From Candidatus Ruthia sp. Cpac_8_S14 (GTDB taxonomy: Bacteria > Pseudomonadota > Gammaproteobacteria > PS1 > Pseudothioglobaceae): a stretch of 64,000 nt of DNA. Positions 1 to 64,000 of the stretch are shown piece after piece (positions within the stretch are counted from its first letter, which is position 1; each line of letters starts with the position of its first letter). The notes under the pieces were generated by a model. It ran no database searches, was not told where the DNA came from, and was given only the letters and a program-made list of their open reading frames with translations. A program made the position numbers and the translations under genes. The stretch spans positions 959,380 to 1,023,379 of the forward strand of contig CP072533.1 of NCBI GenBank assembly GCA_021730205.1, in the 5' to 3' direction.

Positions 1-256
1 GACACTTATCAGTACAAGCGCCACATTTAACACACGAATCTAAAAATACTTGTACAGAGCGATATTTAGACTTAAGTTCGCCCATTTTATCAATAGCAAC
101 TTGCTGCCAATTGTCTACTTTTTCACCAGGAAAGCCTAATGGCTTTTGAAATTCTTGTACGGATTTGAACGGACCCTCGCCATCCATAATACCCTCTTTT
201 AACTCAGGAATTTCAAGATAAGCGGGTAATACTGGAATGTCAAATTCTTTTGCCAT
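1..256 (-). CDS. dsrK: DsrK, N-terminal part (cut by window edge)
   Basis: This is the start of the cytoplasmic iron-sulfur subunit of the DsrMKJOP membrane complex, a heterodisulfide-reductase-like protein thought to oxidise or reduce the DsrC cysteines. Only about 85 codons lie in the window. Near the cut edge a ferredoxin-type cluster motif CVKCGACTDKC is readable. The ATG at 256 is one base after the dsrM stop and has an AAGGA ribosome site eight bases upstream. An in-frame ATG nine bases earlier is possible but its ribosome site is poorly spaced. The gene is translationally coupled to dsrM. Family assignment rests on the cluster motif and the operon position. Confidence 0.85.
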   Translation of the reverse strand, partial: MAKEFDIPVLPAYLEIPELKEGIMDGEGPFKSVQEFQKPLGFPGEKVDNWQQVAIDKMGELKSKYRSVQVFLDSCVKCGACTDKC

Positions 257-257
257 A

Positions 258-1031
258 TTATTCATCCTTACCTAAAGTTTGTTCTAGTCGTGTTGCATGT
301 TCTTGTTCTTGCTTGAGCGCCCAAGATGAAATATGGCGCTTTGAGCGAGCATCATCCATTTGATTTCGTGTTGGACTAAAAAAAATACCTGGCACGTGTA
401 ATAATTTAGAAATTGGGAAAATTGCCATCAACACAAATACCAAAAAAATGTGTACTAAAAAATGCACTTCTGTTGGTAGGTTTGCCCAATTAAAACTAAT
501 TAAGCCTGAGGCAAATTCCTTGACCATAATAATATCTGTATGATTGCTGGTAAATGTCATCACAGCGCCACTCACACCAATAATGAGTAACATGATTAAC
601 ATTAAATAATCACTCGGTGCTGAAATATAACGAATACGCTCAACAAAAACACGACGTAACATAAGCCCAACAAGACCAACCACCATGGCAAAAGCAGCAT
701 ACTTAAATGGTTGGGTTAATAAAAAAATATCGGGCAAGTCACCTGGCCAAAAATAACGTATATGGCGAATTAAAACCAATAATAGACCGAAATGAAACAA
801 CCAGCCAAACAACCAAATCCATTTGTTTGATTTGAACAGACTTTCAAATAAAGCTACTTCACGCATCATGCGCATAACCACACCTGTTTGTGTTAATGGG
901 GTTGGTGCAGTAGGAATTTTAAGGGGAGCTGGCGTCATCCAAAATTGATAAATTTTTCTCGCCATTCCGACAAGGAATACAATTAATGAAATATAAAATA
1001 AAGCGGTAAAAAAAATGCTTATTACAGACAT
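258..1031 (-). CDS. dsrM: DsrM, membrane cytochrome b-like subunit
   Basis: A 257-residue polytopic membrane protein of the NarI-like cytochrome b family. It starts with a hydrophobic helix at residues 3-24, and about five further helices follow up to residue 215, ending in a charged cytoplasmic tail. In the Dsr system DsrM exchanges electrons between the quinone pool and DsrK. Several histidines in helices (for example around residues 80, 89, 192 and 196) are candidate haem ligands. It lies between dsrC and dsrK in the usual order, but a terminator-like hairpin separates it from dsrC. It may therefore be transcribed less than the genes before it. Confidence 0.9.
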   Translation of the reverse strand: MSVISIFFTALFYISLIVFLVGMARKIYQFWMTPAPLKIPTAPTPLTQTGVVMRMMREVALFESLFKSNKWIWLFGWLFHFGLLLVLIRHIRYFWPGDLPDIFLLTQPFKYAAFAMVVGLVGLMLRRVFVERIRYISAPSDYLMLIMLLIIGVSGAVMTFTSNHTDIIMVKEFASGLISFNWANLPTEVHFLVHIFLVFVLMAIFPISKLLHVPGIFFSPTRNQMDDARSKRHISSWALKQEQEHATRLEQTLGKDE

Positions 1032-1062
1032 ATTGCTCTCAAATTCAATGGTTAAAGTATTA

Positions 1063-1091
1063 AAAAAACACCCACCGAAGCAGGTGTTTTT
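1063..1091 (-). terminator. UUCG-capped terminator/attenuator between dsrC and dsrM
   Basis: On the minus strand AAAACACC and GGTGTTTT form an eight-pair stem. It extends through two wobble pairs and one C-G pair that closes a UUCG tetraloop, and a run of seven T follows. This is the layout of an intrinsic terminator with an unusually stable loop. It sits in the 75-base gap between dsrC and dsrM, inside a co-directional operon. It probably acts as a partial terminator or as a 3' stabiliser of the dsrA-C messenger. Confidence 0.8.
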
Positions 1092-1106
1092 ATTGCTTGT
1101 ATTGAC

Positions 1107-1430
1107 TTAAATACAGCCAGTTGGTTTTGGCAATCCAGCGAAACGACAACCTTGCTTACCAGGACCATACGGAAACAAAGAGTACAAATATTTAGAGTTA
1201 CCTTTGTCTTTACCCATTCTTTTAGCAATTGCTTTGGTTAATACGCGCACTGCAGGTGCAATTTGGTACTCTTCAAAATAATCACGTAAGAAATTAATCA
1301 CATCCCAATGTTCATCACTTAAATCAACATCATCATCTTTTGCCATTTGCTCAGCAATTTCTTTGGTCCAATCGCCCAAATCTACCAAAAAACCTTCTTC
1401 ATCTACTTCCGCGCCTAAAATATCAGCCAT
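1107..1430 (-). CDS. dsrC: DsrC sulfur carrier
   Basis: A 107-residue small soluble protein that carries sulfane sulfur to DsrAB and is released as a trisulfide. The conserved C-terminal arm is complete: Cys95 in GKQGC (CysB) and penultimate Cys106 in PTGCI (CysA). Both cysteines are needed for the redox cycle with DsrMK, so this is a true DsrC and not only a TusE. It follows dsrH by 27 bases and ends just before a strong terminator-like hairpin. That arrangement would give dsrC more transcript than dsrMK. Confidence 0.97.
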   Translation of the reverse strand: MADILGAEVDEEGFLVDLGDWTKEIAEQMAKDDDVDLSDEHWDVINFLRDYFEEYQIAPAVRVLTKAIAKRMGKDKGNSKYLYSLFPYGPGKQGCRFAGLPKPTGCI

Positions 1431-1457
1431 TTTTTTACTCCTATATAAAAATTTAAG

Positions 1458-1754
1458 TTAAACCCAAGAAACCGCGGTTCCATGTTCAACAACCAAATCA
1501 ACAAAACCTGCATAATCAACTAATTTGATATTATCAGCAAGTTTTGAAGAAATTCCTCTTGCTTCAACGTCACCCTGAAGTGCATAAACTCTACCTTGAG
1601 CGGCAAGATCAGCAATCATTGATGCGTTGGTATTTTTCGCAGCAGAAATAACACCGTCTTCAATTAATAAAATAACACTTGTGTCATCAATTGTATTAAG
1701 ACAGGATTTGAGTGAATTTCGCTCGAAAGATGATTTATTAACAGTATGTAACAT
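1458..1754 (-). CDS. dsrH: DsrH, sulfurtransferase subunit
   Basis: A 98-residue DsrH/TusB-family protein, one third of the DsrE2F2H2 heterohexamer that passes sulfur to DsrC. A conserved cysteine is present near the N-terminus (Cys18), in the place of the DsrH cysteine of other sulfur oxidisers. Length is normal for the family. It lies 12 bases downstream of dsrF and 27 bases upstream of dsrC, so the relay partners are made together. Confidence 0.92.
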   Translation of the reverse strand: MLHTVNKSSFERNSLKSCLNTIDDTSVILLIEDGVISAAKNTNASMIADLAAQGRVYALQGDVEARGISSKLADNIKLVDYAGFVDLVVEHGTAVSWV

Positions 1755-1766
1755 ATTTAATCTCCC

Positions 1767-2171
1767 TTAGAAACTTAGACATACATCTTGTTCAGACATA
1801 ATCTTTGAAAGCTTGACATTAGAAACCACTTTAATGCTCGGCTTTTCTACCCAATCATCGTCTTCATCTTCATATACTAAAGGCATTAAATCATCTGCAC
1901 TCAATCCTCTTTCTTCTAAAGACTCTGCTGATACGTAAAGCTTATTAATGTCATAATCACCCAATGCATGGAAGGTTTTAGAAAAATTCTTCATACCAAT
2001 ACCATCAGCATTTTGCCCTTCAACAATTTGATATACACCATCATCAATAAAAGCCAAAGAAACATCTTGTTCAAATGCTGCAGCAATTAACACTACTTCT
2101 AGCGACTCAATTGCATACACCGTGCCAAATGAAGAACGGCGATTTAAATATATAAATTTCTTAGTTGCCAT
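1767..2171 (-). CDS. dsrF: DsrF, sulfurtransferase subunit
   Basis: A DsrF/TusC-family protein of 134 residues starting MATKKF. The ATG at 2171 was preferred over the longer frame opening at 2183. A GGAG ribosome site lies eight bases upstream, and this start leaves one base after the dsrE stop instead of an eleven-base overlap. The C-terminal third carries an acidic EDEDDDW stretch that looks lineage-specific. The protein assembles with DsrE and DsrH. DsrF does not itself need an active cysteine in characterised systems. Confidence 0.9.
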   Translation of the reverse strand: MATKKFIYLNRRSSFGTVYAIESLEVVLIAAAFEQDVSLAFIDDGVYQIVEGQNADGIGMKNFSKTFHALGDYDINKLYVSAESLEERGLSADDLMPLVYEDEDDDWVEKPSIKVVSNVKLSKIMSEQDVCLSF

Positions 2172-2172
2172 C

Positions 2173-2574
2173 TTAATCTCCAAATACCACTAAACGATCG
2201 GACTGAATGCCCGCTTCAATCAACTGACCCAAGCCAGAAATACGAAATGCTGGATGAATGTTATTAGCATCAATACCATTCTTACTTGCCTCAGATTCAT
2301 CTAGCATACCGCGACGAAGCGCTGCCGCTATACACACAACAAGTTCAGGTTCACCATCAACGTTCTTAATGCCTAACTTTGCCCATTGGTTAACAACATT
2401 ACGATCATCTTGTGGTGGCAATGTAAAACGTGATGCATTATTTACACCATCATGATAGAAAAAGACACGAAAAATTTCATGGCCTTTTTTAATCGCCGCT
2501 TTGGCAAATTGATACGCCGTATCAGATGCTTGATGCTGGTACGGCCCTTCATTAATTTGAATAGAAATCTTCAT
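2173..2574 (-). CDS. dsrE: DsrE, sulfur-binding sulfurtransferase
   Basis: A 133-residue DsrE/TusD-family protein. The conserved active cysteine that carries persulfide sulfur is seen as Cys81 in ELVVCIAAALRRG, matching the position of the DsrE cysteine in Allochromatium. It starts 12 bases after dsrB and leads the dsrEFH trio. Presence of dsrEFH beside dsrAB is the accepted marker of the oxidative Dsr pathway, as opposed to the sulfate-reducing one. Confidence 0.95.
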   Translation of the reverse strand: MKISIQINEGPYQHQASDTAYQFAKAAIKKGHEIFRVFFYHDGVNNASRFTLPPQDDRNVVNQWAKLGIKNVDGEPELVVCIAAALRRGMLDESEASKNGIDANNIHPAFRISGLGQLIEAGIQSDRLVVFGD

Positions 2575-2586
2575 AATAATCGATAT

Positions 2587-3660
2587 TTAGAAACGAATAT
2601 ATGCAGAAGAATTTAACTCATGACGTGCGCCTTTCCAATCATTGATGTGGAATTTAGTGAACGGCAAACCTGTCTTTTCAAAAAATGCTGGCCAACCAAT
2701 ACGATCAACCCATTCGCCCATTCTTTCCCAATCACGGGCATCGTCTTTATAAACAGACAAAATATTCTTAACCACGGCGCCAACTTCTGGCCATCTTGGC
2801 GGATTATTGGGTAAATTAGAAGCGACTAATTTATGGAACGAAGGCTTAGATCTCGCATTTGAGTTCTTACCACCAATCCACAACGCAATCTTAGAGTGCT
2901 CAGGATCGTTAATTTGCATCGGCGGACATGGCGGAAAGCACGCACCACAGCAAATACATTTCTTCTCATCAACTTCCAATGTTGGCTTGCCATTAACCAT
3001 TGCAGGACGAATCGCAGCAACTGGACAACGTGCAACAACAGTTGGACGCTCACACACATTAGCTACTAAATCATGGTTAATTTTAGGTGGTTTAGTGTGT
3101 TGAATATTAAGTGCGATATCGCCTTGACCACCACAGTTAATCTGACAACAAGAAGTGGTCATATGTACACGGTTAGGCATTTCCTCACGCGTAAATTCCT
3201 CATGCAGTTCGTCCATGAGTGACTTTACAATACCCGAAGCATCTGTACCTGGAATATCACAATGCAACCAACCTTGGGTGTGTGAAATCATGGTTACCGA
3301 CGGACCTGTGCCACCTACAGGAAAACCTGCTTCAATTAACGCTGCAATTAGCGGTTCAACTTTTGCAACATCAGCCACCATGTACTCAACATTAGAGCGT
3401 ATGGTAAAACGAACAAAGCCATCCGCAAACTCATCAGCAATATCAGCTAATTTTCTAATGGTATAAACATCCATTTGACGTGCGGTACCACAGCGAACTG
3501 TCCAAACTTCTTCATTATTTTTTGAAGTGTGGTGCAATACACCTGAACGAGGACGGTCATGATAAGCCCACTGTCCGTAGTTACGACGCATCGTCGGGTG
3601 CATGTATTGAACAGGATCAGGGCAACCTGATTCGATGGGCATTCTTGGTGCTTCAGCCAT
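2587..3660 (-). CDS. dsrB: Reverse dissimilatory sulfite reductase beta subunit
   Basis: 357 residues. DsrB binds catalytic sirohaem and iron-sulfur clusters in the DsrA2B2 enzyme, which here oxidises reduced sulfur to sulfite. Visible motifs are the cysteine group TTSCCQINCGG (Cys171, 172, 176) with Cys212 further on for the coupled cluster, and a ferredoxin insert with Cys235-245 (KKCICCGACFPPC). Length is normal. It lies downstream of dsrA across a 74-base gap that contains a perfect hairpin. The start is well supported, with a GGAG-type site in the bases just upstream. Confidence 0.97.
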   Translation of the reverse strand: MAEAPRMPIESGCPDPVQYMHPTMRRNYGQWAYHDRPRSGVLHHTSKNNEEVWTVRCGTARQMDVYTIRKLADIADEFADGFVRFTIRSNVEYMVADVAKVEPLIAALIEAGFPVGGTGPSVTMISHTQGWLHCDIPGTDASGIVKSLMDELHEEFTREEMPNRVHMTTSCCQINCGGQGDIALNIQHTKPPKINHDLVANVCERPTVVARCPVAAIRPAMVNGKPTLEVDEKKCICCGACFPPCPPMQINDPEHSKIALWIGGKNSNARSKPSFHKLVASNLPNNPPRWPEVGAVVKNILSVYKDDARDWERMGEWVDRIGWPAFFEKTGLPFTKFHINDWKGARHELNSSAYIRF

Positions 3661-3687
3661 TTTATTTCTCCTAGTATATATAAAGTT

Positions 3688-3708
3688 AGGTGAGGGTTTT
3701 ACTCACCT
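3688..3708 (-). promoter_or_regulatory. Intercistronic hairpin between dsrA and dsrB
   Basis: A perfect seven-base inverted repeat, AGGTGAG and CTCACCT, with a seven-base loop lies in the only sizeable gap between dsrA and dsrB. On the transcribed minus strand no U-run follows, so it is unlikely to be a terminator. A role in messenger processing or stability, or in setting the dsrA to dsrB ratio, is inferred. Confidence 0.5.
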
Positions 3709-3734
3709 TAAAAATTGTTATTTAAACGATGTAC

Positions 3735-5036
3735 CTATGCACTTGCCTCTGCTTTATTTTCAAACCACTTAACAGCCTCTTCGTCCCATGTGTCCATACG
3801 AACGTAAGATGAAGTACGTGTAGAATTAACCATATTAGGATCTACATTAAGGTCAATGCCTTCAAGGAAGTTAACCACGCCAATACGCTCAATCATTTCA
3901 CCCGTTCTTTCATGCTCTAGTGCATTTTCAGCAAAGAAATCAATCACTTCACCTGCTAAATCTTCAATCGCTTCAAGATCATCTGTTGTGTCCATTTTCA
4001 TAAATGGCACAACGACTGAACCAAACAAGTCACCAATTTTAAGCGTACGCTTACCACCCATGATAATCATCACACCCTTATCATCGCCTGTTGCTAAGAT
4101 AGGTTCTACGTCACCTTTAGCAATATATTTATGAGTTAAGGGACTGGTAACATTTAAACAATGCATACATTTAACGCAGTTCTTGTTATCAATTGTAATT
4201 GAATCATCTTCATTAAGTGTCATCGCACTAGTAGGACAACGAGAAGTAATGTTGTCAATAACATAACTACGACCTTTGTCTGCAACCATCGCTTTCCATA
4301 GGTCTTGATTAACTTTAATATCGTCTCTCCAAGTGCCAATAACCGCAAAGTCAGCACGCTGAACTGTATTCATACAATCGTTTGCACAGCCTGATACTTT
4401 GAATTTCATTTTGTATGGTAATGCTGGACGATGCATGTCATCTAAGAATGCATTAACCAAGGTACGCAAAACTGCTTGCTCATTAACATTTGACATCTCA
4501 CAACGTGAAGCACCAACACAAGACATACCTGTACGCACTGCAGGACCAGCACCGCCTAAATCAAAACCATAATCATTAAATGTATTAAAAATAGTCTGTG
4601 TTGTTTCTTCAGTCGCACCTTGTAACATGATGTCGCCTGATTGGCCATGAAATGCAATCAAACCAGAACCACCCTCATCTACAAACATATCACACACATC
4701 TCTTAATAAAGTTGATGTGTAGTGCATGCCTGCTGGTGGTTGAATACGTAAAGTATGAAACTCGCCTGCTGCAGGAAACTTATAAGTACCGTCTTCGTTT
4801 TTTAATTCGTTAAAACGTGGAATAATACCGCCGCCATAACCAATAACACCAACTGTGCCGCCTTTCCAGTAGCCTTTTTTGGTTACATATGAAGTTTCTA
4901 GTGTACCTAATACGTCACGTGCCATTTCAGCGCCAGCATGGCTGTCACTTGCTAATCTTTTAAGACCTGTAACGAACGAGGGCCATGGACCATTTTCCAA
5001 CTCATCAAGGTTGGGTGTGTTATATAACTCTGCCAT
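3735..5036 (-). CDS. dsrA: Reverse dissimilatory sulfite reductase alpha subunit
   Basis: 433 residues, first gene of the operon. Two cysteine pairs typical of the sirohaem-coupled cluster are present: Cys173/Cys179 (MSCVGASRC) and Cys217/Cys221 (GCANDC). A ferredoxin-like insert has Cys267 and Cys287, 290, 293 (CVKCMHC). The N-terminal half carries the glycine-rich GVIGYGGGIIPRF stretch of DsrA. With DsrB it forms the cytoplasmic enzyme that turns sulfane sulfur into sulfite. The presence of dsrEFH-C next to it argues for the oxidative direction. Confidence 0.97.
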   Translation of the reverse strand: MAELYNTPNLDELENGPWPSFVTGLKRLASDSHAGAEMARDVLGTLETSYVTKKGYWKGGTVGVIGYGGGIIPRFNELKNEDGTYKFPAAGEFHTLRIQPPAGMHYTSTLLRDVCDMFVDEGGSGLIAFHGQSGDIMLQGATEETTQTIFNTFNDYGFDLGGAGPAVRTGMSCVGASRCEMSNVNEQAVLRTLVNAFLDDMHRPALPYKMKFKVSGCANDCMNTVQRADFAVIGTWRDDIKVNQDLWKAMVADKGRSYVIDNITSRCPTSAMTLNEDDSITIDNKNCVKCMHCLNVTSPLTHKYIAKGDVEPILATGDDKGVMIIMGGKRTLKIGDLFGSVVVPFMKMDTTDDLEAIEDLAGEVIDFFAENALEHERTGEMIERIGVVNFLEGIDLNVDPNMVNSTRTSSYVRMDTWDEEAVKWFENKAEASA

Positions 5037-5079
5037 TTTATCTCTCCAGTATGTTTAAGTAAATCCCCTTGTTTTTTTC

Positions 5080-5130
5080 CAAAAGGAGATATGAACGAAA
5101 TAGATTATACTTAAATGAAAGAAAATACCA
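5080..5130 (-). promoter_or_regulatory. Putative dsr operon promoter
   Basis: About 70 bases upstream of the dsrA ATG, the minus strand holds a perfect TATAAT (plus-strand 5104-5109). A weak CTGGTA lies 16 bases further upstream as a possible -35 element. A GGAGAG ribosome site sits just ahead of dsrA. No operator repeat was recognised. The -10 match is exact, but in AT-rich DNA this is only moderate evidence. Confidence 0.45.
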
Positions 5131-5160
5131 GCGTTTATTGGTGGTACCAACTACTATCCC

Positions 5161-5311
5161 TTAGGAGGTAGATTGGTTTGATTTTTTGAGAATTAAAGCA
5201 ATAACAATAAAGCCAATACCTGTTAATGCAGGAGCAATATTGGCATTAACAATGCCAATAACAATCACACCAATCGCAATTATTAGAAGTAAGCATGAGC
5301 AAGTATTTCAT
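5161..5311 (-). pseudogene. Small membrane peptide gene with one-base frameshift
   Basis: The ATG at 5311 overlaps the gltD stop as ATGA, a sign of translational coupling. It opens MKYLLM and then runs into a stop after 21 codons. A +1 shift after the sixth codon opens a frame of about 40 residues that is almost all hydrophobic (two predicted helices, GVIVIGIVNANIAPALTGIG) and ends KKSNQSTS. The span of 151 bases is one base over a multiple of three, fitting a single insertion. No family was recognised. It could be a recent loss, a sequencing error or, less likely, a programmed shift. Confidence 0.45.
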
Positions 5312-6741
5312 ACTAGATATTCATTAACTTTAGCAGCAACACCACGACCCTCATTAATAGCCCACACAACCAACGATTGTCCACGACGACAGTCTCCAGC
5401 GGTAAAAATTCCTTTTTGTGACGTTGTGTATTGACCGTGTTTAGCCTTATAATTGCCACATTCATCAAGCTCAATATTGGCATCATCACTTAAATAATGT
5501 TCAGGAGATACAAAACCCATTGACAGTAAAACTAATTGTGTATGCCAAGTTCTTTCACTGCCATCAATTTGGGTTAATTGCCCGTCTTTAAAATCAACAT
5601 TGAGCGTTTTTAAGCCAGTGACAAAACCCTGTTCATCTTTAATAAACGATTTGGTCATTAAATGATATTGTCTTGGGTCTTTGCCAAACATTTCTGTTAC
5701 TTCGGCGTGGCCATAATCCACACGATAAATGAGTGGCCATAATGGCCAAGGATTGTTTGACGAACGCTCAACTGGCGGCTTGCCCATTAACTCAAAATTC
5801 ACAATCGATTTTGCACCTTGACGTAGCGCTGTTCCAATACAATCTGTGCCTGTATCGCCACCACCAATCACAATCACATCCTTGCCTTTGGCAGATAAAT
5901 CTGACTCATCTTCACGTCCAGTATCTAGCAAACTTTTGGTGTTTTTAGCTAAATATTCCATTGCCAAATGTACGCCTTGTGCTTGGCGGTTATCCACCAA
6001 TAAATCGCGTGCTCTGCTTGCACCTGTGGTTAACACAAGTGCATCAAAACTTTGTTGTAATTGTGTGGTGGTAATGTCTTTTCCGACATCAACATTAGTT
6101 ATAAATTCAACCCCTGAGTCTTGCATTAATTTCACACGGCAATCAACCACATTTTTACCAAGTTTCATATTTGGAATGCCATACATTAATAAGCCGCCAA
6201 TACGGCCATCACGCTCAAATATAGTAACATTGTGACCGATTTTATTTAATTCATCTGCCGCTGCTAAACCTGCAGGACCAGAGCCAATAATAGCAATTTT
6301 TTTACCCGTTCTACACTTAACTGTATAGGGCTTAACCCAACCTTCATCAAAACCCTTGTCAATAATGGCTTGCTCAATATTCTTAATCGCGACTGCAGAA
6401 CTATTAATACCCAATACGCAAGAACCTTCGCAAGGCGCTGGACAAACCCGACCTGTAAATTCTGGGAAATTATTGGTTTTTAATAAACGTGCTAGTGCTT
6501 CTTGCCATTTATTATGATAAATTAAATCGTTAAATTCTGGAATTAGATTATCAACTGGGCAACCATTTTCTGACTGGCAAAAAGGCACACCACAATCCAT
6601 GCACCTTGCGCCTTGCTCTTGAAGATGAGTCTTATTATGATGACCCGTAAAGATTTCACCATAATCTTTAATGCGCAAATCCACAGAGCGATAAGCCTCA
6701 GTTTTTCTATTAAATTCTTTAAAACCAGTTACCTTTCCCAT
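5308..6741 (-). CDS. gltD: Glutamate synthase small subunit
   Basis: 477 residues. GltD feeds electrons from NADPH to the GltB large subunit to make glutamate from glutamine and 2-oxoglutarate. An N-terminal cysteine-rich region (Cys47, 50, 55, 61 and Cys100, 104, 108) would bind the iron-sulfur clusters. A first dinucleotide fold follows at 153-158 (GSGPAG), with a second glycine-rich fold (VIGGGDTGTDC) near residue 292. Length matches GltD of proteobacteria. gltB is not adjacent. DsrL is related and often linked to dsr genes, but is longer, so gltD is the better call. Confidence 0.88.
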   Translation of the reverse strand: MGKVTGFKEFNRKTEAYRSVDLRIKDYGEIFTGHHNKTHLQEQGARCMDCGVPFCQSENGCPVDNLIPEFNDLIYHNKWQEALARLLKTNNFPEFTGRVCPAPCEGSCVLGINSSAVAIKNIEQAIIDKGFDEGWVKPYTVKCRTGKKIAIIGSGPAGLAAADELNKIGHNVTIFERDGRIGGLLMYGIPNMKLGKNVVDCRVKLMQDSGVEFITNVDVGKDITTTQLQQSFDALVLTTGASRARDLLVDNRQAQGVHLAMEYLAKNTKSLLDTGREDESDLSAKGKDVIVIGGGDTGTDCIGTALRQGAKSIVNFELMGKPPVERSSNNPWPLWPLIYRVDYGHAEVTEMFGKDPRQYHLMTKSFIKDEQGFVTGLKTLNVDFKDGQLTQIDGSERTWHTQLVLLSMGFVSPEHYLSDDANIELDECGNYKAKHGQYTTSQKGIFTAGDCRRGQSLVVWAINEGRGVAAKVNEYLV

Positions 6742-6810
6742 AACAAATACTCAAATATAAACCTGAAAGATTATGCCATATTTCTCGTAAAATTATATGA
6801 CATTCTTGTC

Positions 6811-6839
6811 TTGTTCACTGCTCAAAATAACGGTATAAT
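6811..6839 (+). promoter_or_regulatory. Promoter for rplS
   Basis: TTGTTC and a perfect TATAAT (6834-6839) are separated by exactly 17 bases, 43 bases upstream of the rplS ATG. This is a good sigma-70 match. An AAGGGAAC ribosome site lies shortly before the gene. It implies that rplS is transcribed on its own here and not from an rpsP operon. Confidence 0.65.
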
Positions 6840-6882
6840 TGTTCCTTTTTTTATATGAAAGTTTATTCAAGGGAACATTCAA

Positions 6883-7236
6883 ATGAATTTAATTGATCAA
6901 ATTGAGAGCGAACAACTAAGATTAGACTTACCTTCATTCGCATCAGGCGATACGATTGTTGTACAAGTAAAAGTACGTGAAGGCGAGCGTGAAAGATTGC
7001 AAGCATTTGAAGGTGTTGTTATTGCCAAGAAAAACCGAGGCATTGGCTCAGCATTCACAGTTAGAAAGATTTCTTATGGCGAGGGTGTTGAAAGAGTTTT
7101 TCAAACCCATTCAAAAATGATTGATTCAATTGAAGTAAAGCGTCGCGGTAAAGTCCGTCAAGCCAAACTTTATTATCTTCGTGGTCTTACTGGCAAGAAA
7201 GCTAGAATTAAAGAAAAACTTCAGCTTAAAAAATAA
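6883..7236 (+). CDS. rplS: 50S ribosomal protein L19
   Basis: 117 residues, the normal length of bL19, which sits at the 30S-50S interface. The conserved [19 protein letters not shown] block and the [12 protein letters not shown] motif are clear, and the C-terminus is lysine-rich. In most gammaproteobacteria rplS closes an rpsP-rimM-trmD-rplS operon. Here it stands alone behind its own promoter and is followed by xerD. Confidence 0.98.
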
Positions 7237-7311
7237 ACGAATTTTTTTTGATAAAAAATTGTCGGTCTTCACTGGCATTTTTTATAAGTCATTATCTGTC
7301 ATAATTTAGTA

Positions 7312-8193
7312 ATGGATAATTCAATACTCATTGATCAATTTTTAGACAACTACTGGCTTTCATCAGGCGCTAGCAAGAATACGCTATCGGCTTATCGCTC
7401 TGATCTTAATTTATTTTCAAAATGGATCAATAAGTCACTCACTAATATTAGTGATACACATATTAATCAATATTTTAATGAGCGCCAATCAATATCTATG
7501 AGTGCCGCCACACAAGCCAGAATACTCACCTGTTTACGTATTTTCTACCAATACTTAATTAAACAAAGAATCATTAAAAAAAATCCGACTGATAAATTAC
7601 ACCATCCTAAACAAGCGCAAAAACTACCCGTTTTTTTAAATATTAATGAGGTCGAAAGACTGCTTAATGCACCCGATCATAACACTATTTTTGGCCTGCG
7701 CGACCAAGCTATGTTAGAGCTCTTATACGCTTGTGGACTGCGCGTCTCGGAGTTGATTAATCTGAGTTATCATCATATTAATCTGGCTGATGAATATATT
7801 CGCATTCATGGTAAGGGTAATAAAGAACGCCTTTTACCAATGGGTGAAATGGCAATGGATTGTTTAACAAATTACGAAAAAAATGCAAGGCCATTTTTAT
7901 TAAGGAACGGCCAAACTGATGGTTACTTTCTAACCAATCGTGGCACTAATATGAGCCGACAAAATTTCTTTTATATCATTAGAGGCTACGCATTCAAAGC
8001 AGGTATTAATAAACCCTTATCACCACATACACTGCGTCATGCTTTTGCCACACACCTTGTACAAGAGGGGGCAGACTTACGTAGTGTACAATTAATGCTT
8101 GGGCATAGTGACATTTCTAGCACACAAATCTACACCCACATTCAAAATACCCAGCTTAAATCACAACATAGCAAGCACCATCCCAGAGGATAG
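7312..8193 (+). CDS. xerD: Site-specific tyrosine recombinase XerD
   Basis: 293 residues. With XerC it resolves chromosome dimers at dif. All six catalytic residues are present: Arg144 (CGLRVSEL), Lys168 (GKGNKE), His239 and Arg242 (SPHTLRHAFATH), His265 (LGHSD) and nucleophile Tyr274 (TQIYTH). An N-terminal SAM-like domain occupies residues 1-90. The C-terminal SKHHPRG tail resembles the XerD ending, which favours XerD over XerC. The gene is intact in a strongly reduced genome, consistent with a circular chromosome that still needs dimer resolution. Confidence 0.93.
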   Translation: MDNSILIDQFLDNYWLSSGASKNTLSAYRSDLNLFSKWINKSLTNISDTHINQYFNERQSISMSAATQARILTCLRIFYQYLIKQRIIKKNPTDKLHHPKQAQKLPVFLNINEVERLLNAPDHNTIFGLRDQAMLELLYACGLRVSELINLSYHHINLADEYIRIHGKGNKERLLPMGEMAMDCLTNYEKNARPFLLRNGQTDGYFLTNRGTNMSRQNFFYIIRGYAFKAGINKPLSPHTLRHAFATHLVQEGADLRSVQLMLGHSDISSTQIYTHIQNTQLKSQHSKHHPRG

Positions 8194-8343
8194 TAATAAA
8201 TAAATCATAATCTTATATCAACAGCATAACCTTCCTTTTAAGGCTATTAATATTTTTCGAAAAAATAAGTAATAGCGTTGTTGCCATCCACATTATTTTA
8301 TTTCAGTAACTACACACGCAAGTTCACATTCTATATTAAAAAA

Positions 8344-9257
8344 ATGAAGCAGCACCCCTTCAAAAAGACTACAGAGTTGGCAAATAATGGGCATGATATT
8401 CTTAAAATGAAAGAATGGCTAATACTGTAGTAACTTAATGAAAACTTTACTAGCAATATTATTAGGCTTAAGCCACACATAGTGTTTGACCAAACAACTG
8501 AAACAGTTCTCGAACAAATGCAATAATTTCTCAACCTACCCGCCACAGGCATACTTGATAATGCGACTTGGAAAGTCCTAGTTTCACCTATGAACTAAAG
8601 CATTTAACACTCAGGCTTTTTCCAATAGAACCTTGCGTGGAAAAATGAGATACTTTGCCACTAAACACTTGAAATATAGAGCATCTGGATTGGTAGAGGG
8701 GAGTATTGAGCCGTGGGTTAGAACTTATATGAATGACCATGATGGCGATTGGGCATACTGGTGTCAAGGATTTGTATGTACTATTTTGGATCAAGCTTTT
8801 AGCATTATTGGCGAATATTTTAGTGAGTACTATGCCAATGAAGTTATGCGCAAAAAATCACGCAAAAAAAAATTATTGGCTACTCAAAGATAAAGCATAT
8901 ACACCCTAAGAGGGCTACATTGTGCTGTACATATCCACTAAAGATGATCGTGCTCATCACACAGAAATTATTTACCAAGATCTTTTCAGAACCATGTATG
9001 GCGATACCCAAGAAAAAGTTGAACAAAATCTTACTGAAATTATTTAGGCACCAAAACTTGATAGACGTAAAATTAAAGGCACTAGTTATTGGGAATGGGA
9101 TTGTAAACGCAGAGATGAGCAGCAAATTTTTGCTTCACATGTTAATAAAATACCACAAATTATTATTGATACTTCTGAGAAATATGGCTTTATTTGGAGT
9201 GGAAAGTAGTATCACTATGATACGATGCACTTTGCATATAGGGCTGAATTATTATAA
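8344..9257 (+). pseudogene. Degraded phage-type peptidoglycan hydrolase
   Basis: Fragments in different frames line up as one multi-domain cell-wall lysin. A peptidoglycan-binding end (LPATGILDNATWKVLVSP) is readable near 8530-8596. An amidase/CHAP-like stretch with DWAYWCQGFVCTIL lies at 8633-8893, and a GYIVLYISTKDDRAHHTEI stretch begins at 8913. The end is an M15-peptidase-like GFIWSGK, stop, YHYDTMHF at about 9185-9230. In-frame TAG stops interrupt at 9045 and 9207, and the first part is frameshifted. It looks like a former prophage endolysin or a symbiosis-related lysin, now dead. The domain calls are by eye and moderately sure. Confidence 0.6.
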
Positions 9258-9262
9258 AACGT

Positions 9263-9739
9263 TTAAATATACTCAACATTTAATATTTCATAAACAACAT
9301 CACCTTTGGGTGCTTTCACTGTCACCTCATCACCCTCTTCATTACCCATTAATGCACTGGCAATTGGCGAATGACAAGAAATCTTACCTAGTGCAATATC
9401 AGCTTCATCTTCACCCACAATTTGATACGTAGTTTCACTATCATCTTCGATGTTAATTAGAGTAATAGTAGTACCAAAAACACAGCGACCATCTTGGTTA
9501 AGTTTGACAACATCAATCACTTGCATGCGCGAAAGTTTTGACTCAACTTCTTTAATTCGACTTTCAATAAAGCCTTGCTCTTCTTTAGCGGCGTTATATT
9601 CGGCGTTCTCTTTAAGATCGCCATGGGCACGTGCTGTGGCAATATCTTCAATAACACGTGGACGACTAACGTCTTTAAGTTTAAATAGCTCTGCTTCTAG
9701 TGCTTTTACACCAAAAACAGTCATCGGTATATTTTCCAT
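9263..9739 (-). CDS. greA: Transcription elongation factor GreA
   Basis: 158 residues, the usual GreA length. It rescues stalled RNA polymerase by stimulating transcript cleavage. The N-terminal coiled coil holds the conserved HGDLKENAEYNAAKEEQGF block, with the acidic tip residues that reach the active site, and the C-terminal FKBP-like domain ends in NVEYI. The start MENIPMT matches the GreA consensus start. The ATG shares one base with the carB stop (TAATG), so it is coupled to carB, as in several gammaproteobacteria. Confidence 0.97.
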   Translation of the reverse strand: MENIPMTVFGVKALEAELFKLKDVSRPRVIEDIATARAHGDLKENAEYNAAKEEQGFIESRIKEVESKLSRMQVIDVVKLNQDGRCVFGTTITLINIEDDSETTYQIVGEDEADIALGKISCHSPIASALMGNEEGDEVTVKAPKGDVVYEILNVEYI

Positions 9740-12700
9740 TATGAGTGTAATGATTGAAGTTTAGTTATGGTAAGTTTATTATTGGCTTTCAAACCATTCA
9801 GCATAGCAAATGCAGCTGCTACTGTGGTGGTAAATGGCACCTTATGTACTAATGCTTGACAACGAATCGCTGCAGCATCAGTCACACCTTGAATATCTTC
9901 AGTTGAGTTAATAATCAAATCGATATCATCATTTTTAATCATATCGACAACATGTGGTGAGCCTTCTGATACCTTGTTAACCACTTCGCATTCAAGCCCA
10001 GCTTCATTTAGCATGTCTCTATTACTGCGTGTTGAAACCAAGCTAAAGCCCTGTGCTGATAATTTTTTACCCAAATCAATCAGCTCGTTACGATCAAGCC
10101 TGCGCAAACTAACAAATGCCTTGCCATTTTCTGGTGCACGACTGCCTGCTGCTAATTGGGCTTTATCAAAGGCTGAGGCAAAATCTTTACCAATACCCAT
10201 CACTTCGCCTGTTGAACGCATTTCAGGACCCAAAATTGGATCCACACCTAAAAATTTATTAAATGGAAACACAGCTTCTTTAACGCTAAAATGCTTAGGA
10301 ACAATCTCTTTGGTAAAGTTTTGTGCTTTGAGTGACACGCCTGACATCACACGTGCGGCAATATTAGCAAGTGGCACGCCAATTGCCTTAGAAACAAAAG
10401 GAACTGTGCGTGAAGCACGTGGGTTAACTTCAATAACATAAACCTCACCATCTTGATAAGCCAATTGGGTATTCATTAAACCAATCACGTTTAATTTTTT
10501 AGCCATGGCAATAACCTGAGCACGCATTTCATCTAATACATTACTGGCTAGCGAATAAGGCGGTAATGAACAAGCAGAATCGCCTGAATGGATACCTGCT
10601 TGCTCAATATGTTGCATAATACCACCAATCACCACATCTTCACCATCGCAAATTATATCAATATCAACTTCAATAGCATGGTCTAAAAATGAATCCAACA
10701 AAACAGGGGAATCATTTGATACTTGAACTGCTGTGTGCATGTAATGCTCAAGGCTGTCTTTGTCATAAACAATCTCCATCGCTCGACCACCAAGCACATA
10801 AGAAGGTCTAACTACTAATGGAAAACCAATTGCATCTGCAATATCTTGTGCTTGTTCTAATGAACGTGCTGTACCATTTAGCGGCTGCTTAAGCCCTAAT
10901 TCTTGCAACATTTTAGAAAAACGCTCTCTATCTTCAGCCAAATCAATAGCATCTGGAGTTGTGCCAATAATATTTGCACCACTTTTTTCCAATGCTTCAG
11001 CTAGTTTAAGTGGTGTTTGACCACCATAATGCACAATAATGCCATCTGGATTTTCAACATCAATAATCGCTAAAACATCTTCTAAAGTTAATGGCTCAAA
11101 ATACAAACGATCTGAAATATCATAATCGGTTGAAACCGTTTCAGGATTACAATTTACCATAATTGTCTCAAACCCATCTTCTCGTAAAGCAAGTGATGCA
11201 TGCACACAACAATAATCAAACTCAATACCTTGCCCAATACGATTGGGCCCGCCACCCAAAATCATAATTTTTTTCCTATCAGTTGGGTTAGCTTCACACT
11301 CAAGCTGATAAGTTGAATATAAATAAGCAGTCTGGGTATCAAATTCTACCGCACAACTGTCCACTCGCTTAAACACAGGTTTAATGTTAAGTGCACGGCG
11401 ACGCTCACGCACTGAGGATTCACTAGAGCAGAACAATTGCGCCAAACGTGCGTCAGAAAAGCCTTTACGCTTCAGAGCAAACATTTTATCAGCGTCAACA
11501 TCGGTTACACTCGTGCCGTTAATTTGTAACTCGATTGAAACAATGTCTTGTATTTGCGCTAAAAACCAAGGATCAACTCTAGACAAATCAAACACTTCTT
11601 CAACACTCATACCTAATCTAAAGGCATCAGCCAAATAGAAAATACGCTCGCCTCGAGCTGAAATACACTCAGAACGTATTTTATTGCGTGCATCATAAGC
11701 GTTCAAATCAACAACAGGATCTAATCCGGCCTTATCGGCCTCCAGCCCTCTTAATGCTTTTTGTAAAGATTCTTGAAAGGTTGAGCCAATAGCCATTACT
11801 TCACCCACAGATTTCATTTGCGTAGTTAAACAATCATCCGCTTTGGGAAATTTTTCAAAAGCAAATCTTGGAATTTTAGTTACTACGTAATCAATACTTG
11901 GCTCAAAAGAAGCGGGTGTTTTACCACCTGTAATTTCATTGTCAAGTTCGTTTAAAGTGTAACCTACAGCTAATTTTGCAGCCACTCTGGCAATAGGAAA
12001 GCCTGTTGCTTTTGATGCCAATGCTGATGAGCGAGATACACGTGGGTTCATCTCAATAATAGTTAAACGACCATCTTCTGGATTAAGCGCAAATTGCACG
12101 TTTGAACCACCTGTATCAACCCCAATTTCACGAAGCACTGCTAATGAAGCATTACGCATCATTTGGTATTCTTTATCAGTTAGCGTTTGTGCAGGTGCAA
12201 CAGTAATTGAATCACCCGTATGAATACCGATAGGATCAAGATTTTCAATAGAACAAATAATAATACAATTATCCTTGCTATCACGCACCACTTCCATCTC
12301 AAACTCTTTCCAGCCAAGAATAGACTCTTCAATTAAAAGCTCATTAGTCGGCGAAAGATCTAAACCTCGTTCGCAAATTTCAACAAATTCCTCTTTGTTA
12401 TAAGCAATACCACCACCACTACCACCCATGGTAAATGAAGGGCGAATAACGGTTGGAAAACCTACTGTTTCTTGTACAGTATGTGCTTGCTCCATATTAT
12501 GGGCCACGGCGGCTTTCGGCATATCAAGGCCAATTCTTAACATCGCCTCACGAAATAGATTACGATCCTCGGCTTTATCAATAGCTTCTTTCTTAGCACC
12601 AATCATTTCTACGTCGTGCTTCTCAAGCACACTATGACGCTCTAAATCAAGTGCACAATTAAGTGCAGTTTGCCCACCCATGGTCGGCAACAAAGCATCG

Positions 12701-12948
12701 GGTTTTTCTTTTTCAATAATTTTTTCAACCGTACGCCACTCAATTGGTTCAATATAAGTTGCGTCTGCCATTTTCGGGTCGGTCATAATGGTAGCTGGGT
12801 TGGAATTAACCAAAATAACACGATACCCTTCTTCACGCAATGCCGTACAAGCTTGAGCACCAGAATAATCAAACTCGCAAGCTTGACCAATAACAATAGG
12901 CCCAGCGCCGATAATTAAAATACTTTTAAGATCTTGTCTTTTTGGCAT
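9739..12948 (-). CDS. carB: Carbamoyl-phosphate synthase large subunit
   Basis: 1069 residues, close to the 1073 of E. coli. CarB makes carbamoyl phosphate for pyrimidines and arginine, using ammonia from CarA. Two homologous ATP-grasp halves are readable. The first opens with [20 protein letters not shown]. The second opens near residue 553 with [22 protein letters not shown]-terminal allosteric MGS-like domain contains DLIINSTED. No internal break was found. The gene lies between mlaA and greA. carA and carB are split only by mlaA. Confidence 0.98.
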
Positions 12949-12970
12949 TAGTGTTGTGCTCTAAATTAGG

Positions 12971-13657
12971 TCAGAAGTCATCATTTTCAATAGGCGGATT
13001 GCCATCAAAGATATCAAATTGTCTCTTTTGTAGGTAAGAAGAACGTGTTGCAATATAAACATCGTCTGAATTTTTAAGTAAATCCGTTGCTGGTAATAGT
13101 TTAACTCTAGTATCAACGGCTCTGACGAGTAATAAAGCCGTTTCCTCAGTGATATTTAACACCTTGCTTACATCAACATTTTCAGTAATATCAACATAAG
13201 TACCCGTTAAATCACGCATGGTTGATAAACCTAAAACTGGCAAAATCACGTAAGGACCGTTTGGCACGCCCCACACTGCCATCGTTTGACCAAAATCTTC
13301 ATCAGTTTTTTCTAGCCCAATATCACCGGCAACATCAAACAATCCAACCAATCCTATGGTGCTATTCACTAAAATTCTGCCAAACGTGCTCATACTGTCA
13401 AATAATTTAAACTGTAAAATTTCATTACCCAGTGTGGAAATATCGTCTAAATTAGAAGAAAAATCACTAACTCGATTTTGCGCCATTTTAGGTACAGATT
13501 CTTTATAAGCCCTAGCTGCAGGCTCAAAGAAATTTTCATCTAAGGTTTGATTAAACTCAAAAACTGCTCTATTTAATACCTCAAATGAATCAATATCTTC
13601 AGCCATAGTAGTTATACCGAATACCAATAACACAAAACTCATTAATAAATTTTTCAT
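12971..13657 (-). CDS. mlaA: MlaA-type phospholipid-transport protein without lipobox
   Basis: 228 residues of the MlaA/VacJ family, which removes misplaced phospholipids from the outer leaflet of the outer membrane. A cleavable signal (residues 1-19, ending TTMA) is followed by the family block [16 protein letters not shown], then the [13 protein letters not shown] and [15 protein letters not shown] motifs. The usual lipobox cysteine is absent from the signal region, so it would be an unlipidated periplasmic or outer-membrane protein. It overlaps the carA stop by four bases (ATGA) and sits between carA and carB. Confidence 0.88.
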
Positions 13658-14775
13658 TCGTTCATCTCCTGAATAAATATATCAAACAAACCACTCATAT
13701 CGTGCGGCCCTGGTGAGGCTTCAGGGTGCCCTTGAAAGCCAAATGCTTTTTTATTAACAACACTAATGCCTTGGATGGAATTGTCAAACAACGAGCGATG
13801 TGTCACTTTTAAATCGTTTGGCATATTTTCCTCTGACACTGAAAATCCATGATTTTGAGAAGTAATCATCACTTGCTTAGTGTGTAAATTTTGCACAGGA
13901 TGGTTAGCACCATGATGGCCAAATTTCATCTTTTGCGTTGTTGCGCCAACTGCCAAAGATAACAATTGATGACCTAAACAAATACCAAACAACGGCATAT
14001 CTTTTTCTAACAAGATTTGAATGTTTTTAATAGCATAATCGCACGGCTCAGGATCACCCGGTCCATTGGATAAAAATACACCGTCAGGGTTCATTGCTAA
14101 TATTGTTTCTACTGGTGCTTGTGCATTAACAATAGTTAGATCACAACCCCTGTTTACCAACATCCTTAAAATATTTTTCTTAACACCATAATCATAAACT
14201 ACAACTTTAAATTTAGCATCTAATTTGTTAAATTTAGTCTCTTCTAACGAATAAGAACCTTGATTAAATTTATACGACTGAGCAGTTGAAACCACTTTTG
14301 CTAAATCCATATTTTTAAGACCAGAAAATGATTGAGCCTTGGCAATAGCTGCCTCTTGGTCAATCTCATCACCTGCAATAATACACCCTTTAAGTGCACC
14401 CTGTGTTCGTAGGTGGCGTGTTAATGCGCGGGTATCAATATCGCTAATAGCAACAATATGATTTATTTTTAAATACTCACCTAGAGGCCTATCTGAACGC
14501 CAATTACTTACCATCAAAGACAGGTCACGAATAATTAAACCTGCTGCATGAACCTTGTCTGATTCTTCGTCAACTGAGTTGGTGCCTGTATTGCCAATAT
14601 GTGGATAAGTCAGTGCAACGATTTGTTGTGCATACGACGGGTCGGTTAAAATTTCTTGATAACCCGTCATTGAGGTGTTAAACACAACTTCGCCTAAAGT
14701 TTCACCATTAGCGCCAATAGATTTTCCATGAAGAACCTTTCCATCTTCTAATGCTAATAAGGCAACTTGTGACAC
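13654..14775 (-). CDS. carA: Carbamoyl-phosphate synthase small subunit
   Basis: About 373 residues. CarA hydrolyses glutamine and sends ammonia to CarB. The GTG at 14775 was chosen. A GGGAG ribosome site lies six bases upstream, and the protein then begins like other CarA proteins ([11 protein letters not shown]). The longer ATG frame opening at 14814 would add 13 residues with no counterpart. The class I amidotransferase triad is visible, with nucleophile Cys266 in [11 protein letters not shown] and the histidine in [10 protein letters not shown]. The stop overlaps the mlaA start. Confidence 0.95.
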
Positions 14776-14894
14776 CAAATACTCCCGAATGAAAAACTTC
14801 GAAGATTTTACCATATCATCGCACTACTCTGACATCCAAATGCATAAATCAAAGTGATATAATAAATGCTTCTAAAAATCAAACAAAAGGTGTT

Positions 14895-15164
14895 ATGAAG
14901 ATAACCGTTAACAATATCAAATGTGGTGGTTGTGCAGGCATTATTACTAAAAAATTAACAACAACTTTTGATGCCGAAAATATTGATATCAATATTGAAC
15001 AAGGCATTATAAATCTTGACGTAGACGATGCTAAAAAAGCCGAAGTTGTCAAAGCTCTACTAAATCTTGGCTATCCTGAAATCGATTCAGTCCATGGCTT
15101 TAATTCTGCCAAAGCCAAAGCAAAATCCTTTGTTTCTTGTGCTATTGGCAAAATTGACACATGA
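14895..15164 (+). CDS. Small heavy-metal-associated domain protein
   Basis: 89 residues with a single ferredoxin-like HMA fold. The metal-binding motif is CGGC at Cys10-Cys13, close to the CxxC of copper chaperones. A second part (residues 70-89) is lysine/alanine-rich and holds another cysteine. It probably binds copper or a related soft metal, but no metal transporter is adjacent. Its stop overlaps the thiS start by four bases (ATGA), so the two are co-translated. The coupling to thiS is unusual and its meaning is unknown. Confidence 0.75.
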   Translation: MKITVNNIKCGGCAGIITKKLTTTFDAENIDINIEQGIINLDVDDAKKAEVVKALLNLGYPEIDSVHGFNSAKAKAKSFVSCAIGKIDT

Positions 15165-15361
15165 CACTCATCCTAAATGGTGAGTTGCTAAAATTAGCTG
15201 ATAATTTAAACGCACATGATTTGATTGTTCAACTGGGTTATGAAAATCAACGCATTGCGCTAGAAGTCAACGAGGCCATTATTTCCAAATCCAAACATGC
15301 TGAATTTACCCTAAACGAAGGTGATATTTGTGAGATTATTAAAGCAGTGGGTGGTGGGTAA
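15161..15361 (+). CDS. thiS: Sulfur carrier protein ThiS
   Basis: 66 residues with the ubiquitin-like fold length and the required C-terminal Gly-Gly (AVGGG), which is adenylated by ThiF and thiocarboxylated to donate sulfur to the thiazole of thiamine. The usual partner thiG does not follow. Downstream is a 2.6 kb field of broken toxin-antitoxin genes. The last 25 bases of thiS are echoed twice in that field. Other ubiquitin-like sulfur carriers (MoaD-type) are possible but the short length and AVGGG end favour ThiS. Confidence 0.85.
   Translation: MTLILNGELLKLADNLNAHDLIVQLGYENQRIALEVNEAIISKSKHAEFTLNEGDICEIIKAVGGG
15337..15361 (+). repeat. thiS-end direct repeat, copy 1 (inside thiS)
   Basis: The last 25 bases of thiS, reading TATTAAAGCAGTGGGTGGTG and then GGTAA. 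Copies 2 and 3 lie in the same orientation at 15887 and 16595. Such a gene-end copy is what integration into the 3' end of a gene can leave behind, but this is inference. Confidence 0.6.
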
Positions 15362-15377
15362 ATACCGTGAATTTCGC

Positions 15378-15780
15378 CTAAGTCCGACTTAAATGTGCTT
15401 TTAACTCATACATATCAATATCATCATTTAATAGCTTATCAGTCAAGCTTGACAACAACCCGCTACGAGTGGTTTTTAACCTTTTGGCATAGATGTCCAA
15501 GTTGTTAATTCTAACTTTGGTTATCGAAATATTGATTCTTCTAGTTTTATTTAAACCTTCAGGTTTTGGAATAATATTTTTATTTTTGAGTGCAACATCA
15601 AGATAGTATTTAAAAGGACTTTTTCACATCTGTAATTGCCTCACCTTTGCTGCTGCCATCACCCATAACACCGTTAATATCTTTATAATAAGAAAAATAT
15701 CCGCCACCATTTTGCTCATTTAAATTTGTGATAATAATGTCATAATCGATTGCTAAGTAATAGTCTTTATCTTTAATCAT
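15378..15780 (-). pseudogene. hicB: HicB-family antitoxin, frameshifted
   Basis: The translated frame starts MIKDKDYYLAIDYDI and carries the HicB signature GGGYFSYYKDINGVMGDG then SSKGEA, followed by KSPFKYYLDVALKNKNIIP and a DNA-binding tail rich in LNKTRRINISI. One extra A in a poly-A tract near 15624 breaks the frame. The span of 403 bases is one over a multiple of three, and removing that A restores the whole protein of about 133 residues. Its ATG overlaps the stop of the upstream HicA-like frame as ATGA, the classic hicAB layout. Confidence 0.7.
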
Positions 15781-15983
15781 TTTTCACTCTCCAATATTGC
15801 CAATACTTTTTTCACATAAATAATTTTAATTGGGCGTTTGAACGGAATAGTGATTAATAATTTATAACTACTATTAAGATTGTAACTATTAAAGCAGTGA
15901 GTGGCGATTAAACCCTTACCACTTACGTCCAAATATGCACTTTCTCTATATAGGAGTGAAAAAAATAAGAAAAAAGGTAGCAC
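15777..15983 (-). pseudogene. hicA: HicA-like toxin remnant
   Basis: The C-terminal 30 residues read KLLITIPFKRPIKIIYVKKV and then LAIL, matching the end of HicA mRNA interferases (strand plus final helix). The expected N-terminal double-stranded-RNA-binding part with the GSHH-type catalytic histidine is not recognisable, although HC at the middle may be its trace. The gene precedes hicB with a four-base overlap. Probably inactive. Confidence 0.5.
15887..15911 (+). repeat. thiS-end direct repeat, copy 2
   Basis: TATTAAAGCAGTGAGTGGCG followed by ATTAA. It matches the 3' end of thiS at 19 of the first 20-22 positions and would encode IKAVSGD plus a stop. It lies just upstream of the HicAB remnant, 550 bases after copy 1. 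Confidence 0.55.
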
Positions 15984-15991
15984 CCTAATCC

Positions 15992-16276
15992 TTAGCTATT
16001 AACCCAATCTTCCCTTTGGGATCTAACTCTAATTATCAATATATTATTCCTGGCATCAACAAGATAAATAATTAAATGCGATTGAAATGAATAAATTCTA
16101 ACAAGTGGGTTGATTTCAAATCTTTTCTGAGCCAGCTTTGGTTTCTATTCAATACATCAGATAATAATGCATAATATTATTGCGCTTGTTTAACACCAAA
16201 CTCTCTAACACCCTCAATGAAAATTGTAATAATATCATTTTCGGCTTTGGAAGAAAGTGCATAATTCACAACTATC
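15992..16276 (-). pseudogene. parE: ParE-family toxin remnant
   Basis: Read across frames the minus strand gives ALSSKAENDIITIFIEGVRE, then KQAQ, stop, YYALLSDV, and at the end LVDARNNILIIRVRSQREDW. This is the RelE/ParE fold order with its C-terminal IIRVRSQRED strand intact. A TAA stop replaces the residue after KQAQ, and one or two frameshifts follow. It lies directly downstream of a ParD remnant, as in parDE operons. Confidence 0.6.
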
Positions 16277-16506
16277 TTAAAGTGCCTTGAGTTCGGCTTG
16301 TGACAATTCTTGCATAGTTCGAGAACTGATTCCACTTTCAAGGCCTTCAGTTACCATGGCTTGCATTTATTGAATTTTAGCATTAGTGTCTTGGTCTTTT
16401 CTAATCAAGTCGCGAATATAGTCACTGATATTGGCATATTTGCCAGAGTTTTGTGCTTGAGAAATTCCACCCAACTTTTCATTTCAAGAGGTAACGATAC
16501 ATTCAT
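16277..16506 (-). pseudogene. parD: ParD-family antitoxin remnant
   Basis: Starts MNVSLPLEMKSWV, then after a frameshift reads GKYANISDYIRDLIRKDQD, the ribbon-helix-helix ParD signature, and ends SGISSRTMQELSQAELKAL. An internal TAA (after AKIQ) and at least one frameshift in 230 bases (not a multiple of three) show it is dead. The ParE remnant follows immediately. Confidence 0.6.
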
Positions 16507-16594
16507 TGTTGTCGTAACAACCTCTTTTTTTTTTAATATTAGCATATATTGCCAAAAAAAGATATTTTACAAACAAAGGTGGTATAATTAAGGC

Positions 16595-16619
16595 TATTAA
16601 AGCAATGAGTGGCGGATAA
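16595..16619 (+). repeat. thiS-end direct repeat, copy 3
   Basis: TATTAAAGCAATGAGTGGCG followed by GATAA. It would encode IKAMSGG plus a stop, closely like the ThiS C-terminus. It lies just upstream of the ParDE remnant, 708 bases after copy 2. Copies 2 and 3 resemble each other more than either resembles copy 1. Confidence 0.55.
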
Positions 16620-16662
16620 TCTTTTTATCCTAGCTATTTTGATATCAGAAAAAGTAAATCAA

Positions 16663-16830
16663 TCACTCAGAGTGTTTGATCTCGTCGCTTAATTTGCTGT
16701 CTATTCCTGCTCTAAAATCTTCCATAATTGATTGCCTAGTAATTTCTCCCACATTTTTTAAAATAACAGTTACTCTATGTGTGAAAAATAACGACAATAA
16801 ACTTAAACTACTAAAAAATAACGCTATCAC
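16663..16830 (-). other. Unrecognised relic frame (hydrophobic N-part, basic C-part)
   Basis: An uninterrupted but startless minus-strand frame reads a hydrophobic stretch (VIALFFSSLSLLSLFF) and then KNVGEITRQSIMEDFRAG and KLSDEIKHSE before a TGA. No family was recognised. Given its position between the ParDE and MazEF-like remnants it may be the tail of another small accessory gene. Confidence 0.25.
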
Positions 16831-17290
16831 AAATTATCATCAACACTTTGGCCTGCCATTGGTATACTTGGCTGAGAAAGTGGCGTAACCCTAGTTACAC
16901 TTTTTGTGCTTTGAATACTCATATTATGAGTAAGTACAATGTCTTCAAAACGGTAGGGTTCTAATAGATGCGGCAGGGTTTGCTGTGATGAGTAAGTACT
17001 AAGATCAAAGGTGTTGTCAAAGGCAAAGCTCAAACCTGGTTCAATTTTATTAGTGTCTTGAGGAGTATTACGCTGATAATTTGCAAACCAATGTTTGTGT
17101 TTAATGCCTAAAGTGTTAATGTTATTACCACGCTCAAGCTAGTTTAATGCGCTTAGTTTTGTATTAACGCTTGGGTAATAATCTAGAGCAATAGCGTAAA
17201 ATTTTTCATTGTCTCTAAATTCATAAGAACCTTTACCTGCCTTAATGCTAGTATCAATCGTGCCGATATCCGTTTTTATTCTTTTGGCAA
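16827..17290 (-). pseudogene. Unidentified protein remnant, possibly beta-barrel
   Basis: Two open stretches in the same frame are split by a TAG near 17138. The first reads KTDIGTIDTSIKAGKGSYEF and YAIALDYYPSVNTKLSALN. The second starts LERGNNINTLGIKHKHWFAN and continues to 16827. Alternating polar and hydrophobic residues (YAIALDYY) suggest outer-membrane strands, but no family could be named. The C-terminal part is rich in Ser, Thr and Pro and does not end in the usual aromatic residue. Confidence 0.35.
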
Positions 17291-17292
17291 GT

Positions 17293-17617
17293 TCAATAAT
17301 CAAGTCTGGTTATTTCATTTTTACCAAGCCTAGTTAGCATATTTAAGGTGAGTTTGTTGGTATCAATTGCACGAATATAACCACAAATGACATCTGAATC
17401 ATATTCTAATTAATCTTGTTGTTTAACCCTAAAACGAAAAAAAGTATCATTCTCTAGATGTGTTGTTAATGGCAAAACACTAACAGCTGGATGCTTGATA
17501 TTGTTTAATTCGTTAGATTGAATCACTAAGACTGGGCGAATTTTGCCAATTTCAGCACTTTTACTAGGGATTGGGATTAGTTAGATAAATCTCGCCTCTT
17601 GCAAAAATCTTATTCAT
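17293..17617 (-). pseudogene. mazF: MazF/PemK-family toxin, broken
   Basis: Reads MNKIFARGEIYLTNPNP, then after a one-base shift SKSAEIGKIRPVLVIQSNEL, VSVLPLTTHLEN and further on SDVICGYIRAIDTNKLT. This is the complete MazF order, including the GxIRPVLVIQ strand. The span is 325 bases, one over a multiple of three, and a TAA interrupts after VKQQD. The ATG overlaps the stop of the upstream antitoxin remnant by eight bases, a typical antitoxin-toxin coupling. Confidence 0.7.
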
Positions 17618-17917
17618 TTTTCTTGATTTCCAGTATTGCTTTTTCAATCACCTCATCACTAACCTAGCCTTTAAGTGGCTCTTCTTCCAATCCATCCATT
17701 AACGTGCTATCAGAATCACGCCTCAACCCGATGTCTAAACCTCTAGTTTTAAAAGAGGAATCTTGCATTTGTTTAATGATTTTTTCTTTCAAGTTTTTTT
17801 ATGATAATCCGTAATTGCTTGACGAATCAGTGCACTTTTGGATAGGTGTACCTCTAATGTCATTTTATTGGCTTGATTATAAAAATCGTCTTGGATTTTT
17901 AGGGTGATTGTTTTTAT
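17610..17917 (-). pseudogene. Ribbon-helix-helix antitoxin remnant (partner of mazF)
   Basis: Reads KTITLKIQDDFYNQ, then LSKSALIRQAITDYHKK, an RHH DNA-binding domain. After a two-base shift it continues LKEKIIKQMQDSSF, and a C-terminal toxin-binding tail ends VIEKAILEIKKNE. The likely start codon has decayed to ATA at 17917, and a TAG interrupts after PLKG. Together with the following MazF frame it forms a dead toxin-antitoxin pair. Confidence 0.6.
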
Positions 17918-17962
17918 AATACTTCTAGTAATTAAAAAAACAATACTATTAAATACTTTTTA

Positions 17963-19009
17963 TTAAACCATCCACTCTTTTTGGATTTCATCAGCAGAAA
18001 ACGGTTTAACGCTTAATTGTTGTACCACGTCAACATTGAGTTTAACCTCCACATTAACTAACTTTTCTTCTCTACCTTGGGAGTAGCGTGCTAGTATTTT
18101 AGCGGCAATTTGCAAGTCTTCTTGATTTGGCTCACCATCAATTAATGCCAAAGGACCATTACAACTGGTCGGATACAAATTGGCATATTGATTACGATAG
18201 CCTTCTAGGAATTTAACTTCGCTTTCTTCACGGGCAACAATCATTTTAAAATATGGGTTTGGGCGAATGTGTCTGCCAACCTTGAGCATCATTAAATCAT
18301 CCAGTTGATAATCACGATTGCCACGCGATTGCCACATATCGACCAGTTTATCTGAATATTGTTTATCGGTTAGAAAACAACAACCGCCTGCCGGGGTGGC
18401 GTAATCATTAAAACCATATTCTTTTGCTAAAGCCATTTGTGGTTTACGTGTACGCCCTGAAAAATCCAGTAATTTTTCTCTGTCCACCCAACCTTCAAGT
18501 TCTGCTTTGGCGGCTGGTAAATGTTTTGCGCATAAGGGTCTTAGGAGTAGATCATTTGCATTTGATTCTGCTTGGACAATGGGCATGATCTCGCGGCGCT
18601 GTGACATGGGACGTTGACCCATAACTTCGCCTGTAATAATAAAGTCAAATTCATGCTCAACCATCCACTCTTTGGCTTTTTTGACCATAAAGCTCTTGCA
18701 ATCTAGACATGGATTCATATTTTTTCCATAACCATGCTTAGGGTTTAAAAGGACATCACGATATTCTTCAATCACATCAATAATATGTAATTTAATACCC
18801 AACTGCTCTGCTACCCATAAAGCATTGTTACGTTTTGGTTTGTCTTTTTTTTGCTTACGAATAGCGTGCGTATGTCCTTCCACACAAAAGCCAGTAAAAA
18901 AATTAATGCCTTCTACATGAATGTCTTGATTCAGTATTAATTTAGTACTTAATAGCGAGTCTAATCCACCTGAGATTAACGATATAGCTTTAATTTGTTT
19001 GTTTGTCAT
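17963..19009 (-). CDS. PP-loop (AANH) ATPase, tRNA-thiolation-like
   Basis: 348 residues. The N-terminal PP-loop SGGLDS at 13-18 binds ATP for adenylating a substrate, as in MnmA and ThiI. A CxxC (Cys101, Cys104) and a CC pair (Cys210, 211 in TPAGGCCFL) could carry sulfur. It resembles annotated MnmA/TrmU-like proteins but differs from the true MnmA layout, so no gene symbol is given. The start overlaps the stop of the broken prmA by four bases. A DsrC/TusE-like gene is close by on the other strand, hinting at sulfur transfer to tRNA. Confidence 0.7.
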   Translation of the reverse strand: MTNKQIKAISLISGGLDSLLSTKLILNQDIHVEGINFFTGFCVEGHTHAIRKQKKDKPKRNNALWVAEQLGIKLHIIDVIEEYRDVLLNPKHGYGKNMNPCLDCKSFMVKKAKEWMVEHEFDFIITGEVMGQRPMSQRREIMPIVQAESNANDLLLRPLCAKHLPAAKAELEGWVDREKLLDFSGRTRKPQMALAKEYGFNDYATPAGGCCFLTDKQYSDKLVDMWQSRGNRDYQLDDLMMLKVGRHIRPNPYFKMIVAREESEVKFLEGYRNQYANLYPTSCNGPLALIDGEPNQEDLQIAAKILARYSQGREEKLVNVEVKLNVDVVQQLSVKPFSADEIQKEWMV

Positions 19010-19237
19010 GTTTGTTCTAAAATCATTTCTATTTGGTCTTGCAATGAGTCGTTATCAATGGCGATGATTTCTTTTGCACCTAACTTTGCTGCAGCAATTG
19101 CCAAAACACCAGTACCCATAGCATAATCAAATGAGTCGCTAAAAATAATAGACAAAACGTTCAAAGCCCATCAGCACCTCAGAGATGAAATCTGCTTGGT
19201 CTTTGTTTATTCTAAAAGTAAATTGTATCCAGTCCAT
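19006..19237 (-). pseudogene. prmA: prmA relic with large internal deletion
   Basis: Starts MDWIQFTFRINKDQADFISE, which matches the N-terminus of ribosomal protein L11 methyltransferase. It then goes through a TAG into a shifted frame reading GTGVLAIAAAKLGAKEIIAI and DND, the SAM-binding motif I and II of PrmA, and ends MILEQT. About 77 codons remain of an expected 290 or so. Most of the N-terminal domain and the C-terminal half of the methylase fold are missing. The TGA overlaps the ATG of the PP-loop gene (ATGA), so the end of the gene may be kept for that coupling. Confidence 0.7.
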
Positions 19238-19395
19238 AGCAGATAAATTATACCTTACAGAATAACTGCTAATGTCTAGTCGCACAATCTCTTTACAGCC
19301 TTGATGGATATTTTTATAAAAACCAAGTAAAAAATTAAGGTATAAGGTATTAGGTATAATGAGTTCATTATTTAACAAAATAACAAGGTAATAAA

Positions 19396-19686
19396 ATGGG
19401 ACTAGAAAGAACAGGCAATGGTTACTTAGTTGATCCAACAATTTGGACGCAAGACATTATGCATGAAATGGCCAAAGAAGATGACATTGAATTAACTGAA
19501 AGCATGGTTAATCAAATTCTTGTGGCTAAAGAGTATTTTGAAGAAAACTCATCAGTACCGCCCATTAGAACTTTTGCCAAAGTTGTCGGCATTGATAAAA
19601 AAATCCTATTTAAAGAATGGCTAACTGGCCCGATGAAACCTATTACCAAATACGGTGGTATGCCTCAACCAACAGGTTGTGTTTGA
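19396..19686 (+). CDS. Second DsrC/TusE-family sulfur carrier
   Basis: 96 residues. The family start (GYLVDPTIWTQDIMHEMAKE) and end (YGGMPQPTGCV) are clear. The penultimate Cys95 is the sulfur-carrying CysA. The position of CysB is occupied by other residues, so it cannot form the DsrC disulfide. This is the TusE pattern, which suggests a sulfur donor for tRNA thiolation or a regulatory role and not the DsrAB cycle. It is a single gene convergent with alaS. The PP-loop protein on the opposite strand is a plausible partner. Confidence 0.88.
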   Translation: MGLERTGNGYLVDPTIWTQDIMHEMAKEDDIELTESMVNQILVAKEYFEENSSVPPIRTFAKVVGIDKKILFKEWLTGPMKPITKYGGMPQPTGCV

Positions 19687-19704
19687 TCTCTAACTTAACA
19701 TGAA

Positions 19705-22305
19705 TTAAATTAATAATTTAACTGAAGCAAGCGCCTTGGTTAAATGCTCAGGCTGAGTACCGCCGCCTTGTGCCATATCTGGGCGACCACCGCCTTTCCC
19801 ACCAACTTGCTCTGCAACATAGTTAAGAATTTTCCCAGCTTTATATTGCTTAGTTAAATCTTTTGTTACGCCTGCAACTAAGGATACTTTATCATTATTT
19901 ACTACTGCTAATACGATAACAGCCGAGCCTAACTTATCTTTGAGTTTATCGGCAATATCACGCAAATCTTTGCCACTCACCCCTTCTACGACAGTTGATA
20001 GTAATTTAATACCCTTTACCTCTTGAACTTGTTCAACCAAATCATCACCTTGGTTGCTGGCTAATTGTTTTTGGAAAATGGCTAATTGTTTTTCTAATTC
20101 TTTTTGCTGTTTAATCAATTGCGTGACTTTTTCTACCACTTGTACGTTGCTTGACTTGGTTATTTGTGCAATTTCATTCAAGCTATTTTGTGTTTGATTA
20201 TCAAATTGATATGCATCATAGCCTGTTAACGCTTCAATACGACGCACACCAGCAGAAACACCGCTTTCTGAGATAATTCTAAAAAGTCCAATATCACCAA
20301 GTTGGCGCACGTGAGTGCCACCACACAATTCTACTGAAAAATCATCTTTACCCATGGTTAAAACACGCACAATATCGCCGTATTTTTCACCAAATAGTGC
20401 CATTGCACCTTTCTTTTTTGCATTTTCAATATTGGTAATATCGGTGTGTACTTTTGTATTTCCTAAAATTTTACGATTAACCATGCTTTCAATCTTTTCT
20501 AAATCTGACTTAGTAATCACCTCATCATGCGAGAAATCAAAACGCAGTTTTTCACTATCAACCAAAGAGCCTTTTTGCATTACTGCCTCACCCAGTACAA
20601 TGCGAAGTGCGGCGTGTAATAAATGCGTTGCTGAGTGGTTCCTAGCAATACATTTGCGAGATTTTTTATCAACATTAGCTTGTACCGCATCACCCACTTT
20701 TAAAACACCCTTATTTAGAACACCGTGATGCTCAAATGCACCTGATTTTTGCTTATTCGTATGACCCACTCTAAACTCAACTTGCGCATTAGATAACACA
20801 CCACTATCGCCAATTTGGCCGCCTGATTCGGCATAAAAACTTGACTGAGTTAAAACAACAACACCATGCCCACCTGCTTCAATTTTTTCAACCAGTTTTC
20901 CATCTTTAACAAATGCTTGAATTGAAGAAACATTCTCTAACTGTTCATAACCTAGAAACTCAGTTGCTTCACTAATATCAACCCCTCTTTTCGATATTTT
21001 AAAATCACCTGTTTGTCGGGCACGGTCTCTTTGTTTGGTCATTTCAATCTCAAAACCTAACATGTCAATGGTTAAATTACGCTCACGAGCAATGTCTGCT
21101 GTTAAGTCCACTGGGAAGCCATAAGTGTCGTAAAGTTTAAAGACTGTTTTGCCATCAATTTCACTACCTTTAAGGCTGATAATTGCCTCTTCTAAGAGAA
21201 TCATGCCTTGGTCTAGCGTTTGTGCAAAACGCTGTTCTTCGCGCTTTAGTATTTTTTCAACTTTGGGCAAAGCTTGTTTTAATTCTGGGTAAGCATCTTT
21301 AAATTCCAGTGCTAATACTGGCGCTAAACGGTAGAAAAACACTTTATCAATACCCATCTTATGTCCATGACGAATACCGCGACGAACAATACGACGAAGC
21401 ACGTAACCCCTACCTTCATTTGAAGGAATAACACCATCAACAATCATAAAAGCAGCAGAACGAATATGATCAGCAATCACACGCACCGAGGCATTGTCAT
21501 TTTTAATATTATTGGATTTAAGTGTTGTTAAATTCACGACAGCTTTGATCAGGCTTTGAAAGTCATCTGTATCGTAATTGTTATTCTTGTGTTGTAACAC
21601 AGCTGTTAAACGCTCCAAGCCCATACCCGTGTCTACACAAGGTGCGACCAATGGTTTTAAATAACCATCTTCTTGTTTGTCAAATTGTGTAAATACCAAG
21701 TTCCAAATTTCAATATATCGGTCGCCATCTTCATCAGCGTGCCCTGGCGGGCCACCAGCAATATGCTCACCATGGTCGTAAAAAATCTCACTTGATGGAC
21801 CGCATGGACCTGTATCACCCATTTGCCAAAAATTATCTTTAGCACCACAACGAGAAATGCGATTTTTAGGAAAGCCGATTTCATTTATCCAAATATTTTC
21901 TGCCTCATCATCCTCTTCAAACACACTCACCCAAAGCTTTTCTTTGGGTAGGTTTAACTCTTTTGTAAGAAATTCCCAAGCATAATGGATGGCTTCACGC
22001 TTAAAGTAATCGCCAAAACTAAAATTACCCAGCATTTCAAAAAAAGTATGGTGGTGCGCTGTGTAACCAACATTTTCAAGATCATTGTGCTTGCCACCAG
22101 CACGCACACAACGCTGAACAGATACAGCACGTTTGTATGGGCGTTTCCCTGCACCACTAAAGACATCCTTAAATGGTACCATGCCAGAATTAACAAACAA
22201 TAAAGTCTTGTCATTGTGAGGGATAAGTGATGCACTAGGTTCAATCGTATGACCTTTGGACTCAAAATAATCTAAGAATTTTTGTCTAATTTGCGCGGTT
22301 TTCAT
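19705..22305 (-). CDS. alaS: Alanyl-tRNA synthetase
   Basis: 866 residues, slightly shorter than the 876 of E. coli. The class II catalytic core is at the N-terminus. The editing domain carries the zinc ligands HSATHLLHA and CGGTHV. A coiled coil near residues 700-740 and the DHHA1-type C-terminal domain ending GGGRPDMAQGGG complete it. No break was seen. The ATG is 48 bases from the yciO stop on the same strand, and an ORF-free gap separates the gene end from the convergent dsrC-like gene. Confidence 0.98.
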   Translation of the reverse strand: MKTAQIRQKFLDYFESKGHTIEPSASLIPHNDKTLLFVNSGMVPFKDVFSGAGKRPYKRAVSVQRCVRAGGKHNDLENVGYTAHHHTFFEMLGNFSFGDYFKREAIHYAWEFLTKELNLPKEKLWVSVFEEDDEAENIWINEIGFPKNRISRCGAKDNFWQMGDTGPCGPSSEIFYDHGEHIAGGPPGHADEDGDRYIEIWNLVFTQFDKQEDGYLKPLVAPCVDTGMGLERLTAVLQHKNNNYDTDDFQSLIKAVVNLTTLKSNNIKNDNASVRVIADHIRSAAFMIVDGVIPSNEGRGYVLRRIVRRGIRHGHKMGIDKVFFYRLAPVLALEFKDAYPELKQALPKVEKILKREEQRFAQTLDQGMILLEEAIISLKGSEIDGKTVFKLYDTYGFPVDLTADIARERNLTIDMLGFEIEMTKQRDRARQTGDFKISKRGVDISEATEFLGYEQLENVSSIQAFVKDGKLVEKIEAGGHGVVVLTQSSFYAESGGQIGDSGVLSNAQVEFRVGHTNKQKSGAFEHHGVLNKGVLKVGDAVQANVDKKSRKCIARNHSATHLLHAALRIVLGEAVMQKGSLVDSEKLRFDFSHDEVITKSDLEKIESMVNRKILGNTKVHTDITNIENAKKKGAMALFGEKYGDIVRVLTMGKDDFSVELCGGTHVRQLGDIGLFRIISESGVSAGVRRIEALTGYDAYQFDNQTQNSLNEIAQITKSSNVQVVEKVTQLIKQQKELEKQLAIFQKQLASNQGDDLVEQVQEVKGIKLLSTVVEGVSGKDLRDIADKLKDKLGSAVIVLAVVNNDKVSLVAGVTKDLTKQYKAGKILNYVAEQVGGKGGGRPDMAQGGGTQPEHLTKALASVKLLI

Positions 22306-22353
22306 TTTGCCAAAAGTGCTTGATAAAAAGTGCGCATTATACGCCGTAAAAGC

Positions 22354-22983
22354 CTATACAATGAGGGAAGTGTCTCCTGCACCTTGGCGAATAATATCAG
22401 CACCACCTGAAGATAAATCAATCACAGTGGTTGGTTCTGGTAGACAATAGCCCCCATCAATAATCACATCTACATGCTTTTCTAATGCACCGCGCACATC
22501 GTCAATATCAAAAAATTCGCAATCTTTAATAATTAATGACACGCTCATCATTGGCTCATTTAATGCATCTAATAAAGCCTGCACCACACTATGATTAGAC
22601 ACCCTAAGGCCAATGGTTTTTTTCTTAGCATGTAACAAGCGATTAGGTACGTCACGTGCACCTTGTAAGATAAATGTGTATGCACCAGGTAGGATTTTCT
22701 TGAGCAATCTAAAAGAAGTATTATCTAGTTTGGCATATTCACCGATATGCGCTAAATTACGCATCATCAAGGTAAAGTGATGTTGTTTTGAAAGATTGCG
22801 AATGCGCCTAATACGCTCTAATCCATTCTTATTACCCAGTGCTGTTCCTAACGCATAGCCAGAATCTGTTGGATAGGCAATCACTGTACCACGATGTAGC
22901 TCATCAACCACCTGTTCAACCAAGCGTGGTTGCGGGTTTTTTGAATGAATTTCTAATAATTTTGCCATGTCCAATTTCTCCAT
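22354..22983 (-). CDS. yciO: YciO-type Sua5/YrdC-family protein
   Basis: 209 residues of the Sua5/YrdC fold. The family makes threonylcarbamoyl-AMP for tRNA t6A, but YciO proteins are a side branch with weaker or unclear activity. The PTDSGYALG nucleotide site, the KQHHFTLMMRN loop and the PGAYTFIL block are visible. The start overlaps the end of the broken yciV by 31 bases. A second ATG five codons in is also possible. The yciV-yciO pairing is common in gammaproteobacteria, and here only the second gene survives. Confidence 0.85.
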   Translation of the reverse strand: MEKLDMAKLLEIHSKNPQPRLVEQVVDELHRGTVIAYPTDSGYALGTALGNKNGLERIRRIRNLSKQHHFTLMMRNLAHIGEYAKLDNTSFRLLKKILPGAYTFILQGARDVPNRLLHAKKKTIGLRVSNHSVVQALLDALNEPMMSVSLIIKDCEFFDIDDVRGALEKHVDVIIDGGYCLPEPTTVIDLSSGGADIIRQGAGDTSLIV

Positions 22984-23796
22984 ACTGCTTGCTCAAAATT
23001 GAGCAAATCCTGCAAAAAACCCATTCTCACTCTTTGATTTGGCCAGACATGATAATCAGAACCATTTGACGCTAACAAGCCTAGTTCATTCGCCCATTGA
23101 CTAACAAGTATGATTTCATCAGCGCTACTTGTAGCTGTTACCACTTCAATCCCATCACAAGCATTAACAGCCAAATCATTCATCATGCGTTTAATTTTAG
23201 TATATGTCATTCTATAACGAAAAGGATGTGTCAGCATCCGTTCACACCACCTGCGCCACGTATCCATCCAATCACCTCATCAAATTACGCCCACTTAACA
23301 CCCGCATTACCTGGCTTTTTACTTACTAAAAAACGTCTGAATACTGATTTCATATCCTTACAAATGCCTTCTTGAATCAGCATTTGAGCAAAATGTGTAC
23401 AAGTAATCATATTTGTTCTAGCAAGCGCTTTGGTTTCTTCCATGGCGCCAATAATGCCAGCTTCCACCCAAGCTACGCGCTATTTTTTCGCTGCGAATTT
23501 CTCGAAGCTACTGATGCTTTTTAAGTCCAGCCTGTAATATCTTGTTATTTGGATCGATTTTTAGCCCAAGAATGTGGATTGTCATGTTGTTCCATATGGC
23601 TGGTATTTCAATACCAAATACAAATTGTAAATTTAATCTATTCGCCTCAAGACTAGCCTCAACAAGTCCGTCAATCGTATTATAATCTGTTAGTGCAAAT
23701 ACATTGTATTTTTGTTTTTTTAATCAAGCGCACCATTTCAGTAGGTGATAAAATCCTATCTGAATAGTACGAGTGATTGTGTAAGTCAATAACCAT
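22953..23796 (-). pseudogene. yciV: yciV/trpH-type PHP phosphoesterase, broken
   Basis: Fragments read in order. The start MVIDLHNHSYYSDRILSPTE holds the PHP metal motif HNHSYYSD. In the middle come VEAGIIGAMEETKALAR and MITCTHFAQMLIQEGICKDM. The C-terminal piece DGIEVVTATSS and GLLASNGSDYH carries the last metal ligands. At least two stops and frameshifts between 23460 and 23720 and a stop near 23282 break it. Homologues remove 5' nucleotides from short RNA and pAp. Loss of this gene removes one route of RNA-end trimming or pAp disposal. Confidence 0.7.
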
Positions 23797-23877
23797 AAGT
23801 TGTTTATTATAATCTATCTGTTTTGTTAGCGTAATTAGCTATAATTTCAGCCATAACTATTTAATACAATCAACACA

Positions 23878-25725
23878 ATGTGCGGAATCGTTGGCGGCAT
23901 CTGTAAGGACAATATTACCCCAGTTCTACTTAGTGGGTTAAAACGCTTAGAGTATCGCGGGTATGATTCAGCAGGTGTTGTGGTCTTGTCAAATGACAAT
24001 AAACTAAGTCGTGCACGTGCAGTAGGCAAGGTGATTAACCTTGAAATTGACATTCAAAAACAAAGCCCGAAAATACAAGGTGGTACTGGTATTGCGCACA
24101 CTCGTTGGGCAACTCATGGCGAGCCATCAACACAAAATGCTCATCCACATATTTGTTTTGACACGGTTAGTGTTGTACATAACGGCATTATCGAAAACTT
24201 TCTTAAACTCAAGCAAGAACAAAAAGCACAAGGTTATGCCTTTACTTCAGATACCGATACCGAAGTGATTGTTCACAGTATCCATCAAGCTCTGAAAACG
24301 TCAGAAAATTTACTTAAAGCTACTCAAAAAGCCGTTCAAACCTTTGAAGGGGCTTATGGTTTAGGGGTGGTATCATCAGAATACCCAGGGCATATCGTTG
24401 TTGCTAGAAGTGGCTCGCCACTCATTATAGGCATCAGTGATAAAGGTAATTTTATTGCCTCAGATCAGTTGGCTTTACTGGATATTACTAAGAAATTTAT
24501 TTTTTTGGAAGAAGGAGATATTGCCGATATTACGCTTAATTCAATTAGTATTTACAACAAAAATGGCAAGCAAGTTAGTAGAACCATTAAAACCTCAAAT
24601 CTTAGCAGTAAACAAATTGACCTAGGTAATTATAAACATTACATGCAAAAAGAGATTTTTGAGCAACCGCAAGCAATTCGTGACACGCTAGAATTACGAA
24701 TTACCAAAGACGCTGTATTGCTTTCTGCCTTTGGGAATTCTGCTGAAACTATTTTCACAAATACAAAACACATTCAAATTATTGCTTGTGGCACTAGTTA
24801 TAATGCAGGCTTAGTCGCTAAATACTGGCTTGAAGACATTGCAAAAATGCCAACTAATATTGAAGTGGCTAGTGAGTATCGCTACCGTAATCCGATTGTG
24901 CTTGATAACACCCTATTAATTACTATTTCTCAAAGCGGGGAAACTGCTGATACTTTAGAAGCGCTAAGATCTGTCAAAAAGCATCACAAGAATATTCACA
25001 CATTAACCATTTGCAATTGTGCAGAATCTTCCCTGACACGTGAATCTGAGCTGACCTTGTTAACTCACGCTGGCCCTGAAATTAGTGTGGCTTCTACTAA
25101 AGCCTTCACCACACAGTTGGTATCTTTAGCATTGTTGTCAGTTGCCATTGGAAAATGCCATAAACAGGTGGACAAACAACAAGAAGCCTCTATTGTAGAT
25201 GGTTTAAATCGCTTGTCAGGTTTGATTAAGAAAACACTCGAACAAGAAAATCAAATTATTGAACTCGCACAATCCTTTAAAGACAAGTTTAATGCTATTT
25301 TCTTAGGAAGAGGTACAATGCATGCTATTGCCATGGAGGGTGCACTTAAACTTAAAGAAATTAGCTATATTCATTCAGAAGCCTTTCCAGCAGGTGAACT
25401 TAAGCATGGCCCTATTGCTTTGATTGATAAAGACACGCCTGTTATTGCAATTGCGCCTAATGATCAACTATTGGATAAACTCAAATCAAACCTGCAAGAA
25501 GTTAAATCTCGTGGCTCACAAATGATTGTTTTTGAAGATGAAATGTCTAACGTACTACCGATGAAAAGTATGACTGTCATGTCAATCACGCATAATCTTG
25601 GTAGAATTACAGCGCCCATTATTTTTACCATTCCTTTGCAATTACTCAGTTATCACGTGGCACTAATCAAGGGGAGTGATGTTGATAAACCTCGCAATCT
25701 AGCTAAATCAGTTACCGTAGAATAA
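23878..25725 (+). CDS. glmS: Glucosamine-6-phosphate synthase
   Basis: 615 residues. GlmS makes glucosamine-6-phosphate from fructose-6-phosphate and glutamine, the entry to UDP-GlcNAc for wall and lipid A. The N-terminal amidotransferase starts MCGIVGGI with nucleophile Cys2. Two SIS sugar-isomerase domains follow (TISQSGETADTLEALR near 349, and a second near 470), ending KSVTVE. No glmS ribozyme is expected or seen in the short leader. A TATAAT at 23840-23845 may be its promoter. It opens a three-gene sugar block with pgi and galU. Confidence 0.97.
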   Translation: MCGIVGGICKDNITPVLLSGLKRLEYRGYDSAGVVVLSNDNKLSRARAVGKVINLEIDIQKQSPKIQGGTGIAHTRWATHGEPSTQNAHPHICFDTVSVVHNGIIENFLKLKQEQKAQGYAFTSDTDTEVIVHSIHQALKTSENLLKATQKAVQTFEGAYGLGVVSSEYPGHIVVARSGSPLIIGISDKGNFIASDQLALLDITKKFIFLEEGDIADITLNSISIYNKNGKQVSRTIKTSNLSSKQIDLGNYKHYMQKEIFEQPQAIRDTLELRITKDAVLLSAFGNSAETIFTNTKHIQIIACGTSYNAGLVAKYWLEDIAKMPTNIEVASEYRYRNPIVLDNTLLITISQSGETADTLEALRSVKKHHKNIHTLTICNCAESSLTRESELTLLTHAGPEISVASTKAFTTQLVSLALLSVAIGKCHKQVDKQQEASIVDGLNRLSGLIKKTLEQENQIIELAQSFKDKFNAIFLGRGTMHAIAMEGALKLKEISYIHSEAFPAGELKHGPIALIDKDTPVIAIAPNDQLLDKLKSNLQEVKSRGSQMIVFEDEMSNVLPMKSMTVMSITHNLGRITAPIIFTIPLQLLSYHVALIKGSDVDKPRNLAKSVTVE

Positions 25726-25734
25726 AATAATATT

Positions 25735-26970
25735 ATGATTAACACACTAGGCTTTGATTCTGATTTTGACCCTTCTCTTTTAGGTCGAATTATCAATGAA
25801 AGAAAAGAAGTTGGCTATTACAATTTACCCAATCAAGATACTACTTATATTAATAATTACTTAAAACAATTAGACAATCGACAAAATTTAGATAGTATTA
25901 GTGATGTTGTTGTTATCGGCATTGGCGGGTCAAGCTTAGGTGCTAAAGCGGTTTATTATTTTATTAAACCCATTAGACAATTAAAACGAAACTTGCATTT
26001 TATGGATAGCACTGATCCTGTTACTATTGCCAATATTTGCAATAGTCTAAACATCGGCTCAACACATTTTATTGTTATTTCTAAATCAGGTTCAACCATT
26101 GAAACAATTGCGGCTTATAAGCACATTCTTGCAATCACTAAAAGCGCTCAACTTTCGTATTTTCCCTTTACATTTATTACTGATCAAGGCTCGTTATTAG
26201 CGCAGCATGTTCAAAAAGTTGGCGGCTTCATTATTAACATTCAACAAAATATTTGCGGTAGATTTTCGCTCCTAAGCAGTGCAGGTATCATCCCATTGAC
26301 ATTAACAGGGATAAAAATTGATTGCCTGCTAAAAGGCGCTGCGAAGATTAAAGATAGTTTTTTTAATCAAGGCTACATGCAAAATATTTTGCTCAAAAAA
26401 GCAACTTTTTATGCAAAGAACTCTTCAAACTATAATATTAATGCTTTATTTTCTTACACTGATTCACTGAAATATTTTAATGATTGGTACGTGCAATTAT
26501 GGGGGGAAAGCTTAGGGAAAAAACAAAAAAACTCAGCTTTTAATGTAGGTTTAACCCCTATTGGACTAACCGGACCAAAAGATCAGCACTCTTTTTTGCA
26601 ATTATTATCCGAAGGAACACGAGATAAAAGTGTTACCTTTATTAAACTTAAAACTTTTAATAACCATCAAAAAGTACCTGACATTACTTTAGAAAAATTA
26701 GAAACGCTAGACCTAATTAATCAAATTGAATTTTCAACCTTAATTAATATGCAAGCTGATGCCGTTATAGAGTCTTTAAAAGAGCACACAAGAATCCCGC
26801 TTGATGAAATTACTTTGCAAAAACAAGATGAATTCAGCATCGGTCAACTTATTTATTACTATGAATTACTAACATCACTCGTTGGAGATTTACTCAATAT
26901 TAATACCTATAACCAGTCAGGTGTAGAATCTGGCAAAAACATCCTTCTTAAAAAATTACAACAATTATGA
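25735..26970 (+). CDS. pgi: Glucose-6-phosphate isomerase, short form
   Basis: 411 residues, well below the 550 of most proteobacterial Pgi. It retains the SIS motifs VVIGIGGSSLGAKA, STDPVT, SKSGSTIET and the family signature near GLTPIGLTGPKDQHSFLQLL, plus the C-terminal VESGKN. The length and style recall the compact Pgi of epsilonproteobacteria and Gram-positives. It interconverts glucose-6- and fructose-6-phosphate, linking glmS and galU. It begins nine bases after glmS and overlaps galU by four bases (ATGA). Confidence 0.93.
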   Translation: MINTLGFDSDFDPSLLGRIINERKEVGYYNLPNQDTTYINNYLKQLDNRQNLDSISDVVVIGIGGSSLGAKAVYYFIKPIRQLKRNLHFMDSTDPVTIANICNSLNIGSTHFIVISKSGSTIETIAAYKHILAITKSAQLSYFPFTFITDQGSLLAQHVQKVGGFIINIQQNICGRFSLLSSAGIIPLTLTGIKIDCLLKGAAKIKDSFFNQGYMQNILLKKATFYAKNSSNYNINALFSYTDSLKYFNDWYVQLWGESLGKKQKNSAFNVGLTPIGLTGPKDQHSFLQLLSEGTRDKSVTFIKLKTFNNHQKVPDITLEKLETLDLINQIEFSTLINMQADAVIESLKEHTRIPLDEITLQKQDEFSIGQLIYYYELLTSLVGDLLNINTYNQSGVESGKNILLKKLQQL

Positions 26971-27800
26971 TTAGAAAATGTCTTTTCCCAGCAGCAGGCT
27001 TTGGCACTAGATTCTTGCCCGCTACAAAAGCAGTACCTAAAGAAATGCTGCCTATTCTGACCAAACCATTGTTACAATACGCTGTAGAGGAAGCGCTTGA
27101 TGCTGGCATGAGCAATATGGCCATCGTCACTGGTAAAGGTAAACGAGCCATTGAAGACTATTTTGATCGAGCTTTAGAACTGGAAACGCAAATTCAAGGC
27201 ACACAAAAAGAAGTACTACTAAAAGAAATCAATGCTGTTTGCAACAATGCCACTTTTACTTACGTTAGACAAAAACAAATGCTAGGATTGGGGCATGCAA
27301 TTCTCACTGGTGAACCATTAATTGGTAATGAGCCATTTGCTGTTCATTTGGCTGATGATTTATGCACATCAGAAAATGATAGCATACTGACTCAAATGAT
27401 TCAAGTGTACAACAAATATCAATGCTCGATCGTAGCTATCGAAGAAATACCTATGGATCAAACTCACAAGTATGGCATGATTGCTGGTGATTTGGTTGAT
27501 AATACTAATGATACATATCGTATTACTGATATGGTTGAAAAGCCAACGCCAAAAGATGCACCCACCAATATGGCCATTATTGGTCGTTATATCTTAACAC
27601 CAGATATTTTTAATATCCTCAAACAAATCAAACCGGGTAGTAAAGGTGGTGAAATTCAAATCACTGATGCATTACTCACCCAAGCAAAACAAGATCGCGT
27701 GATTGCTTATAGATTTAAAGGCAAACGGTTTGATTGCGGTAGTATTCAGGGCTACGTTAAAGCAACAAACTACTTTGCCAAACAACAAGGTATTATTTAA
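26967..27800 (+). CDS. galU: UTP-glucose-1-phosphate uridylyltransferase
   Basis: 277 residues. GalU makes UDP-glucose for LPS or other glycans. The N-terminal nucleotide-binding loop FPAAGFGTRFLPATKAVPKE and the VEKP sugar-binding motif are present, and the C-terminus contains RFDCGS. The ATG overlaps the pgi stop. Its end converges by four bases with the dead capD gene on the other strand. The substrate glucose-1-phosphate needs a phosphoglucomutase, which is not in this window. Confidence 0.96.
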   Translation: MIRKCLFPAAGFGTRFLPATKAVPKEMLPILTKPLLQYAVEEALDAGMSNMAIVTGKGKRAIEDYFDRALELETQIQGTQKEVLLKEINAVCNNATFTYVRQKQMLGLGHAILTGEPLIGNEPFAVHLADDLCTSENDSILTQMIQVYNKYQCSIVAIEEIPMDQTHKYGMIAGDLVDNTNDTYRITDMVEKPTPKDAPTNMAIIGRYILTPDIFNILKQIKPGSKGGEIQITDALLTQAKQDRVIAYRFKGKRFDCGSIQGYVKATNYFAKQQGII

Positions 27801-28790
27801 AACTTTTGCATATTCTTGAAACGCTGCTCGTTCCTTTGGGTACGTCTTACATCAGAAAGCTTCTCCCCTGGACGAAGACCTGTGATTTCAATCTCAATAT
27901 CTCCATTCAAATTAATACTGTCTTTAAAGCCCTAATCCAGTTAAATGAATCATCTTTAAAGCTAAATCATAAATCCTAACAGGCTTGCCTATATCAAGCA
28001 CAAATACATCACTACCAGGGTTCATAACACCTGTAATCATAACAACTTTGTTTTTGATGTTCACTTCAAACAGGAATTGATTAAGCTTAGCAGATTTTCT
28101 ACCCAGCAAGTCACCAGTATTCACATCACGCAAACCATCAACTTTAAGCTTGCCTCTCGCAAGTGCAGGCACAATACCCGACAAAATCCGAACAAGAGCT
28201 GGTGGGGGGTGTGGCTCTAAATAGATTGACGATTTCATTACGCCTTTGACGTGATGCTGAAGGTAGTGCTAATAAAATTTCATTGACACTATATTTGTGT
28301 ATCAATAATTCAATATTTTTGGCGCTATGTACTTTCATGCTATTAATATGTTGCTTGTTTAAACCCTTCGCATCATCAATAAAAGAAACAGGCTTATACT
28401 CTTTTAATTGTAACAACGCTTCAGATAACACCCATCTAGCCAATATTCTCAATCCGCCAATTGGCCATGATTGCCAGCAACCCATTAATAAGTATAACCG
28501 ACCTTGGAATACCCTCTTACAGCAGACATAAAACCAATCACACCCCATATTAGTACATGTAGGGAGATAAGCCTTAACTACTGATTATAATGTTTGAAGT
28601 CCTAAAAACCGAACAATGCCGTGATAAAGTCCAAATTAAATAAGGACTGAAATAGTAATCACTGGTACACCAATAATCACCCAAAAAAAGATCACTTTCT
28701 GGTCAATACCAATATCCAAGTCTAAGAGAAACCGCATATGCCCTTTATTAATATAAAATAATCTACTAATTATGGCGTTATGAAAAAAAT
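27797..28790 (-). pseudogene. CapD/WbpM-type nucleotide-sugar dehydratase, gutted
   Basis: The pieces run in family order. Membrane segments in the first 200 bases include FGLYHGIVRFLGLQTL. A first Rossmann-type region gives KEYKPVSFIDDAKGLNKQHI and LIHKYSVNEILLALPSAS. The LRDVNTGDLLGRKS linker follows, and NKVVMITG begins the catalytic SDR domain. That domain is then almost entirely missing and the frame jumps to SDVFVLDIGKPVRIYDLALK and ITGLRPGEKL. Several stops and frameshifts also occur. Loss of this enzyme points to loss of a surface polysaccharide. Confidence 0.75.
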
Positions 28791-28809
28791 AATCTAGACA
28801 AAAAAACAA

Positions 28810-29538
28810 ATGAATAAAGTTAATATTGTATGTATGAAGTGGGGGGATAAATTTCCCGTTAAGTATGTTAATCGACTCTTTGGCATGGTTTTTCGTCATC
28901 TTTCTATACCATTTCGATTTGTGTGTTTCACTGAAAATAATACAGGTATAAGGAATGAGATAGAAACACAAGATTTACCAGAATTAGATTTACCATCTGG
29001 ATTCCCAGAAAGAGGTTGGCGAAAATTAACTGTATTTAAACAAGACTTTGGTGGCTTATCTGGGCCTACTTTGTTTCTAGATTTAGACATAGTGGTGGTT
29101 GGAGGTTTAGATGAATTCTTCACTTATTCTGGTGATTTTCTAATTGCCCATGATAAAAAAAATCCAAAAAAAATAGAGGGGAACTCATCAATATTTAGGT
29201 TCGAAATTGGTCAACACCCAGAAATTTTAAGTTATTTTGAACAAAACCTTGAACTGGTAAAGAGTGAAGCTCGCCACGAACAAGCGTACTTATCACGCGA
29301 AATGCACCAACAAGACAAATTGAGATATTGGCCAGATGAATGGGTACCAAGCTTTAAGTATCGCTGTTGTCCTTCTTGGATAAAGTCTTGGTTCCAAGCG
29401 CCTTCTATACCTAAGGGTGCAAAAATTATTTTATTCCACGGTTTGCCCAATCCACCTGAAGCAATTACTGGACACAGTGGAAAATGGTATCGGCACATCC
29501 AGCCATCACCTTGGATTAAAAGATATTGGAAAATTTAA
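28810..29538 (+). CDS. Putative glycosyltransferase (DxD type)
   Basis: 242 residues, intact. The N-terminal half has a nucleotide-sugar fold, with the metal-binding DLD at 91-93 in TLFLDLDIVVVGGLDEF, preceded by a RGWRKLTVFKQDF helix. The C-terminal half is rich in Trp and Pro and ends KRYWKI. It resembles uncharacterised GT8-like transferases found in polysaccharide islands. The acceptor and sugar cannot be told. No clear ribosome site lies before the ATG. The stop overlaps the start of a broken GT25 gene (TAATG). Confidence 0.65.
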   Translation: MNKVNIVCMKWGDKFPVKYVNRLFGMVFRHLSIPFRFVCFTENNTGIRNEIETQDLPELDLPSGFPERGWRKLTVFKQDFGGLSGPTLFLDLDIVVVGGLDEFFTYSGDFLIAHDKKNPKKIEGNSSIFRFEIGQHPEILSYFEQNLELVKSEARHEQAYLSREMHQQDKLRYWPDEWVPSFKYRCCPSWIKSWFQAPSIPKGAKIILFHGLPNPPEAITGHSGKWYRHIQPSPWIKRYWKI

Positions 29539-29835
29539 TGAGCAGCAAAGAAACCCTTATTTATATTATCAATTTAGATAGAAGCCCTAACAGGCTATCT
29601 CATATGGACAAACAGTTATCTAAATTAAAGATGCTATTTGAAAGAATGGTCCGCAATTGATGGTCACCAAATTCAACCCCAAATATTACAATCTTACTAA
29701 CAACAATCAAAACGCTCTAGTTTCATAATCTACAAACTTGGAGTCTAGGTAAAGGCTGCATCTCTCACCAAGATTTTGAAGTAGGTGGTTCAACAATTTT
29801 AACCAAGAAAAGGAAATTATCAACAAGAATGAAAA
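29538..29835 (+). pseudogene. GT25-family LPS glycosyltransferase remnant
   Basis: Starts MSSKETLIYIINLDRSPNRL, the typical N-terminus of family 25 LPS glycosyltransferases, then HMDKQLSKLKMLFERM. A frameshift there would restore SAIDGH. Only short scraps such as CISHQDFE follow. The expected catalytic EDD region is missing. An intact relative lies downstream at 30619, so this may be a decayed paralogue. Confidence 0.65.
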
Positions 29836-30618
29836 ATGTGGATTGTTACTAAAATTTTTGTCGAATTAACTAAAAAAATGGGACGCAAAGATAAAAGCAA
29901 ATTTGAAAAGTGGTTTTCGTTAAGTCGTCATCAAAGACGACTTGGTGCAAAAAACCTATCCAATCAGATTGATACAGATTTTAGAAGCCAAAAAAATAAA
30001 TTAATTGCCGATGGCAAAATCATATACACACACGGCAGTTCCAATAGTATTGAAAAACACTTTAATGCTTTAAAAAATGAGTTTGCTGGACAAAGTGAAC
30101 TTTGCTATACCCATGCAAAGATTATTGTTTTAATCAGACAGGAGTTTGAATCAAGCAAGCATTTTGCTATTTTTAAGAATCTTTGGTATAAAGAGACAAA
30201 ATTTTTACTCAAAAATTTAAACACGCGGTGGTTAATTTCTGCAGCTGATACCTTTGCAGATTACTCTAATGACAATGCGCTTAGGGGTTTATCCATAGCT
30301 TGTTCATGCCTGTTAAATACTGTCAAAATACAAGAAAGTGAGCGTTTCATTACCAATACTAAAAACTACAAAGATGATAAAGAAAAAATCATCAGGCTAG
30401 ATAATGGGGAGAGAATAGCGCTTTTTGATGGCACCTCGGTATTTAAAGTTGGCACTGATGACACGCTTAGAAATATGCGCTGGCGTATTGATAAAGCGGC
30501 AAAAATTAATATTGCAGGTCAAATATTACTTGAGGTGTTTCTAAGATTACAAAAATTTGATACCATCTATAAGCGCCTAAAGGGTAAGCACACAAGAGAA
30601 AAAACTGGTTGGTGGTAA
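29836..30618 (+). CDS. Unknown protein in polysaccharide island
   Basis: 260 residues, no family recognised. It is basic, with an R/K-rich segment (LSRHQRRLG near 50). A central helical region holds a tryptophan and an SAADTFADYSND stretch near residue 140, and the last residues are KTGWW. No signal peptide or membrane helix is evident. An internal ATG at 29878 gives a start without the hydrophobic first 14 residues, which may be read-in from the relic upstream. The stop is directly followed by the GT25 gene start, so a linked role in LPS or glycan modification is likely. Confidence 0.5.
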   Translation: MWIVTKIFVELTKKMGRKDKSKFEKWFSLSRHQRRLGAKNLSNQIDTDFRSQKNKLIADGKIIYTHGSSNSIEKHFNALKNEFAGQSELCYTHAKIIVLIRQEFESSKHFAIFKNLWYKETKFLLKNLNTRWLISAADTFADYSNDNALRGLSIACSCLLNTVKIQESERFITNTKNYKDDKEKIIRLDNGERIALFDGTSVFKVGTDDTLRNMRWRIDKAAKINIAGQILLEVFLRLQKFDTIYKRLKGKHTREKTGWW

Positions 30619-31419
30619 ATGGATATTTTTATTATTAACCTAACAAGTTCGATTAAACGACGAGAGTTTCAAGAAAAACAATTGTCATCATTAAAACTAG
30701 ATTACCAAATAATCCATGCCATGTCTACCAAAGATATTGATAATAATACCTACAAAAATCATTACTACGACTGGCAAAGACCGCTAAAAAATACTGAAGT
30801 TGCCTGCTATTATTCACATAAATTGGCATGGCACAAGATTATCAAAAACAATCAACCAGCTCTAATATTAGAAGACGATGCATTACTATCAAAATGCGTA
30901 CCAAAATTACTTGCAGGTCTCTCTGACAAAAAAGGCATGGACTTAGTCAACCTTGAAAATAGAGGTAGAAAAAAATTCGTTTCAAAATCTAGCGTAGCTC
31001 TTGGATGCAACTCGAAACTTCTTCGTCTTTATCAAGATAGGACAGGCGCAGCAGGATACATACTTTGGCCAGAGGGTGCCAAAAAACTTATTCAATACGA
31101 AAAAAGAAAAGGAATTGCATTAGCTGATGCACGTATTACTGCTTGCCATAGTATTCGTGCCTACCAAGTAGAACCAGCACCTATTATTCAACTAGATCAA
31201 TGTGCTTATTACGGGTTAAGCAATACCTGTTCGGATGAAATATCCACCTCAACCATTAATAATTGCAACAACCCAAAAGGTAGTTTCTCATTCCGAATTA
31301 AAAGAAACTATTTCCAATTGAAACTAGGATTATACCAATTGCTATTAATAACAAAGTCAGACAGGCGTTATATCAAAACAAGAAAGAAAGATTTTTTTAC
31401 TATTAACAACATTAAATAA
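30619..31419 (+). CDS. GT25-family LPS glycosyltransferase
   Basis: 266 residues. The start MDIFIINLTSSIKRREFQEK and the block ACYYSHKLAWHKIIKNNQ are followed by the acidic catalytic motif EDD at 85-87 (ALILEDDALL). This is the arrangement of LPS beta-galactosyl/glucosyl-transferases of family 25. The C-terminal 60 residues are basic and may bind the membrane. It starts right after the unknown gene and its last base is the first base of the next glycosyltransferase (TAATG). Confidence 0.8.
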   Translation: MDIFIINLTSSIKRREFQEKQLSSLKLDYQIIHAMSTKDIDNNTYKNHYYDWQRPLKNTEVACYYSHKLAWHKIIKNNQPALILEDDALLSKCVPKLLAGLSDKKGMDLVNLENRGRKKFVSKSSVALGCNSKLLRLYQDRTGAAGYILWPEGAKKLIQYEKRKGIALADARITACHSIRAYQVEPAPIIQLDQCAYYGLSNTCSDEISTSTINNCNNPKGSFSFRIKRNYFQLKLGLYQLLLITKSDRRYIKTRKKDFFTINNIK

Positions 31420-32465
31420 TGGAAAATAAAAAAACAATCGTCATAGTTATCCCAGATTTAAAGGGAAATGGTGCTGAACGAGTTATGTTAAGTTTAGCAA
31501 CTGGTTTACAACAAAATAACTGCGATGTCCATATTGTTATTTTTAAAGAAAAAATTGAATTAGAATATAATGGTAATATCAATATACACGTCTTTAAAAG
31601 ACACTATCGCTGGATTCCTAGAAGCGTAAGAGGATTGATTTTATCCCCTATTTTAGATAAATTTATCATATGCCATTGTGGTAAGCCTGATTTGGTACTG
31701 TCTAATTTGCTACCAATTGACCGGTTGTTTGCTTATAGTAAATTAAATAGTTATCTTGTCATACATAACACAATGAGCTTAGAGGCAAAATTTTATGCTA
31801 GGAACTTTAAAGAATTAAAAAAAATCTACACTCAAAAACCAGTAATTTGCGTTTCAAAGGGTGTGCAAAGTGATTTTATAAAACTATTTAAACCATCAAA
31901 AAAAGTTCAAACAATACACAATCCGATTGATATTAAATTTATTCAAAGAATGGCACAAAATGATAATTCAATAAACCTTAATGATTATATTATTCATGTT
32001 GGGAAATTTACCCACCAAAAAAGACATGATGTTTTAATTAAGGCTTATAAAAAAAGCAACATAAAAACACCTCTGGTATTAATCGGACAAGGTTATCTTG
32101 AAAATAGTATAAGGGCATTGGTTCAAGAACTTAATTTAGAGAAGAAAGTTATTTTTTTGGGATTCCAATCTAATCCCTATCCTCTCATTAAAAATGCCAA
32201 ACTAATGCTCTTGTCTTCTGATTTTGAAGGGCTTGGCATGGTAATTTTAGAGGCATTAGCGTTAAATACAGCTGTTATTAGCACCAATTGTCCATCAGGA
32301 CCATCTGAGATATTGCCCAATCAAAACTTATGTCCAGTTGAAAATATTGGAAAATTAGCTCAATTAATAGAACAGGCGACTAATAATCCACTAGCTTTCA
32401 TCCAGCCACTTGATGAAAAATTTCACCTTAGCTTTGCCGCCAAAAAATATATTGATTTAGTTTGA
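31419..32465 (+). CDS. GT4-type glycosyltransferase
   Basis: 348 residues with the GT-B fold. The N-terminal GNGAERVMLSLATGL loop is typical of GT4 enzymes. In the C-terminal domain the retaining-enzyme motif E270 and E278 (DFEGLGMVILEAL) is present, as is HVGKFTHQKRHDVLIKAY. It probably adds a sugar to LPS core or a short glycan in the cytoplasm. It is the last intact gene of the island. Downstream are relics on the opposite strand. Confidence 0.85.
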   Translation: MENKKTIVIVIPDLKGNGAERVMLSLATGLQQNNCDVHIVIFKEKIELEYNGNINIHVFKRHYRWIPRSVRGLILSPILDKFIICHCGKPDLVLSNLLPIDRLFAYSKLNSYLVIHNTMSLEAKFYARNFKELKKIYTQKPVICVSKGVQSDFIKLFKPSKKVQTIHNPIDIKFIQRMAQNDNSINLNDYIIHVGKFTHQKRHDVLIKAYKKSNIKTPLVLIGQGYLENSIRALVQELNLEKKVIFLGFQSNPYPLIKNAKLMLLSSDFEGLGMVILEALALNTAVISTNCPSGPSEILPNQNLCPVENIGKLAQLIEQATNNPLAFIQPLDEKFHLSFAAKKYIDLV

Positions 32466-32480
32466 TAATTTAGAGGACAG

Positions 32481-32700
32481 CTAAGCATACTCAAACAAAT
32501 ATAACATCCCTCTTCCCTCTTCCTTTATGTTGTATAAAGACTCTTTACCCCAACTAAAAGGTGCTGTAAATAAATTTATTTTACGAAAATCCCTAATAAC
32601 AATATCAGTATAGCTCAGATGAAACAAACAATCTCTTACAATTATTAAATCTGCATCTGGCAGTAAATCTTGGGTGATATCAAGTGTTATAAATGAAATA
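32481..32700 (-). pseudogene. SAM-dependent methyltransferase remnant (C-terminal part)
   Basis: One frame reads ISFITLDITQDLLPDADLII, VRDCLFHLSYTDI and then INLFTAPFSWGKESLYNIKE. The ADLIIVRDCLFHLS motif followed by NLxxAPF is a known pattern of glycan-associated methyltransferases. The region between is shortened, and the N-terminal SAM-binding half is not visible. The piece is fused in sequence with the O-antigen ligase relic beyond it. Confidence 0.45.
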
Positions 32701-32719
32701 TGATTTGATGCATATCTTA

Positions 32720-33470
32720 TTACTGCTTCTTAAAACTATTATTTTATAATCTTTCGAGAGTGTCTCACTAAGCATGCCGTTGGTTGATGTGTGTAAATCT
32801 TCAATAGAAGACCCATTTTCAGAAAATAAGCTTAAAAATTCAATGGCTGTAGAAAATCTATTTGTCAGGTTGGAATGGGTCAACAAAAACAATGTGCAAG
32901 TTAGAATTAATACTGAAATAAGAATTTTATATCTGTATTTATTGACTAGAGATTTAGTGTTTAAAAAGATAAACAACACACTTAATATAATGAGACTCAA
33001 GAATGCACTACGCCACCACCAAGAGTGGTGATATTAAGCTAACTAAAGCTAGTGAGAAGTTATGTTTATTTTCATAGTTGATATTAATCCATGAAAAGGT
33101 TAACATTATCGTGGTTAAAATTGAGAGAATGCCTTTAGAAAGAATCCAATCTACTTCATTGTAGTTTTTCGTTAGATATTGATAATAAATAACAACACCT
33201 ATTAAAATCAATCAATTAAAGTTAATATTAACTTTGTAGAGATTGCCAATGCGATTAAAGAGGCAAATAAGAAATATGAAACCCTGCTGGAAAAATGTAG
33301 CAATTCAAGCCCTTTATCGAGACTACGATATACAAGATAACAACGCTAAAATAAGAAGTACAAAGTTGAGAGAATATGATTCTAACTGTTAAATAGATCC
33401 TCTTTACCTGAAAAAAACAGAATAGACACCCATTAGCATTAACAATATTTGAATAAATAATTGGCAATCT
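32720..33470 (-). pseudogene. O-antigen ligase/polymerase-like membrane protein remnant
   Basis: Several hydrophobic frames on the minus strand succeed each other: ILSILTTIMLTFSWININ with VSLISPLLVV, then LIILSVLFIFLNTKSLV and ILISVLILTCTLFLL. They are followed by the soluble SNLTNRFSTAIEFLSLFSEN, a stretch typical of the late periplasmic part of WaaL/Wzy-type proteins. Stops and frameshifts are frequent. The protein type is inferred from the pattern and context. Confidence 0.45.
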
Positions 33471-33514
33471 CACGGGGCGAATTTTACATTTATATTGACT
33501 ATAATCTGATACTT

Positions 33515-35173
33515 ATGAACAAGGACACTTACACCAACTTTATTCGCAATCAAATTAATAATGATTTAGAACAAAAATTGCATACTTCTATTCAAACACG
33601 TTTTCCACCTGAGCCTAATGGTTATTTACATATTGGACATGCTAAATCAATTTGTCTAAATTTTGGTTTAGCAAAAGATTACAAGGGGCAATGTAATTTG
33701 CGATTTGATGATACTAATCCTGCTAAAGAAGATATTGAATTTATAGACGCCATCAAAGCAGATATTAAGTGGCTTGGGTTTATGTGGGATGGTGATATTA
33801 AGTACAGTTCTCATTATTTTGACCAATTTTATAAATACGCCATTGAGCTTATTAATAAAAACCTAGCTTACGTTTGCTTTCTAAATGCAAATGAAACTCG
33901 TACTTACCGAGGCACCTTAAAAGAGGCTGGGAAAAATAGCCCTTATCGAGATACATCAATTGCAGAAAATCTAGAATTACTTTCAAAAATGAAAGAAGGT
34001 AAATTTTCAGAAGGCGAATGTGTACTACGCAGCAAAATTGATATGAGCAGTTCATTTATGTGTATGCGCGACCCAACTCTATACCGCATTCGCTTTGATA
34101 AGCATCACCAAACTGGCAATCAGTGGCGTATTTATCCCATGTATGATTTTGCTCATTGTATTAGTGATGCCATTGAAAAAGTAACTCACTCTCTATGCAC
34201 ATTAGAATTCCAAGAGAATCGTCGTCTATATGATTGGATACTAGAAAACCTAAATGATTTTAACAAGCCTAATCGCCCACATCAATATGAGTTTTCACGG
34301 CTGAATTTAGAATACACCGTTATGTCAAAACGTAAATTACAAAAATTAGTCGAAGATGAGTTGGTATCTGGCTGGGATGATCCACGTATGCCTACGCTTT
34401 CAGGGCTTCGTCGTCGTGGCTATACTGCGGCTAGTATTCGTGATTTTACCAGTCGAATTGGCATTTCTAAAGTGGACAGCATGACCGATATAGCAATTCT
34501 AGAAGCTGCTATACGTGATGATTTGAATATCAAAGCACCACGTACAATGGGTGTAATTGATCCAATACGCGTTATTATTGAAAATTATCCTGAAGATAAA
34601 ATTGAAACCTTGAGAGCCCCTATTCACCCACAAAATGAGACGATGGGAAAGCGTGATATATTCTTCTCTCGTGAATTATATATTGATAGAGCAGACTTTA
34701 AAGAAGTGGTGCCTAATAAAAAATTTAAACGACTGGCAATCAATAAAGAAGTGCGCCTGCGATCTGCTTATGCTATTAATGCCACTACTTTTGATACCGA
34801 TTTTGATGGCAATATTACCACCGTATACGCAACATATGACCCTGATACATTAGGTAAAAATCCTGCAGATGGTCGTAAAGTCAAAGGCGTAATTCACTTT
34901 GTTGAAGCCACCAAAGCACTCAAGGCAGAATTTAGATTATATGATCGATTATTCACACTTAAAAACCCTGGCAAGAATGACCACTTTGAACAATTGCTTA
35001 ATTCACAATCACTAATCAGCACTTATGGTGTGGTAGAACCTAGTATGACTAATAGTAAGCCTGAATTTGCTTATCAATTTGAACGTGAAGGATATTTTTG
35101 TCGAGATAATCAATCAAACGATGAACTAGTATTTAACAAAACGACAGGCTTACGTGACACTTGGTGCGCTTAA
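33515..35173 (+). CDS. glnS: Glutaminyl-tRNA synthetase
   Basis: 552 residues from the ATG at 33515. The open frame reaches back to 33461, but the start at 33515 gives [15 protein letters not shown], which aligns with the GlnS N-terminus. The class I motif is [17 protein letters not shown], and the KMSKS loop appears as VMSKRKL. The anticodon-binding beta-barrels occupy the C-terminal 200 residues. It charges tRNA-Gln directly. A TATAAT at about 33500 lies very close upstream and may belong to its promoter. Confidence 0.97.
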
Positions 35174-35288
35174 TTCTTACAAACAGAGTTAATGTTTTAT
35201 GGCATGAGAATGAAAGAAGAAAATAAACCCAATGGATTGTAATATGAATTTATGGAATTGGCGAACAATAGTTTAATTATCTAGCTTA

Positions 35289-35780
35289 GTGCTGTACTTA
35301 TCGGTGTTGCGTTACAAGCACCTTGGACTGGGTCTCATGGCTTTTATGATTCCAGTTTTACCAAACTATATGCTGAAACTCTTGGCATTGGTTTTTTTGT
35401 TTATTTACACATTATGGGCAAATCGTCAGCATTTTTCTTATCACTTTGGTGATTTAAAAATATCTTTATTGATACTGTTCTTACTAGGCTCTGGTAGTAT
35501 TTTTTGTAGTGTTAATGTTGATTTCTTTATCGGTAAATAGCTGCTATGGTTAATTATCTTTTATGCATTTTTTTGTTGCTTATTGTATTAATCAAACACA
35601 TATCAACCTCTTAAAACTTGCTTTTGGTTTGGCTGTTACAGGCGGGTTTATTGCCATCATCGATATATTTCAATAAACGCTAGATTTTGTTAAGATGGAT
35701 TTTAAAATAAACAATAATAACGTCGTCAAAGACGACAAGTCAAAGTTAACAATCACAACACGCTTAATATCTCAATTATC
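35289..35780 (+). pseudogene. Polytopic membrane protein remnant
   Basis: An 83-codon frame reads MLYLSVLRYKHLGLGLMAF, then three hydrophobic helices ([31 protein letters not shown]) before a stop. After stops, a shifted frame reads LLKLAFGLAVTGGFIAIIDI and then a charged, unrecognised tail. The helix order recalls the N-terminus of O-antigen ligases but is not decisive. It fills the glnS-surE gap of about 680 bases. Nothing else was seen there. Confidence 0.35.
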
Positions 35781-35854
35781 CATCACTCATGAATAATCAC
35801 GAGCAACAAAAAGATCTAGTAGTACTAAAATCAACCAAACAAATAAGGTTGTCA

Positions 35855-36598
35855 TTATTTGATTTGATTTAGCCATTCTGATACCGTGTCAATCTCGTTA
35901 TATTTAGTCAAATCAATTTGTAAAGGCGTGACTGACACATAATGATTAGCAATGGCATGAAAATCTGTGCCTACGCCATTATCAGCCTCTTTGCCATTTT
36001 CACCAATCCAATAAAGGCTTGGATCGTCTTTATCAGCAACACTTTGCTCCGACATATGACGTTTTCCTAAGCGTGTTGTTTGAAACCCTTTAATATCTCT
36101 AAAAGGCACGTCTGGTACATTAACATTCAATACAGTATCGTGTGACAACTGAGCATGAGATATTTGACTAATCAGTTGCTTGGCAACCATGCCTGCTGTT
36201 TCAAAATTCTGACCTTGCCAGCTTGCCAGTGATATTGCCACCGATGGCAAGCCTAAAAATCGTCCTTCTATCGCGCCAGCAACTGTGCCTGAATAAATCA
36301 CATCATCACCTAAATTAGCACCAAAGTTAATGCCTGTCACTACCAAATCAATTTTTTCATTTAAGAAGCCACATAGAGCTAAATGCACACAATCACTTGG
36401 CGTTGCGTCAATGCAATAAACATTGTTTGATATCTGAATTGGCCCTAAAGGATTATCAAGTGTAAGCGAACTACTGGCAGCTGATTTATTTTCACTGGGT
36501 GCAACCACGATAACGTCATACTCCTGCGCTAAAGATTGGGAGAGTTGCACAATACCTGGAGCTTGATAGCCATCATCATTGCTAATTAAAATCTTCAT
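35855..36598 (-). CDS. surE: 5'/3'-nucleotidase SurE
   Basis: 247 residues. SurE is a metal-dependent nucleoside monophosphatase used in stationary-phase survival. The metal-binding NDD at 7-9 (ILISNDDGYQAPGI), the second site VTGINFGANLGDDVIYSGTV and the conserved PSDCVHLA are all present. It follows clpA on the same strand by 23 bases. The common pcm-nlpD-rpoS neighbours are absent. Confidence 0.95.
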   Translation of the reverse strand: MKILISNDDGYQAPGIVQLSQSLAQEYDVIVVAPSENKSAASSSLTLDNPLGPIQISNNVYCIDATPSDCVHLALCGFLNEKIDLVVTGINFGANLGDDVIYSGTVAGAIEGRFLGLPSVAISLASWQGQNFETAGMVAKQLISQISHAQLSHDTVLNVNVPDVPFRDIKGFQTTRLGKRHMSEQSVADKDDPSLYWIGENGKEADNGVGTDFHAIANHYVSVTPLQIDLTKYNEIDTVSEWLNQIK

Positions 36599-36621
36599 CT
36601 TTAATTAGAAAATATTTTGCA

Positions 36622-38844
36622 TCACGATTGTATTGCAAGGATAATTTTATCTTTTTTAACACCAACTTTCACTAATCCACCATTGGCTAATTTACCAAAT
36701 AATAACTCATCTGCTAATGGTTTACGAACTTCTTTTTCAATCAGGCGCGCCATGGGTCGTGCACCCATCTTGGCATTATAACCATGTTTTGCAAACCATT
36801 TTCGAGCAATGTCAGATACAATTAGCGAAACCTGTTTATTTTCTAATGCTTCTTCCAATTCAAATAAGAATTTATTCACCACGTAAACAATGGTTTGCTC
36901 GTTAAGTGCATTAAAATAAATAACCTCTGATAGACGATTTCTAAATTCTGGTGTGAATAACTTTTTCAATTCAGTTTCATAATCCAATGAGTGATCTTGT
37001 TCACTAAAGCCAATTGACGTACGTTGAATACTTTGTGCACCAGCATTTGATGTCATTACCAAAATCACATTTCTAAAGTCAACCTCTCGACCATTGGCGT
37101 CAGTCATCTTACCGTTGTCCATAACTTGTAGCAATAAATTGAAGATATCAGGATGAGCCTTCTCAATTTCATCAAGCAATAACACAGCATACGGACTAGC
37201 ATTAACTGCTTCAGTCAGCAAGCCACCTTCATCATAGCCCACATAGCCTGGTGGTGAGCCAATGAGTTTTGAAATTGAGTGACGTTCTCCGTACTCACTC
37301 ATATCAAAACGTAACAACTTAACCCCCATAATTCGAGCCAGTTGCTTACAAATTTCTGTTTTACCCACACCTGTTGGGCCTGCAAATAAGAATGACCCCA
37401 TCGGCTTATCAGTTTGTGCCAAACCTGAACGTGATAATTTAATCGCTGTGGATAAACTACTTAGTACACAATCCTGCCCAAACACACCCAATTTAAGTTC
37501 TGATTCTAAGTTTTTAAGTAAAGATTTATCATTATTAGTCACTTGTTTAGATGGAATACGTGCTAATTTGGCAATAATATTTTCAATATCACCCACGCCA
37601 ATATTAATCTTACGTTTTGATTTAGGCTGAATCTGCTGATAAGCGCCTGCTTCGTCAATCACATCAATGGCCTTATCTGGCAAGCGACGATCATTCATAT
37701 AACGATGGGACAATTCAGCGGCAGAGCTTAATGCCGCCACTGAATATTTAACTTTATGATGATTTTGGTAATATTTTTTAAGACCTTGCAAAATTTTGAC
37801 AGTATCTGCTATCGAAGGTTCATCAATATCAATTTTTTGAAAACGACGCGACAACGCATGATCTTTTTCAAACACTTTTCGATATTCTTCATAAGTGGTT
37901 GAACCCATACACCTAAGAGTGCCATCAGCTAATGTAGGTTTTAATAAATTAGAAGCATCTAATGAGCCACCAGAAACATTACCTGCACCAATTAATGTGT
38001 GAATTTCATCAATAAACAAAATAGCTTGCGGGATTTTTTCCAAATCTGTTAATACTGCTTTAAGGCGTTTCTCAAAATCACCTCGATATTTTGTACCCGC
38101 AATAAGCACGCCGATATCTAATGAATAAATACTGGCTTTCTTTAAAACCTCTGGTACTTTTCTCTCAACAATTTTCAAGGCAATACCTTGTGCAATGGCT
38201 GTTTTACCAACGCCAGCAAGACCAACAAATAGCGGATTGTTTTTACGACGTCTAGACAATATTTGCACTGTGCGAACAACCTCTTTCTCTCTACCAAGTA
38301 AGGGGTCTATTTGCCCAGATTTTGCTTTTTTACATAGATTTATTGTATAAGCTTCCAATGAGGATTGTTTGGGTTTTTTCTTGTCTAGTTCAATTTTTAG
38401 TTTACTTGTAATAGATTCTGGCGCCCTATTTAGAATGCCTTCCATAGCATCTAAGCGTGAAATATTATTAAGTTTTAGTAAATAAACCGCATAGGATTCC
38501 TTTTCAGAAAAAATACTCACCAACACATTCATCGCATATACCGTATTTCTTTGTGCAGATTGTGCCTGATAAACACTACGCTGTAAAACACGCTGGAAAC
38601 CTACTGTTGGTACGATATCAACATTAGATTCAAGCGCAATGAGCGGTGTATGCGAATCAATATAGCCTTCTAATTCATTTTGAAATTCGTCAATATCAAC
38701 CCGCTTATTTCTTAAAAAAGTGACTACTTCATCAATATTAAGTAGTGCTAAAAGCAAATGCTCAACCGTTACAAACTCCAAACGATTATTGCGCGCTTGT
38801 GTCATAACATAATTAATTTCTTGTTGTAATCCTGTTTCAATCAT
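36622..38844 (-). CDS. clpA: ATP-dependent Clp protease ATPase subunit ClpA
   Basis: 740 residues. ClpA unfolds substrates and feeds them to ClpP. The N-terminal double repeat (1-145), the first AAA module with Walker A at 208-215 (GLAGVGKT), the second with GPTGVGKT near residue 485, and the LxR-type C-terminal domain are all complete. The IGF/L loop for ClpP docking appears as SIGF in a late position and was not verified. clpP is not in the window. The upstream gene clpS, which normally delivers N-end-rule substrates, is broken. Confidence 0.95.
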   Translation of the reverse strand: MIETGLQQEINYVMTQARNNRLEFVTVEHLLLALLNIDEVVTFLRNKRVDIDEFQNELEGYIDSHTPLIALESNVDIVPTVGFQRVLQRSVYQAQSAQRNTVYAMNVLVSIFSEKESYAVYLLKLNNISRLDAMEGILNRAPESITSKLKIELDKKKPKQSSLEAYTINLCKKAKSGQIDPLLGREKEVVRTVQILSRRRKNNPLFVGLAGVGKTAIAQGIALKIVERKVPEVLKKASIYSLDIGVLIAGTKYRGDFEKRLKAVLTDLEKIPQAILFIDEIHTLIGAGNVSGGSLDASNLLKPTLADGTLRCMGSTTYEEYRKVFEKDHALSRRFQKIDIDEPSIADTVKILQGLKKYYQNHHKVKYSVAALSSAAELSHRYMNDRRLPDKAIDVIDEAGAYQQIQPKSKRKINIGVGDIENIIAKLARIPSKQVTNNDKSLLKNLESELKLGVFGQDCVLSSLSTAIKLSRSGLAQTDKPMGSFLFAGPTGVGKTEICKQLARIMGVKLLRFDMSEYGERHSISKLIGSPPGYVGYDEGGLLTEAVNASPYAVLLLDEIEKAHPDIFNLLLQVMDNGKMTDANGREVDFRNVILVMTSNAGAQSIQRTSIGFSEQDHSLDYETELKKLFTPEFRNRLSEVIYFNALNEQTIVYVVNKFLFELEEALENKQVSLIVSDIARKWFAKHGYNAKMGARPMARLIEKEVRKPLADELLFGKLANGGLVKVGVKKDKIILAIQS

Positions 38845-38851
38845 GGGTTTA

Positions 38852-39054
38852 TTATATCTTCAACTCGCGCAATACGCACATTAATGGTTGTTCATTTTTA
38901 CGCGCAAACTCTATCACCTGTGTTACTTTTAGTTTATGCAAAATCATGCGAAAGAATACCACAAATTCCTCTAATCATTGTTTAGCAATAATACTTGAAA
39001 TTTATTTGGTTTTTTTAGTTTTGATTTTGAAGTTTTTGTTAGTACCTTTGTCAT
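38852..39054 (-). pseudogene. clpS: clpS adaptor relic
   Basis: Starts MTKVLTKTSKSKLKKPNKFQ then VLLLNND and a TAG. ClpS normally reads VLLLNDDxTPMEFV at this point. In another frame the sequence continues EEFVVFFRMILHKLKVTQVI and EFARKNEQPLMCVLRELKI, which is the end of ClpS. About half of the 106-residue protein, including the middle helix, is deleted. It sits just before clpA in the standard clpS-clpA order, which supports the call. Confidence 0.75.
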
Positions 39055-39055
39055 G

Positions 39056-40138
39056 CTAAGTCGCTGACTTTTTCTTTAACAATACCCATACAAAAACTAA
39101 TACCACCAATGTTGGTATTGAGGCACTCAAAAAGTGATTATAGTCAAACCTAAGTGACAATACACCGCCAATGCGCGAGGCTAACTCAAAAAACAAGCTC
39201 ATCATCAAACCTAAGAAAATCTTCTTACCAAGTGATGCATCACGAAGTGAGCCAAAAACAAACAGCATTGAAAATAATATCATCGCAATCAAAGTAATAG
39301 GCTTCATAAGACGTTTATATATTTCTACTTCAAAAACATCAGCGGCAAGATGATTAATTGTTAAAAAATGTATTTGTTGATAAAGATGCCAAGTGGATAG
39401 TTCACGTGGATCTTTTTTAAGGCTTTCTATCAATTTTTGATTAAACGACACTTGGACACTGTATTTCTCAAAATTATTTTCAGAAAATGTTGTCAACTGA
39501 CCATTCTTACCTAACTGATAATGGATTGACTGACCAAGCTCTAAATTATCCCCATTAGAAATAGCGCTATCAGAATGCGTTATAGAATCTAATCTATTTG
39601 ATTCTCGCAACTTAATAAGAGTAACGCCTTGAAATGATTTACCATTAAAGTTCTTTTTAACATGAATAAAAAATCCACTGTCTTTAAGCCAAAAACCTTG
39701 CTGATTCTTGAACGTCATGTTTTGTCCTAGCGCTCTAGCACGTGAATCTTCTGCATATTCAGTGGTTATTGGTGCAATCAATTCACCTACAAAAATAACA
39801 ATCACAATAAACATAAGTGCAGCTCTAACAACAATATGTGAAATTTGCATAATTGAAACACCTGCGCTTCTAATAACAACTAGCTGAGATGTGGACGCTA
39901 AATGACCTAATGCCAAAAGCGAGCCTAATAAAATAATCACCGATGAGTGCGAATATATAACTGCAGGAATATCTGAGATTACATATTTTGTTGCTTCAAA
40001 TACCGTGTAATCAGCTTGCCCTATAAATTTAACTTCTTCAAGAAAGTTAAAAAATGCATAAATACCTAGCCAAACTAACATAACAGCTAATGTGTAAAAG
40101 GTCATGTTTTTAACAATGTAGCGGTCTAAAATTTTCAT
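39056..40138 (-). CDS. lptG: LPS export permease LptG
   Basis: 360 residues with the LptF/LptG layout: three helices at the N-terminus (start MKILDRYIVKNMTFYTLAVM), a periplasmic jellyroll-like domain (about 130-265) and three helices at the C-terminus. The LDRYI start, SELVV-like block (STSQLVVIRSAGVSI) and GELIAPITTEYAED favour LptG over LptF. It pulls LPS from the inner membrane with LptF and LptB. lptF is not adjacent. The clpS relic follows it on the same strand. Confidence 0.88.
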   Translation of the reverse strand: MKILDRYIVKNMTFYTLAVMLVWLGIYAFFNFLEEVKFIGQADYTVFEATKYVISDIPAVIYSHSSVIILLGSLLALGHLASTSQLVVIRSAGVSIMQISHIVVRAALMFIVIVIFVGELIAPITTEYAEDSRARALGQNMTFKNQQGFWLKDSGFFIHVKKNFNGKSFQGVTLIKLRESNRLDSITHSDSAISNGDNLELGQSIHYQLGKNGQLTTFSENNFEKYSVQVSFNQKLIESLKKDPRELSTWHLYQQIHFLTINHLAADVFEVEIYKRLMKPITLIAMILFSMLFVFGSLRDASLGKKIFLGLMMSLFFELASRIGGVLSLRFDYNHFLSASIPTLVVLVFVWVLLKKKSAT

Positions 40139-40183
40139 TAAAATATGAGTCTTAAGATAGAATTATTTAACTTTGGCACCATG

Positions 40184-41758
40184 ATGAAAAATATTCACCT
40201 TGATAAAATCCTTATTCTTGATTTCGGCTCTCAATATACCCAACTTATTGCTCGCCGTGTGCGTGAGATTGGTGTTTATTGTGAATTATTTCCCTATGAT
40301 GTAGATAATGCTTTTATTAAAAATTTTAATCCTAAAGGCATCATCCTTTCAGGTGGGCCTGACACCGTAACACTTGATAATTCTGCTAGAGCGCCAAATA
40401 TTATATTTGATCTTAATGTGCCAATACTAGGCATTTGTTATGGCATGCAAACCATGGCCATACAACTTGGTGGGCATGCTACTTCAGCCGACAAGCATGA
40501 ATATGGTTTTGCTAAAGTTCGTGCTCGCAATTACTCACCACTACTTAGTAACATTAGTGACGAAATTAATCATGAAGGTCATGGTTTATTAAGTGTATGG
40601 ATGAGTCATGGCATTGAGGTAGAGCAATTACCAGATGGATTTAAATTGATTGCCTCTACAGACAACTGTGATATAGCTGGATTTGCCAATATAAAAAAAC
40701 ATTATTACGGCTTGCAATTTCATCCAGAAGTAACTCATACTAAACAGGGAAAACATATTCTAGATCGTTTTATTAGTGGCATTTGTCAATGTGAAAAAAA
40801 CTGGACAACAGGTAATATCATCACTGGGTTAGTAGAGAATCTTAAAGACCAGATTGGTGATAGCAATGTATTACTTGGACTCTCAGGAGGTGTTGATTCA
40901 TCAGTTGTAGCTGTGTTATTACACCAAGCTATCGGCAAACAACTCACCTGTGTGTTTGTTGATAATGGTCTTTTACGTTTAAATGAAGGCGATGAAGTCA
41001 TGCAAACCTTTGCGCAAAATATGGGTGTGACAGTTATCCGCGCTGATGCACAACAAAAATTTTATGACGCTCTAGCTGATGAAACTGACCCTGAGAAAAA
41101 ACGTAAAATTATCGGTCATGCCTTTATCGAAGTGTTTGAAGAAGAAGCTAAAAAACTCAACAATATTCAATTTCTAGCCCAAGGCACAATTTATCCTGAT
41201 GTAATTGAATCGGCAGACGCTAAATCAGGCAAAGCCAAAGTGATTAAATCACATCACAATGTAGGTGGATTGCCAGAAGATTTAAAGTTTAAACTGGTAG
41301 AGCCCTTGAAAGAATTATTTAAAGACGAGGTTCGTCAAATCGGTGTAAAACTTGATATTCCAGCACACATGTTATATCGTCACCCCTTCCCAGGTCCTGG
41401 GTTGGGTGTGCGTATTTTAGGCCAAGTCAAACAAGAATATGCTGATATTCTCAGACAAGCCGATGCCATCTTTATGGATGAATTGCATAAAAACGATTTA
41501 TATGGCGCAGTCAACCAAGCTTTTGCTGTATTTTTACCCATTAAATCAGTCGGTGTTACAGGTGATGAGCGTCGTTATGACTACGTTATTGCACTACGTG
41601 CTGTTGAAACCATTGACTTTATGACAGCCCGCTGGGCAAGATTACCGTATGATTTTCTAGATTTAGTGTCTAATCAAATCATGAATAAAATCTCTCGTAT
41701 TTCACGCGTAGTTTATGATGTTTCTGGCAAACCACCAGCAACCATTGAATGGGAGTAG
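40184..41758 (+). CDS. guaA: GMP synthase (glutamine-hydrolysing)
   Basis: About 524 residues from the ATG at 40184, close to the 525 of E. coli. The frame extends to 40145, but only the shorter start gives the family N-terminus [20 protein letters not shown]. The amidotransferase nucleophile cysteine lies in [10 protein letters not shown] with the histidine in [10 protein letters not shown]. The PP-loop is [10 protein letters not shown], and the C-terminal dimerisation domain ends KPPATIEWE. It makes GMP from XMP. The end overlaps tadA by ten bases. Confidence 0.97.
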
Positions 41759-42222
41759 ACCCTCTAATTGATGAGAAATGGATGGCGCTCGCCATTGAAC
41801 AAGCCAAACAAGCACAAGAGATAAATGAAGTACCTGTTGGTGCAATTTTGGTGCAAAATAATCAACTAATTAGCAGTGCGCACAATCAACCCATCTCAAA
41901 CAATGACCCAACTGCACATGCAGAAATACAGTTATTACGCGCTGCAGGTAAACAATTAAACAGCTACCGACTGTTTGACACGGTCTTATATGTCACTTTA
42001 GAGCCTTGCACTATGTGTCTAGGCGCTATGGTTCATGCACGAATATCACGTGTAATATTTGGTGCTTATGATCAAAAATCAGGGGTTTGTGGGTCGTGTA
42101 TAGACTTACCAAACAGTCAATGTTTTAACCATTCAATTAATATTCAAGGTGGTATTCTAGCTAACAAATGCAAAGAGTTGTTGCAGCAATTTTTTAAAAA
42201 AAAACGGAAAAATAACCAATAA
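41749..42222 (+). CDS. tadA: tRNA-specific adenosine deaminase
   Basis: 157 residues. TadA turns A34 into inosine in tRNA-Arg(ACG). The zinc site is complete, with HAEI (catalytic Glu) and PCTMC. The C-terminus is basic. The ATG at 41749 overlaps the guaA end, and an internal ATG twelve codons in ([10 protein letters not shown]) is also plausible. The gene is essential in most bacteria, which fits its survival here. Confidence 0.94.
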
Positions 42223-42236
42223 GAATAACCTAAATT

Positions 42237-42983
42237 TTAGACTGTGTACATGCCACCATTCACATGCAATGTCTGTGCTGTGATATAGGCACCACCGTCA
42301 CCTGCTAAAAATAATACTGCATTAGCAACTTCATCAACCGTGCCTAAACGACTCATTGGAATTTTCTGGGATAAGGCTATTCTTTGTTCTTCAGGTAGTG
42401 CATTGGTCATATCTGTTTCAATAAAACCAGGAGCAACTGCATTAACAGTAATACCACGAGAACCAACTTCACGTGCAAGTGACTTACTAAAGCCCATAAT
42501 GCCCGCCTTAGCAGCAGCGTAGTTAGTTTGGCCTGCATTGCCCATAGCACCTACAACAGAAGCAATAGAAATAATACGGCCTGCTTTTTTCTTCATCATG
42601 CCGCGCAATACGGCTTTTGACATTTTATAAACAGAAGTCAGATTGGTATTCATAATATCATCCCATTCATCTTCTTTCATCCGCATCAACAAATTATCAC
42701 GAGTAATACCTGCATTATTAACTAAGATATCAATAGTGTCATAAGTGTCAACAATAGACTTTATCACCTTAGCAATTTGATTATTATTAGTCACATTAAG
42801 TGTCATACCTATACCTGTAACGTTATTGTCTTTGAATATAGCGCTAATTGCACTTGCGCCTTTATCACTCGTTGCTGTACCAGTAACAGTTGCACCTGCC
42901 ACGCCTAAAGTCAAAGCGATTGCCTGACCAATACCACGACTTGCACCTGTTACTAATACGATTTTTCCATCCAAATTGTTCAT
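42237..42983 (-). CDS. fabG: 3-oxoacyl-ACP reductase FabG
   Basis: 248 residues of the short-chain dehydrogenase family. It reduces 3-oxoacyl-ACP with NADPH. The TGASRGIGQ cofactor loop, NNAGITRD, and the catalytic Ser, Tyr and Lys (in SIASVVGAMG and YAAAKAG) are present, and the C-terminus is LHVNGGMYTV. It overlaps fabD by four bases, forming a fabD-fabG pair. acpP and fabF would be expected next in many relatives but are not present here. Confidence 0.96.
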   Translation of the reverse strand: MNNLDGKIVLVTGASRGIGQAIALTLGVAGATVTGTATSDKGASAISAIFKDNNVTGIGMTLNVTNNNQIAKVIKSIVDTYDTIDILVNNAGITRDNLLMRMKEDEWDDIMNTNLTSVYKMSKAVLRGMMKKKAGRIISIASVVGAMGNAGQTNYAAAKAGIMGFSKSLAREVGSRGITVNAVAPGFIETDMTNALPEEQRIALSQKIPMSRLGTVDEVANAVLFLAGDGGAYITAQTLHVNGGMYTV

Positions 42984-43912
42984 GATAAAATTTCCTCTAA
43001 AGTTGTTTCTATACTCGCTGAATCTAAGATGGCCTTAGCCGTTAAAGATTTTTCGATTCTTTTAGTCAAACCTGTAAGTACTTTACCTGGACCAGATTCA
43101 ATTAACATTGAAGCACCCATATTATGCATCGCTTGGACAGTATTTGTCCATAATACTGGTTTGTGTAATTGTACAACTAGTTTGGCTTTTATATCATTAA
43201 TATCTGTTGCTTTAAGTGCATCAAAATTATGCAACACGCTAACACTACCTTGATTGAACTTAACTGTATCTACAAAAATTTTAAACTCGGCTGCTACATC
43301 ATTCATTAATGAGCAATGTGATGGCACGCTCACTGGTAACACCACTGCACGCTTAGCGCCTGCATCTTTCATTGCTTGACAGGTAATCTCCACAGCTTCT
43401 TTATTGCCTGCAATAACCACCTGTCCTAATGAATTAAAGTTAGCCGCTTCAACAGTCCCATTGCCCGTATAATTTGCACACAACTTGATGACAACTTGAT
43501 TCTCTAAACCCAGAACTACCGCCATTACACCCACCCCTTCAGGTACTGCCGATTGCATCAATTTTGCACGCTGTTTGACCAATTTAATACCGTCACTAAA
43601 CCCTAAAGTGCCTGATGCTACCAATGCTGTATATTCGCCCAAACTATGGCCTGCCATACAAATAGGTGATAAATCATGCTCACTAGTCAGTGCCAAATAA
43701 GTTGCATAACCTGCAGCCAACATCGCTGGCTGGGTATTTTGTGTTTGATTAAGAGCATCTTGGTCTTGCTGTATTAATGCCCAAAGATCGAACCCCAGCA
43801 CATCGCTCGCCTCAGAAAACGTCTCTTTTACGATTGGAAAATAATCAGCAAGTTCTGATAACATGCCTAAAGATTGCGACCCTTGGCCTGGAAATATAAT
43901 GGCGTATTTCAT
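42980..43912 (-). CDS. fabD: Malonyl-CoA:ACP transacylase FabD
   Basis: 310 residues. FabD loads malonyl groups onto ACP. The N-terminal FPGQGSQSLGM and the nucleophile serine in GHSLGEYTALVASG are typical, and the active-site histidine follows in VSVPSHCSLM. The gene is followed at once by fabG. The rpmA terminator lies 40 bases upstream of its start, so fabD must use its own promoter, which was not clearly found. Confidence 0.97.
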   Translation of the reverse strand: MKYAIIFPGQGSQSLGMLSELADYFPIVKETFSEASDVLGFDLWALIQQDQDALNQTQNTQPAMLAAGYATYLALTSEHDLSPICMAGHSLGEYTALVASGTLGFSDGIKLVKQRAKLMQSAVPEGVGVMAVVLGLENQVVIKLCANYTGNGTVEAANFNSLGQVVIAGNKEAVEITCQAMKDAGAKRAVVLPVSVPSHCSLMNDVAAEFKIFVDTVKFNQGSVSVLHNFDALKATDINDIKAKLVVQLHKPVLWTNTVQAMHNMGASMLIESGPGKVLTGLTKRIEKSLTAKAILDSASIETTLEEILS

Positions 43913-43953
43913 AAAATTTTAAACAAATGGAATGGACATATTTTAATTAATAA

Positions 43954-43978
43954 AAAAAGCGCCTGAAAAGCGCTTTTT
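43954..43978 (-). terminator. Terminator after rplU-rpmA
   Basis: AAAAAGCGC and GCGCTTTTT form a perfect nine-pair stem around a seven-base loop, with T-runs on both sides. It lies 24 bases past the rpmA stop and just upstream of fabD. On the minus strand it is a standard intrinsic terminator. Confidence 0.85.
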
Positions 43979-44001
43979 AAAAATAATATTGGTACGAAAA
44001 A

Positions 44002-44259
44002 TTACGCGGTTTCAATCGAAACATATTGACGCATAAACTTGCCTTTTTTAGCAAATACAACTCTGCCATCTATTGTAGCAAATAACGTATCATCTTTACC
44101 CTTGCGAACATTGGTGCCTGAGTGAAATTTTGTGCCTCTTTGACGCACTAAAATATTGCCTGCCAATACAACTTGACCACCAAATCTTTTAACACCTAGG
44201 CATTTTGATACGGAGTCCCTACCGTTATTAGTACTACCACCTGCTTTTTTATGTGCCAT
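44002..44259 (-). CDS. rpmA: 50S ribosomal protein L27
   Basis: 85 residues. bL27 reaches into the peptidyl-transferase centre. The start [16 protein letters not shown] is the standard N-terminus, and no cleaved N-terminal extension is present. The [18 protein letters not shown] block follows. It lies ten bases after rplU, in the usual rplU-rpmA order, and ends before a strong terminator. Confidence 0.98.
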
Positions 44260-44269
44260 AAATTACTCC

Positions 44270-44581
44270 TTATGCCTTAATCTTAACAATTTCAATTTCA
44301 GTAAATAATTGGCGATGACCCTGTTGTTTCATTGAATGCTTACGACGACGGAATTTAAGAATATGTATTTTTTTTCCTTTGCCTTGTGAAATAATTCTCG
44401 CCTCAACAGTTGCTTTAGGTATAAAAGGTATACCTATTTGAACATTGTCACCATCGGCAACCATTAATACTTCTTCAAAAATGATTGTCTTACCTGGTTC
44501 AACTTCTAATTTTTCAACCTTTAAAGTTGTGCCTTGTTCAACTCTAAATTGTTGACCACCTGTCTTGATAACTGCGTACAT
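44270..44581 (-). CDS. rplU: 50S ribosomal protein L21
   Basis: 103 residues, the normal bL21 length. The start MYAVIKTGGQQFRVE and the RRRKHSMKQQGHRQ basic block are diagnostic. It opens the rplU-rpmA operon behind a predicted promoter. The upstream gene is divergent. Confidence 0.98.
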   Translation of the reverse strand: MYAVIKTGGQQFRVEQGTTLKVEKLEVEPGKTIIFEEVLMVADGDNVQIGIPFIPKATVEARIISQGKGKKIHILKFRRRKHSMKQQGHRQLFTEIEIVKIKA

Positions 44582-44618
44582 AACTAATCCTAAATATACT
44601 TAGCCAAAAAAGGACGTA

Positions 44619-44646
44619 ATTATACTTGAACGTTTAGATTTGTGAA
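44619..44646 (-). promoter_or_regulatory. Promoter for rplU-rpmA
   Basis: Minus-strand TATAAT (plus-strand 44619-44624) is preceded by TTCACA with a 16-base spacer. The transcript would begin about 30 bases before the rplU ATG. A second TATAAT at 44670-44675 on the plus strand may serve the divergent cyclophilin gene. Confidence 0.55.
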
Positions 44647-44705
44647 GTTTGTTTAATGAAATTCTAACGTATAATTACATTTTTTCTTCAAATGGATCTT
44701 AATAC

Positions 44706-45194
44706 ATGATTATTTTTGAAACCAACATGGGCAATATTCACATTCACGTTGACACTAAAAACACACCAATCAGCACGCAAAACTTTATTGATTATGTGAA
44801 TGATGGCTTTTATGATGATACTATTTTTCATCGTGTGATTAAAAATTTTATGATTCAAGGTGGTGGTTTTACAAAAAATATGAGTGAAAAAATCACCAAA
44901 GCTAACATTGAAAATGAAGCCAAAAATGGCTTAAAAAATACCAAATATTCACTGGCCATGGCTAGAACTTCTGCACCACACTCTGCAAGCTCACAATTCT
45001 TTATCAACACATCTGATAATTCATTCTTAGATTCTCCCGGACAAGATGGTTGGGGCTATTGCGTATTTGGTGAAGTCGTTAGAGGCTTTGAGATAGTTGA
45101 CAAAATCAACCAAGTTTCTACTGGCAATAAAGGTGAACATGATGATGTACCAAATGACCCTGTTATTATCAACAAGGCATACAGCGCTTCATAA
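44706..45194 (+). CDS. ppiB: Cyclophilin-type peptidyl-prolyl isomerase
   Basis: 162 residues, cytoplasmic (no signal peptide). The cyclophilin core FHRVIKNFMIQGG and the SLAMARTSAPHSASSQFFIN block hold the catalytic Arg and substrate-binding residues, as in PpiB. It speeds cis-trans isomerisation at proline. The last base of its stop is the first base of the lpxH start (TAATG), so the two are coupled. Confidence 0.92.
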   Translation: MIIFETNMGNIHIHVDTKNTPISTQNFIDYVNDGFYDDTIFHRVIKNFMIQGGGFTKNMSEKITKANIENEAKNGLKNTKYSLAMARTSAPHSASSQFFINTSDNSFLDSPGQDGWGYCVFGEVVRGFEIVDKINQVSTGNKGEHDDVPNDPVIINKAYSAS

Positions 45195-45913
45195 TGAGCC
45201 AAACGCTCATCATAGCAGATTTACACCTTACTACTGATGAGACGGACAAAACCCATCTTTTTATTAAGTTTTGCCAAGAGCAAGCGGTTATGGCCGATCA
45301 GCTTTTTATTCTTGGAGATTTGTTTAATATTTGGTTGGGTGATGACTTGTCAATTAATCATTATCAGAAAGCTGTCTTAGCACTAAAAACACTGAGTCTT
45401 AAAACTAAAATTTTTATCATGACTGGCAATCGTGATTTTTTATTAGGCGATGACTTTGCCAAACAAACTAATTGTATTTTGATTGATGCGCCTTATTTAC
45501 TTGAAGTCAATAACCAGCAATATATACTCACACATGGCGATGAGTTATGCACTAACGACAAAGGCTACCAGCGTTTAAAGGGTATACTACAATACCCAGT
45601 TACAAAATTTATTTTTCTGCATTTAGGAGTAAAACTACGCTTAAAAATTAGCTCTCAATTGCGCCAAAAGAGCATCAAAGCTCAACAACATAAATCATAC
45701 GAGATTATGGATGTCGATATAACAACCGTCAATCAATTAATGAAAAAATACCCTGGTGCAAACCTTATTCACGGACATACACACCAATTCAACACTCATG
45801 TTAATAATGACTTTACTAGATACGTATTGGGAGACTGGTCAAATAACCAAGGCAATGCAATTGAAATTAGTCATCAACTAAATCGCCTTGAAATTAGCAC
45901 GGCAGTCAACTAA
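45194..45913 (+). CDS. lpxH: UDP-2,3-diacylglucosamine pyrophosphatase
   Basis: 239 residues of the calcineurin-like metallophosphoesterase family. It makes lipid X in lipid A synthesis. Metal ligands are visible in IADLHLTTDE, ILGDLFNIWLGDD, TGNRDFLLGDDF and LIHGHTHQFNTH. The ppiB-lpxH pair is a common gammaproteobacterial arrangement. Its 3' end overlaps the convergent RNase II/R gene by 36 bases, unusual for two intact genes. Confidence 0.94.
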   Translation: MSQTLIIADLHLTTDETDKTHLFIKFCQEQAVMADQLFILGDLFNIWLGDDLSINHYQKAVLALKTLSLKTKIFIMTGNRDFLLGDDFAKQTNCILIDAPYLLEVNNQQYILTHGDELCTNDKGYQRLKGILQYPVTKFIFLHLGVKLRLKISSQLRQKSIKAQQHKSYEIMDVDITTVNQLMKKYPGANLIHGHTHQFNTHVNNDFTRYVLGDWSNNQGNAIEISHQLNRLEISTAVN

Positions 45914-47683
45914 ATCAACGGTTGTTACCTTTAACGCTATCTTTTCATCTAGCTTAGGCAAAATTTTAAACTTAATTTGCGTCATCATACCCAATTCAAG
46001 AATCATAAACAACACTTTATCACCACGTGTGTCCACCACAATACCTTCACCTTGCCATGATGGATTATCAAGCAGATAGACGCATTTATAATGGTCATTA
46101 CTAGAACGCATCGTTCTACCAACACTGGATATGTTGACATTATGAATGCCGATAATATTTTTAACATCTTCCTTGTTTAGTGTATCTTCACCTTTAATAA
46201 AACGGCTGAGTTGCTGATGTGCAAGCAAATCAAGATACCTTCTAAGTGGACTAGTAATACGTAAATACGCTTTAAGCCCTAGTCCAAAATGTGGAAAATG
46301 CTTGATGGATGTGGCTGAACGTTTAAAAAACTTTGTAGCTTTAAATGACTCAGATAAAGACAATGTATCTTTATTATCCAGTGTTTCTCGTGGAAACTCC
46401 CCTTCATCTTGAATTACATAAGGCATAACAATGTCATTATCAACAGAAAATTGTGCAACAACACGACCCGCCATTACCATCATTTCAGCCACCAATTCAC
46501 GACTTTGACTTGAGCTTTGTGGCGTAATTGACACTTGACCTTGCTTAAATCTAACATCAACATTGGGTAAATTTAAACTGATTGCACCACAATCATCTCT
46601 ATATTGTTTATGCGCCTTTGTAATGCCTTGTAATTTAAATAAATGTTCATTAGACATTAACATCCCATCTGCATCATCATAGCTGATATTAGTCACTTTG
46701 ATCAAACTATGAACCACTTCAATATTATCAATCTCACCTGACTCTAAAGTAAACCCTATCGATAAAGCACTTGATGTTCCAGCCAACCCCAATGCGCACA
46801 TTTTTGTTGCAGAAACAGGCAACATGTGAATAATCTGTTCAGGCAAATATAAATTAGAAGCACGCCCTTGTGCGTAAGCATCCAACTCAGAGCCGGCAGT
46901 AGCAATTAAAGATACATCAGCAACATGAACCCAAATCTTATCACCATCAATACTGATTGCATCATCAGCATCGTTTGAATCAGCATTGTCTATTGCATAA
47001 CTGGATAAATGCGTTAAATCAACGCGCTCAACTTGTGCCATGCTAACATCAATTTGTTCATCCTTAGAAATGTCATGACGCGCTGGATAGGGATTAAAGC
47101 TTGGCTTGAAATAGTCAAGTCTTAATAACAATTTATGAGCAGACTCGGGTGTATTTTCTATACCAATACTGGCCAAAATCTTAGCGTGCTTAGATTGATT
47201 TAATGCAACTTTTTCAATCTCTTCAATATAGGGAAAATCTTGTTCATCAAAGATATTATTGGCAAGATTATCCACACAGTGTTTAAGATTTTCAGCCTCA
47301 AGAATTTGGGCATCACGCTTAGTTTGGATGCTTTCAACTTGAGCAGTTGGGCGTATAAAAACCTTGTCTTTTTGCCAATAAAGATACAAACCATCTTCAA
47401 TTAAAATACGGCTACACCAAGCGTTTTTGGCACTATATTCGTCAAACAACCATTGCGTTATTTCTTCTAATGTTAGTGTCTCTTCTTGTAAATCTTCAAG
47501 AACAGCAATATCTGCATGTGCACAAGCATCATCTACCTGAACAAATTCAGGGTGAATAAAACGGAAATCTTTTTCCCGTACCGAGCGCGAAGAACCATCA
47601 GCAAACTCTAATGCAAATTTATGCATCGTTTGCCTAACAATACGCGCAGGTTTGCCCTTGTAGGCAACTAAAGCATTAATCAA
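45878..47683 (-). CDS. RNase II/RNase R-family exoribonuclease
   Basis: 601 residues. The RNB catalytic centre appears as AIDNADSNDADDAISIDG near residue 235, with the aspartates that hold magnesium, and ITSPLRRYLDLLAHQQLSRF near residue 475. The protein is shorter than RNase R and lacks a clear basic S1 tail, and its first 200 residues are not typical cold-shock domains. It may be a single RNase II-like enzyme doing the 3'-5' decay work. It starts nine bases after gcvH on the same strand, and converges with lpxH. Confidence 0.85.
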   Translation of the reverse strand: MINALVAYKGKPARIVRQTMHKFALEFADGSSRSVREKDFRFIHPEFVQVDDACAHADIAVLEDLQEETLTLEEITQWLFDEYSAKNAWCSRILIEDGLYLYWQKDKVFIRPTAQVESIQTKRDAQILEAENLKHCVDNLANNIFDEQDFPYIEEIEKVALNQSKHAKILASIGIENTPESAHKLLLRLDYFKPSFNPYPARHDISKDEQIDVSMAQVERVDLTHLSSYAIDNADSNDADDAISIDGDKIWVHVADVSLIATAGSELDAYAQGRASNLYLPEQIIHMLPVSATKMCALGLAGTSSALSIGFTLESGEIDNIEVVHSLIKVTNISYDDADGMLMSNEHLFKLQGITKAHKQYRDDCGAISLNLPNVDVRFKQGQVSITPQSSSQSRELVAEMMVMAGRVVAQFSVDNDIVMPYVIQDEGEFPRETLDNKDTLSLSESFKATKFFKRSATSIKHFPHFGLGLKAYLRITSPLRRYLDLLAHQQLSRFIKGEDTLNKEDVKNIIGIHNVNISSVGRTMRSSNDHYKCVYLLDNPSWQGEGIVVDTRGDKVLFMILELGMMTQIKFKILPKLDEKIALKVTTVDLVDCRANFKAI

Positions 47684-47691
47684 TTTAAATT

Positions 47692-48066
47692 TTAGTCTAG
47701 TGTTTGCGCATAAGTAGCAGCATCCATTAAGTCATCAACTGAATGAGACTTAAATTTAACCAACCAGCCATCATCATAACAACTAGAATTAATCAGTTCT
47801 GGTTCGTCATCAAGCGCTTCGTTGGCTTTAATAATTTGCAAATCAGCAGGGGCATGAACGCTACTAGCCACTTTGACAGATTCAACCACACAAAATTCAT
47901 CCTCGATAGAGACTTCATCATCAACGTTGGATAATTCTACAAATACCATATCACCTAATAATGCTTGTGCATGATCAGTAATGCCCATGGTATAAGTACC
48001 GTCGCCATGATCTAAAATCCACTCGTGGGTTTGTGTGTATTGTCTATCCTCTCTTATTTCGCTCAT
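47692..48066 (-). CDS. gcvH: Glycine cleavage system H protein
   Basis: 124 residues. GcvH shuttles the aminomethyl group on a lipoyl arm. The lipoylated lysine is Lys65 in [14 protein letters not shown]. The hybrid barrel fold regions [20 protein letters not shown] and [12 protein letters not shown] are typical. It follows gcvT by 42 bases in the usual gcvT-gcvH order. gcvP is not in the window. Confidence 0.97.
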
Positions 48067-48108
48067 GTTGTTCTCCTAAATTTTCTCAAGCAGGACTTGC
48101 CTACTTAT

Positions 48109-49185
48109 TTAAACCAATACTTTGCCATTACGCACGAATGGTGGTTTGACTATTTTAGCGCAAACTTGCTTTTTTCGTATCTCAATTTCACACTTGCCAG
48201 TACTACCCCTAGGTACACTTGCCAGTGCAATTGCCTTACCCATAGTGGGTGAAAATATGCCTGAAGTAATTTCACCTTCACTCAGGCTAGTGATTACTTT
48301 TTGATGGTCACGAATTACACCCTTGCCTTCTAAAACTAGCCCAACAATAGTCCTTTCAACGCCTTTTTCTTTTAATGCTTCTAATGCATCACGACCTATA
48401 AACGCACGATTTTCATTGACCAGATCAACCGTCCAAGTGAGTGCCGCTTCAAGTGGTGAAACCTCATCACTCATCTCTGAACCATATAAACTCATACCTG
48501 CTTCTAGGCGCAAAGTGTCACGCGCACCCAAACCACAAGGCTTAACGCCAGCCTCGAGCAACATTTGCCAAGTAAATTTTACCGAACTTGAAGGCAGCAT
48601 AATCTCAAACCCATCTTCGCCTGTATAGCCTGTACGTGCAATAAATAACCCGCCTAAACTAGCCGCATTAAATGGCTTTAACTCACCACAAACCTCTTCA
48701 AGGCCTGGCATGGCTGTAAATACTTTTGCTCTTGCATTTGGACCCTGTACAGCAATCATTGCTAAATCAGACATCCGCTCAACCGATACATCAAAACCAT
48801 TTGCTTGGACGTTAATCCAGACCATGTCCTTTTCAGTAGTGCCCGCATTAATTACCATGCGATAATATTCGTCATTCTGGTAATAAACAATCAAATCATC
48901 CACCACCCCACCTGACTTATTTAGCATACAACTATATAACGCCTTACCTTGTGTTTTTAGCTTATCAACATCATTAGCAATCAAAACTTGCAAAAATGCT
49001 TTTGCTTCAGCACCTTTAAAATCAACTACACTCATGTGCGAAACATCAAACATACCTGCATCACGACGCACTTGATGATGCTCCTCAATTTGTGAGCCAT
49101 AATTAAGCGGCATTTCCCAACCTACAAAATCAACCATCTTTCCTTGCGACTCTATGTGCATTTGATACAAAGGCGTTTGTTTCAT
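48109..49185 (-). CDS. gcvT: Aminomethyltransferase (glycine cleavage T protein)
   Basis: 358 residues. GcvT moves a methylene group from the H-protein arm to tetrahydrofolate and releases ammonia. The family start [20 protein letters not shown], the folate-binding [14 protein letters not shown] and the [15 protein letters not shown] block are clear. The start codon shares its first base with the yciB stop (ATG at 49185), so these genes are coupled. Confidence 0.96.
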
Positions 49186-49838
49186 TATTTTTTATCCTCT
49201 TTAATGTATTTCTTAATAAAAATTATCGTGATAACAATCAATATAAATGTTAGCCCCATGATACCAAATAGCTTGAAATTAACCCAAGACTCCTCAGTCT
49301 GCTGGGCAATAATACAAAGTTGCTCCATTGTTGTATTTGCACAATCTAGCCCTGTCAGTTCAATTTTAGAATCAAGTTCAGTAGCAGTAAATAATTCCTT
49401 TCTAGCACTCAAAGCAAGATTAACATAATAAGCATTAACAATAGCAATGCCCGTAAAACCAAGCCCCCACAACCAACTAAGTTGATGCCACACATTCTCT
49501 GGCAATTCTAATTCTTTACCCAACATCCTTTGCAATAAAGTTTTCTTGCCAATCCACATACTCAACACTAGCGTAAAAGCAAACACCACATACAACACAC
49601 TAACCTTCCACATTAAAAATGCAGGATTTCTAAGGGCAAGTGTTACACCACCTAAAATCACCAATAAACCAAATGTTATTAAATGGATGTTTTCAAACTT
49701 GCCTATTCGGTAACGTGCAGTCATCATCTGCAAAAAAGTTGCACCAATCATGGCATAAATTGCCATGTATAAACCCATCGTCTTATAAATAACAAAAAAT
49801 AGGAAAATAGGAAAAAAATCAAGTAAAAATTTCATCAC
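49185..49838 (-). CDS. yciB: YciB/IspZ-family inner-membrane protein
   Basis: 217 residues, longer than the usual 180. It starts [20 protein letters not shown], with about five membrane helices and the conserved [12 protein letters not shown] block. An extra loop of about 40 residues around [16 protein letters not shown] separates the last two helices and holds three cysteines. YciB acts in septation and envelope integrity. The extra loop seems specific to this lineage. It starts just after the small PP0621-like gene and runs into gcvT. Confidence 0.9.
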
Positions 49839-50048
49839 TTACTCCAAATGCTCTTTTGAGCAATACACCTTATTATTTTGAATGATTGCCTCATTTTCAG
49901 GAAAATGAACCTTACAAACACTACAAGCGAGCATTTTATTAATCGATGATTTTTGGTCAAGACGATCAGCTGGTTTTTTAAATTTTTTTAAAAGCCAAAA
50001 GCCCGTCCACACAAGTAAAACAATAATAATTAACTTAACAACCCCCAT
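49839..50048 (-). CDS. Small membrane-anchored zinc-ribbon-like protein (PP0621-like)
   Basis: About 69 residues from the ATG at 50048 (MGVVKLIIIVLLVWTGFWLL). The longer frame opening at 50084 adds twelve residues without support. One N-terminal membrane helix is followed by a basic linker and a small domain with CSVCKVHFPENEA and VYCSKEH, giving three to four cysteines and histidines that could bind zinc. This matches the PP0621 family of unknown function, often found near yciB or tRNA modification genes. Confidence 0.75.
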   Translation of the reverse strand: MGVVKLIIIVLLVWTGFWLLKKFKKPADRLDQKSSINKMLACSVCKVHFPENEAIIQNNKVYCSKEHLE

Positions 50049-50133
50049 ACAATCCAATCCTGACAAAAAGTGAAATTTTACCAATGCTTAGTATATAATT
50101 GCCTATTTTTATATATCGATAATTCACAAAACT

Positions 50134-50215
50134 GCCCGGGTGGTGAAATTGGTAGACACACAGGACTTAAAATCCTGCGGCTTCGGCTGTGCCGGTTCGA
50201 TTCCGGCCCCGGGCA
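50134..50215 (+). tRNA. tRNA-Leu (anticodon UAA)
   Basis: An 82-base cloverleaf. The acceptor stem GCCCGGG pairs with CCCGGGC, and the anticodon stem CAGGA/TCCTG holds the loop CTTAAAA, giving anticodon TAA. A long variable arm (CGGCTTCGGCTGTG) is typical of tRNA-Leu. The T arm contains GGTTCGATTCC. The discriminator base is A. The CCA end is not encoded (CTA follows), so it must be added by nucleotidyltransferase. It stands as a single tRNA between divergent genes. Confidence 0.95.
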
Positions 50216-50434
50216 CTATCCTTAAATTCGTCTCTTATTGCAATTTGAAATAATTACACAACTGCCTTTCAATATATTTGAATAGTGTTTTTACTAAAAA
50301 ATATTCAACCCCACTTACTGGTCAGATTAACCATATAATTAGAATTTCATAAACCTCGGTATTTATCAAATCCGCCTTATAACCCATCAAAGATTTCGTA
50401 TAATTAATGTATTTTCTAACTTAGGCACTTTATC

Positions 50435-50842
50435 ATGCAAAAACATATTATTTCAACTAGTAAAGCCCCTAAAGCAATTGGCACTTATTCTCAAGCGGTG
50501 TGCATTACTGGTGGCTCTAGCGTTTATTTATCCGGCCAAATCCCCCTAATACCAAAAACAATGGAAATAATCAATGGCGGTATTGACGAACAAATTAATC
50601 AAGTTTTTAAAAATCTAGCGGCTGTTTGTCAAAAATCTAATGGCAACTTAAAAGATGTTGTTAAGCTTAATATCTATCTCACTAACCTTAACAATTTCCC
50701 AAAAGTTAATGAAGTTATGTCCACCTATTTTGATGAGCCCTATCCTGCACGTGCAGTAGTTGGTGTTAGTGAACTGCCCAAAGGCTCAATGGTAGAAATG
50801 GATGGAATTATGATAATAGAACCCTGTGATTATACCTACTAA
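50435..50842 (+). CDS. ridA: RidA-family enamine/imine deaminase
   Basis: 135 residues. RidA removes reactive 2-aminoacrylate from PLP enzymes. The conserved AIGTYSQAV start and the carboxylate-binding arginine in PYPARAVVGVSELPKGSMVE are present. The 219 bases between the tRNA and this gene hold no recognised feature beyond AT-rich DNA. The gene is the first of a plus-strand run up to the histidine phosphatase. Confidence 0.93.
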   Translation: MQKHIISTSKAPKAIGTYSQAVCITGGSSVYLSGQIPLIPKTMEIINGGIDEQINQVFKNLAAVCQKSNGNLKDVVKLNIYLTNLNNFPKVNEVMSTYFDEPYPARAVVGVSELPKGSMVEMDGIMIIEPCDYTY

Positions 50843-50896
50843 ATGTAGCATAAGATGCAATCTTAATGGTTTGTTTAAATAAAACTTCGCCCATCT

Positions 50897-52963
50897 ATGT
50901 ATCAATTGTCTGACTCAGTCATTGCATTAAATGGCCTAGGTCCAAAAGCACAACAAAAACTAAATGCCATTGGTATTTTTAATTTGGAACATTTATTGTT
51001 TCACCTGCCAATACGTTATCAAGATAAAACCAAACTAATTAAGCTAAATCAAGCTCGAGTGGGCGATGAAGTGTTAGTTCAACTGAATATCGAGCGTATC
51101 GAAGAAACATCAACCCGTCAACGACAATTATTATGCTACTTGTCTGATTCTAATCATCAAAATTTATTGCTTCGATTTTTTCATTTTAATCAATACCAGA
51201 AACAAAACTTTATTCGTGGCGATGTTGTTCAATGTTTTGGTGAGGTAAAAATTAGCAGAAATGGCTTAGAAATGCATCATCCTGAATATCGATTAATTTC
51301 CAAAGGTCAGGATAATTTACTAGAAAAAACACTCAGCCCCATCTATCCATTAACTGCCAATATTCACCAAGCACAAATGAAAAAATGGATTGATGTTGCA
51401 CTAGAAGCTTTGCAACAATCAGACTTGTCTGATAATTTTAAAAACCTAGCAAACAATTCTATGTCTGCCCTTAAACAGGCCTTGAATACGCTACATCATC
51501 CTAAAGTTGATGATAATATTGAACAAATCTCTAATTTTAAACACCCTTCACAGCAACGCCTGATTATTGAAGAATTATGTGCACAACGACTTAGTTTGCT
51601 CCAACTCAAAGATAAACGTAAATCTAAAAAATCCAATACATTTAAAATTAAAAGCACCTTAACCAAAAAAGTATTAAATATCTTAGGATTTCAACTAACA
51701 AAGGCACAACAGCGTAGTATTGATGACATTAATTCAGACCTTGCATCGAATCATCCAATGCTTAGACTATTACAAGGCGACGTAGGTTCAGGAAAGACCA
51801 TTGTGGCTGTATTTGCTTGTTTGCAAGCAATCGAAAATGGCTTTCAAGCAACCATTATGGCACCCACTGAAATACTCGCTGCACAGCATTTACAAGAATT
51901 CTCAAATTATCTAATCCCTTTAGGCGTTGACATTGCGTTTTTAACTGGCTCACAAAGCGCAACACAAAAAGCCAAACAACTTGGAAAAATCAACTCAGGC
52001 AAGGCTCAAATTATTATTGGCACCCATGCATTATTTCAAACCCAAGTTGTTTTTGATAAATTGGGTTTGGTGATTATTGATGAACAGCACAAATTCGGCG
52101 TACATCAGCGTTTATCTCTTGTGCAAAAAGCACATAACACCCCTCATCAACTAGTCATGACTGCCACCCCTATTCCAAGATCATTAACCATGAGTGCCTA
52201 CGCAGATTTAGATTGTTCAGTGATTGATGAATTACTCCCTGATAGAAAACCTACTAAAACCATTGCACTTGGCAATGATAAAAAAGACAAAGTGATTGAA
52301 AAAATCAAACAAGTTTGTAGTACTGGCAATCAAGTGTATTGGGTATGTACACTGATTAAAGAATCTGAAGCACTCCGTGCTGAATCTGTCACCAATACCT
52401 ATCATTATCTACAAGAAAATTTAGAAGAATTAACCGTGGTATTGATTCATGGAAAGATACACAAAGACGAGAAATCTGTCATTATGGCGCAATTTTTCAA
52501 AGGTGAGATTGATGTTTTAGTTGCCACCACAGTCATTGAAGTAGGTGTTAATGTCACCAATGCATCACTCATGGTCATTGAAAATTCTGAAAGACTAGGA
52601 CTTGCACAATTACACCAATTACGTGGCCGTGTAGGGCGAGGTATTGATGCTAGTATATGTATTTTAATGTATCAAGCACCACTCAGTCACAGTGCATTTA
52701 CACGACTTGATACCTTAAGGCAAACAAATGACGGCTTTAAAATTGCACAAAAAGACTTAGAACTTCGTGGCCCTGGCGAGATTTTAGGCACACAGCAAAC
52801 GGGCATCACCAATATGAAAATTGCCAATATTGTGCGTGATAAGTATTTACTCAAACAAGCACACTTCTACTCAGAGCAATTTTTAAAATTAGGCAAAGAC
52901 AAGCAACAACCACTTATTACTCGTTGGATTGCTGATGATAAGAGCCAATATGGTAATACTTAA
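50897..52963 (+). CDS. recG: ATP-dependent DNA helicase RecG
   Basis: 688 residues. RecG remodels stalled forks and branched DNA. The N-terminal wedge domain (start YQLSDSVIALNGLGPKAQQK) is followed by motif I GDVGSGKT, motif II as DEQH, and motif VI in QLHQLRGRVGRG. The C-terminal TRG-like end DLELRGPGEILGTQQTG is complete. Its retention matters in a genome where other recombination genes may be lost, although that cannot be judged from here. Confidence 0.97.
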   Translation: MYQLSDSVIALNGLGPKAQQKLNAIGIFNLEHLLFHLPIRYQDKTKLIKLNQARVGDEVLVQLNIERIEETSTRQRQLLCYLSDSNHQNLLLRFFHFNQYQKQNFIRGDVVQCFGEVKISRNGLEMHHPEYRLISKGQDNLLEKTLSPIYPLTANIHQAQMKKWIDVALEALQQSDLSDNFKNLANNSMSALKQALNTLHHPKVDDNIEQISNFKHPSQQRLIIEELCAQRLSLLQLKDKRKSKKSNTFKIKSTLTKKVLNILGFQLTKAQQRSIDDINSDLASNHPMLRLLQGDVGSGKTIVAVFACLQAIENGFQATIMAPTEILAAQHLQEFSNYLIPLGVDIAFLTGSQSATQKAKQLGKINSGKAQIIIGTHALFQTQVVFDKLGLVIIDEQHKFGVHQRLSLVQKAHNTPHQLVMTATPIPRSLTMSAYADLDCSVIDELLPDRKPTKTIALGNDKKDKVIEKIKQVCSTGNQVYWVCTLIKESEALRAESVTNTYHYLQENLEELTVVLIHGKIHKDEKSVIMAQFFKGEIDVLVATTVIEVGVNVTNASLMVIENSERLGLAQLHQLRGRVGRGIDASICILMYQAPLSHSAFTRLDTLRQTNDGFKIAQKDLELRGPGEILGTQQTGITNMKIANIVRDKYLLKQAHFYSEQFLKLGKDKQQPLITRWIADDKSQYGNT

Positions 52964-52994
52964 AAGCATTTGATTGACGTAAAATAACCCAACT

Positions 52995-53468
52995 ATGATT
53001 AACACAAAAAACTTAATATGGACAAATTTAAATCAAGTGAGCAATATACCTGATCAAGTTCTTACTTGGCTTGATGACCATCAATCCTTAACCGCTAAAT
53101 TAAAGCAAAAATTTAATCGTTTTTCAATCAATGTTCTATCACAAGCAGAATCTCTTGTACATACTAATGAAACAGAATTGCTTGGTTGGCAAGCTCAATC
53201 TATTGTTCGTGAAGTAGAACTCTTAGGAAATGGTCAAGTTGTTGTATTTGCCAGATCAGTCATTCCTATCACTAACGACACACAAAACTTATTAAAAATT
53301 GGCAGTAAGCCTCTAGGTGAGATGTTGTTTAATGGTAAAAATATTAAGCGTAGTCAACTACAAATCACCCACACACATAGCGCTTGGGGTAGGCGGTCTA
53401 TTTTTACCATTGGCTCAACTCAAGTACTGGTAAGTGAATTTTTTATAAAAAATTTATATGCCTTATAA
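52995..53468 (+). CDS. ubiC: Chorismate pyruvate-lyase
   Basis: 157 residues of the UbiC family, which yields 4-hydroxybenzoate for ubiquinone. The conserved REVELLGNGQVVVFARSVIP block with the product-binding arginine is clear, and the C-terminus has GSTQVLVSEFF. It begins 31 bases after recG. Ubiquinone is the likely electron acceptor linking DsrM activity to respiration. Confidence 0.88.
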   Translation: MINTKNLIWTNLNQVSNIPDQVLTWLDDHQSLTAKLKQKFNRFSINVLSQAESLVHTNETELLGWQAQSIVREVELLGNGQVVVFARSVIPITNDTQNLLKIGSKPLGEMLFNGKNIKRSQLQITHTHSAWGRRSIFTIGSTQVLVSEFFIKNLYAL

Positions 53469-53504
53469 ATCTTATAAAAATAAGCAAATTAGTCAACCCA
53501 ACTA

Positions 53505-54218
53505 ATGCGCGATAATATCTTCACTAAAGAAAATGACTTAGTTGGTTTCACTTTTGATGCACAAGTGGCCGATGTATTTGATGACATGGTTAAACGCTCA
53601 GTACCAGGCTATCAATCCATGATTGAGATGATTAGTTTAAGTATTAAGACTTATGGTCAGAACAATACTAATTATTATGATCTTGGCGCTTCAACAGGTG
53701 CTACTTCCATTGCGTTAGGCATCAATAACCCACACTCAAATAATCAAATTATTGCCCTTGATAATTCACCAGACATGGTTAAAAAATTTCAGCAAAATTT
53801 AACAGGTAAAATTGATAATATTGACGTGGTTTGTGGCGATATCCTTGATATAAAATTTGAGAATGCATCTATTATTGTGCTTAATCTCACCTTACAGTTT
53901 ATTACACCAAGCAATAGGCAGGCTTTAATTAACAAGATTTACAAGGGTCTAAATACGAATGGCGCGCTTATTGTCTCTGAAAAAATTCATTTTGATAATA
54001 AGAAAAAACAAAAACAGATAACCAAATTACACTTAGATTTTAAACGCGCCAATGGTTATAGCGAACTTGAGATTGCAAATAAACGTCAATCGATTGAAAA
54101 TGTGCTAATAACGGACAGCAAACAAACCCACTTTAAGCGATTTAACACAGCAGGCTTTAAGAACAGTATTTGTCATTTTCAGTGTCTTAACTTTGCTTCC
54201 TTTTTAGCGGTAAAATAA
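53505..54218 (+). CDS. cmoA: Carboxy-SAM synthase CmoA
   Basis: 237 residues. CmoA makes carboxy-S-adenosylmethionine from prephenate and SAM for the wobble base cmo5U34. The start [20 protein letters not shown] and the SAM motif [16 protein letters not shown] match the family, as does [11 protein letters not shown]. cmoB, the partner enzyme, is not adjacent. The gene is short-spaced with ubiC and pabA/trpG in a plus-strand run. Confidence 0.9.
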
Positions 54219-54226
54219 CGCGAACT

Positions 54227-54814
54227 ATGTTACTGATGATTGACAATTACGACTCATTTACCTATAACTTAGTGCAATATTTTGGCGAGTTGGGGCAAGC
54301 TGTTGAAGTGTATCGTAACGATGAAATTACAATAGAAGGCATTGGAAAACTTGCACCTGAATTTTTGGTCATTTCACCAGGTCCTTGTACACCAAACGAG
54401 GCAGGAATTTCAATTGAAGCTATTAAGCATTTTTCTAAGAAAATGCCAATTTTAGGGGTTTGTTTAGGGTTTCAGGCTATGGTTCAGGCTTTTGGTGGGT
54501 ATATTATTGGTGCAAAAAAAATTATGCACGGCAAAGTGTCCAGCATTCATCACACCAACAAAGGTATATTTACAGGCCTTAAAAATCCACTAAATGCAAC
54601 ACGCTATCACTCGTTGGTAGCGCAGCAATCAACTCTACCAAGCTGCTTTGAAATTACCTCATGGACTCAGAACAGTAAAGGGGAGATAGACGAAATCATG
54701 GGCATTAGACACAAAGAACTTGCCATTGAAGGCGTGCAATTTCACCCAGAATCAATTTTGACTGAACAAGGTCATGAAATGTTGGACAATTTTTTAACAG
54801 GGAAAACTTTATAA
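54227..54814 (+). CDS. pabA: Anthranilate/aminodeoxychorismate synthase glutaminase
   Basis: 195 residues. This is the amidotransferase partner of TrpE or PabB. The start [19 protein letters not shown] and the oxyanion loop [11 protein letters not shown] are diagnostic. The nucleophile cysteine is in [16 protein letters not shown], where phenylalanine replaces the usual histidine of CLGHQ. The His-Glu pair is in GVQFHPESI. trpD and trpC do not follow, so it may serve both folate and tryptophan pathways. The TrpG/PabA choice is uncertain. Confidence 0.88.
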
Positions 54815-54817
54815 ATC

Positions 54818-55237
54818 ATGGAAATACTTGAATTTTTATTTGCTGATGAGCAAATGTTTACAACCGTTACACTCATATTATTAATTGCTTTACTTGTTGG
54901 TAATATTGTTGTTGATAAATTAAAAAAATATGAAGATATTAATACCAATGGAGCAGTCACACTCATGGATAGTAGCGACCTTATCCTATTAGATGTTAGG
55001 GAAGAGAAGGAGAGAAAGGCGGGATATATTGATGATGATATTCACATTCCACTTGCTAGTGTTAAGGGTAAATTGTCCTCATTGGATAAACATAAAAAAA
55101 TACTAGTATATTGTCGTAATGGCTCTCGTTCAGCACATATTGCTGGATTATTAACACGCAATGAGTTTGAGAATGTATATAGTTTAAAAGGTGGTTTTCA
55201 GGCATGGAAAAAAGCCAAACTACCCATTAAAATTTAA
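54818..55237 (+). CDS. Membrane-anchored rhodanese-like protein
   Basis: 139 residues. An N-terminal membrane helix (TTVTLILLIALLVGNIVV, about 15-33) is followed by a single rhodanese domain. The active cysteine sits in VYCRNGSRSAH. The LLDVREEKERKAGYI stretch and the GGFQAWKKAKLP end are typical of YibN-type proteins. It probably carries sulfane sulfur at the inner face of the membrane. It is close to grxC and gpsA, an arrangement shared with the yibN-grxC-secB-gpsA cluster of other gammaproteobacteria, here without secB. Confidence 0.88.
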   Translation: MEILEFLFADEQMFTTVTLILLIALLVGNIVVDKLKKYEDINTNGAVTLMDSSDLILLDVREEKERKAGYIDDDIHIPLASVKGKLSSLDKHKKILVYCRNGSRSAHIAGLLTRNEFENVYSLKGGFQAWKKAKLPIKI

Positions 55238-55243
55238 TTAATT

Positions 55244-55498
55244 ATGAAAAATATATTTATTTATTGTTCAGATTCTTGTCCTTTTTGCCAAAGAGTTTAT
55301 CAATTGCTTGAAAAAAGAAGCATTCCTTTCAAAAAATACCACGTTAAAAGCCAAAACGATTGGAATGAAGTCAAGGAAAAGACAGGTAGAGAAACCGTAC
55401 CACAAGTATTTATTAATGGCTTTCATATAGGTGGATTTGATGATTTATCAGCTGCGGATCAATCTGGGAAGTTAGATGAAATTCTAAATCAGCCATGA
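55244..55498 (+). CDS. grxC: Glutaredoxin 3-type
   Basis: 84 residues. The dithiol active site is CPFC (residues 12-15) after the IFIYCSDS strand. The TVPQVFINGFHIGGFDDL stretch is the glutathione-binding part. It reduces disulfides with glutathione. It overlaps gpsA by four bases (ATGA). Confidence 0.95.
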   Translation: MKNIFIYCSDSCPFCQRVYQLLEKRSIPFKKYHVKSQNDWNEVKEKTGRETVPQVFINGFHIGGFDDLSAADQSGKLDEILNQP

Positions 55499-56472
55499 GC
55501 AAAAGCCTCAACATTATTGGTGCTGGTGCTTGGGGAAGTGCTCTAGCCATTGCCCTTTATGATAATTTTGACACAATTTATCTACATACTCACACTCAAG
55601 ACGAAGTCAAGACACTAAAGCCAAAACATCCAGCATTGTCTACGTGCTATCCTCACAATATAAAAATTACTTGTGGTCTTTCTAAATTACAAGACTCTAA
55701 AAACATACTAATTGTTACACCTAGTTATGCATTTTCCGAAGTATTAGAAAAAATCAAGCCACTCATTAACGATACCCATCAGATTGCTTGGGGCACTAAA
55801 GGTTTTGACACCACCAAAAAATGTTTTTTATATGAAAGTTTTGAGCATATATTCCCCAATCGCAATGGTTGTGTTATCTCTGGACCAAGTTTTGCTTTTG
55901 AAGTAGCAATGAATAAGCCTACTGCATTAGTCGTGGCATCTGTTGATAAGAACATCAGAAACCACTTTGCAAAATTAATACAAACAAATACCCTGCGTGC
56001 TTATACCAATGCTGATATTGTTGGTGTAGAGATTGGCGGGTCAGTTAAAAATATCTTAGCCATCGCTGCGGGTATCGCTGCGGGATTAGGTTATGGTATT
56101 AACACCCAAGCAGCATTGATTACTAGAGGCTTAGCAGAAATGTCACGCCTAGGAATAAGCCTTGGTGCAAAAAATTCTACCTTTGTTGGTTTGTCTGGTT
56201 TGGGAGATTTAGTACTCACTTGTTCAGATGATTTATCTAGAAACAGAAGGTTCGGCAAAGAATTGGCCTTTAATCACAGTATTAAAGACGCATTAGCTAA
56301 TGTAGGAAGCACTGTTGAAGGTCTTAATACACTTGAGCTTATTTTATCTATTGCCAATAAAGAGCAAGTGGAAATGCCAATTTGTGGACAAGTTTATCAG
56401 GTTACCCAAGGCAAGCTAACACCTACTGAAGCGGTTAACTACCTAATGTCTAGAGAACAAACTAACGAATGA
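55495..56472 (+). CDS. gpsA: Glycerol-3-phosphate dehydrogenase (NAD(P)+)
   Basis: 325 residues. GpsA makes sn-glycerol-3-phosphate for phospholipids. The N-terminal dinucleotide loop IIGAGAWGSALAIALYDN, the substrate motif SGPSFAFEV, the catalytic lysine in EIGGSVKNILAIAAG and the GLGDLVLTC block are complete. It is coupled to grxC at the start and to the histidine phosphatase at its end (four-base overlaps on both sides). Confidence 0.97.
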   Translation: MSKSLNIIGAGAWGSALAIALYDNFDTIYLHTHTQDEVKTLKPKHPALSTCYPHNIKITCGLSKLQDSKNILIVTPSYAFSEVLEKIKPLINDTHQIAWGTKGFDTTKKCFLYESFEHIFPNRNGCVISGPSFAFEVAMNKPTALVVASVDKNIRNHFAKLIQTNTLRAYTNADIVGVEIGGSVKNILAIAAGIAAGLGYGINTQAALITRGLAEMSRLGISLGAKNSTFVGLSGLGDLVLTCSDDLSRNRRFGKELAFNHSIKDALANVGSTVEGLNTLELILSIANKEQVEMPICGQVYQVTQGKLTPTEAVNYLMSREQTNE

Positions 56473-56996
56473 AACTAGACTTGCTTAGGCATGGAGCACC
56501 TATTGGTGGTCGTATTTATCGTGGCAATCGAGATGATCCTCTTAGCAAAAAGGGCTGGCAGCAAATGCTTGACTCTATCCAAGGAAAGTCATGGGATTAT
56601 ATTGCCAGTTCACCCTTGATACGTTGTGCTAAGTTTGCTAAGTATTTGTCTAAAAATCAAACTACACGTTGTGAAATTTTTAATAACTTTGAAGAACTAG
56701 GTTTTGGAGATTGGCAGGGAAAAAGTATTGATTCTATTGGTCAGACATTGGTTAATAATTTTAAACTAAATCCTGTTAATCATCAACCACTTAATGCGGA
56801 GAGCCTTTATGATTTTCAAGCGCGAGTTTTATCCTCCTTTAAAGACATTGAGCTTCATCATACTAATGAATTGGTTTTAATTGTAGCGCACGCTGGCGTT
56901 ATTCGAGTAATTAAATCCTATTTATTAAATCTACCCATTGAGAAAATGTTTACAATAGAAGTCATTTGTGCATCCAGTGAGCGCTTTGACCTTTAA
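56469..56996 (+). CDS. Histidine phosphatase family protein
   Basis: 175 residues. The RHG catalytic motif is near the start (LDLLRHGAPIGG), and the second histidine is in IVAHAGVIRVI. The pattern is close to CobC/alpha-ribazole phosphatase and phosphoglycerate-mutase-like enzymes, but no cobalamin genes are nearby and the substrate is not clear. It ends the plus-strand operon. A CCCC-GGGG hairpin at 57029-57042, followed by TTT and an A-rich run, may serve as a weak terminator. Confidence 0.75.
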   Translation: MKLDLLRHGAPIGGRIYRGNRDDPLSKKGWQQMLDSIQGKSWDYIASSPLIRCAKFAKYLSKNQTTRCEIFNNFEELGFGDWQGKSIDSIGQTLVNNFKLNPVNHQPLNAESLYDFQARVLSSFKDIELHHTNELVLIVAHAGVIRVIKSYLLNLPIEKMFTIEVICASSERFDL

Positions 56997-57204
56997 AATT
57001 TAAATCCTTAGCATAACACTTTTAATCGCCCCAATTCAGGGGTTTAAAATCATGAATAAATTCTTTTAAAACACCAGACTTTGATCAAAGAAAAATTACA
57101 TTTTTTAATTATCTACTGCCTATTATCGAAAGAGTGTTGATTAAAAATAATCGGCTCAATAAAATACAAATTAATAAATAAATATCGACTGAAAGAAAGC
57201 AATA

Positions 57205-57243
57205 AAAAGCCCACATCTATCCAAAATAAATGCGGGCTTTTAT
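57205..57243 (-). terminator. Terminator after rplM-rpsI
   Basis: AAAAAGCCC and GGGCTTTTT form a nine-pair stem that can be extended by CAT/ATG pairing, around an AT-rich loop. It lies 18 bases past the rpsI stop on the minus strand, with a T-run at the 3' side. Confidence 0.8.
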
Positions 57244-57260
57244 GAGCGTTTAAAGGTGGT

Positions 57261-57656
57261 TTAACGCTTGGAGAACTGCTCGCTCTTACGTGCTTTCTTG
57301 CGACCGACTTTTTTACGCTCTACAATTCTAGCATCACGTGTTACAAAGCCTGCTTTACGTAACTCGCCTCGTAGATCATTGTCATATGCCATTAATGCAC
57401 GAGTCACACCCAGTCTAATTGCACCGGCTTGGCCAGTGCCACCGCCACCTTTGACCATGATATTAAAATCAAACTTATCTCTCATTTCAACTGTATCTAA
57501 TGGTTGATTGATGATCATTGAAGAGGTTTCACGTCCGAAATATTCATTCATTGGGCGCCTATTAACTGTGAAAACACCTTTGCCTTTAGTCATATAAACA
57601 CGGGCTACTGATGTCTTTCTTCTGCCTGTTGCGTAATAAGCTTCTGCCTTTGCCAT
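57261..57656 (-). CDS. rpsI: 30S ribosomal protein S9
   Basis: 131 residues. The start [20 protein letters not shown] and the C-terminal [12 protein letters not shown] tail, which reaches the P-site tRNA, are standard. It follows rplM by 12 bases in the conserved rplM-rpsI operon and ends before an intrinsic terminator. Confidence 0.98.
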
Positions 57657-57668
57657 AATATTTTTACC

Positions 57669-58097
57669 TTAAATATTTAAAACTTGAGGTTGTTGCGCAC
57701 CATGTGTGTGCTCGCTACCTGCAAATATTTTCATTTTTCTAAACATATCTCTACCTAGAGGACCTTTTGGCAGCATGCCTTTTACCGCTTTATTGATAAT
57801 TTCCTCTGGCTTTTTAGCTTGTAAGTCTTTAAATGCAATTGATTTTAAGTTACCAGTGTAACCTGTGTGATGATGATACATTTTGTCTTCAAATTTATTG
57901 CCCGTTACTTTAACCTTTGAAGCGTTAATAACAACAATATAATCGCCCGTATCCGTGTTCGGTGTATATTCAGGTTTGTGTTTACCACGAAGACGAGAGG
58001 CAGTTTGCGTTGCTAAACGACCTAAGGTTTTACCGTCAGCGTCAACAAGTAACCAGTCTCTTTTGACTTCATGTGCCTTAGCGCTAAATGTTTTCAT
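57669..58097 (-). CDS. rplM: 50S ribosomal protein L13
   Basis: 142 residues, the normal uL13 length. The [20 protein letters not shown] start region and the [20 protein letters not shown] block are diagnostic. First gene of rplM-rpsI. The upstream 130 bases are AT-rich and should contain the promoter, but no good match was chosen. Confidence 0.98.
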
Positions 58098-58213
58098 AAT
58101 CCAAATCTATCTTCATGCAGAATAATCAGACCATTATAATCACTTTTAACTTTGGATATTAAATTATATACCAATATAATTAATCGCATCGCCGATTCAT
58201 TTTGAAAAATAGC

Positions 58214-58379
58214 CAATGCCATTAATTTATTTGATATAACGAATGTAATCCAACTTTTTTTTGTAAACAAAGGTGTCTACATTCATCAGCCCTAACAATG
58301 TGTGAAACATGCCATCATGAGAAAGTTTAGTATTTGCTTTTTTATTTAACAATTTTGTATCAACATCCTTAGAAAACTC
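58214..58379 (+). repeat. 165-bp direct repeat, source copy (3' end of eptA-type gene)
   Basis: 166 bases from CAATGCCATTAATTTATTTG to the last AGAAAACTC. A near-identical copy in the same orientation lies at 60065-60229. The only difference seen is one T in a homopolymer run (eight here, seven there). It covers the last 50 codons or so of the transferase gene and a few bases beyond. Confidence 0.9.
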
Positions 58380-59822
58380 ATCACCAAACCACAAAATTGA
58401 GCCAACATGAATTTGCTCTTTAGGAGCAATAAAATAGGGCATTCCATGCAGATATAATCCATTCTCACCCAAAGATTCCCCATGATCACTCATATAAAAC
58501 ATAGCGGTTTTAAATTGATTTTGGTTACTTTTTAAAAAATTGATTGTTTTGGATAAGAAATAATCTGTGTAAACAATGGTATTGTCGTATGCATTGTTAA
58601 TCTGATCATTGGTGCATTTATTAAGTTGATTAGTTTCACATATGGGGGTAAATATTTTAAATTTTTCAGGATAGCGCTTGTAATATGTTGGGCCGTGGCT
58701 ACCCATCATATGTAAAATAATAAGCATGTCTTTGTCATAGTGAGCGTTAACATATTGTTGTAAATCAACCAGCATGCCTTCGTCTCTGCATTCAATATTA
58801 CAAATCGTATTCAAACGCTTTGATTTAAAATCTTGATAAGTGAGACGATCTGCCACACCCTTTGAGCTAGAATTGTTATCCCTCCACAAGATCTCCACAC
58901 CCGCATAGCTTAAAATATCAAGTACATTACTCATGTTCTTACCTTGAACATGCGTATAGTCACTTCGACCTAAGTTTGAGAACATACATGGCAATGAATA
59001 GGCAGTGTCCGTACCGCAAGAATACACCTGACTTAAACTAATCACATTTTCATTTATAAGCAAAGGGTTGGTCATTCTCTGATATCCATTCAAAGAAAAA
59101 CGATCTGCTCTGGCTGTTTCACCAACAACCATAATAATTAATTTTTTATTATTATCAGCTCGATTGATTAATGCATCTTGGGCAATTATCTTAAAAGGAA
59201 TGATAGTAGTTTCAAATTTTGAATTAATATATTTACCAATGGCATATAAATAATAAGTTGGATTAATATATAGGCGAAGTTGCTTATTTTCTCGAATAAG
59301 AAAAGTGTATGATTTAGAAAAAATCAAAGTTATTAGAACAAACATAACCAACAAAATAACAATCACTTTTAATTTAGACCACAATTGTTGTAGAAAATTT
59401 TCTTTAATAATTTGAACTTTATAAACCCAATAACTAGGCATTAGTCCTAACAGAATGACATATACAATTAATTCAAAACTAAACAAATCCACTGACTCTG
59501 CTACATTAGTTTCTAGACTATTAGCAATCATATTGTCATCAAAGACAATACTATAGTTATTAGCAAAATAACCAACAATAGCCGACACAATAAGTAACAA
59601 AATTAATATAGGCTTAGCACTATATCGATAACAAACTAAAAGTAATCCTACCACTAAAAATACAAGCAACCAGAGTAATAAGGAAGCTAAAAACGCGACA
59701 TTATCAACCAAAGGATAAACCTCAATCACCTTTGAGAAAAATTTAAGATTACCTGTCGTAGTCAAAAATATCGCAACAATAAGCACCAAACTGGTTGTCG
59801 TTACTCTTTGGAAAAACTTCAT
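58227..59822 (-). CDS. eptA: EptA-type phosphoethanolamine transferase
   Basis: 531 residues from the ATG at 59822. The longer frame begins 19 codons earlier, but MKFFQRVTTTSLVLIVAIFL gives the family start. Five membrane helices fill residues 1-190. The periplasmic sulfatase-like domain has the metal motif VVGETARADRFSLNGY, the catalytic threonine in CGTDTAYSLPCMFS and the late DHGESLGENGLYLHG. EptA puts phosphoethanolamine on lipid A phosphates, reducing negative charge and antimicrobial-peptide binding. The C-terminal end is duplicated 1.8 kb away. Confidence 0.9.
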   Translation of the reverse strand: MKFFQRVTTTSLVLIVAIFLTTTGNLKFFSKVIEVYPLVDNVAFLASLLLWLLVFLVVGLLLVCYRYSAKPILILLLIVSAIVGYFANNYSIVFDDNMIANSLETNVAESVDLFSFELIVYVILLGLMPSYWVYKVQIIKENFLQQLWSKLKVIVILLVMFVLITLIFSKSYTFLIRENKQLRLYINPTYYLYAIGKYINSKFETTIIPFKIIAQDALINRADNNKKLIIMVVGETARADRFSLNGYQRMTNPLLINENVISLSQVYSCGTDTAYSLPCMFSNLGRSDYTHVQGKNMSNVLDILSYAGVEILWRDNNSSSKGVADRLTYQDFKSKRLNTICNIECRDEGMLVDLQQYVNAHYDKDMLIILHMMGSHGPTYYKRYPEKFKIFTPICETNQLNKCTNDQINNAYDNTIVYTDYFLSKTINFLKSNQNQFKTAMFYMSDHGESLGENGLYLHGMPYFIAPKEQIHVGSILWFGDEFSKDVDTKLLNKKANTKLSHDGMFHTLLGLMNVDTFVYKKKLDYIRYIK

Positions 59823-59888
59823 TAATAAATAAGTTACATGCAAATAATGGTTATTATATTGTCTAAACCATAATGACATAAACCAATG

Positions 59889-60489
59889 ATTAATTCACAC
59901 ACCCATTTGTATTTTGACCATATCCACACAATCGCTGAAAATGCAGCGGTAATTGTACCTAGTATAGGCAAGCAAAACTGGCAACAGGTGCAAATGTATC
60001 CATATTTTGCGCTGGGCATTCACCCTTGATCGATTGAATCACACGCTCAATAAGGGTTTAGGCGCAATGCCATTAATTTATTTGATATAACGAATGTAAT
60101 CCAACTTTTTTTGTAAACAAAGGTGTCTACATTCATCAGCCCTAACAATGTGTGAAACATGCCATCATGAGAAAGTTTAGTATTTGCTTTTTTATTTAAC
60201 AATTTTGTATCAACATCCTTAGAAAACTCTTTGGAATATTTGATTAAATGTAGCGGTGCTATTGCCATCAGTGAGTGCGGGTTAGATTTTGCTAAAAACA
60301 TTGATAAGCGTAAGCAGTTTTATATCTTTGAATGTCAATTACAATTGGCCGAAACTTACAATATTACTAGTGATTATTCACACAATAAAGGTAACTGAAG
60401 GGGTTATATTGTTGTTAAACAAATACTCAAAAGTCATGGGGTGATTCACAGCTTTTCAGGTAGTGAAGCACAGGCTAACTCTTTTTGAA
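59889..60489 (+). pseudogene. tatD: TatD-family metallohydrolase, broken by a repeat
   Basis: The first part reads MINSHTHLYFDHIHTIAENA with the SHTHLYFD metal motif, then WQQVQMYPYFALGIHP and a TGA. After the 165-base repeat the sequence resumes CSGAIAISECGLDFAKNIDK and QFYIFECQLQLAETYNI, and ends HGVIHSFSGS. These are TatD blocks in correct order, including the metal-binding ECGLDF and the HSFSGS end. The repeat sits between GIHP and the GAIAISECGLDF block. Several stops are also present. The protein would have been a 3'-5' DNase or related hydrolase. Confidence 0.75.
60065..60229 (+). repeat. 165-bp direct repeat, inserted copy (within tatD relic)
   Basis: Second copy of the eptA 3' end, in the same orientation as the source at 58214-58379. 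It interrupts the tatD relic and leaves an orphan C-terminal eptA frame with no function. No target-site duplication or terminal inverted repeat is visible, so it is not an insertion sequence. Confidence 0.9.
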
Positions 60490-60748
60490 ATTGTCTTGGT
60501 GAATGACTTGTATCTCTTGATTGTTTTGGATGAAAGGTAACATTGTCATTAAAGGCAATGATAGGCAAAGCGACTTTGGGAGAGGCGGGCACTTTTTTAT
60601 TAAAAGCCTTAATAAAATTATCATGACTCATGCACTTACGAACCTTGCCGTGCACCACAGTGATAATATCTGCCTTGCCCATATTTTCATTGCCACACAA
60701 CTCACACTTGGACTGACTACGACTTAATAACATTTGTTCAGTATTCAT
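60446..60748 (-). CDS. Small protein with CxxC zinc-ribbon start
   Basis: 100 residues from MNTEQMLLSRSQSKCELCG. The N-terminal third has CELC and a later KCMSH, which could form a zinc site, and resembles the N-terminus of PhnA-type proteins. The rest (KKVPASPKVALPIIAFNDN and beyond) was not recognised and overlaps the end of the tatD relic by about 40 bases. It could be a truncated gene or a lineage-specific protein. No signal peptide or membrane helix was seen. Confidence 0.4.
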   Translation of the reverse strand: MNTEQMLLSRSQSKCELCGNENMGKADIITVVHGKVRKCMSHDNFIKAFNKKVPASPKVALPIIAFNDNVTFHPKQSRDTSHSPRQFQKELACASLPEKL

Positions 60749-60875
60749 AAAATCGCCCATTTATATCAAAAATGAATCGTATCTTAACTGATAAATACAA
60801 TATAAAACTAATATAGCTCGCTAAGGAATTATCTAAATAGGTATAATCTTGGTCTTCATTTATCCCACAAATCAC

Positions 60876-62699
60876 ATGTCCGAAAATAAATCTGACCAAA
60901 AGTCATTATCCAAATTTGAATGTTTAGGGTTATCTAATACCATCTTGAAAGTATTGGATGCCATTGGCTATGAAACCCCTTCTCCCATTCAAGAACAATG
61001 CATCACTCATTTATTAAATGGCGAAGATATTATCGGTCAAGCTCAAACAGGCACAGGAAAAACAGCAGCATTCGCCCTGCCACTGCTTGACAAAATTGAC
61101 TTAAACATTAATGCACCACAATTATTAATCTTAACACCCACCCGTGAACTTGCTATTCAAGTATCAGAAGCAGTACAGACCTATGCACGAGGCATGAAGG
61201 GCTTTCACGTGCTACCCATTTATGGTGGACAATCTTATGGTATTCAGCTACGCCCTCTAAAGCATGGTGTACACGCTATTGTTGGTACGCCTGGTCGAGT
61301 GATGGATCACATTAAAAAGGGCACCTTAAAACTAGACAAACTTAAGTCATTCGTTTTAGATGAGGCCGATGAGATGCTTAAAATGGGTTTTATTGATGAT
61401 ATTAAATGGGTAATGGGACGCATTCCAGAACAACGTCAAATTGCTTTATTCTCTGCCACCATGCCGAATGTTATCAAAAAAGTGGCTGAACAATTTTTAA
61501 ATCAACCAAAAATTGTTAAAATAAAAACCAAGACAGAAACAGCAACCAGCATTACCCAAAAGTACTGCATGGTTGGCGGCTTATCACAAAAATTAGAAGC
61601 CTTAACTCGCATTCTTGAAGTAACTACTTTTGATGCAATGATTATCTTCGTTAGAACCAAAACACTCACGACAGAATTAGCAGAAAAATTATCCGCCCGT
61701 GGCTTTTCAGCAGAATCCATCAACGGCGATATTCAACAAAACCAACGAGAACGCATTATCACTAACTATAAGAAAGGCAAAATTGACATCCTTATTGCTA
61801 CCGATGTTGCCGCACGCGGTTTAGATGTAGAACGCATCTCGCATGTGGTCAATTACGATATTCCTCAAGACGCTGAATCTTATGTACACCGCATTGGCAG
61901 AACAGGACGCGCAGGTCGGAAAGGTGATGCAATTTTATTCGTATCAAACCGTGAAAGATGTATGCTCAATACCATTGAGCATGTTACTCGCCAAAAAATC
62001 ACCCCCATTGAACTACCCAGTGCAAAGATTATTAATGCCAAACGCATCGAAACATTCAAACAAAACATAGCACAAACCATCAACAATCAAAACTTAGACA
62101 TATTTGAAAAATTAGTCAGCGAATTTCAACAAGAAAACCCAGAAATTGAAGTCTCAAAAATCTCTGCCGCCTTAGCATTCATTGCACAAGGCAATGAACC
62201 ATTGCTATTATCAGAAAAAGAGCCAAACTTTGGCGGCAATCAAACACCAAAAGAAGAAGAAATTTCCACCAAGGCCGATCAACTAAAAGACTTTCCTAAA
62301 ATTCCAATGTGCCGCTATAAGATTGAAGTGGGCAATAATAATAATGTCAAGCCAGGCAATATTTTAGGTGCCATTGTCAATGAGGCTGACATGGACAGTG
62401 AATATATTGGCTCAATTCAAATTTTTGATCATTTTTCAACCATTGACTTGCCAGATGAGATGCCAAACGAGGTATTTGAGGTTTTAAAAAAGACCGTGGT
62501 TTGTGGCAAACACTTAAACATTGTCGAACTCACTGAAAAAAACAACAAGGTCACTGTTGGAGTACGAACGAGAAAACGTAATTTTGGTCGTGGAAAGTTC
62601 TCCAAGGGCAAAAGCAACAATCGACGTAACAATAAAGACTATCACGGTAAAAGCAAAAGAGACGACAAACACGGCAGAAAACCAAAATTTTCACGCTAA
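60876..62699 (+). CDS. deaD: DEAD-box RNA helicase DeaD (CsdA)
   Basis: 607 residues from the ATG at 60876. The frame opening at 60849 adds nine residues without support. The core motifs are all present: AQTGTGKTAAFALPLL, PTRELA, DEADEMLKMGF, SAT and HRIGRTGRAGRKG. A DbpA-type RNA-binding domain (MCRYKIEVGNNNNVKPGNIL, about 475-550) is followed by a basic RGK-rich tail (last 50 residues). DeaD helps ribosome assembly and RNA unwinding in the cold, which suits a deep-sea or cold-water niche. Confidence 0.95.
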   Translation: MSENKSDQKSLSKFECLGLSNTILKVLDAIGYETPSPIQEQCITHLLNGEDIIGQAQTGTGKTAAFALPLLDKIDLNINAPQLLILTPTRELAIQVSEAVQTYARGMKGFHVLPIYGGQSYGIQLRPLKHGVHAIVGTPGRVMDHIKKGTLKLDKLKSFVLDEADEMLKMGFIDDIKWVMGRIPEQRQIALFSATMPNVIKKVAEQFLNQPKIVKIKTKTETATSITQKYCMVGGLSQKLEALTRILEVTTFDAMIIFVRTKTLTTELAEKLSARGFSAESINGDIQQNQRERIITNYKKGKIDILIATDVAARGLDVERISHVVNYDIPQDAESYVHRIGRTGRAGRKGDAILFVSNRERCMLNTIEHVTRQKITPIELPSAKIINAKRIETFKQNIAQTINNQNLDIFEKLVSEFQQENPEIEVSKISAALAFIAQGNEPLLLSEKEPNFGGNQTPKEEEISTKADQLKDFPKIPMCRYKIEVGNNNNVKPGNILGAIVNEADMDSEYIGSIQIFDHFSTIDLPDEMPNEVFEVLKKTVVCGKHLNIVELTEKNNKVTVGVRTRKRNFGRGKFSKGKSNNRRNNKDYHGKSKRDDKHGRKPKFSR

Positions 62700-62712
62700 G
62701 ATTTAAAATACA

Positions 62713-64000
62713 ATGAAGTTCTCACGTTTTTTTCTTTTCTAAGCTTGTCAACAAAGCCTTTCTTAAAGCAGATCTAATTTCAGGATTAACTAGCTCTGTT
62801 ATTGTCCTACCCCAGAGTGTCGCATTTGCCACTATCGCTGGATTGCTCCCTGGATATAGGCTATATACTTCGATGGTTACCCCAATCATTGTTGCACTAT
62901 TCGGCTTATCATTGCATCTGGTTTCAGGGCCAACTATAGCCATTTCTATCGTGTTTCTTTCACTATTAATCATCACGCCAAGCCAGACAGTGCTGAATTT
63001 GTATTCTTAGCGTTCACACTTACTTTTCTTGCTGGCGTTTATCAACTGGCATTTGGCTTAGCACATTTAGATGTAATGGTTTTGTTTCGCACACGGTCAT
63101 TATTGGCTTTACGGCAGGTACAGCTATTTAATTGCCAGTAGCCAATTAAAGCACATTACAGATATCTTTGTACCCAAAGGTGGGTTTTTATTATTCATAC
63201 TTTGATAGGCCTGTATCAAGGTGCTGGAGATACCAATATGTATTTGATTATTACTGCCTTAGTAACTTTAATTACAACTATTTTGACCAAAGAATTCTTT
63301 CCAAAATTGTCTAATTTATTATTAAGGCATGGTTGTTGGGAGTCTACTTGCCTACCTTTATTACCATCAAAATACTGGCACCCGAAGCACTTACTGTCGC
63401 CTTACTTGGTTTAATCGAGGCGGTTTCAATTAGTCGCGCTGTGGCAACAAAATCCAACCAGCGCATTTATACCCTAGCTAAGAGTTTATTGGCTAAGGCA
63501 TGCCAAATATATTTGGCAGTTTTATGTCTAGTTATGCAGGCTCTGGTTCATTTACACGTTCAGGACTTAGCTTTGAATCAGATGCAAGAACACCCTTATT
63601 CGCTATTTTTTCTGCCATTATATTAATGATTATTGTGCTACTTATTGTGCACCACTCACTGCCTATCTACCCATTACTGCGATGGCGAATGCTATCCCTT
63701 ATGGTTGTCTATAATTTAATTGATTTTCACCACATTCGTGAAACCTTAAGTTTTAGCGTAGAAGAATCTGCCATCCTAATAACCACCTCTCTAGCAATTC
63801 TCTTTCTTGAGCTAGAATTTGCTATTTACTTAGATGTTTTACTTTCATTAGTTTTATTCCTTAGCAAAATTTCCACACCTGTCACATTCCTGCCCTATCC
63901 CTAGATAATACCCAAGTCAATGGTAAAAAGAAATTCATCAATATTAACAAAAAACGCATCAAATAATGCCCCAACTCAAAATTATTCGCATTGACATGTC
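62713..64000 (+). pseudogene. SulP-family anion permease, decayed (runs off window)
   Basis: Pieces occur in SulP order across three frames. KADLISGLTSSVIVLPQSVA with FATIAGLLPGYRLYTS and SGPTIAIS form the N-terminal helix region. AVALLGLIEAVSISRAVATK-like sequence occurs near 63400 and GSFMSSYAGSGSFTRSGLSF near 63500. VYNLIDFHHIRE follows, and the start of a STAS-like domain (CPQLKIIRIDMS) lies at the right edge. A frameshift occurs in the poly-T near 62730, with further stops after LNLYS and in between. An anion transporter (sulfate, bicarbonate or similar) has been lost. Confidence 0.75.

Follow-up and report, generated by a model that had tools for sequence, protein, structure and literature searches.

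Remnants of three toxin-antitoxin modules beside thiS in a Candidatus Ruthia genome suggest repeated insertion at the thiS 3' end

Toxin-antitoxin (TA) modules are common cargo of integrons. On Acinetobacter plasmids, dif modules are flanked by pdif (XerC/XerD) sites and often carry TA genes (PMC6449649). Integrative elements that enter at the 3' end of a tRNA or protein-coding gene leave their target intact, place a copy of its tail at the far end of the insert (the attL/attR direct repeats) and reuse the site. We describe here a locus that resembles each of these systems in part, located downstream of thiS, a vitamin-B1 gene, in Candidatus Ruthia sp. Cpac_8_S14. We consider it probable, at roughly two chances in three, that repeated insertion at the thiS 3' end built up, in this interval, a stack of TA modules that has since decayed.

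Remnants between thiS and its convergent neighbour

The window, that is, the whole stretch of 64,000 nt that was analyzed (contig CP072533.1, positions 959,380 to 1,023,379), comes from a genome consisting of a single contig of 1.18 Mb. In it, 2,601 nt without any intact gene separate thiS (15161-15361, plus strand; PF02597, 2.1e-12) from a convergent gene, here called up (17963-19009, minus strand), which encodes a ThiI/MnmA-like protein with an NFACT-R_2 domain (PF18297, 3.6e-34; PF02568, 1.5e-10). Both genes are intact, and synteny around the interval is otherwise undisturbed (carA-hma-thiS-gap-up-alaS). As carB, carA, up and alaS are long, intact frames (neighbouring frames of 348, 386, 866 and 1069 aa), the disruptions in the gap reflect decay rather than poor sequence.

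The interval contains the remnants of three TA modules, all on the minus strand and all broken. Remnants were placed by tblastn with proteins of relatives, and family matches were obtained either from the window itself or from intact copies in these relatives. Nearest to thiS is a HicB antitoxin remnant (15378-15780), which matches PF15919 above cut-off (1.2e-7) across a frameshift near 15615 and aligns at 15456-15705 with HicB of Candidatus Ruthia sp. Plio_17_S18 (G009), a member of the same genus, which also includes two Ruthturnera genomes (G007 and G003). It is followed by a HicA toxin stub (15780-15854) that retains the last 25 codons only, with 92% identity to the C-terminus of HicA in G010; the latter protein matches PF07927 at 5e-6, slightly short of the cut-off. 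The HicB and HicA domains of a HicAB operon are thus both present, as remnants.

Next come a ParE toxin remnant (15995-16272) and a ParD antitoxin remnant (16280-16512), each with a frame change and a stop. They align with the intact ParE (71-79%) and ParD (82-83%) of a Bathymodiolus heckerae symbiont (G098), whose proteins match PF05016 (1.7e-13) and TIGR02606 (1.6e-15), respectively; over the ParDE region, nucleotide identity to G098 is 80% across 591 nt. The order expected of ParDE, an RHH antitoxin and then its toxin, is preserved in the window, as it is in the intact orthologous pair. Farthest from thiS lies a MazF/PemK toxin remnant (17299-17614), which has a stop and an N-terminal frame change, lacks its C-terminal 11 or so residues and continues into another remnant. 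It aligns at 17299-17568 with MazF of the mussel symbiont G031 (E 2.8e-41), itself a match to PF02452 (4.9e-24). The RHH antitoxin of this pair (17607-17917) is frameshifted with stops, and aligns at 17622-17917 with the RHH proteins of G031 and G014 (PF01402, 7e-6 in G031). Here too a DNA-binding antitoxin precedes a PemK/MazF domain, and pairs of this kind are intact in G031, G083 and G098.

The segment between ParD and MazF (16620-17303) is not TA. It matches two fragments of uncharacterized proteins in G011, at 62-79% amino-acid identity over 16778-17303 (minus strand), a stretch for which a Pfam search gave no confident match.

An original prediction, made from the window's letters, had read this interval as HicAB, ParDE and RHH-MazF pairs in tandem, all in one orientation and all broken by shifts and stops. 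Its families, orientation and mode of breakage hold up: HicB, HicA, ParE, ParD, MazF and RHH all find their family in the window or in intact relatives, HicA just under cut-off. HicA, though, is truncated rather than frameshifted, and the tandem is interrupted by the roughly 0.7 kb of non-TA remnant that parts ParDE from MazF. The prediction also overlooked that the thiS 3' end recurs twice in degenerate form, once at the HicBA-ParDE boundary and once at the boundary between ParDE and the next segment.

Displaced thiS ends and the same site in relatives

The first of these copies, rep2 (15878-15911, plus strand), corresponds to the D1 repeat and has an ortholog in G009. It gives three 19-mer matches where 0.03 are expected and, with an nhmmer E-value of 0.012, is weak by itself. 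The second, rep3 (16571-16619, plus strand, with homology possibly starting as early as 16566), is 76% identical to thiS over 49 nt, has an nhmmer E-value of 0.005 and reaches a score attained in none of 1,000 dinucleotide shuffles. The shuffles average 22.4 and never exceed 40.5, compared with 47.0 for the best match to the thiS tail in the window gap. Copies in G009 (45.0) and G007 (47.5) likewise exceed every shuffle, and the same shuffle-scored scan found no comparable same-strand copy in 12 other gaps. When a profile HMM of 33 thiS tails was run over 20 gaps, its top four matches were the G009 and G007 copies and the two window copies (E 0.0005 to 0.012). The ends of 49 long ORFs in the window were also scored; apart from thiS, none that is a true gene end scores as high, and the next best tail copy (38.5) lies inside carB. 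A wider scan that included shorter ORFs yielded a few other repeats. Two further candidates were rejected: a third decayed thiS copy beside the window ParE was not significant, and a second HicB cassette downstream of rep2 did not align better than shuffles. A search of viral contigs for the thiS-end motif returned no match.

Copies are not found everywhere. The MazEF-up junctions never contain one, nor do the junctions of G098, which indicates that some insertions differ or that copies have decayed. Lengths vary from about 33 to 70 nt, which argues against one fixed crossover point, although decay may explain the variation.

The same interval reaches 3.8 kb in bivalve symbionts and holds different modules in different relatives. 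Gaps above 400 nt come from G098 and from two genera, Ruthia/Ruthturnera and the one containing Thiodubiliella; elsewhere, the gaps examined measure 0-251 nt. In G030, G013, G023, G020, G084, G087 and G089, thiS and up abut without insert, and these abutting stops likely represent the ancestral empty site. Three pairs of less and more filled sites bear directly on the copies. The thiS gene of G011 joins directly the sequence that in the window comes after rep3: window positions 16571-16747 correspond to G011 1772-1947 at 82%. Of this G011 stretch, 1772-1820 form the end of thiS, so that window 16620-16747 (strand not assigned) matches what directly follows the thiS stop codon there. Downstream of thiS, G006 has an intact RelE-like toxin and an antitoxin; G009 has this same thiS-end and toxin junction some 500 nt further out, behind HicBA (G009 2520-2606 and G006 1707-1795, 88.8% over 89 nt). 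Finally, thiS abuts MazF directly in G031, G083 and G014, and in G007, paired here with G031, a short spacer and another copy of the thiS tail separate the two genes. Each pair is what insertion beside thiS, with displacement of the old tail, would predict.

In G098, the gap contains a hicB remnant, intact ParDE, an HTH gene and intact MazEF before up, in the same order as in the window. The idea that a TA hot spot or cassette stack once existed here thus gains support from the variety of modules among relatives, from this intact ParDE and MazEF order (hicB being a remnant there as well) and from the thiS ends displaced at successive insertions. Two other suggestions of the original prediction fare badly. 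An island end finds no support, as no integrase lies in any gap and synteny is unbroken on both sides. Nor is there support for a loss of selective value in the symbiotic state: the mussel symbionts G098, G031 and G083 have intact modules, and Thioglobus genomes such as G023 have no insert. Filling is thus a trait of some bivalve-symbiont lineages and decay is lineage-specific; as the mussel symbionts G084, G087 and G089 are also empty, symbiosis alone is not decisive for filling.

Homologous HicBA and ParDE modules occur at unrelated loci in relatives, and none with a thiS tail was found there. The modules are therefore not tied to thiS, and the hot spot is the thiS end. Nor is the site exclusive to TA modules, since genes for large secreted proteins of the Lcl_C/DUF1566 type are found in the thiS-up gap of G085 and G088, as well as of G009, in place of or beside them. 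We also observed, in G030, two ParE-type genes within about 2 kb (128968-130989), possibly another TA cluster, though the thiS site of this genome is empty. In G014, a repeat of about 190 bp with inverted ends (CCCTAATCCAAA...TTTGGATTAGGG), 95% identical at L111 1026-1215 and L047 2933-3123, adjoins both HicBA and, at the thiS locus, MazEF. It is probably a MITE, and we set it aside as unrelated. A suspected tRNA tail duplication beside the G014 HicBA was likewise dismissed, the locus having two full tRNA-Glu genes on one side rather than a flanking repeat.

The C-terminus of ThiS falls into two classes, 'DICEII' and 'D(K/I/R/Q)(I/V)EII'. The former is carried by the window, G006, G010 and G011, and also by the distant G031, G035, G084, G087, G089 and G021; the DVCEII tail of G009 is a close variant, and G001-G005, G007 and G008 have the other class. 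Cross-genus DICEII pairs are more alike over the last 60 nt or so than mixed pairs (third positions, 0.650 vs 0.544; 17 of 2,000 label permutations reach this), a test of modest strength that leaves out the class codons and covers 32 genomes, selected in part because of the inserts they contain. Upstream of these 60 nt, which in the window form the proposed insertion target, both kinds of pairs are equally unlike; thiS is a mosaic between allele classes. At the class codons, rep3 has ATAATT. A single change separates this from ATAATC and AAAATT, which belong to the other class, compared with three changes for ATTTGT. The resident tail belongs to an allele class common to several genera, and rep3 carries the other, likely native class. 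This pattern fits an insertion that brought a foreign tail with it and displaced the native one.

Proposed layered insertion and its alternatives

We propose that thiS originally abutted the convergent up gene. The layer next to up is MazEF; the unidentified segment, ParDE and HicBA would have entered later, next to thiS. At least some of these entries would have brought a new thiS 3' end and shifted the old one (about 30 to 65 nt) downstream, so that ThiS and its terminal GGG would be kept intact. The modules would afterwards have decayed by frameshifts, stops and deletions. We infer from the copies and the paired sites that tails were displaced when DNA entered at thiS, and not through a duplication to which unrelated insertions were added later; the direction, repetition and order of events we infer likewise. 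Inheritance has not been simply vertical: the window and G009 share a hicA truncation junction (window 15846-15895; L036 2423-2473), whereas hicA is nearly full-length in G010, the closer relative judging by the genes on either side. The locus has probably been rearranged by recombination between lineages.

The machinery may be short-homology recombination or a recombinase acting in trans, both compatible with layered insertion. Under the first, for which our confidence is tentative, incoming DNA carrying thiS and TA genes would recombine once within thiS, or within sequence shared upstream of it, and once at a microhomology, so that part of the recipient's thiS tail would stay behind. Variable copy length and the mosaic thiS agree with this, as does an intact recA in the window's genome and in all relatives of its genus that hold recognizable modules; recA was not detected in five reduced genomes, and its loss is reported for two vesicomyid symbionts (PMC3202245). 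This route requires, however, that right-hand crossovers fell several times, independently, within the final 70 nt or so of thiS.

Site-specific integration, which we judge rather unlikely, would involve circular TA cassettes with a thiS-tail attachment site, inserted by Xer or by an integrase since lost, in the manner of elements at tRNA 3' ends. It would account for the restored target gene, the reuse of one site and the swapped 3' allele class, as well as for the direct repeats of the tail, which are seen as rep2, rep3 and the G009 and G007 copies though not at every junction. The genome encodes intact XerC-type recombinases, one of them 7 kb away (window 7312-8193). Against this mechanism stand the variable copy lengths, the HicBA and ParDE families at loci without a thiS tail and the lack of any integrase gene, or other recombinase gene, in the gaps. 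A likely chromosomal dif site, TTCGCATAATTTATATTATGTTAA, was observed in the window's own genome at G000:C1:463198-463221, with one mismatch to the pattern used; there is a single match per genome in six genomes.

That unrelated insertions struck a convergent intergenic gap by chance, the thiS-like copies being coincidences or local tandem duplications, is improbable. Some junctions indeed lack copies and rep2 alone is weak, but the shuffles, the profile HMM and the comparisons of unfilled and filled sites all argue otherwise; moreover, the G007 spacer between thiS and the copy differs from the sequence 3' of the copy, which excludes a simple tandem duplication.

Integron gene cassettes using the thiS end as a secondary target are most improbable, and we rejected this origin: integron-type integrases exceed the curated cut-off in G098, G011, G007, G031, G083, G003 and G035, and decayed traces are present in the window's own genome (262033-262580), yet a strict, home-made attC scanner found no site in 17 gaps and no array beside the integrases, cassette insertion should not duplicate 30-65 nt of target, and G003 has an integrase but only a 48-nt gap. 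No IntI gene with attI adjoins thiS, the IntI genes being distant and, at the loci examined, solitary. Integrases above the NCBIfam cut-off were located at G098:C13:9295-10245, G011:C1:1259488-1260441, G007:C50:13063-14016, G031:C1:1184600-1185544, G003:C1:1146394-1147347 and G035:C121:247-1200. At the two loci whose ORFs were examined (G098 and G007), the integrase stands alone beside other genes and no attC was found.

To return to layered insertion, the displaced gene tails would act as a time stamp that gives the order in which modules arrived, and they suggest that TA pairs build up in successive layers at a single protected gene end, in a locus whose metabolic gene is itself a mosaic, with a tail that seems to have been swapped. 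A broader proposition, which we regard as speculative and unlikely, is that bivalve symbionts of the SUP05 clade have a true recombination site in the thiS 3' end, where integrase-less TA cassettes would enter and leave by tail exchange, forming an integron-like stack and carrying foreign thiS tails from one genus to another. Should a recombinase be responsible, this would be a capture system for small cassettes built on a housekeeping gene; if none is, the locus still illustrates the arrival of TA modules in symbiont genomes and their decay there.

Comparison with known systems

The window remnants share family matches and gene order with the HicAB, ParDE and MazEF/PemIK type II TA modules; they differ in that all copies are pseudogenes, every TA frame in the window being interrupted, so that no functional TA system is present. 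As with integrative elements at gene 3' ends, the target is intact, a copy of its tail lies at the far end and the site is reused; here, however, the units are TA modules of about 0.5-0.7 kb without integrase, the target is thiS and copy length varies. Compared to integron cassette arrays (for example, PMC11551772), we find a similar stack of small modules with newcomers at one end, but no detected attC, no adjacent integrase and repeats that derive from thiS. The Acinetobacter plasmid dif modules (PMC6449649) are likewise small modules parted by short repeats resembling recombination sites, whereas the locus described here is chromosomal, lacks a demonstrated Xer site and has as its repeats direct copies of the end of a coding gene.
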